Both the position numbers and the translations under genes were made by a program. Shown piece after piece: positions 1 through 64,000 of a DNA stretch of 64,000 bases (positions within the stretch are counted from its first letter, which is position 1; the number at the start of each line of letters is the position of its first letter). The stretch spans positions 1 through 64,000 of the forward strand of contig NZ_JAJNAL010000018.1 of the NCBI RefSeq assembly GCF_022271405.1. The letters run 5' to 3'. The notes under the pieces were generated by a model. That model saw only the letters and a program-made list of their open reading frames with translations. It was not told where the DNA came from and made no database searches. Origin of the DNA: Rhodopseudomonas infernalis (GTDB taxonomy: Bacteria > Pseudomonadota > Alphaproteobacteria > Rhizobiales > Xanthobacteraceae).

Positions 1-5
1 GTCGC

Positions 6-1118
6 TCACTCCAAACCCAGCGCCACCCGGAGGATATGGTCGCAATGCGCCTTCACGGTGTGGTGGGCCAGCACGTGGTCGCGCGCGGCCGTCGCCATGG
101 TGCGCAGCTTGTCCTTGTCGGCGAGTGCACCCAGCACGGCGCGCTCCAGTCCGCCGGGCTCGATGTCGTAATAGACGCCGTGCTGGCCCGCCAGCAGCGG
201 CGCGTAGCGCGCGATGGTCGGGTTGTTCATCACCGGCACCGCCTGCACCAGCGGCGCCTCGTAGTGGCGATAGCAGTCCCAGCCCATGCCTTCCGGCGAC
301 CACGCCAGCCAGGAATGCGACATCCGCTCCATGAAGGCATCGTAGGGTAGCCGCTCGGTCGGCTGGTCGATCCGCACCCCGGCGGCCCGCAGCCGCTCCA
401 GCTCGGCGAGCCCTGCGGCGCGCACGGTCGAGTTGCCGACGATGCCGCCGGAGAAGAACAGGTCGTGAGTCTTTTCCGGAAACGGCGCGTCGCGCCAGCG
501 GCTCTCGAATCGATATTGCGGCAGTGAGATCGGTCGCAGCCGCTCGATGCGTTGCTGCCATTTGGCGCTGCGCCGGTAGCGCAGCGTCGGCAGATGCGGG
601 TGCACCGTGCCGGCCAGCACCTGCCAATTGTCGGCCGGTAGCTCGCGTTTGAAATACGCCTTGGCCTTGTCGAGCAGGAACACGCTGCTCTTGGAGATCT
701 GGAACGAGTCGTCCATCTCGACCGCGACCAGCGGCACCGGCACGTCGAGCCAGCGCAGCATGCTGGGTCCGAACTGCCGCGTCAGCGCGGCCCACGGGTT
801 GGTCGGGGTGTAGAAGATGCCGCGCGCCCAGTAGCGCGGATGCCAGGGCGAATAGCGCAGGCTGTTGACCACGACGACATCATAGGCCCCGTCTCGCGCC
901 GCGCGCAGCTCGCGCCAGATCCGATCCGGCGTCGAGAAGCCGTCGAGCTTGCCGAAATCGTCGGTGAGCTTGGTCCAGGTCCACAGGCAGGTGGTCCGCT
1001 CGGGATACTGCAGCTTGAAATAGCCGCCGCCGATCTCGAGGATCCGGGCCTGCGAAAGATCCTTGCTGGTGGTCGGACGGTGGTCGGCGGGTTTGGGCGT
1101 TGCGGGATGATCGCTCAT
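6..1118 (-). CDS. Glycosyltransferase-like protein, 370 aa
   Basis: Not recognised with certainty. The C-terminal third contains an acidic-residue stretch (RHYEAPLVQAVPVMNNP) and a terminal segment with alternating small residues and charged helices, both of which resemble the nucleotide-sugar half of GT-B/exostosin-like glycosyltransferases. There is no signal peptide or membrane segment, so a cytoplasmic enzyme is likely. The frame is open further upstream (to 1469), but I chose the ATG at 1118 because translation before it is low-complexity and overlaps the divergent gene. The start has no strong Shine-Dalgarno. The gene is divergent from a UDP-glucuronate decarboxylase-like gene, so a shared role in making a xylose-containing surface glycan is a reasonable inference. 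Substrate unknown. Confidence 0.6.
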   Translation of the reverse strand: MSDHPATPKPADHRPTTSKDLSQARILEIGGGYFKLQYPERTTCLWTWTKLTDDFGKLDGFSTPDRIWRELRAARDGAYDVVVVNSLRYSPWHPRYWARGIFYTPTNPWAALTRQFGPSMLRWLDVPVPLVAVEMDDSFQISKSSVFLLDKAKAYFKRELPADNWQVLAGTVHPHLPTLRYRRSAKWQQRIERLRPISLPQYRFESRWRDAPFPEKTHDLFFSGGIVGNSTVRAAGLAELERLRAAGVRIDQPTERLPYDAFMERMSHSWLAWSPEGMGWDCYRHYEAPLVQAVPVMNNPTIARYAPLLAGQHGVYYDIEPGGLERAVLGALADKDKLRTMATAARDHVLAHHTVKAHCDHILRVALGLE

Positions 1119-1362
1119 GAAGGTGGGATCGCCTGCAGGCACGCTCGCCCTGAATTCGCGCGGATCGACGTGATCCCGCATCCGCGGCCGGCACGCATGC
1201 GCCGCTGGCCGGTTCGGCGCTTGCCTAGCATGGGGTTTCTTGCCATTCAATGCGGCGGAAAACGGCCGTCGCGACACGAGGGCGCGTGCATTTGACAGCC
1301 ATTCCGGCAGCCGTCCGCGAACGTGGACGCACCGGGACGAGGCTCCAGCCCAGGACTGCGCG

Positions 1363-2310
1363 ATGCGATTGTCTCGTCGAATTCTCGTCAGCGGCGGCGC
1401 CGGCTTCATCGGCTCGCATCTGTGCGACAAGCTGCTGGCCGAAGGCCATGAAGTGCTCTGCGTCGACAACTACTTCACCGGCTGGCGGCGCAACATCGAG
1501 CATCTGGTCGGTGCACCGCGCTTCGAGGTGATGCGCCACGACGTCACCTTCCCGCTCTATGTCGAAGTCGACGACATCTACAATCTCGCCTGCCCGGCCT
1601 CGCCGGTGCACTACCAGCACGATCCGGTGCAGACGCTGAAGACCAGCGTGCACGGCGCCATCAACATGCTGGGCCTCGCCAAGCGCACGCGCGCGAAGAT
1701 CTTTCAGGCCTCGACCAGCGAGGTGTACGGCGATCCGAACGTGCATCCGCAACCCGAGAGCTATTGGGGCCACGTCAATCCGCTCGGCATCCGTGCCTGC
1801 TACGACGAGGGCAAGCGCGCCGCCGAGACGCTGTTCTTCGACTACCACCGCCAGCACAAGGTGCGGATCAAGGTAGCGCGGATCTTCAACACCTACGGGC
1901 CGCGGATGCATCCGAACGACGGCCGCGTGGTGTCGAACTTCATCGTCCAGGCGCTGTCCGGCCAGGACATCACCATCTACGGAGACGGCAGCCAGACCCG
2001 CTCGTTCTGCTACGTCACCGACCTGCTCGACGGCTTCGCCAGGCTGATGGCGAGCGACGACGCGTTCATCGGTCCGGTCAATCTCGGCAACCCGGTCGAG
2101 TTCAGCATTCGGCAGCTCGCCGAGTTGGTGATCGAGTTGACCGATTCGAAATCCAGGATCGTCGCGCTGCCGCTGCCGTCCGACGATCCGCGGCAGCGCC
2201 AGCCGGATATCACGCTGGCGCGCAACGCGCTCGGCTGGGAGCCGAAGGTCGCGCTCGCCGACGGGTTGAAGGAGACGATCGTCTACTTCCGCACGCTGTT
2301 GGCGTCGTGA
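1363..2310 (+). CDS. UDP-glucuronate decarboxylase / NAD-dependent sugar epimerase (extended SDR), 315 aa
   Basis: Probably converts UDP-glucuronate to UDP-xylose in the cytoplasm using bound NAD+. The Rossmann motif GGAGFIG lies at residues 11-17. The catalytic STSE run is at 117-120 and the YxxxK pair is Y147/K151 ([10 protein letters not shown]), the arrangement typical of UXS enzymes. The R-x-F-x-Y-V motif ([10 protein letters not shown]) is also present. The length of about 315 aa fits soluble bacterial UXS. The ATG at 1363 is preceded by AGGA at a 7-nt spacing and puts the nucleotide-binding loop close to the N terminus; an upstream in-frame extension is rejected. The stop overlaps the GTG start of rppH by 4 nt, so the two are co-transcribed. 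Another UDP-sugar epimerase or dehydratase remains possible. Confidence 0.85.
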
Positions 2311-2816
2311 GCGAGCCGGCGCCCACCGAGTCCCCATTGTACCGGCGCAATGTCGGCATCGCGCTGTTTAACCCCGAGGGCCGCGTGCTGATTGGCCGCC
2401 GGTTTCGCGACGACGGTCCTGAGATCGTCCTGCCCGGCCTCGAATGGCAGATGCCGCAAGGCGGCATCGACGAAGGCGAGGTGCCGGAGGTCGCGGTGAT
2501 GCGCGAGCTGTGGGAGGAGACCGGCGTGCGGCACGCCGACATCCTCGGCGAAACGGACTGGATGAATTACGACTTCCCGCCTTACGACGGGCCGCCGCAT
2601 CGGCTCGGGATGTTTCGTGGCCAGCGGCAAAAGTGGTTCGCGCTGCGCTACACCGGCGACGAAAGCGAGATCGACCCGCTCGCGGTGCGCAACGACATGC
2701 CGCCGGAATTCGACGCCTGGCGCTGGGAGCGCCTCGACCGCGTCGCCGATCTGGTGGTGCCGTTCCGGCGCGACGTCTACCGCGAAGTGGCGCGGAGTTT
2801 TGCGCGGTTCGTGTGA
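2307..2816 (+). CDS. rppH: RNA pyrophosphohydrolase (Nudix), 169 aa
   Basis: RppH/NudH removes pyrophosphate from 5'-triphosphorylated RNAs and so starts RNase E-dependent mRNA decay; it also hydrolyses dinucleoside polyphosphates. A complete Nudix box is visible from G52 to V74 (G-x5-E58-x7-R66-E67-L-x-E70-E71-x-G-V). The N-terminal YRRNVGI and the motif WQMPQGGID are characteristic of the RppH branch. Translation probably starts at a GTG that overlaps the upstream TGA (GTGA), indicating translational coupling to the sugar epimerase gene. Length is normal for the family. A class A palindromic repeat follows directly downstream. Confidence 0.92.
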
Positions 2817-2828
2817 CCCATCTCCCCC

Positions 2829-2942
2829 GTCATTCCGGGGCGCTTGCGTAGCAAGCGAACCCGGAATCCCGAGCTGGTGAGCAATCGTTTCCACAACCTC
2901 CGGATTCCGGGTTCGCGGGCTTCGCCCGCGCCCCGGAATGAC
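2829..2942. repeat. Class A palindromic intergenic repeat, copy 1
   Basis: The outer arms GTCATTCCGGGGCGC and GCGCCCCGGAATGAC are exact inverted repeats. A second inverted pair, ACCCGGAATC / GATTCCGGGT, lies inside. The element sits between the convergent genes rppH and atpC. The same arms recur at 53122 and 61122. Confidence 0.85.
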
Positions 2943-3003
2943 ATGGCTTGGGCCCCAGGCAGTGATTTAGTTCAGCACCGCAAAGCGAACACCGGCCCGC
3001 GGC

Positions 3004-3411
3004 TCAGTGCATCGCGGTGGTGTTGAGCTGGTGCTGGATGCTCTTGTAGTGATCCAGCCGCTCGATCGAGCGGTCGAGTTCGTCGCCGACCTTGCCGGGG
3101 AGCTGCTGCTCCATGGTGGTGATGGTCTCGGCAAAGCCCTGCAGGTCCATCTCGGTCGCCGCGGTGGCGACGTCGGCCAGCACGGTCAGACCCTTCTCGG
3201 ACACTTCGGCGATGCCGCCCAGCACCACGATCTTGCGCTGGCTGCCGCCGGCCGTCACCGTCAGGATGCCGGGACGGATCGTCGCCACCACCGGCGCGTG
3301 GCCGGCGAGCACGCCGAAATCACCCTCGGTGCCCGGGATGTCGACCTGATCGACCTCGCCGGAGAAGGCGACCATTTCGGGCGAAACCAGATCGAAGTGG
3401 AAGGTGGCCAT
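3004..3411 (-). CDS. atpC: ATP synthase F1 subunit epsilon, 135 aa
   Basis: Epsilon subunit of the F1 sector. It couples the gamma shaft to the c-ring and can inhibit ATP hydrolysis. The sequence begins [12 protein letters not shown] and contains the beta-barrel signature [15 protein letters not shown] (about residues 28-42), followed by a helical C-terminal segment that ends in a low-complexity tail. Normal length. It is the last gene of the atpHAGDC operon and is separated from atpD by about 95 nt holding a heptamer-repeat hairpin that could set its expression relative to the other subunits. Confidence 0.96.
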
Positions 3412-3423
3412 TGGAAGTACCTG

Positions 3424-3501
3424 CGAATAGCGAATAGCGAATGGCGAATGGCGAGGGAGCAGCGGCGGCGAGACTATTCGCTATTCGCTACTCCCTATTC
3501 G
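3424..3501. repeat. Tandem heptamers in inverted orientation (hairpin) between atpD and atpC
   Basis: The left arm is four consecutive 7-mers at 3424-3451: CGAATAG, CGAATAG, CGAATGG, CGAATGG. The right arm at 3474-3501 is CTATTCG, CTATTCG, CTACTCC, CTATTCG, the reverse complement of the same unit. In the atp mRNA this would fold into a long stem starting about 6 nt after the atpD stop codon. Confidence 0.85.
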
Positions 3502-3506
3502 CTCTC

Positions 3507-5883
<2,377 letters not shown>

Positions 5884-5936
5884 TCTCAGTCCACCCCGAC
5901 GATCAGATCGACAATCCGACCGCAAACCTCACATTC

Positions 5937-6018
5937 GTCATGCCCGGGCTCACCCCGGGCATCCACGATTTTGAAATCTCGCGCACAAGATGCGGATGGC
6001 CGGCTTACGCCGGCCACG
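5937..6018. repeat. Class C palindromic repeat, divergent copy, inside the atp operon
   Basis: Contains GTCATGCCCGGGCT(cac)CCCGGGCAT at its left end and GGATGGCCGGCTTACGCCGGCCA at its right end: two adjacent small hairpins with the general layout of the class C repeats at 42716, 54323 and 57412. It occupies most of the atpA-atpG gap. Confidence 0.6.
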
Positions 6019-6025
6019 ACCGCTC

Positions 6026-8118
<2,093 letters not shown>

Positions 8119-8720
8119 AGACGCGCTCTTTTGTGCTGTCAAATTGCCAAGAGACAAACCGTCGCCAAGTCGCGGCGCCCCGATTTAAGCCCTTGGAATT
8201 CAAGCTGGACTTGGATTTTGGACCGGCACGACGGAGCCGGCGACCTTTAAAATCGCGGCTTTGCTAACATAGCGCGCGCACGCGTGCAACATGACGCACC
8301 ACGTCCGGACGGTCTGTCGCATTTCTTCTTTGCGGCAACGCCGCGCGGCGGAATTCGGCGCGAGCCTCCCGCCCGCCGCTCCGGCCTCCCGGCGCCGGCT
8401 CCAAAGCCGTTGCAGAGGCCCACCGGTGCCTGCCAGCGCCTCCATCAAGTCTTGCGCTCGACTTGGCGAACCAAAGGTTGGCCCTAATAAAGACTTACGC
8501 CTTTAGTATTCGAGTGTATCCGAAAGCCGTAGTAAGAATTTCCGCGTAACGCAATGCTGGGCTTTTTGATCCGGCTCATCGCTTCAAAGTTTATTTCAGC
8601 GGAGAAACGATTCGATCGTTCGTCAACATCTTGCCTCATTACGCAGCGAACGCTCCACCATCGTAAATGGGACGGGGGTTCCACTTACCGCACGTGTGGT
8701 AATACTGAGGGCTTACATTA
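8119..8720. other. Divergent intergenic region, atpH / rlpA-like gene (about 600 bp)
   Basis: No convincing gene. The right half (8480-8720) is clearly more AT-rich than the surroundings and must hold the plus-strand promoter of the rlpA-like gene. An imperfect inverted repeat TAATAAAG / CTTTAGTA lies at 8485-8492 and 8501-8508. The minus-strand promoter of the ATP synthase operon must lie in the left half. Short open frames here lack Shine-Dalgarno sites and coding character. Confidence 0.5.
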
Positions 8721-9227
8721 ATGACTAATACGAAGAAGTCTCCGCCGGGACTCGTAACCCGGCCGCGTACGGCGGTTGCCTTGATCGCCGCCACTGTCCT
8801 GATCAGCGGGGCTATCACCAGCGAAGCCTCGGCGCGCTCGAAGCGCCATCATCACCACCACAGCCACAGCCACAGCCATCATCACCGCCATCACGCCCAG
8901 ACCGATTGGCGCGACGCCAATGCGTCGCTTGCCTCGAACGGCGGCGGCCGCAGCTTCTCCGGGATGGCGTCGTATTACGGCAACGAGTCCGGCAGCCGCA
9001 CCGCCTCGGGTCAGCGCTTCAATGCCGGCGCCATGACTGCCGCCCACCGCAGCCTGCCGTTCGGCACCAAGCTGCGCGTCACCCATGGCGGCCGCAGCGT
9101 CGTCGTCACCATCAATGATCGCGGGCCGTTCATTCGTGGCCGAGTGCTCGATCTGTCGACCGGCGCGGCGCGCGCGATCGGTCTCACCAGCCGCGGGGTC
9201 GGCCGTGTGGTTGCGGAAGTGATGTAA
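8721..9227 (+). CDS. RlpA-like septal-ring protein with a His-rich N-terminal tract, 168 aa
   Basis: Exported double-psi beta-barrel protein of the RlpA family, likely peptidoglycan-associated (some members are lytic transglycosylases). Residues 1-39 form a signal peptide. Residues 43-58 are almost pure His/Ser. The RlpA domain starts at about residue 79 with the hallmarks GMASYYG, TASGQRFN, AHRSLPFGT and VTINDRGPF. There is no lipobox cysteine and no SPOR domain, so this is a short periplasmic form. Followed by a strong intrinsic terminator, so it is monocistronic. Metal binding by the His tract is plausible but unproven. Confidence 0.88.
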   Translation: MTNTKKSPPGLVTRPRTAVALIAATVLISGAITSEASARSKRHHHHHSHSHSHHHRHHAQTDWRDANASLASNGGGRSFSGMASYYGNESGSRTASGQRFNAGAMTAAHRSLPFGTKLRVTHGGRSVVVTINDRGPFIRGRVLDLSTGAARAIGLTSRGVGRVVAEVM

Positions 9228-9307
9228 CCGCAGAGCGGTCCGCTTCCTCTCTTTAGAAAAACATATCGAGTCCGAATGGCCGCGATCCGTCGCGCGCCCA
9301 ATCTGCG

Positions 9308-9342
9308 GCCTGCCGTCAGCCCGACGGCAGGCTTTCTTTTTG
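9308..9342 (+). terminator. Intrinsic terminator of the rlpA-like gene
   Basis: Perfect 10-bp stem GCCTGCCGTC / GACGGCAGGC (9308-9317 and 9323-9332) with a 5-nt loop, followed by TTTCTTTTTG on the plus strand. Confidence 0.88.
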
Positions 9343-9440
9343 CGCGTCGGGCGAGTGTGCCTGCGCGACGTGCGCATCGGCTGCACGTGAGTAACGCACC
9401 AACCACCGCAAGGTTTCGGCCGATCACGGATCGAACAAGA

Positions 9441-11648
9441 CTACAGGAAGCTTTGCGGATCGACGTCGACTTCGAGCTTGAGATTTCCCTTGGTCTTCGG
9501 TGCCTGCGCCAGCCATGAGCGCAAATAGTTCGACAGATCGAACGATCGCACCGATTTCACCAGCAGCCGGAATCGATAGCGCCCCTTGATCACCGCGAGC
9601 GGCGCCTCGGCGGGGCCGAGCACCTGGACGCGCTCGTCGACCGGCGCGCAGCCCGCGAGCTTGCGGGCGAAGCCTTCGGCGGTCGGCCGGTCGCCGGCCG
9701 AAATGATCAGGCTGGCGAGTCGGCCGAACGGCGGATACAGCGTGCGCTCGCGGAGATCGATTTCGCTGGCGTAGAAGGCCTCGCGATCGGACGCGACCAG
9801 CGCCTTCATCACCGGATGCTCCGGCTGATGGGTCTGCAGGAAGCCGACGCCGCGGCCCTGCTCGCGGCCCGCGCGGCCGATCACCTGATTGAGCAACTGA
9901 AAGGTGCGCTCGGCGGCGCGCGGATCGCCGTTGCTGAGGCCCAAATCCGCATCGACCACGCCGACCAGATTGAGCCGCGGAAAATTGTGGCCCTTGGCGA
10001 CCAGCTGGGTGCCGATGATGATGTCGACGCGGCCCTCGGCGATGTCGTTGAGCTCGCTCCGCATCGCCTCGATCGAGGTGATCAGGTCGCTCGACAGCAC
10101 CATGGTGCGCGCATTCGGAAACAGGCTCGCCGCTTCTTCTTGCAGCCGCTCGACGCCGGGTCCGACCGCGACCAAAGATTCCTCGGCTCCGCAATGCGGG
10201 CACTGATGCGGCCGAGGCATCGAGAAGCCGCAGTGATGGCAGACCAGCCGCTGCCGGAAGCGATGGTCGACCAGCCAGGCGTCGCAGATCGTGCAGGCGA
10301 AGCGATGGCCGCAGGCCCGGCACAGCGTCAGCGGCGCATAGCCGCGCCGGTTGAGAAACAGCAGCGCCTGCTCTTTGCGCTCGATGGCGTGGCTGATCTG
10401 CTCGGCCAGCACCGGCGAGACGAAGCGGCCGCGCGGCGGCGGTGCGCGCCGCAGATCGATCGCCTCGATCTGCGGCATGTGCTGGCCGCCGAATCGCGAC
10501 GGCAGCGGAATCCGCTGGTAGCGGCCCTTGCGGGCATTGACCTCGGTCTCCACCGACGGCGTTGCGGAGGCCAGCACGATCGGAATCTTGGCGATGCTCG
10601 CCCGCACCACCGCCATGTCGCGGGCGTGATAATGCGCGCCGTCTTCCTGCTTGTAGGCCTGGTCGTGCTCCTCATCGACGATGATCAGGCCGAGATCGGC
10701 GTAAGGCAGAAACAGCGCCGAGCGGGCACCGACCACGACGCGTGCCTCGCCGGCCGCGATCGCCGCCCAGTTGCGGGCGCGGGTGCGCGGCGTCAGTTCG
10801 GAGTGCCATTCGAGCGGCCGCACGCCGAAGCGCAGCGCGAAGCGGTCGAGGAATTGCCCGGTCAGCGCAATCTCGGGCATCAGGATCAGGGTCTGACGGC
10901 CCTGCCGAATCACATCTGCGACGGCTTCGAAATACACTTCGGTCTTGCCGGAGCCGGTGACGCCGTCGAGCAGCGCCGCCCGGAAGCCGCCGCCCGCTTT
11001 GACCAGTTCGCGCATGGTCTCGGCAGCTTGCGCCTGATCGGGCGAAAAATCCGCCGGCGCGAAATCCGGATCGGGCAGCGGCGCCGCCGGCTCGCGCGGC
11101 ATCGCTTCGACGTGCAGGGTGCCTTCGTCGACCAGGCCGTCGATCACGCCGGGGCTGACGCCCGCTTCCCTGGCGACGTCGGATTTGCCGTGCAGCAAGC
11201 CGTCAGACAGGATCTCGATCAGCCGCCGCCGTGCCGACGTCATCCGCTGCGGCGGCGGTCCCACCAGCCGCACGCCCATCCGCTGACGTTCGGGACCGAG
11301 CTCGCCCATCCGCAGCGTCATCCGCAGCACCTGGCCGCGCGGCGACAGCGTGTAATTGGCGACCCAGTCGACCATCCGCCGCAGCTCTTCGCGCAGCGGC
11401 GGGATGTCGAGCTTTTCGGAGACGTCCTTGAGCCGGTTGTGCAGCCGCGGGTCGGGATTGGGATTCTCGGCCCACACTACGCCCAGCACCTCGCGCGGCC
11501 CGAGCGGCACGCCGACGACATCGCCCGGCTTCAGCTCGAGCCCGCGCGGCACCCGGTACGAATAGGCCTGATCGACCGCGACCGGCACCTGCACGTCGAC
11601 AACGCGCATCGCCGAAGGCGAGGCCGGGCTGGTTCGGGAGTCGTCCAT
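9441..11648 (-). CDS. priA: Primosomal replication protein N' (PriA helicase), 735 aa
   Basis: 3'-to-5' helicase that recognises forked DNA and restarts stalled replication by loading the replicative helicase. An N-terminal fork-binding domain precedes the helicase core: Walker A GVTGSGKT at 229-236 and the DEEHD Walker B box (motif II) further on. The paired zinc-binding cysteine clusters CRACGHRFAC, CDAW, CHHCGF and CPHCG follow. The C-terminal helicase and PriA domains (QMVAKGHNFP-like: QLVAKGHNFPRL) are complete. Normal length. The gene is divergent from xerC; a class B repeat sits in the divergent gap. Confidence 0.96.
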   Translation of the reverse strand: MDDSRTSPASPSAMRVVDVQVPVAVDQAYSYRVPRGLELKPGDVVGVPLGPREVLGVVWAENPNPDPRLHNRLKDVSEKLDIPPLREELRRMVDWVANYTLSPRGQVLRMTLRMGELGPERQRMGVRLVGPPPQRMTSARRRLIEILSDGLLHGKSDVAREAGVSPGVIDGLVDEGTLHVEAMPREPAAPLPDPDFAPADFSPDQAQAAETMRELVKAGGGFRAALLDGVTGSGKTEVYFEAVADVIRQGRQTLILMPEIALTGQFLDRFALRFGVRPLEWHSELTPRTRARNWAAIAAGEARVVVGARSALFLPYADLGLIIVDEEHDQAYKQEDGAHYHARDMAVVRASIAKIPIVLASATPSVETEVNARKGRYQRIPLPSRFGGQHMPQIEAIDLRRAPPPRGRFVSPVLAEQISHAIERKEQALLFLNRRGYAPLTLCRACGHRFACTICDAWLVDHRFRQRLVCHHCGFSMPRPHQCPHCGAEESLVAVGPGVERLQEEAASLFPNARTMVLSSDLITSIEAMRSELNDIAEGRVDIIIGTQLVAKGHNFPRLNLVGVVDADLGLSNGDPRAAERTFQLLNQVIGRAGREQGRGVGFLQTHQPEHPVMKALVASDREAFYASEIDLRERTLYPPFGRLASLIISAGDRPTAEGFARKLAGCAPVDERVQVLGPAEAPLAVIKGRYRFRLLVKSVRSFDLSNYLRSWLAQAPKTKGNLKLEVDVDPQSFL

Positions 11649-11721
11649 CGCCCCGGTGTGACGCCAAAGCCGGCTTTCATCAATGGGAAAGGAAATCGGC
11701 TATGATCGGCCACGACCTCCG

Positions 11722-11837
11722 CGTCATTGCGAGGAGCTAAGCGACGAAGCAATCCAGCTCCGTGCACTGCGCTGGATTGCTTCGCGGAGCCTGTCATCGG
11801 GCGGCGCTTTGCGCCGACCCGTTGGCTCGCAATGACG
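11722..11837. repeat. Class B palindromic repeat, copy 1
   Basis: The ends CGTCATTGCGAG...GCTCGCAATGACG are inverted. The inner pair AAGCAATCCAG / CTGGATTGCTTCG forms a second stem. Located in the divergent priA/xerC gap. Related copies lie at 28098, 42831 and 49420. Confidence 0.85.
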
Positions 11838-11877
11838 GAGAGGCTCCCGTTTCAATCGGCATTCACATAAGCACCAC

Positions 11878-12849
11878 ATGGCCAAAGCACAGCCTGCCCC
11901 CGCCCCGATCGATCTCGACTGCGCGGCCGCTGACCTCAATGCGGAGTTCACCCGCTGGCTGGCGCATCTGCGTGCCGAGCGGCGGCTGTCCGGCAAGACG
12001 CTGGAGGCCTATGCGCGTGACCTGCGGCAGTTTCTGCTGTTTCTCTCCGGCCATTGGGGCGGCGAAGTCACGCTCGGCCGGTTCGCGCGGCTGGAGGCGA
12101 CCGACGTGCGCGCCTTCATGGCGGCGCGGCGGGCCGATGCGATTGCCGGCCGCTCGCTGATGCGGGCGCTGGCGGGGCTGCGCTCGTTCGGCCGTTTCCT
12201 CGAACGCGAGGGCAAGGGCCGGGTCGGCGCGCTGGCGGCGGTGCGGGCGCCGAAGATCAAGAAGAGCCTGCCGAAGCCGATCCAGATCGCCGCCGCCAAG
12301 CGGCTGGCCGACGCCGATGAACGCGCCGGCGAGGATCGCGAAACCTGGGTGCTGATTCGCGACGCCGCCGTGATGGCGCTGCTGTACGGCTCCGGCCTGC
12401 GTATCTCCGAAGCGCTCGGGCTGAAGCGCCGCGACGTGCCGGCGCCCGGCAAGGGCGATACGCTGATCGTGCTCGGCAAAGGCAACAAGACCCGGATGGT
12501 GCCGGTGCTGCCGAGCGTGCTGGCGCAGATCGCCGACTACGCGGCCGCCTGCCCGCACCCGCTGCCGCCGGACGGCCCGATGTTCCTCGGCGCCCGTGGC
12601 GGGCCGCTCAGTCCCCGCATCATTCAGTTGGCGATGGAGCGGCTGCGCGGCGCGTTCGGGCTGCCGGATTCAGCCACCCCGCATGCGCTGCGCCACTCCT
12701 TCGCAACGCATCTGCTCACCCGCGGCGGCGATCTGCGCGCCATTCAGGAATTGCTCGGCCACGCCTCGCTGTCGACGACGCAGGTCTATACCGGCATCGA
12801 CACTGAACGGCTGCTCGACGTCTATGCCAGCGCTCACCCGCGCGCTTAG
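11878..12849 (+). CDS. xerC: Tyrosine recombinase XerC, 323 aa
   Basis: Site-specific recombinase that acts with XerD at dif to resolve chromosome dimers. The N-terminal SAM-like core-binding domain (residues about 20-120) is followed by the catalytic domain. The catalytic residues are recognisable: Arg in SGLRISEAL, Lys in LGKGNKTRMVP, the HALRHSFATHLL box (H-x-x-R), the His of LLGHASLS, and the nucleophile Tyr at about 304 in TTQVYTGID. Length is slightly above the usual 300, explained by extra N-terminal residues. The ATG at 11878 is the only reasonable start. XerC rather than XerD is inferred from general similarity and the neighbour priA. Confidence 0.85.
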   Translation: MAKAQPAPAPIDLDCAAADLNAEFTRWLAHLRAERRLSGKTLEAYARDLRQFLLFLSGHWGGEVTLGRFARLEATDVRAFMAARRADAIAGRSLMRALAGLRSFGRFLEREGKGRVGALAAVRAPKIKKSLPKPIQIAAAKRLADADERAGEDRETWVLIRDAAVMALLYGSGLRISEALGLKRRDVPAPGKGDTLIVLGKGNKTRMVPVLPSVLAQIADYAAACPHPLPPDGPMFLGARGGPLSPRIIQLAMERLRGAFGLPDSATPHALRHSFATHLLTRGGDLRAIQELLGHASLSTTQVYTGIDTERLLDVYASAHPRA

Positions 12850-12993
12850 GATGCCTCGGGTGAAAAGCGCAGGCGAAGGTGTTAGCAGCCCATCGCCGGG
12901 CTTGACCCGCTCTGCCTTCCAACTGACAAGTTCCTGATCTGATGATCACCAGCCCCGCATCGGGGCATGACGAATCGATGACAGGAGATACGC

Positions 12994-13584
12994 ATGGGCG
13001 CGCACGAGAGCATGGAGCATGCCGAACACGCGGAGCATGCATCCGGCTCGAACAAGAAAATCGCGCTGCTGATTTCGGTCATCGCGCTGTTTCTCGCCTT
13101 CTCGGAAACGCTCGGCAAAGCATCACAAACGGAATCGCTCGCCAAGAACGTGGAGGCGTCGAACCTGTGGGCGTTTTTCCAGGCCAAGAGCATTCGCCGC
13201 ACCGTGGTGCAGACGGTATCCGAAGAGGCGCGGCTCAGCATGAGCACGGTCGGCGACGAAGCCGCCAAAGCCGCGCTGCAAAAGCAGATCGAGGAATGGC
13301 AGAAGACCGCGCAGCGCTATCGCTCCGAGCCGGAGACCGGCGAAGGCTCCGAGCAGCTCGCGGCGCGCGCCAAGCACGCCGAGCATGACCGCGACCTGGC
13401 CCAGGCCCGCTACCATCATTACGAGCTGGCATCGGCCGCCTTCCAGATCGGCATCGTGCTGGCCTCGGCGACCATCATCACCGGGATGATCGCGCTGGCC
13501 TGGATATCCGGCGCGCTCGCCTTGACTGGACTCGCCTTCACGGCGATCGGCCTGTTCGCACCGCACGCGGTGCACCTGTTCTGA
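12994..13584 (+). CDS. DUF4337 membrane protein, 196 aa
   Basis: Recognised as the DUF4337 family, whose function is unknown. There is a His/Glu-rich N-terminal tail (residues 1-18), a first transmembrane helix at about residues 25-42, and a long charged helical region (about 70-135) likely to be coiled coil and exposed to cytoplasm or periplasm. Two further hydrophobic helices lie near the C terminus (about 145-195). The phrase NLWAFFQAKSIRRT is typical of the family. It stands alone between xerC and a convergent gene. Confidence 0.8.
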   Translation: MGAHESMEHAEHAEHASGSNKKIALLISVIALFLAFSETLGKASQTESLAKNVEASNLWAFFQAKSIRRTVVQTVSEEARLSMSTVGDEAAKAALQKQIEEWQKTAQRYRSEPETGEGSEQLAARAKHAEHDRDLAQARYHHYELASAAFQIGIVLASATIITGMIALAWISGALALTGLAFTAIGLFAPHAVHLF

Positions 13585-13618
13585 TCGAAGCTTTTATTGA
13601 TCGAAGAGGCGCCGCACC

Positions 13619-14158
13619 TCAGCGCGTCGCCCGGATGCGCTTGCGAAACTGCATTGCCTTGCGCAGCACGCGCTTGAACGGGCCGTCGCCCTCGCCGACG
13701 AAGGCGCTTAGTTGCGCGCGAATGCGCGCCATCACCGGGGCGACGATGTCGTGCGCCTTGGCCTTCACCCTCAGCACGAAGTCATAGACGCGCACGAACC
13801 ACGCCATCTGCATCAGCTTCGGCTTGGTGACGTCGAAGATGAAGGCGATCAGGCCGAGCCCGACGAACTGCGCCAGGGCGAAGGCCAGGATGCCGGCGAC
13901 GAAGTGCTGGGTGGCGATCAGCCACAGCGCGAAAAGCTTGAACGGGTAGAGCGGGATCAGCGGCACCACGAACACGATCAGCGCCATCGGCGGCGACAGG
14001 TGCGCGACGCGTTCGGTCGTCCAGGCCTTGATGGCGCGCAGCGGGACCGCGGCGACGATCCGCGCCACCCACGGTTCGAGATGCTCCCACAGCCACGCCT
14101 CGACCAGAAACAGGACGGCGAGGATGAACCAGAGCGGCTGCAGCAGACGGCGTTTCAT
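13619..14158 (-). CDS. Small membrane protein, unknown function, 179 aa
   Basis: Not recognised. Three hydrophobic segments are visible: a helix at about residues 7-23, one at about 58-80 (PPMALIVFVVPLIPLYPFK region), and one at about 85-108. A basic cytoplasmic tail (RIRAQ...KRIRATR) follows. The ATG at 14158 is chosen because the upstream extension of the frame is proline/glycine-rich and lacks a start with a ribosome site. It is the last gene on the minus strand after lpdA (gap 51 nt) and is probably in the same transcript. Confidence 0.72.
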   Translation of the reverse strand: MKRRLLQPLWFILAVLFLVEAWLWEHLEPWVARIVAAVPLRAIKAWTTERVAHLSPPMALIVFVVPLIPLYPFKLFALWLIATQHFVAGILAFALAQFVGLGLIAFIFDVTKPKLMQMAWFVRVYDFVLRVKAKAHDIVAPVMARIRAQLSAFVGEGDGPFKRVLRKAMQFRKRIRATR

Positions 14159-14209
14159 GTCCCTCACGCTCCTGCCCGGCGCATGGCCCGGGCAGGTCAT
14201 AGGCGAGAG

Positions 14210-15613
14210 TCACATATGGATGGCGCGTTTTCCGACCGCAAGCGCGGCTTCCTTTACGGCTTCCGAGCGGGTCGGGTGGGCGTGGCAGGTTCGGGCCAGA
14301 TCCTCGGCGGAGCCGCCGAACTCCATCAGCACCGCCGCCTCGTGGATCATCTCGCCGGCCTCGCGGCCGACGATGTGGACGCCGAGCACGCGGTCGGTCT
14401 TGGCGTCGGCGAGGATCTTCACGAAACCATCGGTGGTCTGGTTGACCTTGGAGCGGCCATTGGCGGTGAACGGGAATTTGCCGACCGTGTAGGCGATTCC
14501 GGCCTGCTTGAGGTCTTCCTCGGTCTTGCCGACGCTGGACACTTCCGGCGTCGTGTAGACCACGCCCGGGATCACGTCGTAGTTCACGTGCCCGGCCTTG
14601 CCGGCGATGATCTCGGCGACCGCGACGCCCTCGTCTTCGGCCTTGTGGGCCAGCATCGGCCCGCGCACGACGTCGCCGATCGCGTAGACGCCCTTCACGG
14701 CGGTGGCGAAGTGATTGTCGATCTGCACCCGGCCGCGCTCGTCCAGCGCCACGCCGGCTTCCTTGAGACCGAGGCCCTCGGTGTAGGGCACGCGGCCGAT
14801 CGCCACCAGCACGACGTCGGCTTCGAGCGTTTCCGGATTGCCGCCGGCCGAAGCTTCGACATTGACCTTGAGCTGATTGCCTGAGCTGTCCACGCCGGTG
14901 ACCTTGGCGCCGAGCTTGAAGGCAAAACCCTGCTTCTCGAGGATGCGCTGGAACTGCTTGCAGACCTCGCCGTCCATGCCGGGCAGGATGCGGTCGAGGA
15001 ATTCGACCACGGTGACCTGCGCGCCGAGCCGGCGCCACACCGAGCCGAGCTCGAGGCCGATCACGCCGGCGCCGACCACGATCAGCTTGCCCGGGACCTT
15101 GTCGAGCGCCAGCGCGCCGGTCGACGACACGATGCGCTTCTCGTCGATCTCGATGCCCTTGAGCTGGGCAACCGCCGAACCGGTGGCGATGACGATCGAC
15201 TTGGTGTCGACGGTCTGTGCTTTGCCGTCGTTGCCGGTCACTTCGACCTTGCCGGTACCCAGCACCTTGCCGCGACCGACAATGACGTCGATCTTGTTCT
15301 TCTTCATCAGGTATTCGACGCCCTTGACGTTGCCGTCGATGCCCTGCTGCTTGAAGTCCATCATTGCCGGCAGATCGAGCTTCGGTGCCGGCACCGAGAT
15401 GCCCATCTTGGCGAACGAATGCCCGGCCTCTTCGAACAGTTCGGAGGCATGCAGCAATGCCTTCGACGGCATGCAGCCGACGTTCAGGCAGGTGCCGCCG
15501 AGCGTGGCGTTCTTCTCGACCACCGCGACTTTGAGGCCGAGCTGGGCTGCGCGGATCGCGCAGACGTAACCGCCGGGGCCGGTGCCGATGACGACGAGAT
15601 CGTAGGAGGCCAT
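14210..15613 (-). CDS. lpdA: Dihydrolipoyl dehydrogenase (E3), 467 aa
   Basis: FAD-dependent disulfide oxidoreductase that reoxidises the lipoyl groups of 2-oxoacid dehydrogenase complexes and passes electrons to NAD+. The FAD-binding GTGPGGY is at residues 10-16. The redox-active pair is C42/C47 in [13 protein letters not shown]. An NAD-binding [10 protein letters not shown] is in the middle domain, and the His-x4-Glu dimer-interface motif (HAHPTRSE) is near the C terminus. Full length. Its position downstream of sucA-sucB makes it the E3 of the 2-oxoglutarate dehydrogenase complex. Confidence 0.96.
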
Positions 15614-15643
15614 AGAACAATCCTGTAGTTGGCGCCGGGACGG

Positions 15644-16390
15644 CTAACGTCCGCCCGAGATATCGAAGATGGCGCTGGTGACATAGGAGGCCTCGTCCGA
15701 CAGCAGCCAGACGACGGCATTGGCGATTTCGTCGGCGCGGCCGACGCGCCGCATCGGCACGTTGACGCTGAGCCGATGCGCGCGGTCCGGATCGCCGCCG
15801 GACGCGTGGATCTCGGTATCGATCAGACCCGGGCGGATCGCGGCGACGCGGATGCCTTCGCCGGCGACCTCGTGACCAAGCCCGATGGTGAAGGAATCGA
15901 TCGCGCCTTTGGAGGCTGCGTAGTCGACATAGGTGTTGGGCGAGCCGAGCTTGGCGGCGACCGACGACAAATTGACGATGACGCCGCCCTGGCCGCCATG
16001 ACGCGTCGACAGACGCTTCACGGCCTCGCGCGCGCACAGGATGCTGCCGGTGACATTGACCGCCATCATCCGCTGGATACGCTCGGCCGACATCTCATCG
16101 ACCCGCGCGGTGGGACCGACGATGCCGGCGTTATTGACCAGGGCGCCGAGCGGGCCGAACCGGTCGGCCGCCGCGAACAGCGCCAGAATATCCGCCTCGC
16201 TGCCGACGTCGCATTTCACCGCGATCGCCTTGCCGTTGCTGGCTTCGATCTCCGCCACCGCCTCGTCGGCCGCGGCGGCGTTGCTGGCGTAGCCGACCAC
16301 GACCTTGAAGCCGCGCTTCGCGCAGCCGAGCGCAGTGGCGCGGCCGATGCCGCGGCTGCCGCCGGTGATGATGACGACGCGATCGGTCAT
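15644..16390 (-). CDS. SDR family oxidoreductase, 248 aa
   Basis: Classical short-chain dehydrogenase/reductase. The cofactor motif TGGSRGIG is at residues 9-16, NNAG is present in the mid-region, and the catalytic Ser plus YAASK motif (YVDYAASKGAIDSFT) is intact, so it should be an active NAD(P)H-dependent enzyme. The C terminus SAIFDISGGR matches sugar/polyol and acyl-type SDRs. Substrate cannot be told. The ATG at 16390 has a GAGG ribosome site 5 nt upstream; a GTG two codons earlier is also possible. It sits between sucB and lpdA with a MAPEG gene, an accessory insertion in the TCA cluster. Confidence 0.85.
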   Translation of the reverse strand: MTDRVVIITGGSRGIGRATALGCAKRGFKVVVGYASNAAAADEAVAEIEASNGKAIAVKCDVGSEADILALFAAADRFGPLGALVNNAGIVGPTARVDEMSAERIQRMMAVNVTGSILCAREAVKRLSTRHGGQGGVIVNLSSVAAKLGSPNTYVDYAASKGAIDSFTIGLGHEVAGEGIRVAAIRPGLIDTEIHASGGDPDRAHRLSVNVPMRRVGRADEIANAVVWLLSDEASYVTSAIFDISGGR

Positions 16391-16397
16391 GCGCACC

Positions 16398-16799
16398 TCA
16401 GCTCAGCAGACGGATCAGCATGGCGACCAGCGCCAGCAGCGCCACGAACCAGACGATGCTGCGGGCGAACGGAATCTCGATGATGTAGAGCGGCGCATAC
16501 AGAGCGCGGGCGACCAGCCAGACCACCGAGGCCGTCGCCGCGTAGCCGCCGGTCTTGCCGGTGACCGCCAGCGCCAGCGCGAGGCCGATGAAGGCCGGGT
16601 AGGTTTCGAGCAGGTTGCGGAAGGCGCGCGAGGCGCGGCCGGCGAACCGCCCCTTGGGCGTCCGTGGCTCGTCGCGGGGGCCGGCCTGATAGTCGCCCCC
16701 GAGCTCCATGGTGGTCGGGATCGAAGCGAGGAACATCTGCACGATCAGCAGCACCACACTCCAGCCCAGCACCGTGATCTCGGTCGGCATCGGCGGCAT
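16398..16799 (-). CDS. MAPEG family membrane protein, 133 aa
   Basis: Small integral membrane protein of the MAPEG superfamily (eicosanoid/glutathione metabolism relatives; bacterial roles largely unknown). Four hydrophobic helices can be drawn, with the family-type loop RAFRNLLETYPAFIGLALAL (R-A-x-x-N-x-x-E) near residues 60-80, the most conserved MAPEG signature. Start at 16799; an internal ATG four codons later is equally possible. Immediately upstream of the SDR gene (7 nt), so co-transcribed. Confidence 0.85.
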   Translation of the reverse strand: MPPMPTEITVLGWSVVLLIVQMFLASIPTTMELGGDYQAGPRDEPRTPKGRFAGRASRAFRNLLETYPAFIGLALALAVTGKTGGYAATASVVWLVARALYAPLYIIEIPFARSIVWFVALLALVAMLIRLLS

Positions 16800-16859
16800 C
16801 AGTCCCCCCTAAGGTCCGCGGCGGCGCGCAGTATCGCGCCGCTCGCACTGACTTCAGTC

Positions 16860-18119
16860 TTAGAGATCCAGCACCAGACGGGCCGGATCTTCCAGGCTCT
16901 CCTTGACGCGGACCAGGAAGGTCACCGCTTCCTTGCCGTCGATCACGCGGTGATCGTAGCTGAGCGCCAGATACATCATCGGCCGAATTTCGATCTTGCC
17001 GCCGACCACCACCGGACGCTCCTGGATCTTGTGCATGCCGAGGATGCCGGACTGCGGCGCGTTCAGGATCGGCGTCGACATCAGCGAGCCGTAGATGCCG
17101 CCATTGGTGATCGTGAAGGTGCCGCCCTGCATCTCGTCGATCTTGAGCTGACCGTCACGGGCGCGCTTGCCGAAATCGACGATGCTCTTCTCGATGTCGG
17201 CGATCGACTTGGTATCGCAGTCGCGCACCACCGGCACGACCAGGCCCTTGTCGGTGCCGACGGCGACGCCGACATGGTAGTAGTTCTTGTAGATCAGGTC
17301 GGTACCGTCGATCTCGGCGTTGACGGACGGGATGTCCTTCAGCGCCTGGACGCAGGCCTTGGTGAAGAAGCCCATGAAGCCGAGCTTGGCGCCGTGCTTC
17401 TTCTCGAACACGTCCTTGTACTGCGCGCGCAGCGCCATGACGTTGGTCATGTCGACCTCGTTGAAGGTCGTCAGCATCGCGGCGGTGTTCTGAACTTCCT
17501 TGAGCCGGCGCGCGATGGTCTGGCGCAGCCGGGTCATCTTGACGCGCTCTTCGCGTGCGGCGTCGTCGGCCGGCGACGGCGCGCGGACCTGCACGGCGGC
17601 AGCCGGCTGATTGACCGGGGTCGGCGCGGCGGCGGCCTTCTCGATCGCCGCCAGCATGTCGCCCTTGGTGACGCGGCCATCCTTGCCGGAGCCCGGCACG
17701 GTCGAGGCATCGACGCCGCTCTCGGCTGACAACCGGCGAACCGACGGCGCCTGCGGCGCATCGGCCGGCGGCGCCTTCGCGGCTTCCTTGGCGGGAGCCG
17801 GAGCAGCGGCCGGAGCGGGCGCAGCCGCCGGGGCCGCAGCTTTGGCGGGCGCCGGCGCAGCAGCGGCCGGCTTGGCGGCGCCACCACCTTCGGTGATTTG
17901 GCCGAGCAGCGCGCCGACCGCGACGGTCTCGCCATCCTTGGCGACGATTTCGCCGAGCGTGCCGGCGGACGGCGCCGGCACTTCGATGGTCACCTTGTCG
18001 GTTTCGAGTTCGACCAACGGTTCGTCGACCGCCACCGAGTCGCCCGGCTTCTTGAACCAGCGGCCGATCGTCGCTTCGGTCACCGATTCGCCGAGGGTCG
18101 GAACGCGAATTTCAGTCAT
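16860..18119 (-). CDS. sucB: 2-oxoglutarate dehydrogenase E2 (dihydrolipoyl succinyltransferase), 419 aa
   Basis: Core of the 2-oxoglutarate dehydrogenase complex; transfers the succinyl group to CoA. An N-terminal lipoyl domain carries the lipoylated Lys42 in ETDKVTIEV. It is followed by an Ala/Pro-rich swinging-arm linker (about 80-125), a peripheral subunit-binding domain ([12 protein letters not shown]... region), and the catalytic domain ending with the active-site [11 protein letters not shown] (His near residue 390). Length is normal. About 100 nt downstream of sucA. Confidence 0.96.
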
Positions 18120-18220
18120 CGTCTGTTTTCCTTTTGCGGCGCTGCGGCCTCGTGCCGGCGCCAGCCCGTGAACCTATTCTCAGGAAGTCCGGAAGGCCGC
18201 CGGGCGGCGGCCTCCGCGGC

Positions 18221-21178
18221 TCAGCGCAGCGCCTCGTCGAGGAACGCCTTGAGCTGAGCGACATGCTTGGACATCAGGCCGGTCGCCGTCGCGGCCGAAG
18301 CGGCACGGCCGACATAACGCGGACGACGGTTGGTCGCGCCGGCCTGGTTCTGCACCCACTCCAGATACGGCTCGATGAAGTGCCAGCCGCCCATGTTGCG
18401 CGGCTCTTCCTGACACCACACCAGTTCGGCATCCTTGAACCGCGACATCTCGTGCACCAGCGTCTTCAGCGGCACCGGATAGAGCTGTTCGACGCGCAGC
18501 AGATAGATGTCGTCGACGCCGCGCTTCTCGCGCTCTTCGTAAAGGTCGTAGTAGACCTTGCCCGAGCACATCACGACGCGGCGGATCTTGGCGTCCGGCA
18601 CGAGCTTGATCTTCTCGTCCGGCAAGGTCTGGGCATCGTCGAGCAGCACGCGGTGGAAGCTGGTGCCGGGGCCGAGCTCGTCGAGCCGCGACACCGCCCG
18701 CTTGTGGCGGAGCAGCGACTTCGGCGTCATCACGATCAAGGGCTTGCGGATCTCGCGCTTGAGCTGACGGCGCAGGGCGTGGAAGTAGTTCGCCGGCGTG
18801 GTCGGATACACCACCTGCATGTTGTCTTCGGCGCACATCTGCAGGAAGCGCTCGAGCCGGGCCGAGGAGTGCTCGGGGCCCTGGCCTTCGTAGCCGTGCG
18901 GCAGCAGGCAGACCAGGCCCGACATGCGCAGCCATTTGCGTTCGCCCGACGAGATGAACTGGTCGAACAGCACCTGCGCGCCGTTGGCGAAATCGCCGAA
19001 CTGGGCTTCCCACAGCGTCAGCGTGTTCGGCTCGGCCAGCGAGTAGCCGTATTCGAACCCGAGCACCGCCTCTTCGGACAGCAGCGAGTTGATCACCTCA
19101 TAGTGGCCCTGATCCGGGCCGAGGTGATTGAACGGCGTGTAGCGGGTCTCGTCTTCCTGGTCGATCAGCACCGAATGGCGCTGCGAGAAGGTGCCGCGCT
19201 CGCTGTCCTGACCGGACAGCCGGACGCGATTGCCCTCGTTGAGCAGCGACGAGAACGCTAGCGCTTCACCGGTCGCCCAGTCGATCCCGTTGCCGGAATC
19301 GATCGCCTTGGCGCGGTTTTCAAGGAAGCGCATCACCGTGCGGTGCAGGCGGAAACCTTCCGGCACCTTGGTGATCTTGGCGCCGATCTCCTTCAGCGTC
19401 TTGAGGTCGACGCCGGTGATGCCGCGGCGCGGATCCTCTTCCTGATCGGCCGACTTGAAGCCGGCCCATTTGCCGTCGAGCCAGTCGGCCTTGTTGGGCC
19501 GATAGGACGAGCCGGCTTCGAGCTCGGCGTCGAGCCGGGCGCGCCAGTCGGCCTTCGCCTTCTCGACCTCGCCCTCGGTGATCACGCCGTCGGCGATCAG
19601 CCGCTTGGAGTACAGCTCCAGCGTGGTCGGATGGCCGGCGATCTTGCGGTACATCGACGGCTGGGTAAACGACGGCTCGTCGCCTTCGTTATGGCCATGC
19701 CGGCGATAGCAGAACATGTCGATGACGACCGGCTTGTGGAACTTCTGCCGGTACTCGACCGCGATCTTGGCGGCGAACACCACCGCTTCCGGATCGTCGC
19801 CGTTCACATGGAAGATCGGCGCGTCGATCATCTTGGCGACGTCCGACGGATAGGGCGACGACCGCGAGTAGCGCGGATAAGTCGTGAAGCCGATCTGGTT
19901 GTTGACGATGAAGTGAATCGAGCCGCCGGTCCGATAGCCCTTGAGGTCGGACAGCGCGAAGCACTCCGCCACCACGCCCTGGCCGGCGAACGCAGCGTCG
20001 CCGTGCATCAGCAGGGGCAGCACCGAGACGCGCTCTTCCGGCAGATCGCCGTGCTGGTCCTGCTTGGCGCGGACCTTGCCGAGCACCACCGGGTCGACGA
20101 TCTCGAGATGGGACGGGTTGGCGGTCAGCGACAGATGGACCTTGTTGTGGTCGAACTCGCGGTCCGACGAGGCGCCGAGGTGATACTTGACGTCGCCGGA
20201 GCCTTCGACTTCGTCGGGGTTGGCCGAGCCGCCCTTGAACTCGTGGAACAGCGCGCGGTGCGGCTTGCCCATCACCTGGGTCAGCACGTTGAGGCGGCCG
20301 CGATGCGGCATGCCGAGCACGATCTCGCGCACGCCGAGATTGCCGCCGCGCTTGATGATCTGCTCCAGCGCCGGAATCAGCGCTTCGCCGCCGTCGAGGC
20401 CGAACCGCTTGGTGCCGGTGAACTTCAGATCGCAGAACTTCTCGAAGCCTTCGGCCTCGACCAGTTTCATCAGGATCGCGCGCCGGCCCTCGCGAGTGAA
20501 GCTGATCTCCTTATCGGGACCTTCGATCCGCTCCTGCAGCCAGGCCTTCTGGGCGCCGTTCGAGATATGCAGGAACTCGATGCCCATGGTCTGGCAGTAA
20601 GTCCGCTCGCAGATCGCGACGATCTCGCGCAACGACCCGTATTCGAGGCCGAGCACGTGATCGAGGAAGATCTTGCGGTCGAGATCGGCCTCGGTGAAGC
20701 CGTAGCTGCGGATATCGAGCTCTTCGTGATCTTTGGCGGCTTCCAGTCCGAGCGGATCGAGCTTGGCGTGGAAATGGCCTCGCATGCGGTAGGCGCGGAT
20801 CAGCATCAGGGCGCGAACGGAATCGCGGGTCGCCTGATTGACGTCGGCGGTCGACAGCTCGACGCCCTTGGTCTGCGCCTTGGCCTGAATCTTCTGGCCG
20901 ACGGTCTTTTCGACCTGGGCCCAGTTGCCGTCGAGCGCCGAGGTCAAATCGTCGCGCGGCGTCAGCGGCCAGTTCGGCTGCTCCCAGGACGGACCCTCGG
21001 CGTTCTTCTGGATGTCGCCCGGATTGTCTTTCAGACTCCGGAAGAATGCCTGCCAGTCGGCATCGACGGAAGACGGGTCGTTTTCATAGCGGGAGTAGAG
21101 GTCGTCGATGTAGGTGGCATTGGCGCCCTGCAAAAACGAAGAGAGGGCGAAAGCGGCATTCGCGTCCTGGCGAGACAT
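18221..21178 (-). CDS. sucA: 2-oxoglutarate dehydrogenase E1, 985 aa
   Basis: Thiamine diphosphate-dependent E1 that decarboxylates 2-oxoglutarate. The N-terminal segment (FLQGANATYIDDLYSRYEND) is the E2-docking helix of OdhA-type E1 enzymes. GMPHRGRLNVL and the ThDP-binding region GDAAFAGQGVV are clear, and the C-terminal transketolase-like half (ERFLQMCAEDNMQVVYPTTP) is intact. Full length. An AGGAAG ribosome site precedes the ATG. Two adjacent hairpins lie in the 128-nt leader between sucD and sucA. Confidence 0.97.
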   Translation of the reverse strand: MSRQDANAAFALSSFLQGANATYIDDLYSRYENDPSSVDADWQAFFRSLKDNPGDIQKNAEGPSWEQPNWPLTPRDDLTSALDGNWAQVEKTVGQKIQAKAQTKGVELSTADVNQATRDSVRALMLIRAYRMRGHFHAKLDPLGLEAAKDHEELDIRSYGFTEADLDRKIFLDHVLGLEYGSLREIVAICERTYCQTMGIEFLHISNGAQKAWLQERIEGPDKEISFTREGRRAILMKLVEAEGFEKFCDLKFTGTKRFGLDGGEALIPALEQIIKRGGNLGVREIVLGMPHRGRLNVLTQVMGKPHRALFHEFKGGSANPDEVEGSGDVKYHLGASSDREFDHNKVHLSLTANPSHLEIVDPVVLGKVRAKQDQHGDLPEERVSVLPLLMHGDAAFAGQGVVAECFALSDLKGYRTGGSIHFIVNNQIGFTTYPRYSRSSPYPSDVAKMIDAPIFHVNGDDPEAVVFAAKIAVEYRQKFHKPVVIDMFCYRRHGHNEGDEPSFTQPSMYRKIAGHPTTLELYSKRLIADGVITEGEVEKAKADWRARLDAELEAGSSYRPNKADWLDGKWAGFKSADQEEDPRRGITGVDLKTLKEIGAKITKVPEGFRLHRTVMRFLENRAKAIDSGNGIDWATGEALAFSSLLNEGNRVRLSGQDSERGTFSQRHSVLIDQEDETRYTPFNHLGPDQGHYEVINSLLSEEAVLGFEYGYSLAEPNTLTLWEAQFGDFANGAQVLFDQFISSGERKWLRMSGLVCLLPHGYEGQGPEHSSARLERFLQMCAEDNMQVVYPTTPANYFHALRRQLKREIRKPLIVMTPKSLLRHKRAVSRLDELGPGTSFHRVLLDDAQTLPDEKIKLVPDAKIRRVVMCSGKVYYDLYEEREKRGVDDIYLLRVEQLYPVPLKTLVHEMSRFKDAELVWCQEEPRNMGGWHFIEPYLEWVQNQAGATNRRPRYVGRAASAATATGLMSKHVAQLKAFLDEALR

Positions 21179-21197
21179 GATTGCTTCCTGATTACAT

Positions 21198-21243
21198 TTA
21201 TCGCGTCGGACACGCGATAAGCTGATCCGGTTACCGGATCAGC
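21198..21243. other. Tandem hairpins between sucD and sucA
   Basis: Two perfect inverted repeats lie back to back: TTATCGCG (21198-21205) / CGCGATAA (21213-21220), then GCTGATCCGG (21221-21230) TTA CCGGATCAGC (21234-21243). They are followed, on the minus strand, within 20 nt by the sucA ribosome-binding site. No U-tract follows, so these are more likely mRNA processing or stability elements than terminators. Confidence 0.7.
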
Positions 21244-21306
21244 AACATAGTGCACCTTTTACCGAATTTCCTGGAAATGTAAGCTCGGAACTACACAAGG
21301 GTTGAA

Positions 21307-22191
21307 TTAGGACTTCAACTTTTCGGCAAGCGTTTTGCCGAGCCGCGCCGGCGAGGGCGAAACGGTGATGCCGGCCGCTTCCATGGCGGCGGTTTTCGAC
21401 GCGGCGTCGCCCTTGCCACCCGAAATGATCGCACCCGCATGACCCATACGCCGACCTGGAGGGGCGGTGACGCCGGCGATGAAGCCGACGGTGGGCTTGC
21501 TGCGGCCGCGCTTGGCCTCGTCGATCAGGAACTGGGCGGCCTCTTCTTCGGCCGAGCCGCCGATTTCACCGATCATGATGATCGAGGTGGTTTTGTCGTC
21601 GGCCAGGAACATCTCCAGCACGTCGATGAACTCGGTGCCCTTGACCGGGTCGCCGCCGATGCCGACCGCGGTGGTCTGGCCGAGGCCTTCGCTGGTGGTC
21701 TGGAACACGGCCTCATAGGTCAGCGTGCCGGAGCGCGACACGATGCCGACCGAGCCCGGCTTGAAGATGTTGGCCGGCATGATGCCGATCTTGCAGGCGC
21801 CGGCGGTCATCACGCCCGGGCAGTTCGGCCCGATCAGCCGCGACTTGGAACCGGCCAGCGAGCGCTTCACCCGCACCATGTCGAGCACCGGGATGCCCTC
21901 GGTGATGCAGACGATCAGCGGGATCTCGGCGTCGATCGCCTCGCAGATCGCATCCGCGGCGCCCGGCGGCGGCACGTAGATCACCGAGGCATCGGCGCCG
22001 GTCTTCTGCTTGGCTTCGGCCACGGTGTCGAACACCGGCAGGCCGAGATGCGTCGCGCCGCCTTTGCCCGGCGAGGTGCCGCCGACCATCTTGGTCCCGT
22101 AGGCGATCGCCGCCTCGGAATGGAAGGTGCCGTTCTTGCCGGTGAAGCCCTGGCAAATGACTTTGGTGTTGCTGTCGATCAGGATGGACAT
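21307..22191 (-). CDS. sucD: Succinyl-CoA synthetase alpha subunit, 294 aa
   Basis: Binds CoA and carries the phosphohistidine intermediate. The start [20 protein letters not shown] is diagnostic, with a CoA-binding Rossmann fold. The GxCPG-like motif (IGPNCPGVM) is present and the active-site His lies in RMGHAGAII. Normal length. The ATG at 22191 follows sucC by about 60 nt in the same transcript; an upstream extension of the open frame overlapping sucC is not used. Confidence 0.97.
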
Positions 22192-22250
22192 AGGAGAATT
22201 GCTTTCGCGGTCGAACGGGTTGGTCGGAAGCGAGCAGGGCCGGGGCGGCC

Positions 22251-23447
<1,197 letters not shown>

Positions 23448-23488
23448 CGATTGCCCCTCGCCAGATCGCATCCAGCCGGTTGAGTTGC

Positions 23489-23513
23489 GGCGCGCTCCCT
23501 GGCGGAGCGCGCC
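23489..23513. other. Hairpin in the mdh-sucC gap
   Basis: A perfect 10-bp stem GGCGCGCTCC (23489-23498) / GGAGCGCGCC (23504-23513) with a 5-nt loop, just after the mdh stop codon on the minus strand. No U-tract follows. Confidence 0.65.
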
Positions 23514-23530
23514 ACGGTCAGTTCAGGTCG

Positions 23531-24577
<1,047 letters not shown>

Positions 24578-24629
24578 TCAAGTCGGGCCGGGTTCATTTC
24601 TTGGCCGGCCGCCCTGACAAAGGCGCTCC

Positions 24630-25808
24630 TCATGTCTCGACAAGACCGGTGGTCGCGCCGGTGGCGGCAGAGTCACTGCGCCCGTGCGGCAGCGCCAGAT
24701 ATGATTCCGAGCCCATTTCGATCAGCCGGGAGACGGTGCGATTGAACGCCATCGCTTCGTAGCCATCGGTGGCGCGGTACAGATCAGCCGGCTCCGCCGC
24801 GGCCGAGGCCATCAACTTGACAGCGTTATCGTAAAGCGTGTCGACCAGTGTGATGAACCGTTTGGCGGCATTGCGGTCGGCGTAGTCCATCACTGGAACG
24901 TGGTCGATGATCAGCGTGTGGTACTCGTGCGCCAGTCGCAGATAATCCGACGCGCCGAGCGGCTTCTCGCACAGACCGGCGAATGCAAAGCGCGCGACGT
25001 GATTGTGCGACCTCGGGATGTGTAGCAGCCGCCCCTTGATCGAAATGTCGCGCGGCGCACCGTGCGCGTTGCCGGTAATCCGGTTCCAGGCGCGATCGAG
25101 CGCGGCCGTCGCCTCGCCGTCGTCCGGCGTCAGCCAGACCTTCATGCCGGCGAATTTCTCCAGCCGGTAGTCGGTGCGCGCGTCGAGCCGGATCACCTGC
25201 ATGTGCTGCTTGACCTGGCCGATGAACGGCACGAACAGCGCGCGGTTCAGGCCGCCTTTATAGAGGTCGTCGGGCGCCACGTTGGAGGTCGCCACCACCA
25301 CGGTGCCGAGTTCGAACAGCTTGCCGAACAGCCGCGACAGGATCATGGCGTCGGCGATGTCCGTGACATGGAACTCGTCGAAGCACAGCAGCCACGCTTC
25401 TTCGAAAATCGACCCGGCGGTCAGGCCTATCACGTCGCCGTCGGGGATCTCGCCGCGCTTGATGTTCTGCCGGAACGCGTTGATGCGCTCGTGCGCCTCA
25501 GCCATGAACTCGTGAAAATGCGCCCGGCGCTTGTGCACCACCGGGCTGGCCTCGAAGAACAGGTCCATCAGCATGGTCTTGCCGCGGCCGACCTCGCCAT
25601 GGACATACAGCCCCTGCGGCGGCTCGGATTCGCTGCCGCCGAACAGTCGACCGAAAAAACTCTGCCTTTTCGGGGGCTTATAGCTCGCCAGCAGAATATC
25701 GAGGTCGCCAAGGGCCTCGACCGCCCGGGCCTGGGCCGGATCAGCCTCGATGGCGCCGGACGAAACCAGCGACTGATATTGGTGGCGGAATGAGAGCGGA
25801 GCGGACAT
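24630..25808 (-). CDS. zapE: Cell division ATPase ZapE (AFG1 family), 392 aa
   Basis: AFG1-like P-loop ATPase. In E. coli ZapE acts on the Z-ring; the mitochondrial homologue helps remove respiratory-chain subunits. Walker A GEVGRGKT is at 71-78, Walker B LLCFDEFHVTD lies further on, and the characteristic SNVAPDDLYKGGLNR is present. Slightly longer than gammaproteobacterial ZapE, as usual in alphas. The ATG at 25808 is preferred over a TTG ten codons upstream. Commonly located next to mdh in this lineage, as here. Confidence 0.92.
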   Translation of the reverse strand: MSAPLSFRHQYQSLVSSGAIEADPAQARAVEALGDLDILLASYKPPKRQSFFGRLFGGSESEPPQGLYVHGEVGRGKTMLMDLFFEASPVVHKRRAHFHEFMAEAHERINAFRQNIKRGEIPDGDVIGLTAGSIFEEAWLLCFDEFHVTDIADAMILSRLFGKLFELGTVVVATSNVAPDDLYKGGLNRALFVPFIGQVKQHMQVIRLDARTDYRLEKFAGMKVWLTPDDGEATAALDRAWNRITGNAHGAPRDISIKGRLLHIPRSHNHVARFAFAGLCEKPLGASDYLRLAHEYHTLIIDHVPVMDYADRNAAKRFITLVDTLYDNAVKLMASAAAEPADLYRATDGYEAMAFNRTVSRLIEMGSESYLALPHGRSDSAATGATTGLVET

Positions 25809-25865
25809 GAACGCTCTTACCGCCCCACCGCGGTGCAAAAAGCAAGAACTGAATGGTGCTGAGAG

Positions 25866-26432
25866 CTATGCGGTCCGCAGGACCCGGCTCTCCTCGGGGG
25901 ATTTCAATTCATAAGGCGCCTCGACCACATAGGGCCCCCCGCCGGTCGACGCCCGCGACGAGAACAGCACGAAGCGCTCGGCGCGGAACGCTCGGGTCGG
26001 GAAATAGCCGCGGATCGACAGATATTGGGCGACGTCCTGGCAGGACACGTCGCGCAGCCGCGCCAGCGTGACGTGCGGGGTGAATTTGCGGCCCTCCGGA
26101 TCGAGCCCGACCCGCTGCATCAGCCGCTCCAGCTCCGCTTGCAGCTCGAGCAGCGGCCGGGACGGCACCACCGAAGCCACCACCGCGCGCGGCTTGCGGC
26201 CGCCGAAGCTCGACAACCCCTGCAGCTGCACCTCGAACGGCTTGCGGTTCACCCGAAACAGCGTCGAGGCGATCTCGTTGGCGGTGGCGCCGTCGATGTC
26301 GCCGATGAAGCGCAGCGTCAGGTGGTAGTTCTCCGGCTCGATCCAGCGGGCGCCCGGCAAGCCGCCGCGCAGCATGGCCAGGGTCTGGGTGATGTCGGTG
26401 GGGATCTCCAGTCCAGTGAACAGGCGCGGCAT
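25866..26432 (-). CDS. thpR: RNA 2',3'-cyclic phosphodiesterase (LigT/ThpR family), 188 aa
   Basis: 2H phosphoesterase. Both HxT motifs are present: H37-x-T39 (YHLTLRFIG) and H120-x-T122 (PHVTLARL). These hydrolyse 2',3'-cyclic phosphates and can ligate tRNA halves. Length is normal. The ATG at 26432 has a strong GGGGAG site; the upstream continuation of the frame is rejected. It stands between the esterase gene and zapE on the same strand. Confidence 0.9.
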   Translation of the reverse strand: MPRLFTGLEIPTDITQTLAMLRGGLPGARWIEPENYHLTLRFIGDIDGATANEIASTLFRVNRKPFEVQLQGLSSFGGRKPRAVVASVVPSRPLLELQAELERLMQRVGLDPEGRKFTPHVTLARLRDVSCQDVAQYLSIRGYFPTRAFRAERFVLFSSRASTGGGPYVVEAPYELKSPEESRVLRTA

Positions 26433-26623
26433 CGGAACTCCCCTTTTTTGGGCCCCGATCGCGGCAGCTGTCCCTGACGTCCGGGACTTTGCACTCCGCA
26501 ATCGTCCGGCGAATCAACTGACCAATTGTGTAGCCGGTTTGTGTAACAACGCTACCGAGACAACTTCCGGCGGCTGAAAAAGTTGAGGGCAATCCAGCCC
26601 TTAGACTGCCGTCTGCCGGTTTT

Positions 26624-27334
26624 TCAGCGCTTCTGCTCAGCCACCGTTCGGAGGAATGCCTCGACGCTGGGCAAAATGTTCTCGACGACGCGGTCGACGC
26701 CGGCGGCGGTCGGATGCAGGCCGTCCGGCTGATTGAGCCCCGACACCGTCGCGACGCCCTCCAGAAAAAACGGGTACAGCGGTACGGAATACTGCTTGGC
26801 GAGGTCGGGATAGATCGCGTTGAACTCGCGTGCGTAGTCCGGGCCGTAATTCGGCGGCGCCAGCATGCCGGCGAGCAGCACCGGGATGTTGCGGGCCTTG
26901 AGCCGCTTGAGGATTTCCTCCAGCGCCTGCCGCGGCACCTTGGGATCGGTCCCGCGCAGCGCATCGTTGGCGCCGAGTTCCACAATCACCGCATCGGCGT
27001 CGGGAGGGATCGACCAGTCGAGCCGCTCGAGCCCGCCACTGGCGGTATCACCCGAGACGCCGGCATTGATCATGGTGGTGGCGATGCCCTTGGCGGCGAG
27101 CGCCTTCTGCAGCTTGACCGGGAACGCTGCGTCGGCGGGGAGTCCGTAACCGGCCGTCAGCGAGTCACCCAGCGCCACCACTTTCAGCGGCGGCGTCTCC
27201 TGCGCCCCTATCCCAGAGCCCGGCAACGTCATCGACAGCATTCCGATAACCATCGCCCACGCAAACGTGCGGCCGAGCCTCTCGACCGCCACGAAACAAT
27301 TGCCATATGCAGCAGCCATGGACAGCAGCTTCAT
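26624..27334 (-). CDS. tesA: Arylesterase / TesA-like GDSL lysophospholipase, exported, 236 aa
   Basis: SGNH hydrolase. The nucleophile is S58 in block I (ALGDSLTAGYG); block III ELGANDALRG and block V DGLHPTAAG (Asp-His) are intact. It is exported: basic residues (ERLGR) precede a hydrophobic core (TFAWAMVIGML) that ends near GIGA. I chose the ATG at 27334 because it has a GAGGG site 4 nt upstream; alternative ATGs at 27319 and 27253 give the same mature enzyme. The chosen start overlaps the first codons of the divergent ABC ATPase. The divergent tesA / ybbA-ybbP arrangement matches E. coli and supports the name. Confidence 0.85.
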   Translation of the reverse strand: MKLLSMAAAYGNCFVAVERLGRTFAWAMVIGMLSMTLPGSGIGAQETPPLKVVALGDSLTAGYGLPADAAFPVKLQKALAAKGIATTMINAGVSGDTASGGLERLDWSIPPDADAVIVELGANDALRGTDPKVPRQALEEILKRLKARNIPVLLAGMLAPPNYGPDYAREFNAIYPDLAKQYSVPLYPFFLEGVATVSGLNQPDGLHPTAAGVDRVVENILPSVEAFLRTVAEQKR

Positions 27335-28061
27335 CGAACCCTCGTCGCGGCCCGGCCAACAGCCGGACACCATCTCCATTTCGAACGTCAATCTGTCGCT
27401 GGGCAGTGGCGCCGCGCGGGTGCACATCCTCAAGGATATCAGCCTGCGCGTCGCCCAGGGCGAAGCGATCGGCCTGATCGGCCCGTCGGGATCGGGCAAA
27501 TCCACCCTGCTGATGATCATGGCCGGGCTGGAGCGGCCCGACAGCGGTGAGGTGGTAGTCAACGGCACGGCTTTCAATGGCCTCGGCGAGGACGCATTGG
27601 CGCGCTTTCGCGGCCGCGAAGTCGGAATCGTGTTTCAGTCCTTTCATCTGATTCCCACCATGACGGCGCTGGAGAATGTCGCGGTGCCGCTCGAACTGGC
27701 CGGCGCGGCCGATGCCGCAGCCCGCGCGGCGCGTGAACTTGCCTCGGTCGGGCTCGGCGAGCGGCTGCATCACTATCCGTCGCAGCTGTCAGGCGGCGAG
27801 CAGCAGCGCGTCGCTCTGGCGCGGGCGCTGGCACCCGATCCGGCGATCCTGGTGGCCGACGAGCCGACCGGCAATCTCGACGAGGCGACCGGACGGCAGA
27901 TCGTCGACCTGCTGTTCACCAAACACGCCGAGCGCGGCATGACGCTGGTGCTGGTCACCCACGACACCAGCCTCGCCGAGCGCTGCGACCGCGTGGTCCG
28001 GCTGCGCTCCGGACGGATCGACACCACGCAGCCGGGCCGCGCCGCGCGAGCCTCGGCATGA
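27318..28061 (+). CDS. ybbA: ABC transporter ATP-binding protein, YbbA/LolD type, 247 aa
   Basis: ATPase of a MacB/LolD-class mechanotransmission ABC system. Walker A GPSGSGKSTLL is at about residues 55-65, the signature SGGEQQRVALARAL is present, and Walker B ILVADEPTGNLD is followed by the H-loop VTHD. The N-terminal 18 residues before TISISNVNLSL are not part of the fold. The ATG at 27318 has a weak ribosome site. The partner is the 856-aa FtsX-like permease downstream, separated by a class B repeat. The role in cells is not settled; involvement with the divergent esterase is an inference from conserved gene order. Confidence 0.9.
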   Translation: MDSSFIEPSSRPGQQPDTISISNVNLSLGSGAARVHILKDISLRVAQGEAIGLIGPSGSGKSTLLMIMAGLERPDSGEVVVNGTAFNGLGEDALARFRGREVGIVFQSFHLIPTMTALENVAVPLELAGAADAAARAARELASVGLGERLHHYPSQLSGGEQQRVALARALAPDPAILVADEPTGNLDEATGRQIVDLLFTKHAERGMTLVLVTHDTSLAERCDRVVRLRSGRIDTTQPGRAARASA

Positions 28062-28097
28062 GCGGCCGATCGCGAATGCCTTGCACAGCATTAGCCC

Positions 28098-28179
28098 CGT
28101 CATTGCGAGCGCAGCGAAGCAATCCAGCGCCGCATGCGGGGCGTGGATTGCTTCGTCGCTGCGCTCCTCGCAATGACGG
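28098..28179. repeat. Class B palindromic repeat, copy 2 (between ybbA and ybbP)
   Basis: Ends CGTCATTGCGAGCG / CGCTCCTCGCAATGACG; inner pair AAGCAATCCA / TGGATTGCTT. This is a short form lacking the central insert seen in the copies at 11722 and 49420. Confidence 0.87.
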
Positions 28180-28206
28180 AGAGGCTTTTCGGAAGGTCAC
28201 GCATCC

Positions 28207-30777
28207 ATGAGCGTCATCGCCGAACCGATCGCGCGGCCTCGTCGCACCGGCCTGCCGTTCCGCTATGCGCTGCGCGAGATGCGCGGCGGCCTGAACGGCT
28301 TCTACGTCTTCATCGCCTGCATCGCGCTCGGCGTGATGGCGATCGCCGGCGTCGGCTCGGTCGCCGCCAGCCTCGGCGAGGGCCTGGCCCGTGAGGGCCG
28401 CACGCTCCTCGGCGGCGATGTGGCGTTCTCGCTGATCCAGCGCGAGGCGACGCCGCAGGAGCTGGCCTATCTGCGCGGACGCGCCCCTGTGTCGGTCGCC
28501 GCGACGATGCGCGGCATGGCCCGAACGCCGGCCGGCGCTTCGGCGCTGGTCGAGATCAAGGCGGTCGACAATCTCTATCCGATGCTCGGCGAACTGAAGC
28601 TGGCGCCGCCGATGCCGCTCGGCGATTTGCTGGCCGAACGCGACGGCGCATTCGGCGCGGCCGCCGACGCCGCTTTCCTCGCCCGGCTCGAGCTCAAGAT
28701 CGGCGACCGCGTCACGATCGGCAGCGCGACGTTCCAGGTCCGCAGCGTGGTCGAGTCAGAGCCCGACAAGCTCGCCGGCAATGTCGGCTTCGGGCCGCGC
28801 TTCCTGATCAGCGAGGACGCGCTGCGCGCGACCCATTTGCTGCAGCCCGGCAGCCTGGTGCGCTGGATCTATCGGGTCCGGCTACCGGACAACCGCACCG
28901 ACGACAAGGCCGCGCAGGACTTCGCCGACGCCACCCGCGCGGCGCTGCCGCAGGCCGGCTGGGAAATCCGCAGCCGCGGCAACGCCTCGCCGCAGCTCGA
29001 ACGCACCATCACCCGCTTCACGCAATTCCTGACGCTGGTCGGTCTCGCCGCGCTGCTGGTCGGCGGCGTCGGCGTCGCCAACGCGGTGAAGAGCCACATC
29101 GACCGCCGCCGCGACGTGATCGCCTCGTTCAAGGCGCTCGGCGCCACCGGGCGCGACGTGTTCGCGATCTATCTGACGCAGGTGCTGGTGCTGGCGACGA
29201 TCGGCTCGGTGATCGGGCTGGCGCTCGGCGCCGCGCTGCCATTCGCCATCGTCGGCCTGTTCGGCAAGCTGCTGCCGCTGCCGGTGGTGCCGGCGCTGCA
29301 TTGGGGCGAGCTCGGCCTGTCGCTGGTCTACGGCCTCCTCACCGCCCTGGCGTTCGGTCTGTGGCCGCTGGCGCAGGTCCGCGACGTGCCGGTCGCGACG
29401 CTGTTCCGCGAGGCCGCGACCGCCGACGCGCACCGGCCGCGGCTGCGCTACATCATCGGTATCGGCGCCGTGATCGCGCTGCTGCTCGCGGTGGTGATCG
29501 GCCTGTCTTACGACAAGCGCGTCGCGATCGCCTTCGTGGTCGCCTCGGTGCTGGTGTTCGGGCTGCTGCGCGGCGTCGCCGCCGGCCTGATGGCGATCGC
29601 GCGCCGCCTGCCGCGCTCGCGCAGCACCATGCTGCGGCTGGCGATCGCCAACATCCACCGGCCCGGCGCGCTGACCCCCTCGGTGGTGATGTCGCTCGGC
29701 CTCGGCCTAGCCGTGCTGGTGACGATCGCGCAGATCGACGGCAATCTGCGGCGACAGTTCACGGCGGCGCTGCCCGAAAAGGCGCCGGCGTTCTTCTTCA
29801 TCGACATCCCGTCGAGCGAAGCCGAGCCGTTCGGCGCTTTCCTCAAGCAGATCGCCCCCAAGGCGACGCTCGAGGACGTGCCGATGCTGCGCGGCCGGAT
29901 CGTCGCCGCCCGCGGCGTCCGCGCCGAGGATCTGCGGCCGTCGCAGGACGCCGAATGGGTGCTGCAGAGCGACCGCGGCCTGACCTATGCGGCCGACCTG
30001 CCGGCCGGCTCCAAGGTCGTCGAAGGCCATTGGTGGCCCAAGGACTACAGCGGCAAGCCGCTGGTGTCGTTCGACAAAAAGCTCGCCGACGGGCTCGGCC
30101 TGAAGATCGGCGATCCGGTGACCGTCAACGTGCTGGGCCGCGAGATCACCGCCACGATCAGCAATCTGCGCAGCGTCGACTGGCAGAGCCTCGGCATCAA
30201 TTTCGTGCTGGTTTTCTCGCCCAACACCTTCCGGGGCGCGCCCCACACCCATATCGCGACGCTGACGGAACCCGACAGCACGCCGCAGAGCGACGCCGCG
30301 CTGATTAAGCAGGTGGCCGACAAGTTTCCGATGGTGACCAGCGTCCGGGTCAAGGAAGCGCTCGAAACGGTGGGGGGCGTGGTCAGCAATCTGGCGCTGG
30401 CGGTGCGCGGCGCCAGTTCGGTGACGCTGATCTCGGCGATCCTGGTGCTCGGCGGCGCGCTCGCAGCCGGCCATCGCCACCGCGTCTACGACGCCGTGAT
30501 CCTGAAGACGCTCGGCGCCACCCGCGGCCGGCTGATCGGCGCCTTCGCGCTCGAATACATGATGATCGGGCTCGCCACCGCGGTTTTCGGGGTGATCGCC
30601 GGCTCCGCCGCCGCGTGGCTCATCGTCACACGCCTGATGTCGCTGAGCTTCGCCTGGCAGGCCGGTTCCGCCGCAGGAGTGGTGGCGGCGGCGCTGGTGG
30701 TGACGGTCGGGCTCGGGCTGGTCGGGACGCTGCTGGCGCTCGGCCAGAAGCCAGCAACCGTGCTGCGGAATCTGTGA
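28207..30777 (+). CDS. ybbP: FtsX-like ABC transporter permease, YbbP type, 856 aa
   Basis: Large membrane protein with two FtsX/MacB-type permease units. The first transmembrane helix lies at about residues 33-52, followed by a long periplasmic domain to about residue 270. A cluster of helices follows (about 275-400), then further helices (about 420-500), a second periplasmic domain, and a C-terminal set of three helices. The repeated segments around TRFTQFLTLVGLAALLVGGVGVANAV and LILVLGGALAAGHRHRVYDAVILKTLGATR are FtsX hallmarks. The length matches YbbP. Two GC-rich hairpins follow the stop codon. Confidence 0.9.
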   Translation: MSVIAEPIARPRRTGLPFRYALREMRGGLNGFYVFIACIALGVMAIAGVGSVAASLGEGLAREGRTLLGGDVAFSLIQREATPQELAYLRGRAPVSVAATMRGMARTPAGASALVEIKAVDNLYPMLGELKLAPPMPLGDLLAERDGAFGAAADAAFLARLELKIGDRVTIGSATFQVRSVVESEPDKLAGNVGFGPRFLISEDALRATHLLQPGSLVRWIYRVRLPDNRTDDKAAQDFADATRAALPQAGWEIRSRGNASPQLERTITRFTQFLTLVGLAALLVGGVGVANAVKSHIDRRRDVIASFKALGATGRDVFAIYLTQVLVLATIGSVIGLALGAALPFAIVGLFGKLLPLPVVPALHWGELGLSLVYGLLTALAFGLWPLAQVRDVPVATLFREAATADAHRPRLRYIIGIGAVIALLLAVVIGLSYDKRVAIAFVVASVLVFGLLRGVAAGLMAIARRLPRSRSTMLRLAIANIHRPGALTPSVVMSLGLGLAVLVTIAQIDGNLRRQFTAALPEKAPAFFFIDIPSSEAEPFGAFLKQIAPKATLEDVPMLRGRIVAARGVRAEDLRPSQDAEWVLQSDRGLTYAADLPAGSKVVEGHWWPKDYSGKPLVSFDKKLADGLGLKIGDPVTVNVLGREITATISNLRSVDWQSLGINFVLVFSPNTFRGAPHTHIATLTEPDSTPQSDAALIKQVADKFPMVTSVRVKEALETVGGVVSNLALAVRGASSVTLISAILVLGGALAAGHRHRVYDAVILKTLGATRGRLIGAFALEYMMIGLATAVFGVIAGSAAAWLIVTRLMSLSFAWQAGSAAGVVAAALVVTVGLGLVGTLLALGQKPATVLRNL

Positions 30778-30778
30778 T

Positions 30779-30820
30779 CGGCCGGCGGACCGGCCGCCGC
30801 GCGTCCAGCCTGCGGACGCG
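30779..30820. other. Two GC-rich hairpins just after ybbP
   Basis: Stem CGGCCGG / CCGGCCG (30779-30785, 30790-30796, loop CGGA), then CGCGTCC / GGACGCG (30800-30806, 30814-30820). The first begins at the stop codon. No U-tract, so any termination would be Rho-assisted. Confidence 0.5.
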
Positions 30821-30980
30821 GCGGGCGGGCCTGCCCGGCGGGCGAAGACCCCCGCTGTCTCGACCAAAGTCGTGGCCCGGGGCTTGACGCTGATGCTGCG
30901 GAGCGACATTCAGCCGCGCATAAACCCTTGCCCCTATTGTGTTAGTTTCCCACATATCGGAATGGGTCGGGCAGCGCGCC

Positions 30981-31010
30981 GGTGACCAGATGGGTGACCA
31001 ATTGGTGACC
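30981..31010 (+). promoter_or_regulatory. Three direct repeats GGTGACC upstream of the BI-1 gene
   Basis: GGTGACC occurs at 30981-30987, 30993-30999 and 31004-31010, spaced 12 and 11 bp, i.e. about one helical turn apart. The arrangement suggests cooperative binding of a regulator, about 100 bp before the start codon of the BI-1 family gene. Confidence 0.5.
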
Positions 31011-31029
31011 CGAACTTAACGTCCGCCGC

Positions 31030-31085
31030 GCATCACTGTCCGGATAGTTTTCATCGGTTGTCGCCACCCTTCGCGACGCCGAACC
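31030..31085 (+). promoter_or_regulatory. Candidate structured 5' leader (ybhL-type RNA?) of the BI-1 gene
   Basis: A stem GTCGC (31060-31064) / GCGAC (31073-31077) is extended by GGTT (31056-31059) / AACC (31082-31085) with a bulge. An RNA motif named ybhL has been described upstream of BI-1 (ybhL) genes in alphaproteobacteria. I recall the association but not the exact consensus, so identity is unverified; a covariance-model search would settle it. Confidence 0.4.
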
Positions 31086-31102
31086 AACTCAGGATCTCGA
31101 CC

Positions 31103-31894
31103 ATGTCGGACTTGGACCGTAACTACGCCTCCCCCTTCGGCCGGGCCGCCGGTCGCGTCGACAGCGCGACCGTGGATGCCGGTCTGCGCGCCTATATGCT
31201 GCGCATCTACAACTACATGACGATCGGCCTGGCCATCACCGGCCTGGCCGCTCTGGGCGTCTATATGGGCGCCGTCACCACCGACAGCACCGCCGCGGCG
31301 GCGCGGGTCGGCAACACCATGCTGACCTCGTTCGGCGTGGCGATGTTCGTCAGCCCGCTGAAGTGGGTGTTCATCCTCGCCCCGCTGGCGATGGTGTTCG
31401 CCATCTCGTTCGGCATCAACCGGCTGAAGCCGCAGACCGCGCAGATGCTGTTCTGGGCGTTCTCGGCGCTGATGGGTATCTCGCTGTCGTCGATCTTCCT
31501 GGTGTACACTCACACTTCCATCGTGCGGGTGTTCTTCATCACTGCCGCCTCGTTCGGTGCGCTGAGCCTCTACGGCTACACCACCAAGCGTGACATGACC
31601 GGCATGGGCTCGTTCCTGATGATGGGCCTGATCGGCATCATCATCGCCAGCCTGGTGAACCTGTTCGTCGCTTCGTCGATGCTGCAGTTCATCGTGTCGG
31701 TGGTCGGCGTGCTGGTGTTCGCGGGCCTCACCGCCTGGGATACGCAGCGCCTGAAGAACGACTACATCTACGGCTACGCGTCGCAGGGCGGCGAAGTCGC
31801 CGAACGTGCGGCGATCACCGGTGCGCTGTCGCTGTACCTGAACTTCATCAACCTGTTCACGCTGCTGCTGCAGCTGCTCGGACAGAAAGAGTAA
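31103..31894 (+). CDS. BI-1/YccA family membrane protein (YbhL-like), 263 aa
   Basis: Bax inhibitor-1 family protein with about seven hydrophobic helices between residues 35 and 260. The family hallmark of closely spaced residues (AASFGALSLYGYTTKRDM) lies at about 145-165, and the C-terminal AALYLNFINLF-like motif (ALSLYLNFINLFTLLLQLLG) is typical. The E. coli relatives interact with FtsH or act as ion/Ca2+ leak channels; the function here is unknown. The ATG at 31103 is selected as the family N-terminus begins close to it. Monocistronic: a strong terminator follows. Confidence 0.9.
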   Translation: MSDLDRNYASPFGRAAGRVDSATVDAGLRAYMLRIYNYMTIGLAITGLAALGVYMGAVTTDSTAAAARVGNTMLTSFGVAMFVSPLKWVFILAPLAMVFAISFGINRLKPQTAQMLFWAFSALMGISLSSIFLVYTHTSIVRVFFITAASFGALSLYGYTTKRDMTGMGSFLMMGLIGIIIASLVNLFVASSMLQFIVSVVGVLVFAGLTAWDTQRLKNDYIYGYASQGGEVAERAAITGALSLYLNFINLFTLLLQLLGQKE

Positions 31895-31918
31895 GCACTT
31901 CGTCAGTGCGGACTATCA

Positions 31919-31947
31919 AAGCCCCGGCCTCGCGCCGGGGCTTTTTT
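31919..31947 (+). terminator. Intrinsic terminator of the BI-1 family gene
   Basis: Stem AAGCCCCGGC / GCCGGGGCTT (31919-31928 and 31934-31943), 5-nt loop, then a run of T residues. Confidence 0.93.
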
Positions 31948-32009
31948 TGTTGGGTGAGGCTTTTAATGGGGGCCCTTCGATGGGCCGACGGCGTTCCCCA
32001 CCCCCTCCG

Positions 32010-32109
32010 GTCATCGCCCGGCTTGACCGGGCGACCCAGTATCCCCGAGTGCTCCGATTAACATGGGCGCTCTGGAATACTGGGCCCTCCGCTTTCGCGG
32101 AGGGTGACG
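32010..32109. repeat. Class D palindromic repeat, copy 1
   Basis: Contains CGCCCGGCTTGACCGGGCG and CCCAGTATCCCCGAGTGC, with the inverted counterpart GCGCTCTGGAATACTGGGCC and GCGGAGGGTGACGG. Located between the BI-1 gene terminator and the GNAT gene. Other copies at 32770 and 45452. Confidence 0.75.
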
Positions 32110-32203
32110 GCGGGAGATGGGTGACAGTCGGGGATGGAAACGCGGCCATCGGTTGCGTATGACGGCGGCGTTCGAAGCGCCTATCGCTCGCCTCAGGCCC
32201 CGC

Positions 32204-32743
32204 ATGTCCGACCTCATCATCCGCCCGACCGTCTCCGCCGACCTCCCCGCCATCACCGCCATCTATGACGAGGCCGTCCGCACCGGCACCGCCACCTTCG
32301 AGCTGACGCCGCCCGGCCTCGCCGAGATGACGCGCCGGTTCGAGACGTTGACCGGCGGCGGCTTTCCATATCTGGCGGCGCTGCTGGACGGCGCGGTCTG
32401 CGGCTACGCCTATGCGGGCCCGTACCGGCCGCGGCCGGCCTACCGGTTCACCGTCGAGAATTCGGTGTATCTGGCGCCGGCGGCGCAGCGCCGCGGCGTC
32501 GGCACGGCGTTGCTGAACGAACTGATTGCGCAATGCGAGGCGCGCGGCTTTCGCCAGATGATCGCGGTGATCGGCGATTCAGCCAACGCCGGTTCGGTCG
32601 GCGTCCACCGCAAGACCGGCTTCGAACTGATCGGAGTCCACCGCAATGTCGGCCTCAAATTCGGCCGCTGGCTCGACACCGTGATGATGCAGCGGGCGCT
32701 CGGCGATGGCGGCGAGAGCGTGCCGGAGCAGAGCGGAGTTTAG
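32204..32743 (+). CDS. GNAT acetyltransferase, phosphinothricin/methionine-sulfone acetyltransferase type, 179 aa
   Basis: Acetyl-CoA-dependent N-acetyltransferase. The CoA pyrophosphate loop is Q95-R-R-G-V-G in YLAPAAQRRGVGTALL. The family features IYDEAVRTGTATFEL near the N terminus and GFELIGVHRNVGLKFGRWLD near the C terminus match the PAT/MddA group, which acetylates glutamine-synthetase inhibitors such as phosphinothricin or methionine sulfoximine. Flanked on both sides by class D repeats. The ATG at 32204 is chosen because the upstream in-frame residues come from the repeat flank. Confidence 0.85.
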   Translation: MSDLIIRPTVSADLPAITAIYDEAVRTGTATFELTPPGLAEMTRRFETLTGGGFPYLAALLDGAVCGYAYAGPYRPRPAYRFTVENSVYLAPAAQRRGVGTALLNELIAQCEARGFRQMIAVIGDSANAGSVGVHRKTGFELIGVHRNVGLKFGRWLDTVMMQRALGDGGESVPEQSGV

Positions 32744-32769
32744 ATCGCGGCGTCAGCGCCACTCTCTGC

Positions 32770-32871
32770 CGTCACCCTCCGCGCAAGCGGAGGGCCCAGT
32801 ATCCCAGAGCGTCAGTGAGTAACACGAACGCTCTGGGATACTGGGCCGCCCGGTCAAGCCGGGCGGTGACG
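32770..32871. repeat. Class D palindromic repeat, copy 2
   Basis: GTCACCCTCCGC and CCCAGTATCCCAGAGCG at the left; inverted CGCTCTGGGATACTGGG and GGGCGGTGAC at the right. Lies between convergent genes (GNAT and DUF2794). Confidence 0.85.
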
Positions 32872-32940
32872 TCGGTGGTTGGAGCCGACGTCAGTGGTAG
32901 GGCCGCGGTTGACGACGAACGCTGGCGGCCCCGAGCGATC

Positions 32941-33309
32941 TCACACCAGCGCCAGCTTCCGATCGATCACCAGCAGCACGCGGTCGAGTTCGTGGCCGCG
33001 GCGGAGGATTTGGCCGCTGGCGCCGATCACGCTGTAGGCGCCCTGTTTGCGGGCCAGCCGCGGATCCTTGACGATGCGATAGATCGGCACCTCGGAGGCG
33101 CGGCGATAGACCGAGAACACCGCCTGATCCTTGAGGAAGTCGATGGCGTAGTCGCGCCACTCGCCCTCAGCGACCATGCGGCCGTAGAGGTTGAGGATGC
33201 GGTTGAGTTCGAGGCGGTTGAACGTCACGCGCGGCTGCGACGGAGCGATGCCCTGGCGCTCCGCCGCGCGGCTCTCGCTGGGATCGCCCTCCCCGGAATA
33301 CAAGCTCAT
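32941..33309 (-). CDS. DUF2794 protein, 122 aa
   Basis: Small soluble alphaproteobacterial protein of the DUF2794 family, function unknown. The core FNRLELNRILNLYGRMV and WRDYAIDFLKDQAVFSVYRR (about residues 30-70) is diagnostic of the family. No signal peptide, no membrane helices. Monocistronic on the minus strand. Its promoter region abuts a plus-strand small RNA candidate. Confidence 0.85.
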   Translation of the reverse strand: MSLYSGEGDPSESRAAERQGIAPSQPRVTFNRLELNRILNLYGRMVAEGEWRDYAIDFLKDQAVFSVYRRASEVPIYRIVKDPRLARKQGAYSVIGASGQILRRGHELDRVLLVIDRKLALV

Positions 33310-33480
33310 TGGCGCCTCCTGTCACTGGGGTGACATGATTGCGCCGACGAGAGTGCGCCGCAAGGGGACCTAAAGCACGAAGCCGCAAGTGGGCCGCAAT
33401 GGTGCCCGCCGCACCCGGACACCTCACAGCTTCGTTAAGACGAATCTTATTACCGCCCGAATTTCGCCCAGCGATAGCCA

Positions 33481-33629
33481 ACCCGCGCTGCGAAGTTACG
33501 ATCACTGCGTTGGCTCGGTCCCTTCGGTTTCGGATTCCTCAGCCCCCAGCCCCCCGAGGCGGTCGGGACCGGGCCTGCGCAGCAGCCGAATCCCCCCACT
33601 GGACCGACGCAAGTTGGTCCTTTTTGTTT
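33481..33629 (+). ncRNA. Candidate small structured RNA with its own terminator (possibly 6S-like)
   Basis: An intrinsic terminator on the plus strand (33601-33625) has no plus-strand gene upstream: the flanking genes on both sides are on the minus strand. Directly upstream is a nested fold: outer stem GCTGCG (33487-33492) / CGCAGC (33578-33583), an asymmetric internal loop, then a 10-bp stem GCTCGGTCCC (33513-33522) / GGGACCGGGC (33565-33574, one G-U), then CCTC (33537-33540) / GAGG (33556-33559). A long hairpin with a central open bubble is the architecture of 6S RNA, but the identity is only a guess. The 5' end is not determined. Confidence 0.55.
33601..33629 (+). terminator. Orphan plus-strand intrinsic terminator
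   Basis: 8-bp stem GGACCGAC / GTTGGTCC (33601-33608, 33613-33620; one G-U pair) closed by a GCAA (GNRA) tetraloop, followed by TTTTTGTTTG. Confidence 0.88.
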
Positions 33630-33696
33630 GTGGGATGTCAATTGAAGCCGCCCGGTCGGGCCGCGACCTGTCGCAGCCGGCAGCTTCCGCGCAGCT

Positions 33697-34452
33697 CTAG
33701 TGCAGCGACGTGAACGCCCCGCCGAGCATCGGCCCGGGCCGCTCCCGGCTTCCGTCCTGGACATAGACGGCGGCCGCGTCGACGCCGTCATGGGCGATAT
33801 TCTCCAGCGGCACCGACCAGCTGCCGGCCGCGCCGGTCCAGTCGCCGACCTTCAGCAGATTGCGCACGACGTTGTGATAGGTGACCTCGCGCCCCCGGTT
33901 CTCGCCGCGCGCGATCGCGATCGGCACCGCCTTGGACACCGCGCAGATCCAGACCTCGCCCTGCCGGGCGCCCGCGCCATTCGGCGCCGCCGCCACCGAC
34001 ACCTTGATCTCCTTGCCGCTCACCGCCATCGCCACCGGCACCGTCATGATGCCGGTGCCCTTGTGGGTGGTCTTGATGGCGTCCTCGATGCCGGTGCGAT
34101 TGCTGCCGACCAGATGCGCCGAGCCGTTGACCACGACCTGCGGGGTGTAGACGTCGCGGTCGCCGCGCATCTGCGAATAGGCTTTCTGGCGCGCGCTGAA
34201 GCGGGCGTCCGCCAGCGTATCCTTCCAGCCGAGATAGTCCCAGTAGTCGATCGGCATGCTCAGTGCGATGACGGACGGATCCTTGGCCAGATCGCCGATG
34301 ATCTTGTCGGCGGGCGGGCAGGACGAGCAGCCCTGCGAGGTGAACAGCTCCACCACCGCACGCGGCTCGGCGGCCGACGCATGCGTCGCCGCGACCAGTG
34401 CGCACACACCGAGTGCGCCGGACCATCGCGAAAAGCCAGGAATTCGGATCAT
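33697..34452 (-). CDS. DUF1223 thioredoxin-like secreted protein, 251 aa
   Basis: Exported protein of the DUF1223 family. A signal peptide occupies residues about 1-28 (cleavage after ASA), followed at once by a thioredoxin-like start: VVELFTSQGCSSCPPADK with C42-x2-C45. The family is predicted to be an oxidoreductase in the envelope, but no substrate is known. The ATG at 34452 is chosen because it gives a proper signal peptide; the frame runs upstream without plausible coding. Downstream of acnA on the same strand but separated by a terminator. Confidence 0.87.
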   Translation of the reverse strand: MIRIPGFSRWSGALGVCALVAATHASAAEPRAVVELFTSQGCSSCPPADKIIGDLAKDPSVIALSMPIDYWDYLGWKDTLADARFSARQKAYSQMRGDRDVYTPQVVVNGSAHLVGSNRTGIEDAIKTTHKGTGIMTVPVAMAVSGKEIKVSVAAAPNGAGARQGEVWICAVSKAVPIAIARGENRGREVTYHNVVRNLLKVGDWTGAAGSWSVPLENIAHDGVDAAAVYVQDGSRERPGPMLGGAFTSLH

Positions 34453-34509
34453 CGTCGCCTTTGCCGGGAGCAGGCGACGGCTGTGCGCCGCCGCTCGGGG
34501 GTGCCTTGA

Positions 34510-34543
34510 AAACGAAAAGGCGGCCTTTTGCATAGGCCGCCTT
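34510..34543 (-). terminator. Intrinsic terminator of acnA
   Basis: On the minus strand AAGGCGGCC (34543-34535) pairs with GGCCGCCTT (34525-34517) across a 9-nt loop, followed by TTCGTTTTC. Confidence 0.75.
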
Positions 34544-34620
34544 CCGTTCACCTGCCACTCACTTCGCAGTGAGGCTTTTCGGCCACGCTTGGGGCCGAGG
34601 AACTCGCTTAGGCCGCTCGC

Positions 34621-37338
<2,718 letters not shown>

Positions 37339-37552
37339 GTAAGGCGGTCCCAGGATTTTTCGTTGTCGACGGGCAGGCGGTGGGCCGACGCCAGAGGAGA
37401 AGCCGTCCGGCTTGCAGGCGTCGATGGTGTGCTGCATCAAGTTCCGGCTTATAGAACCTTTCCAGATGCACCGCCAGTTCGACAATGACTAGCGGCGGCA
37501 TCGTTTATGAGCAAGACGAACCCGCTGCGACAACCCAACAGGCGAACGACGA

Positions 37553-38155
37553 ATGCGGCTGCGTGGACTGGGCCTGCGATGCATCCGAGGCGGCCGTGAG
37601 GTATTCGACGGACTCGACTTCGAGGTCGCGCACGGCGAAGCGCTGGCGCTGGTCGGACAGAACGGCGCAGGCAAGACGTCGCTGCTGCGACTGATCGCCG
37701 GACTGCTGCAACCGGCCGCTGGTAGCATCACGGTCGACGGCGGCGAACCCGACACGCCGGTCGCCGAACAGGCGCATTATCTCGGCCATCGCGACGCCCT
37801 CAAGCCATCACTCAGCGTCAGCGAAAATCTGGCGTTCTGGCGCGAGTTCCTCGGCGGCGAAACCACGGACCTCGCGGCCGCGATCACCGCGGTCGGGCTC
37901 GGCCACGCGGCGGAACTGCCGGCTGCTTACCTCTCCGCCGGGCAGCGCCGGCGGCTGTCGATCGCTCGCCTACTGGTGGTGCGCCGGCCGATCTGGCTGC
38001 TCGACGAGCCGACCTCCGCGCTGGATGCAAAGGGGCAAGAGCTGTTCGTGACCCTGATGAGAGATCACCTCACCCGCGGCGGACTGATCGTCGCGGCGAC
38101 GCATCTGCCGCTCGGGATCGAGGCGCGCGAGATGCGGATCGGAGTGAGGGCATGA
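37553..38155 (+). CDS. ccmA: Heme ABC exporter ATP-binding protein CcmA, 200 aa
   Basis: ATPase of the CcmABC(D) complex that releases holo-CcmE during System I cytochrome c maturation. Walker [12 protein letters not shown] is at 35-45, the signature [14 protein letters not shown] is present, and Walker B is [11 protein letters not shown]. Short compared with other ABC ATPases, as CcmA always is. First gene of the ccm locus; a class E repeat of about 180 bp separates it from ccmB. Confidence 0.95.
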
Positions 38156-38215
38156 GCGAGCGGGTCATGAGTTGGTCTACAGCTGCAGCTCTTCCATCGC
38201 ACGCGCTGTGCTCGG

Positions 38216-38392
38216 GGACCCCCACCCCCGACCCCTCCCCGCAAGGGGGAGGGGGGACGAGGCGCCGTGCCATTTCGTTCTCTCGTAACTCCGACTTCCT
38301 CTCGGGATCCACTGACTGCACCTCTCCATCCGCTCCCCTCGCGGCCCCCAGGCTCCCCTCCCCCTTGCGGGGAGGGGTCGGGGGTGGGGGTG
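38216..38392. repeat. Class E palindromic repeat inside the ccm locus
   Basis: The left arm ACCCCCACCCCCGACCCC plus TCCCCGCAAGGGGGA (38218-38252) and the right arm, TCCCCCTTGCGGGGA plus GGGGTCGGGGGTGGGGGT, are near-perfect inverted repeats around a roughly 100-bp centre. Located between ccmA and ccmB. Related copies at 41998 and, inside a gene, 44988. Confidence 0.85.
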
Positions 38393-38444
38393 CCGCGGGG
38401 AACGGCATTCGTCATGGACACCCGCGCGCCGCAGGAGCCGTCCG

Positions 38445-39113
38445 ATGACTGCGCTCGGCGCCATCATCCGTCGCGACATCGCGATCGCGCTGCGGGTCGG
38501 CGGCGGGGCGCTGATCGGGGTGCTGTTCTTTCTCACCGTCGTGGTGCTGATGCCGTTCGCGGTCGGGCCCGACCTCAACCTGCTGCAGCGGCTCGGGCCG
38601 GCGATCCTGTGGCTCGGCGCGCTGCTGGCCAGCCTGCTGACGCTCGACCGGCTGTTCACCGCCGACGCCGAGGATGGCTCGCTCGACCTGATCGCGATGA
38701 GCCGCACCCCGCTGGAACTGACCTGCGCCGCCAAGGCGCTGGCGCATTGGGTGGCCACCGGCCTGCCGCTGATCGTCGCGACCCCGGTGCTCGGCCTGCT
38801 GCTCAACCTCGACGGCAGCGCCTCGCTGGCCGTGATGGCGACGCTGCTGGCCGGAACCCCGGCCCTGACCTTCACCGGCATGATCGGCGCGGCGCTGGCG
38901 GTGACGTTGCGCCGCGGCGGCTTGCTGCTGGCCGTATTGGTGCTGCCGCTGGCGATCCCGGTGCTGATCTTCGGCGTCGCCGCCTCGCAAGCCGCAATCG
39001 TCGGCCCAGTGCCGTTCGGCACGCCGTTCTCGATCCTGTGCGCGCTGTCGCTGGCCAGCCTGGTGATCGGCCCGATCGCAGCCGCCGCCAGCCTCAGACA
39101 GGGGCTGGATTAG
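38445..39113 (+). CDS. ccmB: Heme exporter protein CcmB, 222 aa
   Basis: Integral membrane partner of CcmA with about six transmembrane helices. It starts MTALGAIIRRDIAIALRVGG; the family motif FTADAEDGSLDLIAMSRTPLELT (residues about 70-92) is clear. Normal length. In most alphaproteobacteria ccmC follows immediately, but here a toxin-antitoxin pair intervenes. Confidence 0.94.
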   Translation: MTALGAIIRRDIAIALRVGGGALIGVLFFLTVVVLMPFAVGPDLNLLQRLGPAILWLGALLASLLTLDRLFTADAEDGSLDLIAMSRTPLELTCAAKALAHWVATGLPLIVATPVLGLLLNLDGSASLAVMATLLAGTPALTFTGMIGAALAVTLRRGGLLLAVLVLPLAIPVLIFGVAASQAAIVGPVPFGTPFSILCALSLASLVIGPIAAAASLRQGLD

Positions 39114-39150
39114 TCGCCTCGGGAACCGATGAACGCGATACGGGTTCATC

Positions 39151-39184
39151 TTGTGAGAGAAAGAAAGATCACCTATTCTTTCTT
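39151..39184 (+). promoter_or_regulatory. Promoter with overlapping operator for the XRE-RES pair
   Basis: -35-like TTGTGA (39151-39156), 17-bp spacer, -10-like TATTCT (39174-39179). A perfect inverted repeat AAGAAAGA (39161-39168) / TCTTTCTT (39177-39184) with an 8-bp spacer overlaps the spacer and the -10. This is the expected place for autorepression by the XRE-type antitoxin. Start codon 19 nt downstream. Confidence 0.7.
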
Positions 39185-39202
39185 GAGCAAGAGGAGTGCG
39201 AA

Positions 39203-39583
39203 ATGATCGCCGTCCTGAACCGGTCCCCGGCCGTATCCGATAAAGGCCAGGTGCTCACCAAGGCCACCATCAAGGCGGCCGAACGCCTCGGCCTGTCGCA
39301 GAAGGCGCTGGGCAACGTCATCGGTCTGTCGGAATCGGTGGTCTCGCGGATGAAGAGCGGCGACTACGTGCTGGGTGGGGGTAAGCCTTACGAGCTCGCC
39401 GCGCTGTTAGTCCGGCTGTACCGCTCGCTCGATGCCATCGTGGCCGGGGACGAGATCGCTGCGCGCGCGTGGATGAAGAACCACAACCTCGCGCTGCGGG
39501 GATCGCCGGCCGAACTGATCCAGAAAATCCAGGGGCTGTTTCATGTCGTCCAGTACCTGGATACGCGACGCGCTCCGGTCTGA
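39203..39583 (+). CDS. XRE-type antitoxin with MbcA/ParS/Xre (DUF2384) domain, 126 aa
   Basis: Antitoxin of a type II XRE-RES module. A helix-turn-helix occupies about residues 18-52 (RLGLSQKALGNVIGLSESVVSRM), and the C-terminal DUF2384 toxin-binding domain is recognisable from WMKNHNLALRGSPAELIQ (about 90-107). The ATG at 39203 has a GAGGAG-like site 8 nt upstream. Its last 41 nt overlap the toxin gene in another frame. Expected to bind the inverted repeat in its own promoter and neutralise the RES toxin. Confidence 0.88.
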   Translation: MIAVLNRSPAVSDKGQVLTKATIKAAERLGLSQKALGNVIGLSESVVSRMKSGDYVLGGGKPYELAALLVRLYRSLDAIVAGDEIAARAWMKNHNLALRGSPAELIQKIQGLFHVVQYLDTRRAPV

Positions 39584-40307
39584 GCAGGCGAGGCTTTCGG
39601 GACGGTTCTGGCGCATCGTCGAGGCGCAGCATCAATCGGCGACGATGAAGCTGACGGACTCGCTCGAGGAACAGGCGCTGCTCGAGGAAATCGTCGAGGA
39701 GACCAAACCGCCGATTCCGCCGGACTGCGATGGCCTCGACTTCCTGCTGATGACGCCGTTCCGCTACAGCGCCATGAACCCCTGGGGCTCGCGCTTTCGG
39801 CGACCCAATGCCGAGGCTGGCGTGTTCTATGCGTCCGCGCATCCATCGACCGCGATCGCCGAGGCGGTGTTTCACCGCCTGACATTCTTCGCCGAATCGC
39901 CCGGCACGCCGTGGCCGCAGAACCCGGCCGAATACACCGCTTTCGCGGTCGAGCTGACCTCGGAGCGCGCGCTCGATCTCACCGTGCGGCCGCCGCACGA
40001 CATCGCCACGATCATGAGCCTTCAGAATTACGCCGCCGGGCAGGCGTTCAGCGAAGCGGCGCGGGCGGACGGCGGCAAGATCATCAAGTATCCTTCGGTC
40101 CGCGACCCGCAGGGCGGCGCCAACGTCGCGGTGCTGACGCCGCACGCATTCGGCGCCAGGGCGCCGGTCGAACGCCAGAGCTGGCGCATCCACCTCGACC
40201 GCAACGGCGCGCGCGCGTTCTGCGAAGCGCCGCGCAGCTCGCTTGCGTTCGGCCGTACTGCGTTCAACGCCGATCCACGCATGAGCGGGTTGGTGTGGGA
40301 CCGCTGA
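39543..40307 (+). CDS. RES-domain toxin (NAD+-targeting), 254 aa
   Basis: RES-family toxin; characterised members degrade or phosphorolyse NAD+, halting growth. The core with GSRFRR, the invariant GVFYASAHPSTAIAEAVFHR (Arg/Glu residues) and a C-terminal conserved serine region is present. Its length is at the long end for RES toxins because of an N-terminal helical segment. The start ATG lies 41 nt inside the antitoxin gene, so translation is coupled. The module sits between ccmB and ccmC, in the same orientation. Confidence 0.88.
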   Translation: MSSSTWIRDALRSEQARLSGRFWRIVEAQHQSATMKLTDSLEEQALLEEIVEETKPPIPPDCDGLDFLLMTPFRYSAMNPWGSRFRRPNAEAGVFYASAHPSTAIAEAVFHRLTFFAESPGTPWPQNPAEYTAFAVELTSERALDLTVRPPHDIATIMSLQNYAAGQAFSEAARADGGKIIKYPSVRDPQGGANVAVLTPHAFGARAPVERQSWRIHLDRNGARAFCEAPRSSLAFGRTAFNADPRMSGLVWDR

Positions 40308-40361
40308 GGCGCGATCGACGCCCGGCCACATCTCCGGTTTGGCCCGGATGCCGCCGCAAGC

Positions 40362-40412
40362 CCGCAGCCGCTAACTTGCTGCGGTGCGATAGCCCGGCGG
40401 CCCGGACTATCG
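40362..40412. other. Two consecutive hairpins between the RES toxin gene and ccmC
   Basis: CCGCAGC (40362-40368) / GCTGCGG (40378-40384), then CGATAG(c)CCGG (40387-40397) / CCGG(a)CTATCG (40402-40412). No U-tract. Position after the toxin stop codon suggests a transcription or translation boundary. Confidence 0.5.
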
Positions 40413-40485
40413 TCGCGATCAACTCCGCAGCAGGTTCTGCGCGGCGTCATTGCCTGCGGCCGCCCGCCCCATTATCAGGAACGAC

Positions 40486-41220
40486 ATGACGCTGACCGAA
40501 CTCGCCAATCCGACCCGGTTCCTGTCGCTCGCGGGCCGCCTGCTGCCGTGGCTCGCGGGGCTGACGGTGCTGCTGCTGGCCATCGGTCTTATCCAGTCGA
40601 TGCTGGCGCCGGACGACTACCAGCAGGGCGCCACCGTCAAGATCATGTTCGTGCACGTGCCGAACGCCTGGCTGGCGATGTTCGTCTGGGGGGTGATGAG
40701 CGTCGCCTCGCTCGGCACGCTGGTGTGGCGGCATCCGCTCGCCGACGTCGCCGCCAAGACCGCCGCCCCGATCGGCGCCGCCTTCACGTTCCTGGCGCTG
40801 CTCACCGGCTCGCTGTGGGGCCGGCCGATGTGGGGCACCTATTGGGAATGGGATGCGCGGCTGACCTCGATGCTGATCCTGTTCCTGATGTATCTCGGCC
40901 TGATCGCGCTGTGGCGCGCGGTCGAGGACCCGTCCCGTGCCGCCCGCGCCGCCGCGGTGCTGACGCTGGTCGGCGCCATCAACCTGCCGATCATCAAGTT
41001 CTCGGTCGACTGGTGGAATACGCTGCACCAGCCGGCGTCGGTGATGCGGATCGGCGGGCCGGCGCTCGACAAATCGTTCCTGATGCCGCTGCTGGTGATG
41101 GCGATCGGCTTCTCGCTGTTGTTCCTGACGCTGCACATCGCGGCGATGCGCAACGAGATCCTGCGCCGCCGGGTGCGCTCGCTGCAGATGATGCAGGCCA
41201 GCCGCGCAGAGGCCGCGTGA
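40486..41220 (+). CDS. ccmC: Heme exporter protein CcmC, 244 aa
   Basis: Membrane protein that delivers heme to CcmE. The Trp-rich heme-handling motif [13 protein letters not shown] is present and flanked by the conserved His-containing loops ([12 protein letters not shown] and [11 protein letters not shown]). About six transmembrane helices. The ATG at 40486 has an AGGA site. Its stop overlaps the ccmD start (TGATG). Confidence 0.95.
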
Positions 41221-41396
41221 TGTTCGGTCGCTACGCGGAGTTCATCGTCTCGTCCTACGCCGCCACCGCGCTGGTGGTGGCGATCCTGACCGCCTGGGTG
41301 GTGATCGATTATCGCCGCCAGAAAGCGCGGCTGCGCGACCTCGAAGCCCGCGGCGCGACGCGGCGCTCCGGCCGCAGCGCGACGGACATGTCATGA
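41220..41396 (+). CDS. ccmD: Heme exporter protein CcmD, 58 aa
   Basis: Small single-span protein of the CcmABCD complex, needed to release holo-CcmE. One transmembrane helix (about residues 14-30) preceded by [12 protein letters not shown] and followed by the typical [15 protein letters not shown] cytoplasmic motif. Overlaps ccmC by 1 nt and ccmG by 4 nt, so all three are translationally coupled. Confidence 0.93.
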
Positions 41397-41986
41397 GCAC
41401 GCCCGTCACCGACTCCGCTTCGCCGAAGCGGCGCTCCTGGCTGGTGGTGCTGCCGGTGCTGGTGTTTGCGGGGCTGGCGGTGCTGTTCTGGTTCAGGCTC
41501 GGCGACCGCGACATCTCCAAGATTCCCTCGGTGCTGATCGGCCGCGAAGCGCCGCAGACCGTGCTGCCGCCGCTCGAGGAGCTGGCCCGCGACGGCACGC
41601 CGGTGCCGGGCATCGCGCCGGCGCTGTTCGCCGGCAAGGTCAGCGTCGTCAATGTCTGGGCGTCGTGGTGCGTGCCCTGCCACGACGAGGCGCCGCTGCT
41701 GACCGCGCTCGGCGACGACCGGCGCATTCAGATCGTCGGCATCAACTACAAGGACAAGCCCGACAACGCCCGCCGCTTCCTCGGCCGCTACGGCAATCCG
41801 TTCGCCGCCGTCGGCGTCGACGCCAATGGCCGCGCCGCGATCGACTGGGGCGTCTACGGGGTGCCGGAAACCTTCGTGGTCGGCCGCGACGGCAGGATTG
41901 CCTACAAGCTGGTCGGCCCGATCACGCCGGATAATCTCGACAAGATACTCAAGCCCGAGATCGAGAAGGCGCTGGCGAAGTCCTAA
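41393..41986 (+). CDS. ccmG: Thiol:disulfide interchange protein CcmG/DsbE, 197 aa
   Basis: Membrane-anchored periplasmic thioredoxin that reduces apocytochrome c for heme ligation. N-terminal anchor helix (about 16-34), then a thioredoxin fold with the active site C93-VP-C96 in [13 protein letters not shown], and the cis-Pro loop [12 protein letters not shown]. Normal length. Last ccm gene in this cluster; ccmE, F and H are elsewhere. Confidence 0.95.
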
Positions 41987-41997
41987 CAGCGTTCATC

Positions 41998-42168
41998 CTC
42001 ACCCCCTCCCCGACCGCCGCGAGCCCCCTCTCCCGCTCGCGGGAGAGGACTGGGGTGAGGGAGCCCCAAGCAGTGACTCAGCGACTCGCGGAGCGGAGTG
42101 CCCTCACCCGCCGCGCTTCGCGCGTCGACCTCCCCCGCAAGCGGGGGAGGTCGCGCTGCGCCGCGTGG
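41998..42168. repeat. Class E palindromic repeat (after ccmG)
   Basis: Two internal stems, CTCTCCCGC / GCGGGAGAG and CCTCCCCCGC / GCGGGGGAGG, embedded in a G/C-tract-rich element ending GGGTGAGGG ... CCCTCACCC. Related to the copies at 38216 and 44988. Confidence 0.75.
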
Positions 42169-42290
42169 ACAGCTCGCCCCACGCAAATAATTATCAGCGT
42201 TTATCGGCGGTTCATTTGACCGCCATGGACCCGCCATGAATCGACGGCTAGCTTGGTTGCATTACTAACAACGTCCGTGGAGGACACCCC

Positions 42291-42683
42291 ATGCGTACTT
42301 CGAAGCTGCGCCACCTCGCCCTCGCTCCGCTCGCCGCCGCGCTGGCATTCGGCCTGCTCGCCAGCGGCCCGGTGATGGCCCAGGGCACCCAGACCGCGCC
42401 GTCCGGCACCATGGCGCCGCCGCCCAAGGCCGATACCAAGATGGCCCCGGCCAAAGACAGCAAGATGGCGCCCGCCAAGGCGGAGAAGACCGAGCTGCTC
42501 GATATCAACTCGGCCACCGCCGAACAGCTCGACGCACTCCCCGGTGTCGGCAAGGCCTACTCGGCCGCCATCATCAAGGGCCGCCCCTACAAGGGCAAGG
42601 ACGAGCTGGTGCAGAAGAAGATCGTCCCCGAGAAGACCTACGAGGGCATCAAGGACAAGATCATCGCGAAGCAGAAGAGCTGA
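42291..42683 (+). CDS. Secreted helix-hairpin-helix protein, ComEA-like, 130 aa
   Basis: Small exported protein. Signal peptide residues 1-31 (ending VMAQ), then a low-complexity Pro/Lys/Met linker with a repeated (K)MAPAKDSK-type unit, and a C-terminal helix-hairpin-helix domain ([24 protein letters not shown], about residues 66-92) followed by a second half. HhH domains bind DNA non-specifically; relatives act in competence (ComEA), but here no competence genes are nearby, so its DNA-uptake role is only a possibility. Confidence 0.82.
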
Positions 42684-42715
42684 GCGGGGGCGCAATCCGT
42701 CGCCACGACTTAACA

Positions 42716-42790
42716 CGTCATGCCCGGGCTTGACCCGGGCATCCATCACTTCAAGAAGGATGGATTGCCGGGTCAAGCCCGGCAATGACG
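42716..42790. repeat. Class C palindromic repeat, copy 2
   Basis: CGTCATGCCCGGGCTTGACCCGGGCATCCAT at the left; inverted GGATTGCCGGGTCAAGCCCGGCAATGACG at the right, each half also self-complementary. Lies between convergent genes, next to a class B repeat. Confidence 0.88.
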
Positions 42791-42830
42791 GCTGTGGAGA
42801 TAGTGCCGAAGCCCTTCTACCAATCCGAGC

Positions 42831-42910
42831 CGTCATTGCGAGGAGCGTAGCGACGAAGCAATCCAGCGCCGTGTACTGAGCTGGATTGCTTCGCTGCGCT
42901 CGAAATGACG
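42831..42910. repeat. Class B palindromic repeat, copy 3
   Basis: CGTCATTGCGAGGAGCG, AAGCAATCCAG, then CTGGATTGCTT and the right end CGAAATGACG. Adjacent to the class C copy at 42716; together they fill the gap between convergent genes. Confidence 0.87.
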
Positions 42911-42936
42911 GGGAGGGGCCGCCCGGAAAATCGCGC

Positions 42937-43554
42937 TTAGCGCCCCGACACGTCGCCTTCGTCGGACGCGCTCTTGTCGAGCGTCGCGGGTTCGGCGGTG
43001 TAGCGCTTGGCCAGCGGCATCTGCAGCATGGCAAACGCCATGGTGAGCGGGATCATGCCGAACACCTTGAACGACACCCAGAACTCGGTCGACTGCGTCC
43101 GCCACACCGTCTCGTTCAGCACCGCCATCGCGGCGAAGAACAAGGCCCAGCGCGCCGTCAGCTTGCGCCAGCCTTCCGGCGTCAGGTTGAACACCTGGTC
43201 GAACAGGATGGCGATGAAGCTGCGGCCGAACAGCAGGCCGCCACCGAGCACCGCGGCGAACAGCGCGTACACGATGGTCGGCTTCATCTTGATGAAGGTC
43301 TCGTCGTGCAGCACCAGCGTCAGCGTGCCGAACACCAGCACCACCACGGCGGTGACGATCGCCATGATCGGCACGTGCTTCGTCACCACATAGGACGCGA
43401 TGATGGCGGCGATTACCGCCACCATGAAGGCGCCGGTGGCGGCGAATAGATTGAACTTGGCATTGACGAAGAAGAACACCAGCAGCGGGCCGAGTTCGGT
43501 CGCCAGCTTGAACAGCGGATGCGGCTGCTTTTTGTCGATCAGTTGGTCGCTCAT
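42937..43554 (-). CDS. ispZ: Inner membrane septation protein A (YciB/IspZ), 205 aa
   Basis: Multi-spanning membrane protein of the YciB family (intracellular septation / envelope maintenance), with about six hydrophobic helices. Family hallmarks: [21 protein letters not shown] near the N terminus and the W-R-L-R-like segment [20 protein letters not shown]. Normal length. Its start overlaps the end of ftsY by 4 nt, so it is co-translated. Confidence 0.93.
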
Positions 43555-44495
43555 GCGGCCTCCGTGCCGGCGATCGCCTTGGCGAAATCGCGTGCGGTGA
43601 ACGGCGCCAGATCGTCGACGCCCTCGCCGACGCCGACGAAATGCACCGGCAGCTTGTGCTTCTCGGCGATGGCGACCAGGATGCCGCCACGCGCGGTGCC
43701 GTCGAGCTTGGTCATCACCAATCCAGTCACGCCGGCCGTCTTGGTGAAGGCTTCGACCTGCGACAGCGCGTTCTGGCCGACGGTGGCGTCGAGCACCAGC
43801 AGCACCGCATGCGGCGCCGTCGCATCGACCTTCTTGATGACGCGCACGACCTTTTCCAGCTCGTTCATCAGCTCGGCGCGGTTCTGCAGCCGGCCGGCGG
43901 TGTCGATCAGCAGCACGTCGCGGCCCTGGTCCTTGGCGGCGGTCAGCGCGTTGAACGCCAAACCCGCGGAGTCCGAGCCCTGCGCGCCGGCGATCACCGG
44001 CGTGCCGGTGCGGTCGCCCCAGACCTTGAGCTGCTCGATCGCCGCGGCCCGGAAGGTATCGCCGGCCGCCATCATGACGCTGTGCCCTTCCGCCGCGAAA
44101 CGGGCCGAGAGCTTGCCGATCGTGGTGGTCTTGCCGGAGCCGTTGACGCCGACCACCAGCACCACGAACGGCTTATGGGCCGTATCGATGGTGAGGGGCT
44201 TGGCCACCGGCGCCAGCACCTTCTCGACCTCGGCGGCGACGATCTCCTTGACGTCGCTGGCCGCGATCATCTTGTCGTAGCGGCCCTCGCCGACCGCCGC
44301 GGCGATCCGCGCCGCCACCTCGGTGCCGAGATCGGCGCGCAGCAGCACGTCCTCGATCTCCTCGAGCATCGCCCGGTCGAGCTTGCGCTTGGAAATCAGA
44401 TCGGTGAGCGCCGTGCCGATCTGGCTCGACGTCCGTTTCAGTCCGCTGGACAGCCGCCGCCACCAGCTCGTTTTGCCATTTTCCGTGTCACTCAT
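43551..44495 (-). CDS. ftsY: Signal recognition particle receptor FtsY, 314 aa
   Basis: SRP-receptor GTPase that brings ribosome-SRP complexes to SecYEG. A short N-terminal helix (about residues 9-30) precedes the NG domain. GTPase motifs: GVNGSGKTT at 116-124, DTAGRLQ, and [10 protein letters not shown]. Lacks the long acidic A-domain of E. coli FtsY, usual for alphaproteobacteria. First gene of the ftsY-ispZ pair; the gene is divergent from the RluA-type gene. Confidence 0.96.
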
Positions 44496-44523
44496 CAGGG
44501 CGCTGTGTTAGCCGTTTCGGACC

Positions 44524-45423
44524 ATGAACGAAAGCCACGCAGATCAATTCGACGTGCCGGAACTGACGCCGGACGAGATCCAGGCGCGGGTGCTGCATCG
44601 CGACGGCCTGATGCTGGTGATCGACAAGCCGCCCGGCCTGCCGGTGCATCGCGGCCCGAAGGGCGGCCCCAACCTCGAAGCCTCGTTCGACGCGCTGCGC
44701 TTCGGCCTGCCGCGCCCGCCGGTGCTGGCGCATCGGCTCGACCGCGACACCTCCGGCTGCCTGGTGCTCGGCCGCCACCGCAAGGCCACCGCCACGCTGG
44801 GATTGCTTTTCAAACACAGCAAGATTTCCAAGACCTATTGGGCGATCGTCGAGGGCGGCCCGGTCGAGGACGAAGGCAGCATCGACCTCCCGATCGGCCG
44901 CCTCAACGCCGAACGCGGCTGGTGGCAGAAGATCGATCCGGAAGGTCTGCCGTCGCTGACGAAATGGCGGGTGATGGGGCGATCCTTCTCCCCTCCCCCT
45001 TGCGGGGAGGGGTTGGGGGTGGGGGTCGACAACGGGACGCTCACCTCGGGGCTCCCTCACCCCAACCCTCTCCCGCAAGCGGGAGAGGGAGCTCGCCCTG
45101 CGCGGGGCGAGGCTGATGATCTGTCTCGCAAGCCGGGCGCGATCGTCGGCGCCCCGCCTCCGACACATCTGACCTGGCTGGCGCTCGAGCCGATCACCGG
45201 CCGCACCCATCAGTTGCGGGTGCATTGCGCCGCGATGGGCTGGCCGATCGTCGGCGACAACATCTACGGCAACGGCCCCCGCTTCGGCGAACCGCGGCTG
45301 CACCTGCATGCCCGCGAGATCGTCATCCCGCTGTCGCGCAACAAGCCGCCCGTGGTGGTGACGGCACAGCCACCGGCGCACATGCATCCGCGGCTGCAAG
45401 CGTGCGGATGGGCGGGCGATTAG
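44524..45423 (+). CDS. RluA-family pseudouridine synthase with in-frame palindromic repeat, 299 aa
   Basis: RNA pseudouridine synthase of the RluA/RsuA superfamily. The catalytic Asp73 is in HRLDRDTSG (residues 70-78), and the C-terminal ITGRTHQLRVH motif (about 224-234) is intact. Residues about 153-200 are unlike any part of the family: they translate a class E palindromic repeat (peptide pieces SPPPCGEG and LPQAGEG) and interrupt the region just after LTKWRV. The frame is kept, so the protein could still fold with an extra loop. Target RNA unknown. Confidence 0.87.
   Translation: MNESHADQFDVPELTPDEIQARVLHRDGLMLVIDKPPGLPVHRGPKGGPNLEASFDALRFGLPRPPVLAHRLDRDTSGCLVLGRHRKATATLGLLFKHSKISKTYWAIVEGGPVEDEGSIDLPIGRLNAERGWWQKIDPEGLPSLTKWRVMGRSFSPPPCGEGLGVGVDNGTLTSGLPHPNPLPQAGEGARPARGEADDLSRKPGAIVGAPPPTHLTWLALEPITGRTHQLRVHCAAMGWPIVGDNIYGNGPRFGEPRLHLHAREIVIPLSRNKPPVVVTAQPPAHMHPRLQACGWAGD
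44988..45094. repeat. Class E palindromic repeat, inside a coding sequence
   Basis: Left part CTCCCCTCCCCCTTGCGGGG and AGGGGTTGGGGGTGGGGG; right part CTCCCTCACCCCAACCCT and CTCCCGCAAGCGGGAG. Two stems around a short centre. Same kind of sequence as at 38216 and 41998, but here in frame and free of stops on the plus strand. Confidence 0.88.
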
Positions 45424-45451
45424 TTCGCGCGCGCCCACCCCATCCACAAAC

Positions 45452-45555
45452 CGTCATCCCCGCGAAGGCGGGGATCCAGTATTCCAGAGCGCTGCTGTTA
45501 GTAGTAAGCGAGCGCTCTGGGATACTGGGTCGTCCGGACAAGCCGGACGATGACG
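45452..45555. repeat. Class D palindromic repeat, copy 3
   Basis: CGTCATCCCCGCGAAGGCGGGGATCCAGTATTCCAGAGCGC at the left; GAGCGCTCTGGGATACTGGGTCGTCCGGACAAGCCGGACGATGACG at the right. Lies between convergent genes (RluA-type gene and mtaB). Confidence 0.87.
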
Positions 45556-45579
45556 TCGGCGGATGAGGCAATGCCGCGC

Positions 45580-46848
45580 TCACACGGTGAGCTTGGCTCC
45601 ATCATGGCCACGGATGGCCATCGCTCGCACTTCACCCGGAACTCCGCCTTCGATCGCGACTGGGATGAAGTGCTCCGTCCGGCCCTGCGTGGCGCTTTCG
45701 ATCAGCACCGCGCGGGTGGCGCCGATTTCCGCCTGCAGGCGCCGCGCCAGCGCCGCTTCGCCGGCGGCACGCAGACGCGCGGCGCGGTCGCGAATGACGC
45801 GGCCGTCGAGCTGCGGCATTCGCGCGGCCGGGGTGCCGGGGCGTTTGGAATAGGGGAAGACGTGCAGGAAGGTGAGGCCGCAGTCCTCGACCAGATCCAG
45901 CGAGCGCTGAAACATCTCATCGGTTTCGGTCGGAAAGCCGGCGATCAGATCGGCGCCGAGAACGATGTCCGGCCGTAGCCGGCGGACCTCATTGCAGAAT
46001 GCCACGGCGTCGGAGCGGGCGTGCCGCCGCTTCATCCGCTTCAGGATCAGATCGTCGCCGGCCTGCAGCGACAGATGCAGATGCGGCATCAGCCGCTCTT
46101 CACTGGCCAGCGCGTCGATCAGGTCGCGGTCGACCTCGACCTGATCGATCGAGGAGATCCGCAGGCGCTGCAGCTCGGGAACGTGGCGTAAGACTTTCTT
46201 AACCAGCGTGCCGAGCTTCGGCGCGCCCGGCAGGTCGGCGCCGTAGCTGGTGAGGTCGACGCCGGTCAGCACGATCTCGGCATGGCCGCGCTCGGCCAGC
46301 GCGCGAACCTGATCGACCACCGCGCCGACCGGCACCGAGCGCGAATTGCCGCGGCCGAACGGGATGATGCAGAAGGTGCAGCGATGGTCGCAGCCGTTCT
46401 GCACCTGCACGAACACCCGCGGCAGCCCGCGCTGATACCCATCGACGAGATGCGGCGCCATTTCGCGCACCGCCATGATGTCGGCGACGGCGATCTTCTG
46501 CTCGCGCCCCAGCCCGAACGCGTCGGCGTCGAACGCCGTCCGCGCCGCGCGCCAGGCGTCGCCGCGCATCTTGTCGTCATTGCCGATGACGCGGTCGACT
46601 TCGGCCATTGCGGCGAAGGTCGCGGGCTCGGTCTGCGCCGCGCAGCCGGTGACGACGATGCGCGCACCGGGCCGCGCGCGCTTCAGCTTGCGGATCTGCT
46701 GGCGCGCCTGCGCGACCGCCTCATTGGTGACGGCGCAGCTGTTGACCACAATCGTATCAGCGAGGCCGGCGCCCTCCGCCTCGCGGCGGATCACTTCGGA
46801 TTCGAACGCGTTGAGGCGGCAGCCGAAGGTGACGATCTCGACCGTCAT
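45580..46848 (-). CDS. mtaB: tRNA t6A37 methylthiotransferase MtaB, 422 aa
   Basis: Radical-SAM enzyme that converts t6A37 to ms2t6A37 in tRNAs for ANN codons. The N-terminal UPF0004 domain binds the auxiliary 4Fe-4S through C10, C38 and C69. The radical-SAM cluster is C153-x3-C157-x2-C160 in CDHRCTFC. A C-terminal RNA-binding region follows. MtaB rather than MiaB is suggested by TFGCRLNAFES at the N terminus and the short length. Its ATG shares a base with the dapF stop (TGATG). Confidence 0.92.
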   Translation of the reverse strand: MTVEIVTFGCRLNAFESEVIRREAEGAGLADTIVVNSCAVTNEAVAQARQQIRKLKRARPGARIVVTGCAAQTEPATFAAMAEVDRVIGNDDKMRGDAWRAARTAFDADAFGLGREQKIAVADIMAVREMAPHLVDGYQRGLPRVFVQVQNGCDHRCTFCIIPFGRGNSRSVPVGAVVDQVRALAERGHAEIVLTGVDLTSYGADLPGAPKLGTLVKKVLRHVPELQRLRISSIDQVEVDRDLIDALASEERLMPHLHLSLQAGDDLILKRMKRRHARSDAVAFCNEVRRLRPDIVLGADLIAGFPTETDEMFQRSLDLVEDCGLTFLHVFPYSKRPGTPAARMPQLDGRVIRDRAARLRAAGEAALARRLQAEIGATRAVLIESATQGRTEHFIPVAIEGGVPGEVRAMAIRGHDGAKLTV

Positions 46849-47729
46849 CAGGCCGGATTGGAATTAAGCGACGGCGCGAACAGCGCCGAATCGAACCGGC
46901 CTTCAAACTCGAACTCGGCCCCGCCCGTCATCAGCACGTGATTGTCGGGCTCGCGCCACTCGATGGTGAGTTGGCCGCCCGGCAGCGTCATCTCGACGAC
47001 ACGGTTCGTCCGCCGCAGCCGCGCCGCCGCCACCGCCGTCGCGCACGCCGCCGAGCCGCAGGCCTTGGTCAGCCCGGCGCCGCGCTCCCAGGTCCGCATC
47101 GTGATGTGATCGCGATCGACGATGTGGGCGAGCGTGATGTTGGCGCGCTCCGGAAACATCGGATGGTTTTCGAGCAGCGGCCCGAACTTGCCCAGATCGT
47201 AAGCCTCGATGTCGTCGACCCAGAACACAGCATGCGGGTTGCCCATGCTGACCACCGACGGCGTATGCAGGATCGGCGCGTCGATCGGGCCGATCTGCAG
47301 CTCGATGCCGCGGGTGTCGCGAAACTCTTCGGCGAGCGGAATGTCCTGCCAGCCGAACTTCGGCTCGCCCATATCGACGGTGAACAGCCCCTCGGCCGGA
47401 CCGCGCCAGCAATTGAGCAGGCCGGCGCGGGTCTCGAAGGTCAGGCCCTGCTTGTCGCTGCCGGCGAACATCTGCGAGGCGACGCAGCGCATGCCGTTGC
47501 CGCAGGCGCCGGATTCCGAGCCGTCATTGTTGTAGATGCGGACGAACGCCTCGGTGCCGGGCAGCCGCGCCGGCTGCAGCAGCATCAGCTGATCGTAAGG
47601 CACATGCGCCGCCACCGCGCGGGCGTCGTCGGGTGTCACCGGCGCGGTCTGGTCGCGCAGGTCCACCACCACGATCTCGTTGCCGATACCGTTCATCTTG
47701 GCAAACAGGCGATTGTCCAGTGCGCTCAT
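46848..47729 (-). CDS. dapF: Diaminopimelate epimerase, 293 aa
   Basis: Interconverts LL- and meso-diaminopimelate for lysine and peptidoglycan synthesis, cofactor-free, with two cysteines. First Cys is C76 in [10 protein letters not shown]; second is in [15 protein letters not shown] near residue 226. The start [19 protein letters not shown] is standard; the longer upstream frame is rejected. Precedes mtaB with a 1-nt overlap, an order common in Rhizobiales (where ftsY follows). Confidence 0.95.
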
Positions 47730-47923
47730 GCTCGATGTCCTTGTCGCGCCTATATGGCGAAGGACGGCGGCTTTGGCCAGTCCGCCACAGTCAAGCCACA
47801 TGCCGATCGCAAGGGACGAAGGCGCCTGCCGGATGTTAGGAAGGACGCGGCGCCGATGATCCGCCGGGCGCGTGCGGATCGCGGCGATCGGCAGCGTCCG
47901 CTGCGGCCAGGGAGACATTTGGA

Positions 47924-48667
47924 ATGAACCGCCCCCGCTTGATCCGCCCCGTTTGGCTCGGGCTCACCTCCGCGGCGGCTTTGCTGCTCGGCGTCACCGG
48001 CGTGCTCGCCCAGACCGAAACCAAGCCCGCCGACACGCCACCGGCCGCGGCAACGCCGGCTCCGGCGACGCCTTCTGTGCCGGCCCCGCCCGCAACGCCG
48101 GCCACACCAGCAGCGCCCGCCACGCCGCCGGCCGCAACCGAGACGCCTGCAACGCCGCCGCCCGCCGCCCAGGCGCCGACCACGCCGCCCGCCAAGGTGC
48201 AAACCGCCGATCCGTTCGGCGAGGAGATCACGCTGGAGCCGAAGTCCGCGGTGATCATGAAGGGCAAGGCGAGCTGGGACAGCGCCTTCGAGGCGTTGAT
48301 GGAGGCGTTCAAGGCGATCACCGCAACGCTGGACAAAGCCGGCCTCAAGCCCAACGGCAATCCGATGATCGTCTACACCTCGACAGACGACAACGGCTTC
48401 ACCTTCCAGGCCGAGATGCCGGTGCCGGAAACGCCGAAGAACCTGCCGAAGACGATGAGCATGGGCACCACGCCGGACGGCAAGGCGCTGAAGTTCGTCC
48501 ACCGCGGTTCGTACGACAATATGGACAACACCTACGAGGCGATCACCAACCACCTCGACGACAAGAAGATCGAGGCCAAGGACACCTTCGTGGAAGAGTA
48601 CCTCACCGATCCGCTGACCACCGCGGAAGACAAACTGATCATCAACGTTTATGTGCCGATGAAATGA
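47924..48667 (+). CDS. Exported GyrI-like (effector-binding) domain protein, 247 aa
   Basis: Signal peptide residues 1-29 (ending VLAQ), a 60-residue Pro/Ala/Thr linker (about 33-93), and a C-terminal domain that looks like the GyrI/AraC effector-binding (SOUL-related) fold: [19 protein letters not shown] at its start, the tandem half-repeat ([20 protein letters not shown]) and a final IINVYVPMK strand. Such domains usually bind small hydrophobic or cationic ligands in the cytoplasm; export makes this copy unusual. Stop overlaps the start of the SIMPL gene by 4 nt. Confidence 0.8.
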
Positions 48668-49383
48668 TGCAACTTCGCTCTCTGCTCGCTGCCGTCGCCC
48701 TCTCCGTCGTCGCTGCCGCGCCGCTGCATGCGCAGCCGGCACCGCCGCCGCCGCAACCGCAGCAGCCGGCCATCACGGTGGTCGGCGAGGCCCGCAAATC
48801 GGTCGCGCCGGACATCGCCCAGATCGAGGCCGGCGTCTCCAATATGGCCAAGACCGCCCGCGGTGCCGCCGAGGCGAACAATCTGGCGATGGGCAAGGTG
48901 CTGCTCGAGCTGAAGAACGCCGGGCTCGACGGCAAGGACATCCAGACCTCGCGGCTGTCGATCCAGCCGCAATACGCCTCCTCCAACCGGCCCGGCCCCA
49001 CCGAGATCAACGGTTATCTGGCCAGCAACATGGTGACCGTGCAGGTGCGCGACATCGCCCGGGTCGCCAACCTGATCGACACGCTGGTGCAGGCCGGCGC
49101 CAACGAGATCCGCGGCATCAGCTTCCGCGTCGCCGATCCGTCCAAGGTGCTGGACGACGTCCGCGCCGAGGCGGTCGCCGACGCCCGCCGCAAGGCCGAG
49201 ATCTACGCCCGCGCCGCCGGCGTCACCCTCGGCGCGCCGGTGGTGATCACCGAGGACGCGCAGCCGGGCGTCGCGCCGATGCGCAAGATGGCGATGACGC
49301 AATCCGCCAGCGCCCCCATTGCGCCCGGCGAAGAAGCGCTGAGCGTCACCGTGCTGGTGAGCTGGGCGATCAAGACGCCGTAG
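48664..49383 (+). CDS. SIMPL (DUF541) domain periplasmic protein, 239 aa
   Basis: Signal peptide residues 1-23 (ending LHAQ), then a SIMPL domain: ITVVGEARKSVAPDIAQIEAGVS at its N-terminal strand and the later IRGISFRVADPSKVLDDVRAEAVADARRKAEIYARAAGV helix-turn region. SIMPL proteins (YggE-like) are linked to oxidative-stress tolerance and envelope functions; activity is not known. The ATG at 48664 overlaps the previous stop (ATGA), so it is co-expressed with the GyrI-like protein. A second ATG directly follows. Confidence 0.88.
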   Translation: MMQLRSLLAAVALSVVAAAPLHAQPAPPPPQPQQPAITVVGEARKSVAPDIAQIEAGVSNMAKTARGAAEANNLAMGKVLLELKNAGLDGKDIQTSRLSIQPQYASSNRPGPTEINGYLASNMVTVQVRDIARVANLIDTLVQAGANEIRGISFRVADPSKVLDDVRAEAVADARRKAEIYARAAGVTLGAPVVITEDAQPGVAPMRKMAMTQSASAPIAPGEEALSVTVLVSWAIKTP

Positions 49384-49419
49384 CTGCGGCAGCTATTGAT
49401 GACGGCGTAGCCCCAAGTC

Positions 49420-49536
49420 CGTCATTGCGAGCCAACGGGTCGGCGCAAAGCGCCGCCCGATGACAGGCTCCGCGAAGCAATCCATCTCCGTGCACGCGGC
49501 GTGGATTGCTTCGTCGCTTCGCTCCTCGCAATGACG
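49420..49536. repeat. Class B palindromic repeat, copy 4
   Basis: CGTCATTGCGAGCCAACGGG and AAGCAATCCA at the left; TGGATTGCTTCG and CTCGCAATGACG at the right. Between convergent genes. Contains the same central CGGGCGGCGCTTTGCGCCG-type hairpin as the copy at 11722. Confidence 0.88.
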
Positions 49537-49560
49537 GAGATTTGCCCCTTTGGGCGACCA

Positions 49561-50622
49561 TCAAATCTCGAACACCTGCCCGGGCTTCAGCACCTGGAAG
49601 CGCTCCCGCGGGACGCTGGCGGCATCGAGCGCCGCGGTCAGATCCTGCTCCGGCGCGTCGATCGCCTCGTCGGTGAGCTGGAATGTGTAGTGGTGATTGG
49701 CGAGCGCCTGCTGCGCCCCGCAATCTGCTAGCGCCATTACGGCATCCGCCGGATTCATGTGCTGATCCTTCATGAACCAGCGCGGCTCGTAGGCGCCGAT
49801 CGGCAGGATCGCCAGCCGCAGCGGCCCATGCTGAGCGCCCACATTCCGGAAGTGCTTGCCTTCGCCATAGCCGGAATCGCAGACCACATAGATATTGCCG
49901 GCCGGCGTCTCCAGAACGAAGCTCGCCCACAGCGCGCGGTTGCGATCGAACGCGCCGCGCGCGGTCCAGTGCCGGGTCGGGACCAGCGTCACCGCGACGC
50001 TGTCGCCGAGCACGACGCGGTCCTGCCAATCGTAGGCTTCGGCGCGGATAGCCTTATCGTGGCCTGTCATGGTGAGATCGTTGCCGAGCGGCGTGATCAC
50101 CCGCGGCGCATGCGTCGCCGCAAGTCGCGACAGCGTCGCGAGATCGAGGTGATCGTAATGGCCGTGCGACACCAGCACGATGTCGATCTTGGGCAGCTTG
50201 TCGAACGCGATGCCCGGATCGTTGTGACGCTTCGGCCCGGCGAAACTCACCGGCGACACCCGCTCGGACCACACCGGGTCGACCAGGATGTTGAGCCCGC
50301 CGGTCTGGATCAGCCAGCTCGCATGGCCGACATAAGACAGCCGCGCGGTGCCGCCTGTGACCCGCGGCGGCGGCGTATCGGCGAACGGACTCGGCACCCA
50401 ATCGGCCCATCTGGACGGCTTGGTAGTTAACCGCCAGCGCAACACGTCCAGCCAGCCCTTCGGCGGCACGCCGTCACGGTCGAAGAAGCGCTCACCGTCG
50501 AAATGATCGGTGATCGGGCCCTTATACGAGGTCATGCGGGATACCCAGAAAGAGGACAGGCCGGCGGTCGTAGCGAGGCCGGCGATGCTCGCCAGAAGGC
50601 GGCGGCGGGTGATCAACGTCAT
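49561..50622 (-). CDS. MBL-fold metallo-hydrolase, NAPE-PLD-like, with Tat-type signal, 353 aa
   Basis: Metallo-beta-lactamase fold enzyme of the NAPE-PLD/RomA type. The metal site H153-x-H155-x-D157-H158 is in VSHGHYDHLD, and the family Y-x-G-H-A-S segment lies just before it. An N-terminal TRRRLLASIAGLA resembles a twin-arginine export signal, and the enzyme therefore likely folds with metal in the cytoplasm before export. Substrate unknown (a phospholipid is possible). Start at 50622; the frame continues upstream over the VapC gene and is rejected. Four nt downstream of vapC. Confidence 0.88.
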   Translation of the reverse strand: MTLITRRRLLASIAGLATTAGLSSFWVSRMTSYKGPITDHFDGERFFDRDGVPPKGWLDVLRWRLTTKPSRWADWVPSPFADTPPPRVTGGTARLSYVGHASWLIQTGGLNILVDPVWSERVSPVSFAGPKRHNDPGIAFDKLPKIDIVLVSHGHYDHLDLATLSRLAATHAPRVITPLGNDLTMTGHDKAIRAEAYDWQDRVVLGDSVAVTLVPTRHWTARGAFDRNRALWASFVLETPAGNIYVVCDSGYGEGKHFRNVGAQHGPLRLAILPIGAYEPRWFMKDQHMNPADAVMALADCGAQQALANHHYTFQLTDEAIDAPEQDLTAALDAASVPRERFQVLKPGQVFEI

Positions 50623-50626
50623 ACGC

Positions 50627-51037
50627 TCATGCGCCGACCAGCCCGACGCCTTCGGCCTCCGCGGCCCGGACAAGCGCCTTGTCGAGCGTCGCCAGCTCGA
50701 TCCGCTCGCGCTGTGCGAGTTCGAGATAGGCGGCGTCGTAGAAGGTCAGGCGATGGCGCTGGGCCAGCTCGAACAGCGCGTTCGACGATGATGGAAGGCG
50801 ATCAAATGTGATGGCCGCGCGATTGATGCGGTCCAACACGCGTTTGATCTGCTGATTGTCGATACGACCTCGCCTCGATCCGATCAATAAGGCGTTCCGG
50901 AGTTCAAACCAGAACAGCGCGGGTGCCACCGCGGTTGCACTGCCTTGGAGGCGTGCAAACGCGGCATCGGCGACGGACTCATCCTCATCGTCGAAATAAT
51001 AGGCCGCCGCGACGGGGGCATCGAGCACGAAGCGCAT
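50627..51037 (-). CDS. VapC-type PIN-domain toxin, 136 aa
   Basis: PIN-domain ribonuclease. The four acidic residues of the active site are D6, E45, D101 and D119 (FVLDAP, FWFELRN, FYDAAYL, ATLDKA). VapC toxins cleave tRNA or rRNA. The start codon lies immediately after the stop of the antitoxin gene. Members of this subgroup work with Phd/YefM-type antitoxins, as here. Confidence 0.9.
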   Translation of the reverse strand: MRFVLDAPVAAAYYFDDEDESVADAAFARLQGSATAVAPALFWFELRNALLIGSRRGRIDNQQIKRVLDRINRAAITFDRLPSSSNALFELAQRHRLTFYDAAYLELAQRERIELATLDKALVRAAEAEGVGLVGA

Positions 51038-51286
51038 TTAGAAGCGACGACCTTCGTCACGCCAAGCGATAATCTCTTCTGCGGTAGCTGGCCCAGACTT
51101 CTTGCGCAGCTCTTTCAGTTCTTCGATAGCTCGCCGGGCATCCGCCCGATTGCTTTCGTCAAACGGAGGTGCCAGCTCAACCGACCGCACCCCCTCACGG
51201 CTGATCGTAACCGTCTCGCCCCGCTCGACCTCGTCGAGCAGTTCCGCGATATTGGCGCGCGCATTCGCCAAACTGACGTGCTTCAT
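51038..51286 (-). CDS. Phd/YefM-type antitoxin (VapB), 82 aa
   Basis: Antitoxin with the Phd N-terminal fold: VSLANARANIAELLDEVERGETVTISREG, residues about 4-32, the DNA-binding part, followed by a flexible C-terminal tail (about 45-82) that binds the toxin. Upstream of vapC with zero-nt spacing. The promoter must lie in the 265-nt gap shared with ffh, which is transcribed the other way. Confidence 0.9.
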   Translation of the reverse strand: MKHVSLANARANIAELLDEVERGETVTISREGVRSVELAPPFDESNRADARRAIEELKELRKKSGPATAEEIIAWRDEGRRF

Positions 51287-51551
51287 ATGCCTCGCCCTCG
51301 TTAAGCACCGGATATATAGCAGCTTTTCGATTGCCCAACAGTCCCCGCCAAGACCTGAAGCGCCGCAATTCTTGACTTTCCGGCGTCGTCGCGTGTAGAT
51401 GCCGGCGAAATCTCGGAAAGTTCTCTTTTCGATCCGCCGACCGGTCCTCGAGGCCGGAGGCCAACGTCCGACAGCGCGATGCGCCCTCGGGCGCCATAAG
51501 TGTTTGCTTCTGTAGGCCTTTCACCGAAGGGCCGTCGCTGGAATTGGGCCG

Positions 51552-53096
51552 ATGTTCGACAATCTGTCGGAAAAGCTTGGTGGCATTCTCGATCGGCTGA
51601 CCGGGCGCGGTGCGCTCAGCGAGGCCGATGTCGATGCGGCGATGCGCGAGATCCGCCGCGCGCTGCTGGAAGCCGACGTCGCGCTCGAAGTGGTGCGCTC
51701 GTTCACCGACAAGGTCCGCGAGCAGGCGATCGGCGCCACCGTGGTCAAGTCGGTCAAGCCCGGCCAGATGGTGGTCAAGATCGTCAATGACGAGCTGATC
51801 GCCATGCTGGGCTCCGAAAGCCAGGCGATCGACCTCAACGCCGTGCCGCCGGTGCCGATCATGATGGTCGGCCTGCAGGGCTCCGGCAAGACCACCACCA
51901 CCGCCAAGCTGGCGCGCCGCATGACCGAGCGCGACAAGCGCAAGGTGCTGATGGCGTCGCTCGACGTCTATCGCCCGGCCGCCATGGAGCAGCTCGCGGT
52001 GCTCGGCCGCGACCTCGAGATCGACACGCTGCCGATCGTCGCCGGCCAGAAGCCGCCGGATATCGCGCGCCGCGCGATGGAAGCCGGCAAGCTCGGCGGC
52101 TACGACGTTGTGCTGCTCGACACCGCCGGCCGCACCACGCTCGACGAAGACATGATGAGCGAGGCGGCCGAGATCAAAGCCGCCGCCAATCCGCACGAAG
52201 TGCTGCTGGTCGCGGACTCACTGACCGGTCAGGACGCCGTCAACCTCGCCCGCGCGTTCGATCAGCGCGTCGGCCTCACCGGCATCGTGCTGACGCGAAT
52301 CGACGGCGATGGCCGCGGCGGCGCCGCGCTGTCGATGCGCGCCGTCACCGGCAAGCCGATCAAGCTGATGGGCACCGGCGAAAAGACCGATGCGCTCGAA
52401 GACTTTCACCCCAGCCGTATCGCCGGCCGCATCCTCGGCATGGGCGATATCGTCTCGCTGGTCGAGAAAGCCGCCTCGACGCTCGACGCCGAGAAGGCCG
52501 CCGCCGTCGCCGAGAAGATGCGCAAGGGCAAGTTCGACTTGGCCGACATGCGCGAACAGCTGCTGCAGATGTCCAAGATGGGCGGCATCGGCGGGCTGAT
52601 GGGGATGATGCCGGGCATCTCCAAGATGAAGAACCAGATCGCCGCCGCCGGCGTCGACGACAAGGTTCTGCTCCGCCAGGTCGCGATCATCGATTCGATG
52701 ACCCGCGACGAGCGCAAGAACCCCGACATCCTCAAGGCCAGCCGTAAAAAGAGGATCGCCGCCGGCGCCGGCATCAAGGTCGAGGACGTCAACAAGCTGC
52801 TGAAAATGCACCGCAACATGGCCGACATGATGAAGGCCGTGGGCCGCGGCAAAGGCGGCCCGATGGCCGGCTTCGCCAAGGCGATGGGTTTTGGCGGCGG
52901 CATGCCGTCGGCCGACGAGATCAAGGCGATGCAGGAGAAGATGAAGGGCGGCGAGATGCCCGGCGGCCTGCCCGAATTGCCGAAGGATCTGCCCGCCAGC
53001 CTGCGCGGCGGCCTGCCCAATCTGCCCGGCCTCACCGGCCTGCCCGGCAAGCCGACGCTGCCGGGCCTCGGCGGCCTGTTCGGGAAAAAGAAATGA
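51552..53096 (+). CDS. ffh: Signal recognition particle protein Ffh, 514 aa
   Basis: SRP54 GTPase that binds signal sequences with the 4.5S RNA. N-domain residues 1-95, G-domain with GLQGSGKTTT at 107-116, DTAGRTTLDE, and a Met-rich M-domain (about 330-440) for RNA and signal-peptide binding. The C-terminal 60 residues are an unusual Gly/Pro/Leu-rich tail with repeated LP-x-LP units ending GLFGKKK, longer than in E. coli. Start of the ffh-rpsP-rimM-trmD-rplS series. Confidence 0.96.
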   Translation: MFDNLSEKLGGILDRLTGRGALSEADVDAAMREIRRALLEADVALEVVRSFTDKVREQAIGATVVKSVKPGQMVVKIVNDELIAMLGSESQAIDLNAVPPVPIMMVGLQGSGKTTTTAKLARRMTERDKRKVLMASLDVYRPAAMEQLAVLGRDLEIDTLPIVAGQKPPDIARRAMEAGKLGGYDVVLLDTAGRTTLDEDMMSEAAEIKAAANPHEVLLVADSLTGQDAVNLARAFDQRVGLTGIVLTRIDGDGRGGAALSMRAVTGKPIKLMGTGEKTDALEDFHPSRIAGRILGMGDIVSLVEKAASTLDAEKAAAVAEKMRKGKFDLADMREQLLQMSKMGGIGGLMGMMPGISKMKNQIAAAGVDDKVLLRQVAIIDSMTRDERKNPDILKASRKKRIAAGAGIKVEDVNKLLKMHRNMADMMKAVGRGKGGPMAGFAKAMGFGGGMPSADEIKAMQEKMKGGEMPGGLPELPKDLPASLRGGLPNLPGLTGLPGKPTLPGLGGLFGKKK

Positions 53097-53121
53097 GTCG
53101 GCGAGCAATCACCTCTCTTTT

Positions 53122-53215
53122 GTCATTCCGGGGCGCCGCGCAGCGGCGAACCCGGAATCTCTCTCGCAGAACAGCTCGGGATTCCGGGTTCGCGCTACGC
53201 GCGCCCCGGAATGAC
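53122..53215. repeat. Class A palindromic repeat, copy 2 (between ffh and rpsP)
   Basis: Arms GTCATTCCGGGGCGC / GCGCCCCGGAATGAC, inner pair ACCCGGAATC / GATTCCGGGT. Lies inside the co-directional gene series. Confidence 0.88.
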
Positions 53216-53264
53216 GAACTAACTATTCACTGAAACACACCGAACCCCACCTCAGGAGAACTTC

Positions 53265-53597
53265 ATGTCCGTCGTCATCCGCCTCGCGCGCGCTGGTACC
53301 AAGAAGCGCCCGTTCTACCACGTCGTCGTCGCCGACTCGCGCTTCCCGCGCGACGGCCGCTTCATCGAGCGCCTCGGCTACTTCAACCCGCTGATGGCGA
53401 AGGACAACGAAGCCCGCCTCAAGCTCGACCTCGACAAGGTCAAGGACTGGCTCGCCAAGGGCGCGCAGCCGTCCGACCGCGTCGCCCGCTTCCTCGACGT
53501 CACCGGCGTCAAGAAGCGTGAAGCGCGCAACAACCCGGAAAAGGCCGTGCCGCGCAAGGAGCGCAAGGCCGCCGCCGAAGCCGCCGCCAAGAAGTAA
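53265..53597 (+). CDS. rpsP: 30S ribosomal protein S16, 110 aa
   Basis: Ribosomal protein of the small subunit. The start [20 protein letters not shown] and [18 protein letters not shown] are diagnostic. The C terminus has an Ala/Lys-rich extension common in alphaproteobacteria. An AGGAGA site lies 7 nt upstream. Followed after 6 nt by rimM. Confidence 0.97.
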
Positions 53598-53603
53598 GCG
53601 CCG

Positions 53604-54152
53604 GTGCCGTCCGGGCAGACCTCCGACGCCCGGCAAGTCTGCGTCGCCCGGATCGGTGCGCCGCACGGCGTGCGCGGTGCGGTGCGGCTGTGGAGCTTCA
53701 CCGCCGATCCGTTCGCGGTGAACGACTACGGGCCGCTCGCCACCAAGGACGGGGCGCGGTCGTTCGAGATCGCGACCGCGCGCGAGGCCAAGGACCATCT
53801 GGTGGTGACGCTGAAGGGCGTCACCACGCGCGACGAGGCCGAGCGCCTCAACGGCATCGAGCTCTACGTGCCGCGCGACGCGCTGCCGCCCACCGATGAA
53901 GATGAGTACTACCACGCTGATTTGATCGGCCTCGCCGCGGTCACCACCGCCGGCGAGCCGCTCGGCCGTGTGGTGGCGCTGCATGATTTCGGCGCCGGCG
54001 ACATCATCGAGATCGCGCCTCCCTCGGGCCCGACGCTGCTGCTGCCCTTCACCAACGCGGTGGTCCCGACCGTCGACCTCGCGGCCGGCCGGGTGATGAT
54101 CGAACCGCCGGGCGAGATCGAAGGCGACACGCCGAACCATCCGGAGGCGTAG
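53604..54152 (+). CDS. rimM: Ribosome maturation factor RimM, 182 aa
   Basis: Assists 16S rRNA 3'-domain maturation and binds S19. [25 protein letters not shown] is the RimM N-terminal motif; the PRC-barrel half follows ([20 protein letters not shown]...[14 protein letters not shown]). It starts with GTG at 53604, only 6 nt after rpsP. Confidence 0.95.
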
Positions 54153-54322
54153 CCTCACGCAATCCCGTGTCCCGGACGCGACGCACCACGCCGTGCTGCC
54201 TCGCAGATCCGGGACCCCGGTAGCTTGCTTCGCCGGCTCCAAAAAACGGGGCGCCGGATCTGCAGCGCATCACGCCTTCGGCGCGCTGCGCTTTGTCCGG
54301 GGCTCGGTGATGTAGTAATCGT

Positions 54323-54399
54323 CGTCATCGCCGGGCTTGACCCGGCGATCCATCCTCTTGCGAAGAAGATGGATGCCCGGATCAAGTCCGGGCATGACG
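54323..54399. repeat. Class C palindromic repeat, copy 3 (between rimM and trmD)
   Basis: CGTCATCGCCGGGCTTGACCCGGCGATCCATCC, then GGATGCCCGGATCAAGTCCGGGCATGACG. Within the gene series; no gene fills the 272-nt gap. Confidence 0.87.
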
Positions 54400-54424
54400 T
54401 CTAAATTCGCTGCACGGCCTCCTC

Positions 54425-55171
54425 ATGACCTGGCGAGCCACTGTTCTGACCCTGTTTCCGGAGATGTTTCCCGGCCCGCTCGGCGTCAGCCTGGCGGGGC
54501 GGGCGCTGGCGTCCGAGGTCTGGGCGCTGGAGGCGCGCGACATCCGTGACTCGGCCATGGACCGGCACCGCAGCGTCGACGACACCCCGGCCGGCGGCGG
54601 CCCCGGCATGGTGCTTCGCGCCGACGTTCTGGCGGCGGCGATCGATGCGGCGGATGCGACGTCCGAGCGCCCCCGCCTGGTGATGAGCCCGCGCGGCCGG
54701 CCGCTGACCCAGGCGCGGGTCGCGGACCTCGCCGCCGGCCCCGGCCCGCTGATTGTCTGCGGCCGGTTCGAGGGCATCGACCAGCGGGTGATCGACGCCC
54801 GCCAGCTCGAGGAAGTTTCGATCGGCGACTATGTGCTGTCCGGCGGCGAGATCGCCGCGATGGCGCTGATCGACGCCTGCGTCCGGCTGCTGCCGGGCGT
54901 GATGGGCAAGCTGGAGTCCTCCACCGAGGAGAGCTTTTCGGCCGGTCTGCTGGAGTATCCGCAGTACACGCGGCCGCAATTGTTCGAGGACCGCCCGATC
55001 CCCGAGGTCCTGACGTCGGGCGACCACGCCAAGGTCGCGGCGTGGCGGCAGGCCGAGGCCGAAGCCCTGACCAGGGCCCGCCGGCCCGACCTCTGGGCGC
55101 TCCGGCCGGCGCAAATCACGGGTCCGAAAAGCGAATCGCGAAAATCACCAAAAAACAAGACGGACGGGTGA
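54425..55171 (+). CDS. trmD: tRNA (guanine37-N1)-methyltransferase, 248 aa
   Basis: SPOUT-class (knotted) methyltransferase that makes m1G37 to prevent frameshifting. [20 protein letters not shown] start; the AdoMet-binding trefoil motifs [18 protein letters not shown] and [11 protein letters not shown] are all present. Normal length. Between rimM and rplS in the classic order. Confidence 0.96.
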
Positions 55172-55284
55172 CAAACCCCCAGGATTGCCGTATAGCACCG
55201 GCAAATCCGTGCAATGGCAGGACAGTGGATCTTCGCGCAGCCCGCGCCGGGATGGTCGGGCGCGCCGCCGATGGAGAATTACCG

Positions 55285-55680
55285 ATGAACCTCATTCAGA
55301 CGCTCGAAAAAGAGCAGTTCGACAAGCTGTCCGCCGGCAAGACGATTCCGGAGTTCGGTCCCGGCGACACCGTGATCGTCAACGTGAAGGTCGTCGAAGG
55401 CGAGCGTTCGCGTGTGCAGGCCTATGAGGGCGTGTGCATCGGCCGCTCCGGCGGCGGCATCAACGAAAGCTTCACCGTGCGCAAGATTTCGTACGGCGAA
55501 GGCGTCGAGCGCGTATTCCCGCTGCTGTCCCCGATGATCGACTCGATCAAGGTGGTGCGCCGCGGCAAGGTGCGTCGCGCCAAGCTGTATTACCTGCGCA
55601 ACCTGCGTGGTAAGTCGGCCCGCATCGTCGAGAAGAAGCAGGACCGCCCGGCCAAGGTCGCCGCTGGCGCCGCCGAGTAA
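55285..55680 (+). CDS. rplS: 50S ribosomal protein L19, 131 aa
   Basis: Located at the 30S-50S interface. [22 protein letters not shown] start with [22 protein letters not shown] and the [28 protein letters not shown] core. The ATG at 55285 is used; an upstream in-frame extension overlapping trmD is rejected. Last gene of the series, followed by an intrinsic terminator. Confidence 0.97.
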
Positions 55681-55704
55681 TCAGCTTCGTCGACTGAAGT
55701 TTCG

Positions 55705-55733
55705 AAAGCGCGGCCTTCGGGTCGCGCTTTTTT
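55705..55733 (+). terminator. Intrinsic terminator after rplS
   Basis: 11-bp stem AAAGCGCGGCC / GGTCGCGCTTT (55705-55715, 55720-55730; one G-U) with a TTCG tetraloop and a T-run. Confidence 0.94.
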
Positions 55734-55796
55734 GTTGCGCCTGCCGTGCTCCCCTGCGCGACCTCGGCACATTGTCGGCCGCGCTTGTCGTGCTAT

Positions 55797-55901
55797 ATGG
55801 ATGGAATGTTTCCAGATTGCACCCGCATCGTCCTGGACGACCGCAGCCGCCTGCCGTGGCGGTTTTTCGGCCGGCTGACCACGGCCGCGCTGATTAGCTG
55901 A
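55797..55901 (+). CDS. Possible small ORF upstream of leuC, 34 codons
   Basis: A short open frame begins [15 protein letters not shown] and ends in [10 protein letters not shown]. It lies in the leader region of leuC. It contains four Leu codons but no run of them, so it does not look like a classical leucine attenuator. No strong ribosome site. Coding status uncertain. Confidence 0.2.
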
Positions 55902-55978
55902 TCCGCCGGCGGCGCATCCGCGTCGCGCGATCGCCTCCCTTTTCGACGATTCAAAGATCCTTCCAAAGGACCGACACC

Positions 55979-57388
55979 ATGTCCGCTAAGCCCACCACGC
56001 TGTACGACAAGATCTGGAACGACCATCTGGTCCACGAGGCCGACGACGGAACCTGCCTGCTCTACATCGATCGCCATCTGGTGCACGAAGTGACGTCGCC
56101 GCAGGCGTTCGAGGGGCTGCGCACCACCGGCCGCAAGGTCCACGCGCCGGAGAAGACGCTGGCGGTGGTCGACCACAACGTGCCGACCAGCGACCGCTCC
56201 AAGCCCAATCCCGATCCGGAAAGCGCCGAGCAGATCGCCGCGCTGGCGGAGAACGCGCGTGACTTCGGCGTCACCTACTACAACGAATTCGACAAGCGGC
56301 AGGGCGTGGTGCACGTCATCGGCCCGGAGCAGGGCTTCACCCTGCCCGGCACCACCATCGTGTGCGGCGACAGCCACACCTCGACGCACGGCGCGTTTGG
56401 CGCTCTGGCGCACGGCATCGGCACCTCCGAGGTCGAGCATGTGCTGGCGACCCAGACGCTGATCCAGAAAAAGGCCAAGAACATGCGCGTGACCGTCGAC
56501 GGCAAGCTGCCGGACGGCGTCACCGCCAAGGACATCATCCTGGCGATCATCGGCGAGATCGGCACCGCGGGCGGCACCGGCTACGTGCTGGAATACGCCG
56601 GCGACGCGATCCGCGCGCTGTCGATGGAAGGCCGCATGACGGTCTGCAACATGTCGATCGAAGGCGGTGCCCGCGCCGGCCTGATCGCGCCGGACCAGCA
56701 GGCCTACGACTTCCTCAAGGGCCGTCCGATGGCGCCGAAGGGCGAGCTGTGGGACGCGGCGGTCCGCTATTGGGACACCCTGCGCTCCGACGAGGGCGCG
56801 CATTTCGACCACGAGCTGCGGCTCGACGCCGCCAAGCTGCCGCCGATCGTGACCTGGGGCACCTCGCCCGAGGACGTCATCTCGATCACCGGCAAGGTGC
56901 CGAATCCGGCCGACATCGCCGACGAGGCCAAGCGGCTCTCCAAGGAGCGGGCGCTGGCCTATATGGGCCTGACGCCGGGCACCAAGATCACCGACATCAA
57001 GATCGACCGGATGTTTATCGGCTCCTGCACCAACGGCCGCATCGAAGACCTGCGCGCCGCCGCCAAGGTGGCCGAGGGCAAGACCGTCAACGGCAACGTC
57101 AAGGCCATGATCGTGCCGGGCTCCGGTCTGGTGAAGGAGCAGGCCGAGGCCGAAGGGCTCGACAAGATCTTCATCAAGGCCGGCTTCGACTGGCGCGAGC
57201 CGGGCTGCTCGATGTGCCTGGCCATGAACCCGGACAAGCTGGCGCCGGAAGAGCGCTGCGCCTCGACCTCGAACCGCAACTTCGAAGGCCGCCAGGGCTT
57301 CAAGGGCCGCACCCATCTGGTGTCGCCCGCGATGGCCGCCGCGGCCGCAATCGCCGGCCACTTCGTCGATATCCGGGACTGGCACTAA
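55979..57388 (+). CDS. leuC: 3-isopropylmalate dehydratase large subunit, 469 aa
   Basis: Aconitase-family Fe-S subunit of leucine biosynthesis; isomerises 2- to 3-isopropylmalate. Cluster ligands: the Cys of [13 protein letters not shown] and the two Cys of [14 protein letters not shown]-terminal [13 protein letters not shown] is diagnostic. AAAGGA site precedes the ATG. Its partner leuD lies about 3 kb downstream rather than adjacent. Confidence 0.97.
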
Positions 57389-57411
57389 CTGCGCAGCGAA
57401 TTCATCACCGT

Positions 57412-57486
57412 CGTCATTGCCGGGCTTGCCCCGGCAATCCATCTTCCAAAGAAGAATGGACCGCCGGGTCAAGCCCGGCGGTGACG
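57412..57486. repeat. Class C palindromic repeat, copy 4
   Basis: CGTCATTGCCGGGCTTGCCCCGGCAATCCATC, then GGACCGCCGGGTCAAGCCCGGCGGTGACG. Between convergent genes leuC and the Gly/His-rich protein gene. Confidence 0.87.
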
Positions 57487-57550
57487 ATCGGGGATTAGCC
57501 GATGCACGACTGGCGCCCGATCGGGCGCCTGTCTGCGTTTCGGCTGCGTC

Positions 57551-58189
57551 TTACCAGTACACACGCCAGGCGCGGTGGTGGCGATGATGGTGGCGCCAGT
57601 GATGGCGATGCCAATGATGCCGCCAGGGACGGAACTGGCAGACGCGGCGCGGGCCGTAATGAGTGTAGATCACGCGGCAGAACCTGCGCGGACCATAATA
57701 GCGCGGGCCGTAATACACCGGCGCAATGTAGCGTCGCCCGACATAGCCATAGGAGCGCGGGCCATAAAACCGCGGGCCGTAGGCGTGCCGGCGGAAGCCG
57801 TCGTGCCGATGGCCATAGAACCTTGGACCACCGCCGAAGTGCCGGTGATGATAGATCGCCCTGCCGCCGAACTGGCCGCCGCGGAATCCGCCGCCATGAA
57901 ACCCGTGGCGAAATCCGCCGCCATGGAAACCCCCACCGCGAAAGCCGCCGCCACCGTGAAAGCCGCCGCCATGATGGCCGCCGAAATGTCCACCGCGCAC
58001 CTGAATAGCACGCTCGGGCACCGCCGCACGGACCGGAGCCGCGCCGACGCTCACCGGCGACAGCGCCTCGGCGCGCGGCGCCGCAACGATCGTCACAGCG
58101 AAGGCCGCGATCGCCGCGGCGCTCAGCACGCCAAGCCGGCGAACTAATCCAACGGGACGCGACATCAATCTCGTAACTGCGATGGCCAT
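57551..58189 (-). CDS. Secreted Gly/His/Arg/Tyr-rich protein, 212 aa
   Basis: Not recognised as a known family. Signal sequence residues about 1-42 (SAAAIAAFAVTIVAAPRAEA). The mature part has Gly-His repeats of the FHGGGFRGG kind (about 67-112), then a Tyr/Gly/Arg region with repeated YGPR units (about 125-185) and a very His/Arg/Trp-rich tail. Such composition suggests a metal-binding or disordered, aggregating extracytoplasmic protein. GGAGG site 4 nt before the ATG decides the start. First of three minus-strand His-rich genes. Confidence 0.65.
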   Translation of the reverse strand: MAIAVTRLMSRPVGLVRRLGVLSAAAIAAFAVTIVAAPRAEALSPVSVGAAPVRAAVPERAIQVRGGHFGGHHGGGFHGGGGFRGGGFHGGGFRHGFHGGGFRGGQFGGRAIYHHRHFGGGPRFYGHRHDGFRRHAYGPRFYGPRSYGYVGRRYIAPVYYGPRYYGPRRFCRVIYTHYGPRRVCQFRPWRHHWHRHHWRHHHRHHRAWRVYW

Positions 58190-58324
58190 CCGTCCTCCGA
58201 TCCGCCGTGAGCCGGCGATTGGATGCAAAGGATCTTGCATAGCAGCAAGGCTAGGCAGGCGATGGTGAACGCGCCATGAACGGCAGCGGGGAGCGCCACC
58301 GCGTCCGCCAACTACGCGATGCGC

Positions 58325-58651
58325 TTACCAGGACGGCTGGAAGCCGTAACCGCCGAAGCCGAAGGGAAAGAACGGCGCCATCCCGCCCGGGTGATAGCCG
58401 TAGGGCTGTGCGCCGTAAGCCGGGGCTGTGCGTGCGGCGCGGCGATAGCGGTGCCCGCTGCGATATTTGTGGCCGTGCACCGAGCGCTGCGCATGGGCGC
58501 GACCGCGATGCCGCGCGCTGAAATCGGTGGCCCCACGATCTTGGCCGAGCTGCGTCACGGTGCGGTGCGGCGCTTCCATCGCTTGCGCCATCATGGGAGT
58601 GAGTAGTCCGAATGCACCAGCCACGACCGCGGCGCCGATCCAGGTTCGCAT
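58325..58651 (-). CDS. Secreted His-rich protein, 108 aa
   Basis: Unrecognised small exported protein. Signal peptide residues about 1-24 (LTPMMAQA), followed by a region rich in His, Arg and Gly (RHRGRAHAQRSVHGHKYRSGHRY within about 47-70) and a Gly/Pro/Phe/Tyr-rich C terminus (FFPFGFGGYGFQPSW). Start ATG has a GGAGAGGA upstream. Same strand as its two His-rich neighbours but not overlapping; each has its own gap, so separate promoters are possible. Confidence 0.65.
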   Translation of the reverse strand: MRTWIGAAVVAGAFGLLTPMMAQAMEAPHRTVTQLGQDRGATDFSARHRGRAHAQRSVHGHKYRSGHRYRRAARTAPAYGAQPYGYHPGGMAPFFPFGFGGYGFQPSW

Positions 58652-58726
58652 CGCTTGATCCTCTCCTCGGGTGTCAACCCGCCTCGATGTTAGCGCGCCG
58701 CGCCCGCAAGCGACAGGCCAAAACAA

Positions 58727-58753
58727 AAACAGGCCCGCGACGCGGGCCTGTTT
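58727..58753 (-). terminator. Terminator of the 58773-59063 gene
   Basis: 12-bp perfect stem AAACAGGCCCGC / GCGGGCCTGTTT (58727-58738, 58742-58753) with a 3-nt loop; on the minus strand it is followed by TTTTGTTTT. Confidence 0.88.
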
Positions 58754-58772
58754 GCTGAACAATGCGTTGCGA

Positions 58773-59063
58773 TCAGCGCCAGTGGCGGTGATGCGGACGC
58801 ACGTGGCGGTGATACCCGTAGTGGCGGTGCGGGCGATGCATATGGCGGTACGCGCGCGGATGGTGACGATAGCCATGGTGATGGCGATAGCCGTGGCGGT
58901 GATGGCGATACTGTACTTCGCTCACGTTCGGCACGACGTCGCGCTGCACGCTGCTGGCGATGCCGGCGGCCGCGACCGGCGCAGCCTCGGCGCGCTGGGT
59001 CGGCGCTGCGATCATTAGCAGGCCGGCGATGGCGGCAAGGCCCGAAAGCTTCAGAAGGTTCAT
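58773..59063 (-). CDS. Secreted His-rich protein, 96 aa
   Basis: Unrecognised. Signal peptide residues 1-27 (GLAAIAGLLMIAAPTQRAEA), then a short linker and a C-terminal half composed mostly of His, Arg and Tyr (repeats like HGYRHHHGYRHH). Candidate metal-binding/periplasmic protein. ATG at 59063 with GAGGAA upstream. Divergent from the 59315 gene; the gap holds four phased direct repeats. Followed by its own terminator. Confidence 0.68.
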   Translation of the reverse strand: MNLLKLSGLAAIAGLLMIAAPTQRAEAAPVAAAGIASSVQRDVVPNVSEVQYRHHRHGYRHHHGYRHHPRAYRHMHRPHRHYGYHRHVRPHHRHWR

Positions 59064-59168
59064 GATGAGGTTCCTCGGTTGGAGATGCGCTTCATCCGAT
59101 GATGCGGACTTGTTAGTAGGGATCCGCAGAGCGACGGCGCCGCTTGTGATCATGCTGAAGCGCGGGAC

Positions 59169-59209
59169 GTGAATGCGAAGTGAATGCGTCTGCATGCGCG
59201 AGTGAATGC
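59169..59209. promoter_or_regulatory. Four phased GTGAATGCG-type direct repeats
   Basis: GTGAATGCG at 59169-59177 and 59180-59188; imperfect CTGCATGCG at 59190-59198; GTGAATGC at 59202-59209. Repeat starts are 11, 10 and 12 bp apart, i.e. on one face of the helix. They lie in the divergent promoter region of two small secreted-protein genes. Confidence 0.6.
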
Positions 59210-59314
59210 AGCTGCGCAAAAGTCGTTCCCGATCGGCTGCTATTTACTTCGCACGCTGGGAAACAAACGGCGGGTTTGTGCGTATCCGCTGGCATTCGGT
59301 GAATGGAGACCAAC

Positions 59315-59524
59315 ATGACGCAGGCACGCTGGCGACGAAGCGTCGCAGCAACGGCGCTCGCGACGTGCGGCATTGTGGCGCTTGGCGTAAACGTCGCAGC
59401 CGCATCGCCGGCGATCGCGGCACCGGCCGCGGGCGAACCGGTGGAGACCGCGATGGCCTTCATGGTATACGGATCGATGGCGGTCGGAGTCGTCGCCGGC
59501 TTGATCAGCCGAGCCCAGCGCTGA
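59315..59524 (+). CDS. Small secreted protein, unknown, 69 aa
   Basis: Unrecognised. Basic N terminus (TQARWRR) and a hydrophobic stretch (TALATCGIVALGVNVAAA) likely a signal peptide, a short Ala/Pro segment, then a second hydrophobic helix (MAFMVYGSMAVGVVAGLIS) and RAQR. Could be a two-span small membrane protein. GGAG site 7 nt upstream of the ATG at 59315; an earlier ATG at 59303 has none. Confidence 0.6.
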   Translation: MTQARWRRSVAATALATCGIVALGVNVAAASPAIAAPAAGEPVETAMAFMVYGSMAVGVVAGLISRAQR

Positions 59525-59533
59525 GCCCGCAGC

Positions 59534-59854
59534 TCAGCCGCGGCGCCAGAAGCAGTTCATCCGCGGCGTGATCACGGTGCCGCTCGGCCGATATTCCTGC
59601 ACATAGGTAGCGGTGCAGTCGCGCACCGCATTGGGGCCGGGATTGAAGCGCGGGTAGACGTCGTCGCCCGGCGCGACCCGCGGATAGATCCGCAGCTGCC
59701 GCGGTTTGCGGCGCTGCTGCGACGATACGTCGGTGCCGGCTGCAGAGATGGCCTGGGCGGCCGCCTGCGTCCTGGACTGCGCCTGTGCGGTAACCGGCGC
59801 CTGTGCGAGCAGCAGCGCCGCGCCGAGCCCCACCATCGTCATCCGTCCGATCAT
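59534..59854 (-). CDS. Small secreted protein with a conserved-looking C-terminal motif, 106 aa
   Basis: Unrecognised. Signal peptide residues about 1-26 (LLLAQAPVTAQAQ); the mature protein contains QLRIYPRVAPGDDVYPRFNPGPNAVRDC and ends PRMNCFWRRG, with two Cys that could form a disulfide. Similar small proteins with YPR and NPGPNAVRDC segments are common in Bradyrhizobiaceae, to my recollection, but I cannot name a family. Convergent with the 59315 gene. Confidence 0.65.
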   Translation of the reverse strand: MIGRMTMVGLGAALLLAQAPVTAQAQSRTQAAAQAISAAGTDVSSQQRRKPRQLRIYPRVAPGDDVYPRFNPGPNAVRDCTATYVQEYRPSGTVITPRMNCFWRRG

Positions 59855-59968
59855 CGCCGCCGCCCCATCCAGGATCCTCGCCGGCACCGTCCCCGATCGG
59901 GCCGCTGCCGTCAACCGCAACCGCTTGCCGGCTTTGCCGAGCGCTCAATCATCCCCTACAACACGCCG

Positions 59969-60370
59969 ATGTGGACCACCGCCAAAGCGCCCTCGCTCGA
60001 CGACTTCGAAGCGATGGCTCACGACGTGTTCGGCAAGCTGCCGCAGGAGTTCCGCACCCTGTGCGAGGGCGTGATCATCCGCGTCGACGATTTCCCGACC
60101 GACGAGGTGATGGACGAACTGCAGGCGCAGACCGAGTTCGACCTGCTCGGCCTGTTTCAGGGCGTCGGCCTGCCTCAGCAATCGAGCCAGGACATCGCCC
60201 CGATGCCCAACATGATCTGGCTGTATCGCCGGCCGATCCTGGACTATTGGGCCGACCACGACGACACCCTCGGCGAGATCGTCCGCCACGTCCTGATCCA
60301 CGAAATCGGCCACCATTTCGGCCTGTCAGATGCCGACATGGAAGAGATCGAGGCGCAGGGCGAGGGCTGA
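59969..60370 (+). CDS. Minimal zincin metallopeptidase, 133 aa
   Basis: Short cytoplasmic zincin of the metallopeptidase family once called DUF1025. The HExxHxxGxSD motif is H111-EIGHHFGLS-D121, the hallmark of minimal zincins. N-terminal LDDFEAMAHDVFGKLPQEFR is a typical start for this family. Substrates unknown. Upstream of leuD on the same strand, about 100 nt apart. Confidence 0.9.
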   Translation: MWTTAKAPSLDDFEAMAHDVFGKLPQEFRTLCEGVIIRVDDFPTDEVMDELQAQTEFDLLGLFQGVGLPQQSSQDIAPMPNMIWLYRRPILDYWADHDDTLGEIVRHVLIHEIGHHFGLSDADMEEIEAQGEG

Positions 60371-60468
60371 GCGCGGGATAAGGCCCGCGCAGAGCCACCT
60401 GCGCAACAAACGCCTTGGAACGCCGGCCCTGGCCGGCTAAAACCCGGCCTCAATCTGGGAAAATCGCC

Positions 60469-61074
60469 ATGGACAAGTTCACCACGCTGGAAGGCGTCGC
60501 GGCGCCGCTGAAGATCATCAATGTCGACACCGACATGATCATTCCGAAGCAGTATCTGAAGACGATCAAGCGCACCGGCCTCGGCAAGGGGCTGTTCTCC
60601 GAGCAGCGCTACAACGACGACGGCAGCGAGAACCCGGACTTCGTGCTCAACAAGCCGGCCTATCGCAAGGCGTCGATCCTGGTCGCGGGCGACAATTTTG
60701 GCTGCGGGTCGAGCCGCGAGCATGCGCCGTGGGCGCTGCTCGATTTCGGCATCCGCTGCGTGATCTCGACCTCGTTCGGCGACATCTTCTACAACAACTG
60801 CTTCAAGAACGGCATTCTGCCGATCCGGGTGTCGCAGGACGAACTCGACAAGCTGTTCGACGACGCCGAGCGCGGCGCCAACGCCACCGTGACGATCGAC
60901 CTCGCGGCGCAGGAAATCCGCGGCCCCGACGGCGGCACGATCAAGTTCGAGATCGACCCGTTCCGCAAGCACTGCCTGATCAACGGCCTCGACGACATCG
61001 GCCTGACGCTGGAAAAGAAGGCGTCGATCGACAGCTACGAAGACAAGCTCAAGACCGAGCGCGCCTGGGCCTAA
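60469..61074 (+). CDS. leuD: 3-isopropylmalate dehydratase small subunit, 201 aa
   Basis: Swivelling-domain partner of Leu[15 protein letters not shown] start; [14 protein letters not shown] and the substrate-binding [17 protein letters not shown] are diagnostic. Normal length. Followed by a class A repeat and a convergent gene. Confidence 0.96.
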
Positions 61075-61121
61075 GGCCTCCGCCCCACCGCGGTCATTCC
61101 GGTGCCTTCGCCCCACCCACC

Positions 61122-61236
61122 GTCATTCCGGGGCGCGAGCAGCGCGAACCCGGAATCCCGAGGGGTTCTGCGACTCCGCCGTTTCCACAACTGCGAGATT
61201 CCGGGTTCGCGAGCTGCGCCCGCGCCCCGGAATGAC
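61122..61236. repeat. Class A palindromic repeat, copy 3
   Basis: GTCATTCCGGGGCGCG...ACCCGGAATC / GATTCCGGGT...CGCGCCCCGGAATGAC. A partial left end (GGTCATTCCGG) also occurs at 61092. Between convergent genes. Confidence 0.88.
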
Positions 61237-61297
61237 GTGCTTGGGCTGGCCAGCCACGAGCGCTGGCGTGACGGGGACGGCTCGCTTCGCTGTCCGT

Positions 61298-62176
61298 TTA
61301 CTTCCCCGTGCGCTCGATCGCGTCGGCGATCGCGATGGTCTTCTTGGCGATCTCGGCGTGCAGGCGTTCGACCATGCGGCCGTCGAGCTGGATGGCGCCG
61401 CGGCCCTGATTTTCCGGACGATCGAACGCCGTGAGGATGGCGCGAGCCTGGGCGATGTCGTCGGCCGGCGGCGTGAACGCGGCGTTGCAGGCATCGATCT
61501 GGCCGGGATGGATCAGCGTCTTGCCGTCGAAACCGAGATCGCGCGACTGGGCGCATTCGGCACCGAGGCCATCCACATTGGCGATGTCGCTGTAGGGCCC
61601 GTCGAGCACCACGAGGCCGTGGACGCGCGCAGCCAGGATGCAGTGCGTCATCATCGGAATCATGGTCGAGCGGCCCGGCAGCATGCGGATGCCGGTCTCG
61701 CGCGAAATATCGTTGGGGCCGAACACGAAGCCGGCCAGCCGCGTTTCGGAATCATGCACCTGCGCGGCCAGCTCCTCGGCGTGCAGCACGCCGCGCGCGG
61801 TCTCGATCATGATCCAGACCCGGATCGCCATGTCGGCATTGAGATCCGACAGCCGGGCGGCGATCGCCGCGAGGTCTTGCACGCTGGACACCTTGGGCAC
61901 CAGAATGCCGTCCGGCTTGACCTTGGCGGCCATCGCGATGTCGTCGAGCCACCACGGCGAATCCAGCGCGTTGATCCGCACCAGCACCTCGCGATGGCCG
62001 AAGCCCTTGGCCGCCACCGCCGCGGCGATCTGCTCGCGCGCCTGCGCCTTGGCGTCCGGCGCCACCGCGTCCTCGAGGTCGAGGATCAGGCCGTCGGCCG
62101 GCACCACCCGCGCCTTCTCCAGCGCACGCGCGTTCGATCCGGGCATGAATAGCAAGCTGCGGCGCGGTCGGATCAT
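61298..62176 (-). CDS. CoA-ester lyase, HpcH/HpaI-citrate lyase beta type, 292 aa
   Basis: (beta/alpha)8-barrel lyase acting on malyl-, citramalyl- or similar CoA thioesters. RPRRSLLFMPGSN is the family start; catalytic acidic residues sit in ILDLEDAV (E35-D36) and the IETARGVL and FGPNDIS motifs (metal/CoA binding) follow. The exact substrate is not decided by sequence; L-malyl-CoA/beta-methylmalyl-CoA lyase or citramalyl-CoA lyase are options. Divergent from the carbonic anhydrase gene. Confidence 0.85.
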   Translation of the reverse strand: MIRPRRSLLFMPGSNARALEKARVVPADGLILDLEDAVAPDAKAQAREQIAAAVAAKGFGHREVLVRINALDSPWWLDDIAMAAKVKPDGILVPKVSSVQDLAAIAARLSDLNADMAIRVWIMIETARGVLHAEELAAQVHDSETRLAGFVFGPNDISRETGIRMLPGRSTMIPMMTHCILAARVHGLVVLDGPYSDIANVDGLGAECAQSRDLGFDGKTLIHPGQIDACNAAFTPPADDIAQARAILTAFDRPENQGRGAIQLDGRMVERLHAEIAKKTIAIADAIERTGK

Positions 62177-62368
62177 CGGGGCCCCCCAAAATCAGGAAAA
62201 TCGGCCGAGCCGATAACATTTCGCCGCCCGCGCCGGAAGGCTTGTTCGTTGCGGCGACCTGTGTTTATGCGTGCGGGATCAGGCGCGCGCGGATCCTGGT
62301 CGCATCACGTCCCCGCATCCGCGCAATGTTGAAGCTCACGATCCTCCAGCCCTAGAGAGACCGCGCCG

Positions 62369-63013
62369 ATGGCCGCCTTCCCGACCTCCCTGATCTCCGG
62401 ATACGAAGCGTTTCGAACCCAGCGGCTGCCGACCGAACAAAGCCGCTTCCGCGAGCTGTCCGAGCGCGGCCAGTCGCCCGAGGTCATGCTGATCGGCTGC
62501 TGCGACTCGCGGGTGTCGCCCGAGGTGATCTTCGACGCCGGCCCGGGCGAGATGTTCGTGGTCCGCAACGTCGCCAATCTGGTGCCGGTCTACGAGCCCG
62601 ACGGCGGCGCCCACGGCGTCTCGGCGGCGCTGGAGTTCGCCGTGCAGGTGCTGAAGGTGAAGCACATCGTGGTGCTCGGCCACGCCCAATGCGGCGGCAT
62701 CCGCGCCTTCGTCGAAAAGCCGGCGCCGCTGACGCCGAGCGACTTCATCGGGCGCTGGATGTCGATGTTCACCAAGCCGGGCGAAGTGGTCGAGCAGCGC
62801 GCTGCCGAGACCATGCAGGAGTTCGTCACCCGGATCGAGAAGGCCGCGGTGTTCCGCAGCCTCGAGAACCTGATGACCTTCCCGTGCATCAAGATCCAGG
62901 TCGAGCGCGGCAAGATCCAGCTCCACGGCGCGTACTTCGGCGTCGCCGATGGCGAACTCTCGGTGCTTGACCAGGAAACCAAGCAGTTCGTGCCGGCCGT
63001 CAAGCCGGTGTGA
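62369..63013 (+). CDS. Beta-carbonic anhydrase, 214 aa
   Basis: Zn enzyme interconverting CO2 and bicarbonate. Zn ligands C44, H105 and C108 with the Asp46-Arg48 dyad (LIGCCDSRVSPE; GHAQCGG). Length fits the plant-type beta class. Stands alone. Confidence 0.94.
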   Translation: MAAFPTSLISGYEAFRTQRLPTEQSRFRELSERGQSPEVMLIGCCDSRVSPEVIFDAGPGEMFVVRNVANLVPVYEPDGGAHGVSAALEFAVQVLKVKHIVVLGHAQCGGIRAFVEKPAPLTPSDFIGRWMSMFTKPGEVVEQRAAETMQEFVTRIEKAAVFRSLENLMTFPCIKIQVERGKIQLHGAYFGVADGELSVLDQETKQFVPAVKPV

Positions 63014-63196
63014 GGCTCGATCGAGCCTGGCCCGAAGCCAAGCCGATCAGCACCGCTTCGGCACGCGCCCTATGAGTCGAAGAATCCGTCATTGACGGGC
63101 TCCGTCACCGCCGACATCGTCTTAGCCCAGACCACTGCTGGACGACGCGGATGCCCGGGCCAAGGCCCGCGCATCGGTCGCGCGCGACCCGGGCTG

Positions 63197-64000
63197 CTAC
63201 TCGATCACGGCCGCATGATCCGGCGCCTGGCTTTGCTGGCGGAGCGCCGCTTTGGTGGAGCCGATGATGATCGCCATCGGCACGGCGGCGGCGGTGAGGA
63301 ACATCACCAGCGCGTAGTCGTGCGAGAACGCGATGATCTGCGCCTGCATGGTGACGATCGAATCCATCATCGCCTTGCCGGTGGTGGTCGACAGATCGAT
63401 CATGCCGGTGACGTTCGGCATCTGCAGCGCGTTGTTGAACGGGTTGATGTGCTCGACCAGCACCGCATGGGCCGCCCGGGTGCCGGAGGTGAGCTGCGCG
63501 ATCACCACCGAGATGCCGATCGAACTCCCGACGTTGCGCACCAGCGTCAGCATCGACGTGCCGTCGGTGCGCAGATGGCCCGGCAACGTCATGAACGCCA
63601 CCGTCGACAGCGGCACGAACACCAGACCGAAGCCGAAGCCCTGCACGATGCTGACCTGCACGATGGTCGCCACGCTGGTCTGGTCGGTCCAGCCGGTCAT
63701 GACGTAGAGCGACCCGCAGGTCAGCGCCAGACCGGTGGCGATCAGCGTGCGCGCCTCGACGTGGCGCATGATCCGGCCGACGATCATCATCGCCACGAAG
63801 GTGCCGCAGCCGCGCGAGGCGAGCAGCAGGCCGGCCGTCATGATCGGGTAGCCGATCACGTTCTGCAGATAGGGCGACGACAGCGCCATGGTGGAGAACA
63901 GCACCAGCCCCATCACCGCCATGAACACCACGCCGCCGATGAAGTTGCGATCCTTGAAGATCGCGAACTGGATGAACGGCCGCTCCGTGGTGAACGAGTG
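63197..64000 (-). CDS. MFS drug transporter, DHA2 (EmrB-type), C-terminal part
   Basis: Partial: the frame runs off the right edge, so the N-terminal half is outside the window. The visible 267 residues begin HSFTTERPFIQFAIFKDRNF, the cytoplasmic loop typical of DHA2 14-helix transporters, followed by about six or seven membrane helices (e.g. VFMAVMGLVLFSTMALSSPY). Such transporters export hydrophobic drugs with an HlyD-type adaptor (EmrA), which would be expected upstream. Confidence 0.88.
   Translation of the reverse strand, partial: HSFTTERPFIQFAIFKDRNFIGGVVFMAVMGLVLFSTMALSSPYLQNVIGYPIMTAGLLLASRGCGTFVAMMIVGRIMRHVEARTLIATGLALTCGSLYVMTGWTDQTSVATIVQVSIVQGFGFGLVFVPLSTVAFMTLPGHLRTDGTSMLTLVRNVGSSIGISVVIAQLTSGTRAAHAVLVEHINPFNNALQMPNVTGMIDLSTTTGKAMMDSIVTMQAQIIAFSHDYALVMFLTAAAVPMAIIIGSTKAALRQQSQAPDHAAVIE

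Follow-up and report, generated by a model that had tools for sequence, protein, structure and literature searches.

A BjrC174-family small RNA divergent from DUF2794 in Rhodopseudomonas infernalis, with a conserved C-rich loop and a phased GCC box as a candidate ChvI site

By covariance-model search, the intergenic region between a DUF2794 gene and a DUF1223 gene in the window (the whole 64,000-nucleotide stretch of DNA analyzed here) is a small RNA (sRNA) gene of the catalogued BjrC174 family, and homology searches indicate that this family is wider than catalogued, being found across the order Rhizobiales and beyond it. The match to RF02355 (BjrC174) is full-length, i.e., model positions 1-201 of 201, and scores 159.7 bits against a gathering cut-off of 45. 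It is the single match to RF02355 within this genome, and 33300-33720 contains no match to any other Rfam family at E <= 1. A sequence-only reading of this region had proposed an unannotated, independent plus-strand sRNA with its own terminator. Independence is supported by the family match and by the B. japonicum member, previously described as an abundant sRNA (PMC4842269); "unannotated" does not hold for Rfam, and as a member of a catalogued family the element is not new in kind. We consider it probable that the RNA acts in trans, is switched by ChvI through a GCC box, and pairs through its C-rich loop with G-rich sites in envelope mRNAs. The features on which this proposal is built are as follows.

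32941-33309, minus strand: DUF2794 (PF10984) gene, Pfam 137.4 bits; divergent from the RNA and its usual neighbor.
33423-33624, plus strand: extent of the RF02355 match by covariance-model alignment, of which the first ~80 positions are probably promoter and not RNA.
33455-33479, plus strand: phased box GCC-N8-GCC-N8-GCC, read in the sequence, overlapping the -35 position; proposed ChvI/OmpR-family activator site.
33492-33497, plus strand: weak -10-like position, GAAGTT here and approximately GATAAT in the family consensus (column frequencies); assigned from its position.
33504-33626, plus strand: putative sRNA transcript of the BjrC174 family; 5' end at ~33503-33505, 3' end in the U-tract.
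33505-33582, plus strand: long hairpin, by folding, with outer stem 33505-33510/33577-33582.
33512-33522/33565-33575, plus strand: main stem, GGCTCGGTCCC with GGGACCGGGCC, 11 pairs including one G-U, by folding.
33527-33533/33554-33560, plus strand: inner stem, by folding and covariation.
33541-33555, plus strand: twin C-run AGCCCCCAGCCCCCC, nearly invariant and lying for the most part within the loop 33534-33553; proposed as the seed that would pair with targets.
33601-33629, plus strand: intrinsic terminator, with stem 33601-33608/33613-33620 and GCAA loop 33609-33612, followed by TTTTTGTTT.
33697-34455, minus strand: DUF1223 gene, Pfam 235.2 bits; convergent with the RNA.

The gene order is thus DUF2794, the sRNA, DUF1223 and then aconitase, and both adjoining genes lie on the minus strand, as the sequence-only reading had stated. 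Elsewhere in the window, RF01793 (ffh sRNA) matches at 51450-51502 on the plus strand with 57.2 bits (cut-off 35). A palindromic repeat element is also present in two copies, at 32010-32111 and 32768-32870, on either side of a GNAT acetyltransferase gene; its arms are 44-45 nt long and 89-95% complementary between copies, and one copy sits between the GNAT acetyltransferase gene and DUF2794.

The hairpin and terminator of the RF02355 consensus are both kept at this locus, as judged by alignment, folding and covariation. Folding of 33500-33629 yields -60.8 kcal/mol, with z = -4.2 relative to 200 shuffles. The covariation analysis covered the main and inner stems; the outer stem rests on the fold. 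In an alignment of 41 hairpins (A2), 14 of 17 pairs are changed on both sides, and 92.0% of cells are paired; shuffles give 80.6%, and sliding the partner strand gives no more than 57.1%. This alignment took in 41 of 49 non-redundant loci, and most of the omitted rows (L041, L080, L082, L094, L098, L099, L101 and L111) are close to rows that were kept. L082 and L098, though, fit the stem more poorly (8 and 7 of 11 pairs, respectively), so that their omission favored the structure, and the main-stem count was redone on all 49 loci. In this larger set 516 of 539 cells are paired, and 8 of the 11 main-stem pairs carry changes on both sides. The stems put forward in the sequence-only reading are present in the sequence; one detail, the outer GCTGCG/CGCAGC pairing, was mis-registered. 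The Rfam consensus instead places the outer stem at CTGCGT (33505-33510) and GCGCAG (33577-33582), and the GCTGCG at 33487-33492 lies upstream of the putative 5' end, part of it pairing in a fold begun at 33481.

The loop of this hairpin carries the near-invariant motif AGCCCCC(C)AGCCCCCC. Exactly five or six C, AG and six C are found in 37 of the 49 non-redundant loci. Because these loci were partly chosen by the C motif, the unbiased figure is that from loci picked by DUF2794 alone: in 77 of 80, no more than 700 nt separate a twin C-run from the DUF2794 start (74 divergent from DUF2794 and 3 inverted), a count that comes from the best 80 of at least 583 loci, is rich in Bradyrhizobium, and has no chance expectation attached to it. 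The three loci in which the twin C-run is absent are L097, L106 (Nitratireductor) and L108.

Downstream of the hairpin, the 8-bp stem with a GCAA loop is indeed present at 33601-33620, and this terminator falls inside the RF02355 match. Taken alone it is not significant, i.e., 1 such site occurs in 32800-34400 and 0.7 are expected in shuffles. What sets the locus apart from chance is its family membership, at 159.7 bits, together with the covariation. In several members (e.g., L077, L080, L081, L084 and L087) the 3' spacer between hairpin and terminator contains TTCAATCCCC, often GGTTCAATCCCC. This stretch resembles a tRNA T-arm and constitutes a second C-run, and a related stretch occurs in 16 of the 49 loci.

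The distribution of the family was examined with RF02355 and with R1, a covariance model built from the hairpin only, without the promoter, which in this locus matches 33502-33584. RF02355 is found at E <= 0.001 in 77 of 297 genomes of the order Rhizobiales and exceeds the cut-off in 22 of the 297, with many families represented. R1 detects the RNA in 16 of 16 genomes of the genus and in 26 of 40 genomes of the order, some of which supplied R1 training sequences; on the same 40 genomes RF02355 gives 5 matches over the cut-off and 15 at E <= 0.001. In the remaining 14 of the 40, R1 finds no copy. A search of 385 genomes of the class, at least five of which belong to the order itself, returned R1 matches in 19, and 17 of the 19 carry labels that place them outside the order, in 8 families. 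None of the 17 loci scanned with Rfam, among the 21 outside-order R1 loci, contains an Rfam family at its gathering cut-off.

The neighborhood is conserved along with the RNA. DUF2794 is next to it in 29 of 30 loci of the order, as assessed by tblastn with the window's neighbors (the exception being L029), and in 13 of the 17 outside-order genomes DUF2794 is beside at least one RNA copy within a flank of ~1.5 kb. DUF2794 itself occurs in at least 208 of the 385 class genomes. Among the matches listed, 80 DUF2794 stretches from 79 genomes were hand-picked to spread over families (L178 and L179 belong to the order itself, and L201 is only 91 bases long); R1 matches 9 of the 80 at E <= 0.01, in 7 families, with L181 being a place already counted. 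That is, outside the order the RNA is either patchy or too diverged for the model. In one outside-order family, f91, three genomes have two or three copies of the RNA. One of them, G335, has two in tandem beside DUF2794 (L176/L177, G335:C1:2222793-2223066), and each of the multi-copy loci of this family (L176/L177, L166, L165, L174, L167 and L175) has a GCC box at 8/9 or 9/9 positions.

Upstream of the hairpin, the exact triple box GCC-N8-GCC-N8-GCC occurs in 33 of the 49 non-redundant loci, whereas 0.07 are expected from dinucleotide shuffles; at 8/9 positions or better it occurs in 41 of 49, and the expectation is 1.20. As a control on the spacing, 64 spacing pairs were compared, and no other pair occurs in more than 7 of the 49 loci. 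Some of these loci came from RF02355, whose model includes the box stretch; in 28 non-redundant loci chosen by DUF2794, a draw free of this bias, the box is present at 8/9 or better in 23. An analogous count was made outside the order on 28 R1-chosen loci, i.e., the 21 outside-order R1 matches and 7 of the 9 DUF2794-side loci with R1 at E <= 0.01. The two that were dropped are L181, the same place as L173, and L243, a partial match with a 9/9 box beside DUF2794. The box is found at 8/9 or 9/9 in 25 of these 28 loci, with 0.77 expected, although they are not independent, since they include near relatives and several copies from single genomes. It falls below 8/9 in L172 (probably a false match), L184 and L185. 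In the 25 loci, the box begins 41-62 nt before the R1 start, mostly 47-54 nt.

These positions bear on where the RNA begins. A conserved GTTGCC/GCGTTG element follows the box, its first nucleotide standing 49-52 nt after the box start in 38 of 49 loci, and the weak -10-like position is in between. From the box, the -10 position and this element, we infer that the RNA starts near 33504 and not at 33423; the first ~80 positions of RF02355 are thus probably promoter DNA. This, together with the 5 of 40 genomes over the cut-off for RF02355 compared with 26 of 40 for R1, suggests that RF02355 should be rebuilt. A sigma-70 promoter scan of 32800-34400 returned nothing. An ordinary CTTG -35 element was considered and dropped, CTTG being in the -35 place in only 7 of 49 loci. 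The upstream region of B. japonicum BjrC174 has been reported to have the highest promoter activity among the tested transcription start sites without a mapped RpoD- or RpoN-like promoter (PMC4842269), which fits the expectation for an activator-dependent promoter.

Which regulator might recognize the box? In alphaproteobacteria, ChvG-ChvI and its orthologs are described as controlling the state of the envelope and the response to acid, as well as symbiosis and interaction with hosts. For ChvI of S. meliloti, the binding site has been cited as GCC direct repeats, N-GCC-N8-GCC (PMC9731502). When S. meliloti ChvI was used in a screen for DNA binding, a fragment was recovered that spans the region upstream of chvI, and the authors of the screen suggest autoregulation on this basis (PMC3687685). 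In the present genome chvI, chvG and hprK lie in a row (chvI and chvG being named from sequence and gene order), and chvI is preceded by GCCACATTTCAGCC, which fits the consensus of the sRNA family, GCCnnAWTTCnGCC. A 14-bp matrix derived from the sRNA promoters only was then applied to chvI upstream regions of the order, 28 in number after L141 and L146 were left out of 30 for want of a start by motif. At a score of at least 12, the matrix hits 8 of 28 of these regions in sense orientation, 0 of 28 in antisense and 4 of 791 background regions, the other 20 chvI regions being below 12; at a score of at least 9, the corresponding figures are 17 of 28, 1 of 28 and 41 of 791. Hits from related genomes are not independent. 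Autoregulation of chvI through the plain repeat is not supported, as GCC-N8-GCC is not enriched at the chvI promoters (9 of 28, with 6.6 expected), but the fuller half-box matrix is. In the closest relative tested (L125), no GCC-N8-GCC was found at chvI, only the variant GTCACACTTCAGCC. An 11-mer pattern at chvI (19 of 28, with 0.39 expected) was picked from the same sequences and is given no weight here.

On these grounds ChvI is likely, though well short of certain, to be the protein that binds the box. A ChvI-like regulator is present in all 61 genomes of the order that were searched; given that R1 does not find the RNA in 14 of 40, the RNA is no fixed part of the ChvI system. The pattern GCCNNATTTCNGCC has 10 sites in this genome, compared with 3 for the reversed pattern, and since several of those besides chvI lie inside open frames, no regulon is claimed. 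At L120 (G000:C23:7668-7681), the half-box pair GCCACATTTCAGCC, identical to that at chvI, is found by a terminator-like hairpin. From sequence and order, we take the flanking open frames to be ftsZ-like before it and lpxC-like after it.

Four other explanations have to be weighed. The long hairpin with internal loops had led the sequence-only reading to suggest 6S RNA, which binds RNA polymerase. As family membership this is refuted: the search found no RF00013 match in 33300-33720 at E <= 1, and the genome has a separate 6S gene on another contig (G000:C38:24101-24261, 79.1 bits). The part that is conserved here is, moreover, a C-run loop and not an open-promoter-like central bubble, so we regard a 6S-like role as highly improbable. 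We think it just as far-fetched that the region is merely the terminator or 3' part of another transcript, or a set of chance hairpins, with no gene of its own. Such a view could draw on the terminator, by itself no commoner than chance, but it would have to accommodate minus-strand genes on both sides, a promoter box whose distance hardly varies, the covariation, the synteny, and the reported expression of the relative's RNA in B. japonicum (PMC4842269).

The two remaining explanations accept the sRNA and differ over its partners. The box could be bound by another regulator of the OmpR/PhoB family, so that the RNA would serve a different signal. Phased direct repeats are typical of this whole family (for example, CenR is reported to use TGA-N8-TGA), the plain GCC repeat is not enriched at chvI, and the Caulobacter ChvI motif has been published as a different one, TTGC-N3-GCAA. 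Yet the CenR repeat is TGA and not GCC, for ChvI of S. meliloti the site has been reported as GCC-N8-GCC (PMC9731502), and chvI promoters show an excess of sense-strand hits to the matrix from the sRNA promoters; this possibility is, in our view, unlikely but by no means negligible. Alternatively, the C-rich hairpin could mainly bind a protein, as a decoy or a scaffold, instead of mRNAs. Preservation of the loop over great distance while the stems vary would suit this idea, as would the failure to find a long complementary site in the genome. However, no C-run-binding protein partner is known to us in alphaproteobacteria, and GsrN and CcnA, alphaproteobacterial sRNAs with C-rich loops, have been reported to act by pairing with G-rich stretches of mRNA. 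We hold protein binding as the main function to be rather improbable.

In the mechanism that we favor, an sRNA of ~123 nt would be transcribed divergently from DUF2794, with the GCAA-capped terminator at its end. The promoter of this sRNA would have no proper -35 element; in that place an OmpR/PhoB-type response regulator, most likely ChvI of the ChvG-ChvI envelope and acid-stress system, would bind three 11-bp repeats. The RNA would present, on one long covarying hairpin, the near-invariant C-rich loop, and this loop would most likely repress envelope mRNAs by pairing with G-rich sites close to their starts. Such pairing is proposed by analogy with the loops of GsrN and CcnA and with the repression of an outer-membrane receptor by ChvR, a ChvI-dependent sRNA. 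A search of this genome for the 12-nt sequence complementary to the C motif returned just two places, the sRNA gene and the edge of one contig; thus, no long target match was found.

We found no function for BjrC174 in open-licence papers, and among the matches listed in such papers we did not find the wide range, the phased box or the chvI link in print. With a box at near-fixed distance, a loop that hardly changes and a habitual neighbor gene, the regulator, the targets and the stress become testable. If the chvI link is true, one conserved RNA arm of the ChvG-ChvI system has been overlooked. A broader idea, which we entertain only tentatively, is that BjrC174 is the visible part of an ancient envelope-stress sRNA that extends throughout alphaproteobacteria under ChvI control and beside DUF2794, with box and loop preserved while the stems drift. 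It would then be the counterpart, in alphaproteobacteria, of the enterobacterial envelope-stress sRNAs.

Among known RNAs, 6S (RF00013) shares with this one a long imperfect hairpin and differs in that its covariance model has no match here. EcpR1 (SmelC291), considered for its wide range in the order, is likewise reported to be an sRNA conserved widely within the order and to have a conserved loop; it is ruled out by location and loop, in that it lies between divK-pleD and rpmG in S. meliloti, genes that are not neighbors here, and its loop, UCCGCCGCAUCU, is absent from 33481-33629. For GsrN-like sRNAs, a C-rich loop is described that is exposed and has predicted pairing to G-rich sites in mRNAs, and the loop 33534-33553 is similarly exposed. 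GsrN, however, is reported to be driven by sigma-T, with homologs usually near general-stress genes, whereas the neighbor here is DUF2794 and the promoter has a GCC box; the six adjoining proteins were identified, and none is a general-stress regulator, proximity to the EcfG/PhyR general-stress genes being usual but not universal for GsrN-like RNAs. GsrN and CcnA are analogues only, with a like loop at another locus. The same proposed logic, i.e., an sRNA under ChvI-ChvG control that pairs with an envelope mRNA, is described for ChvR of Caulobacter crescentus. ChvR is 84 nt long and located between CCNA_00157 and recF, and its authors report seeing no conservation beyond C. crescentus; the neighbors here do not include recF, so location does not support homology and ChvR, too, is an analogue only. 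The one system of which this gene is a member is BjrC174 itself, with the same hairpin, C-rich loop and terminator over 201 positions. Rfam labels it a Bradyrhizobiaceae sRNA, with a model that includes the presumed promoter, whereas the hairpin traced here extends order-wide and beyond and is preceded by a phased box.
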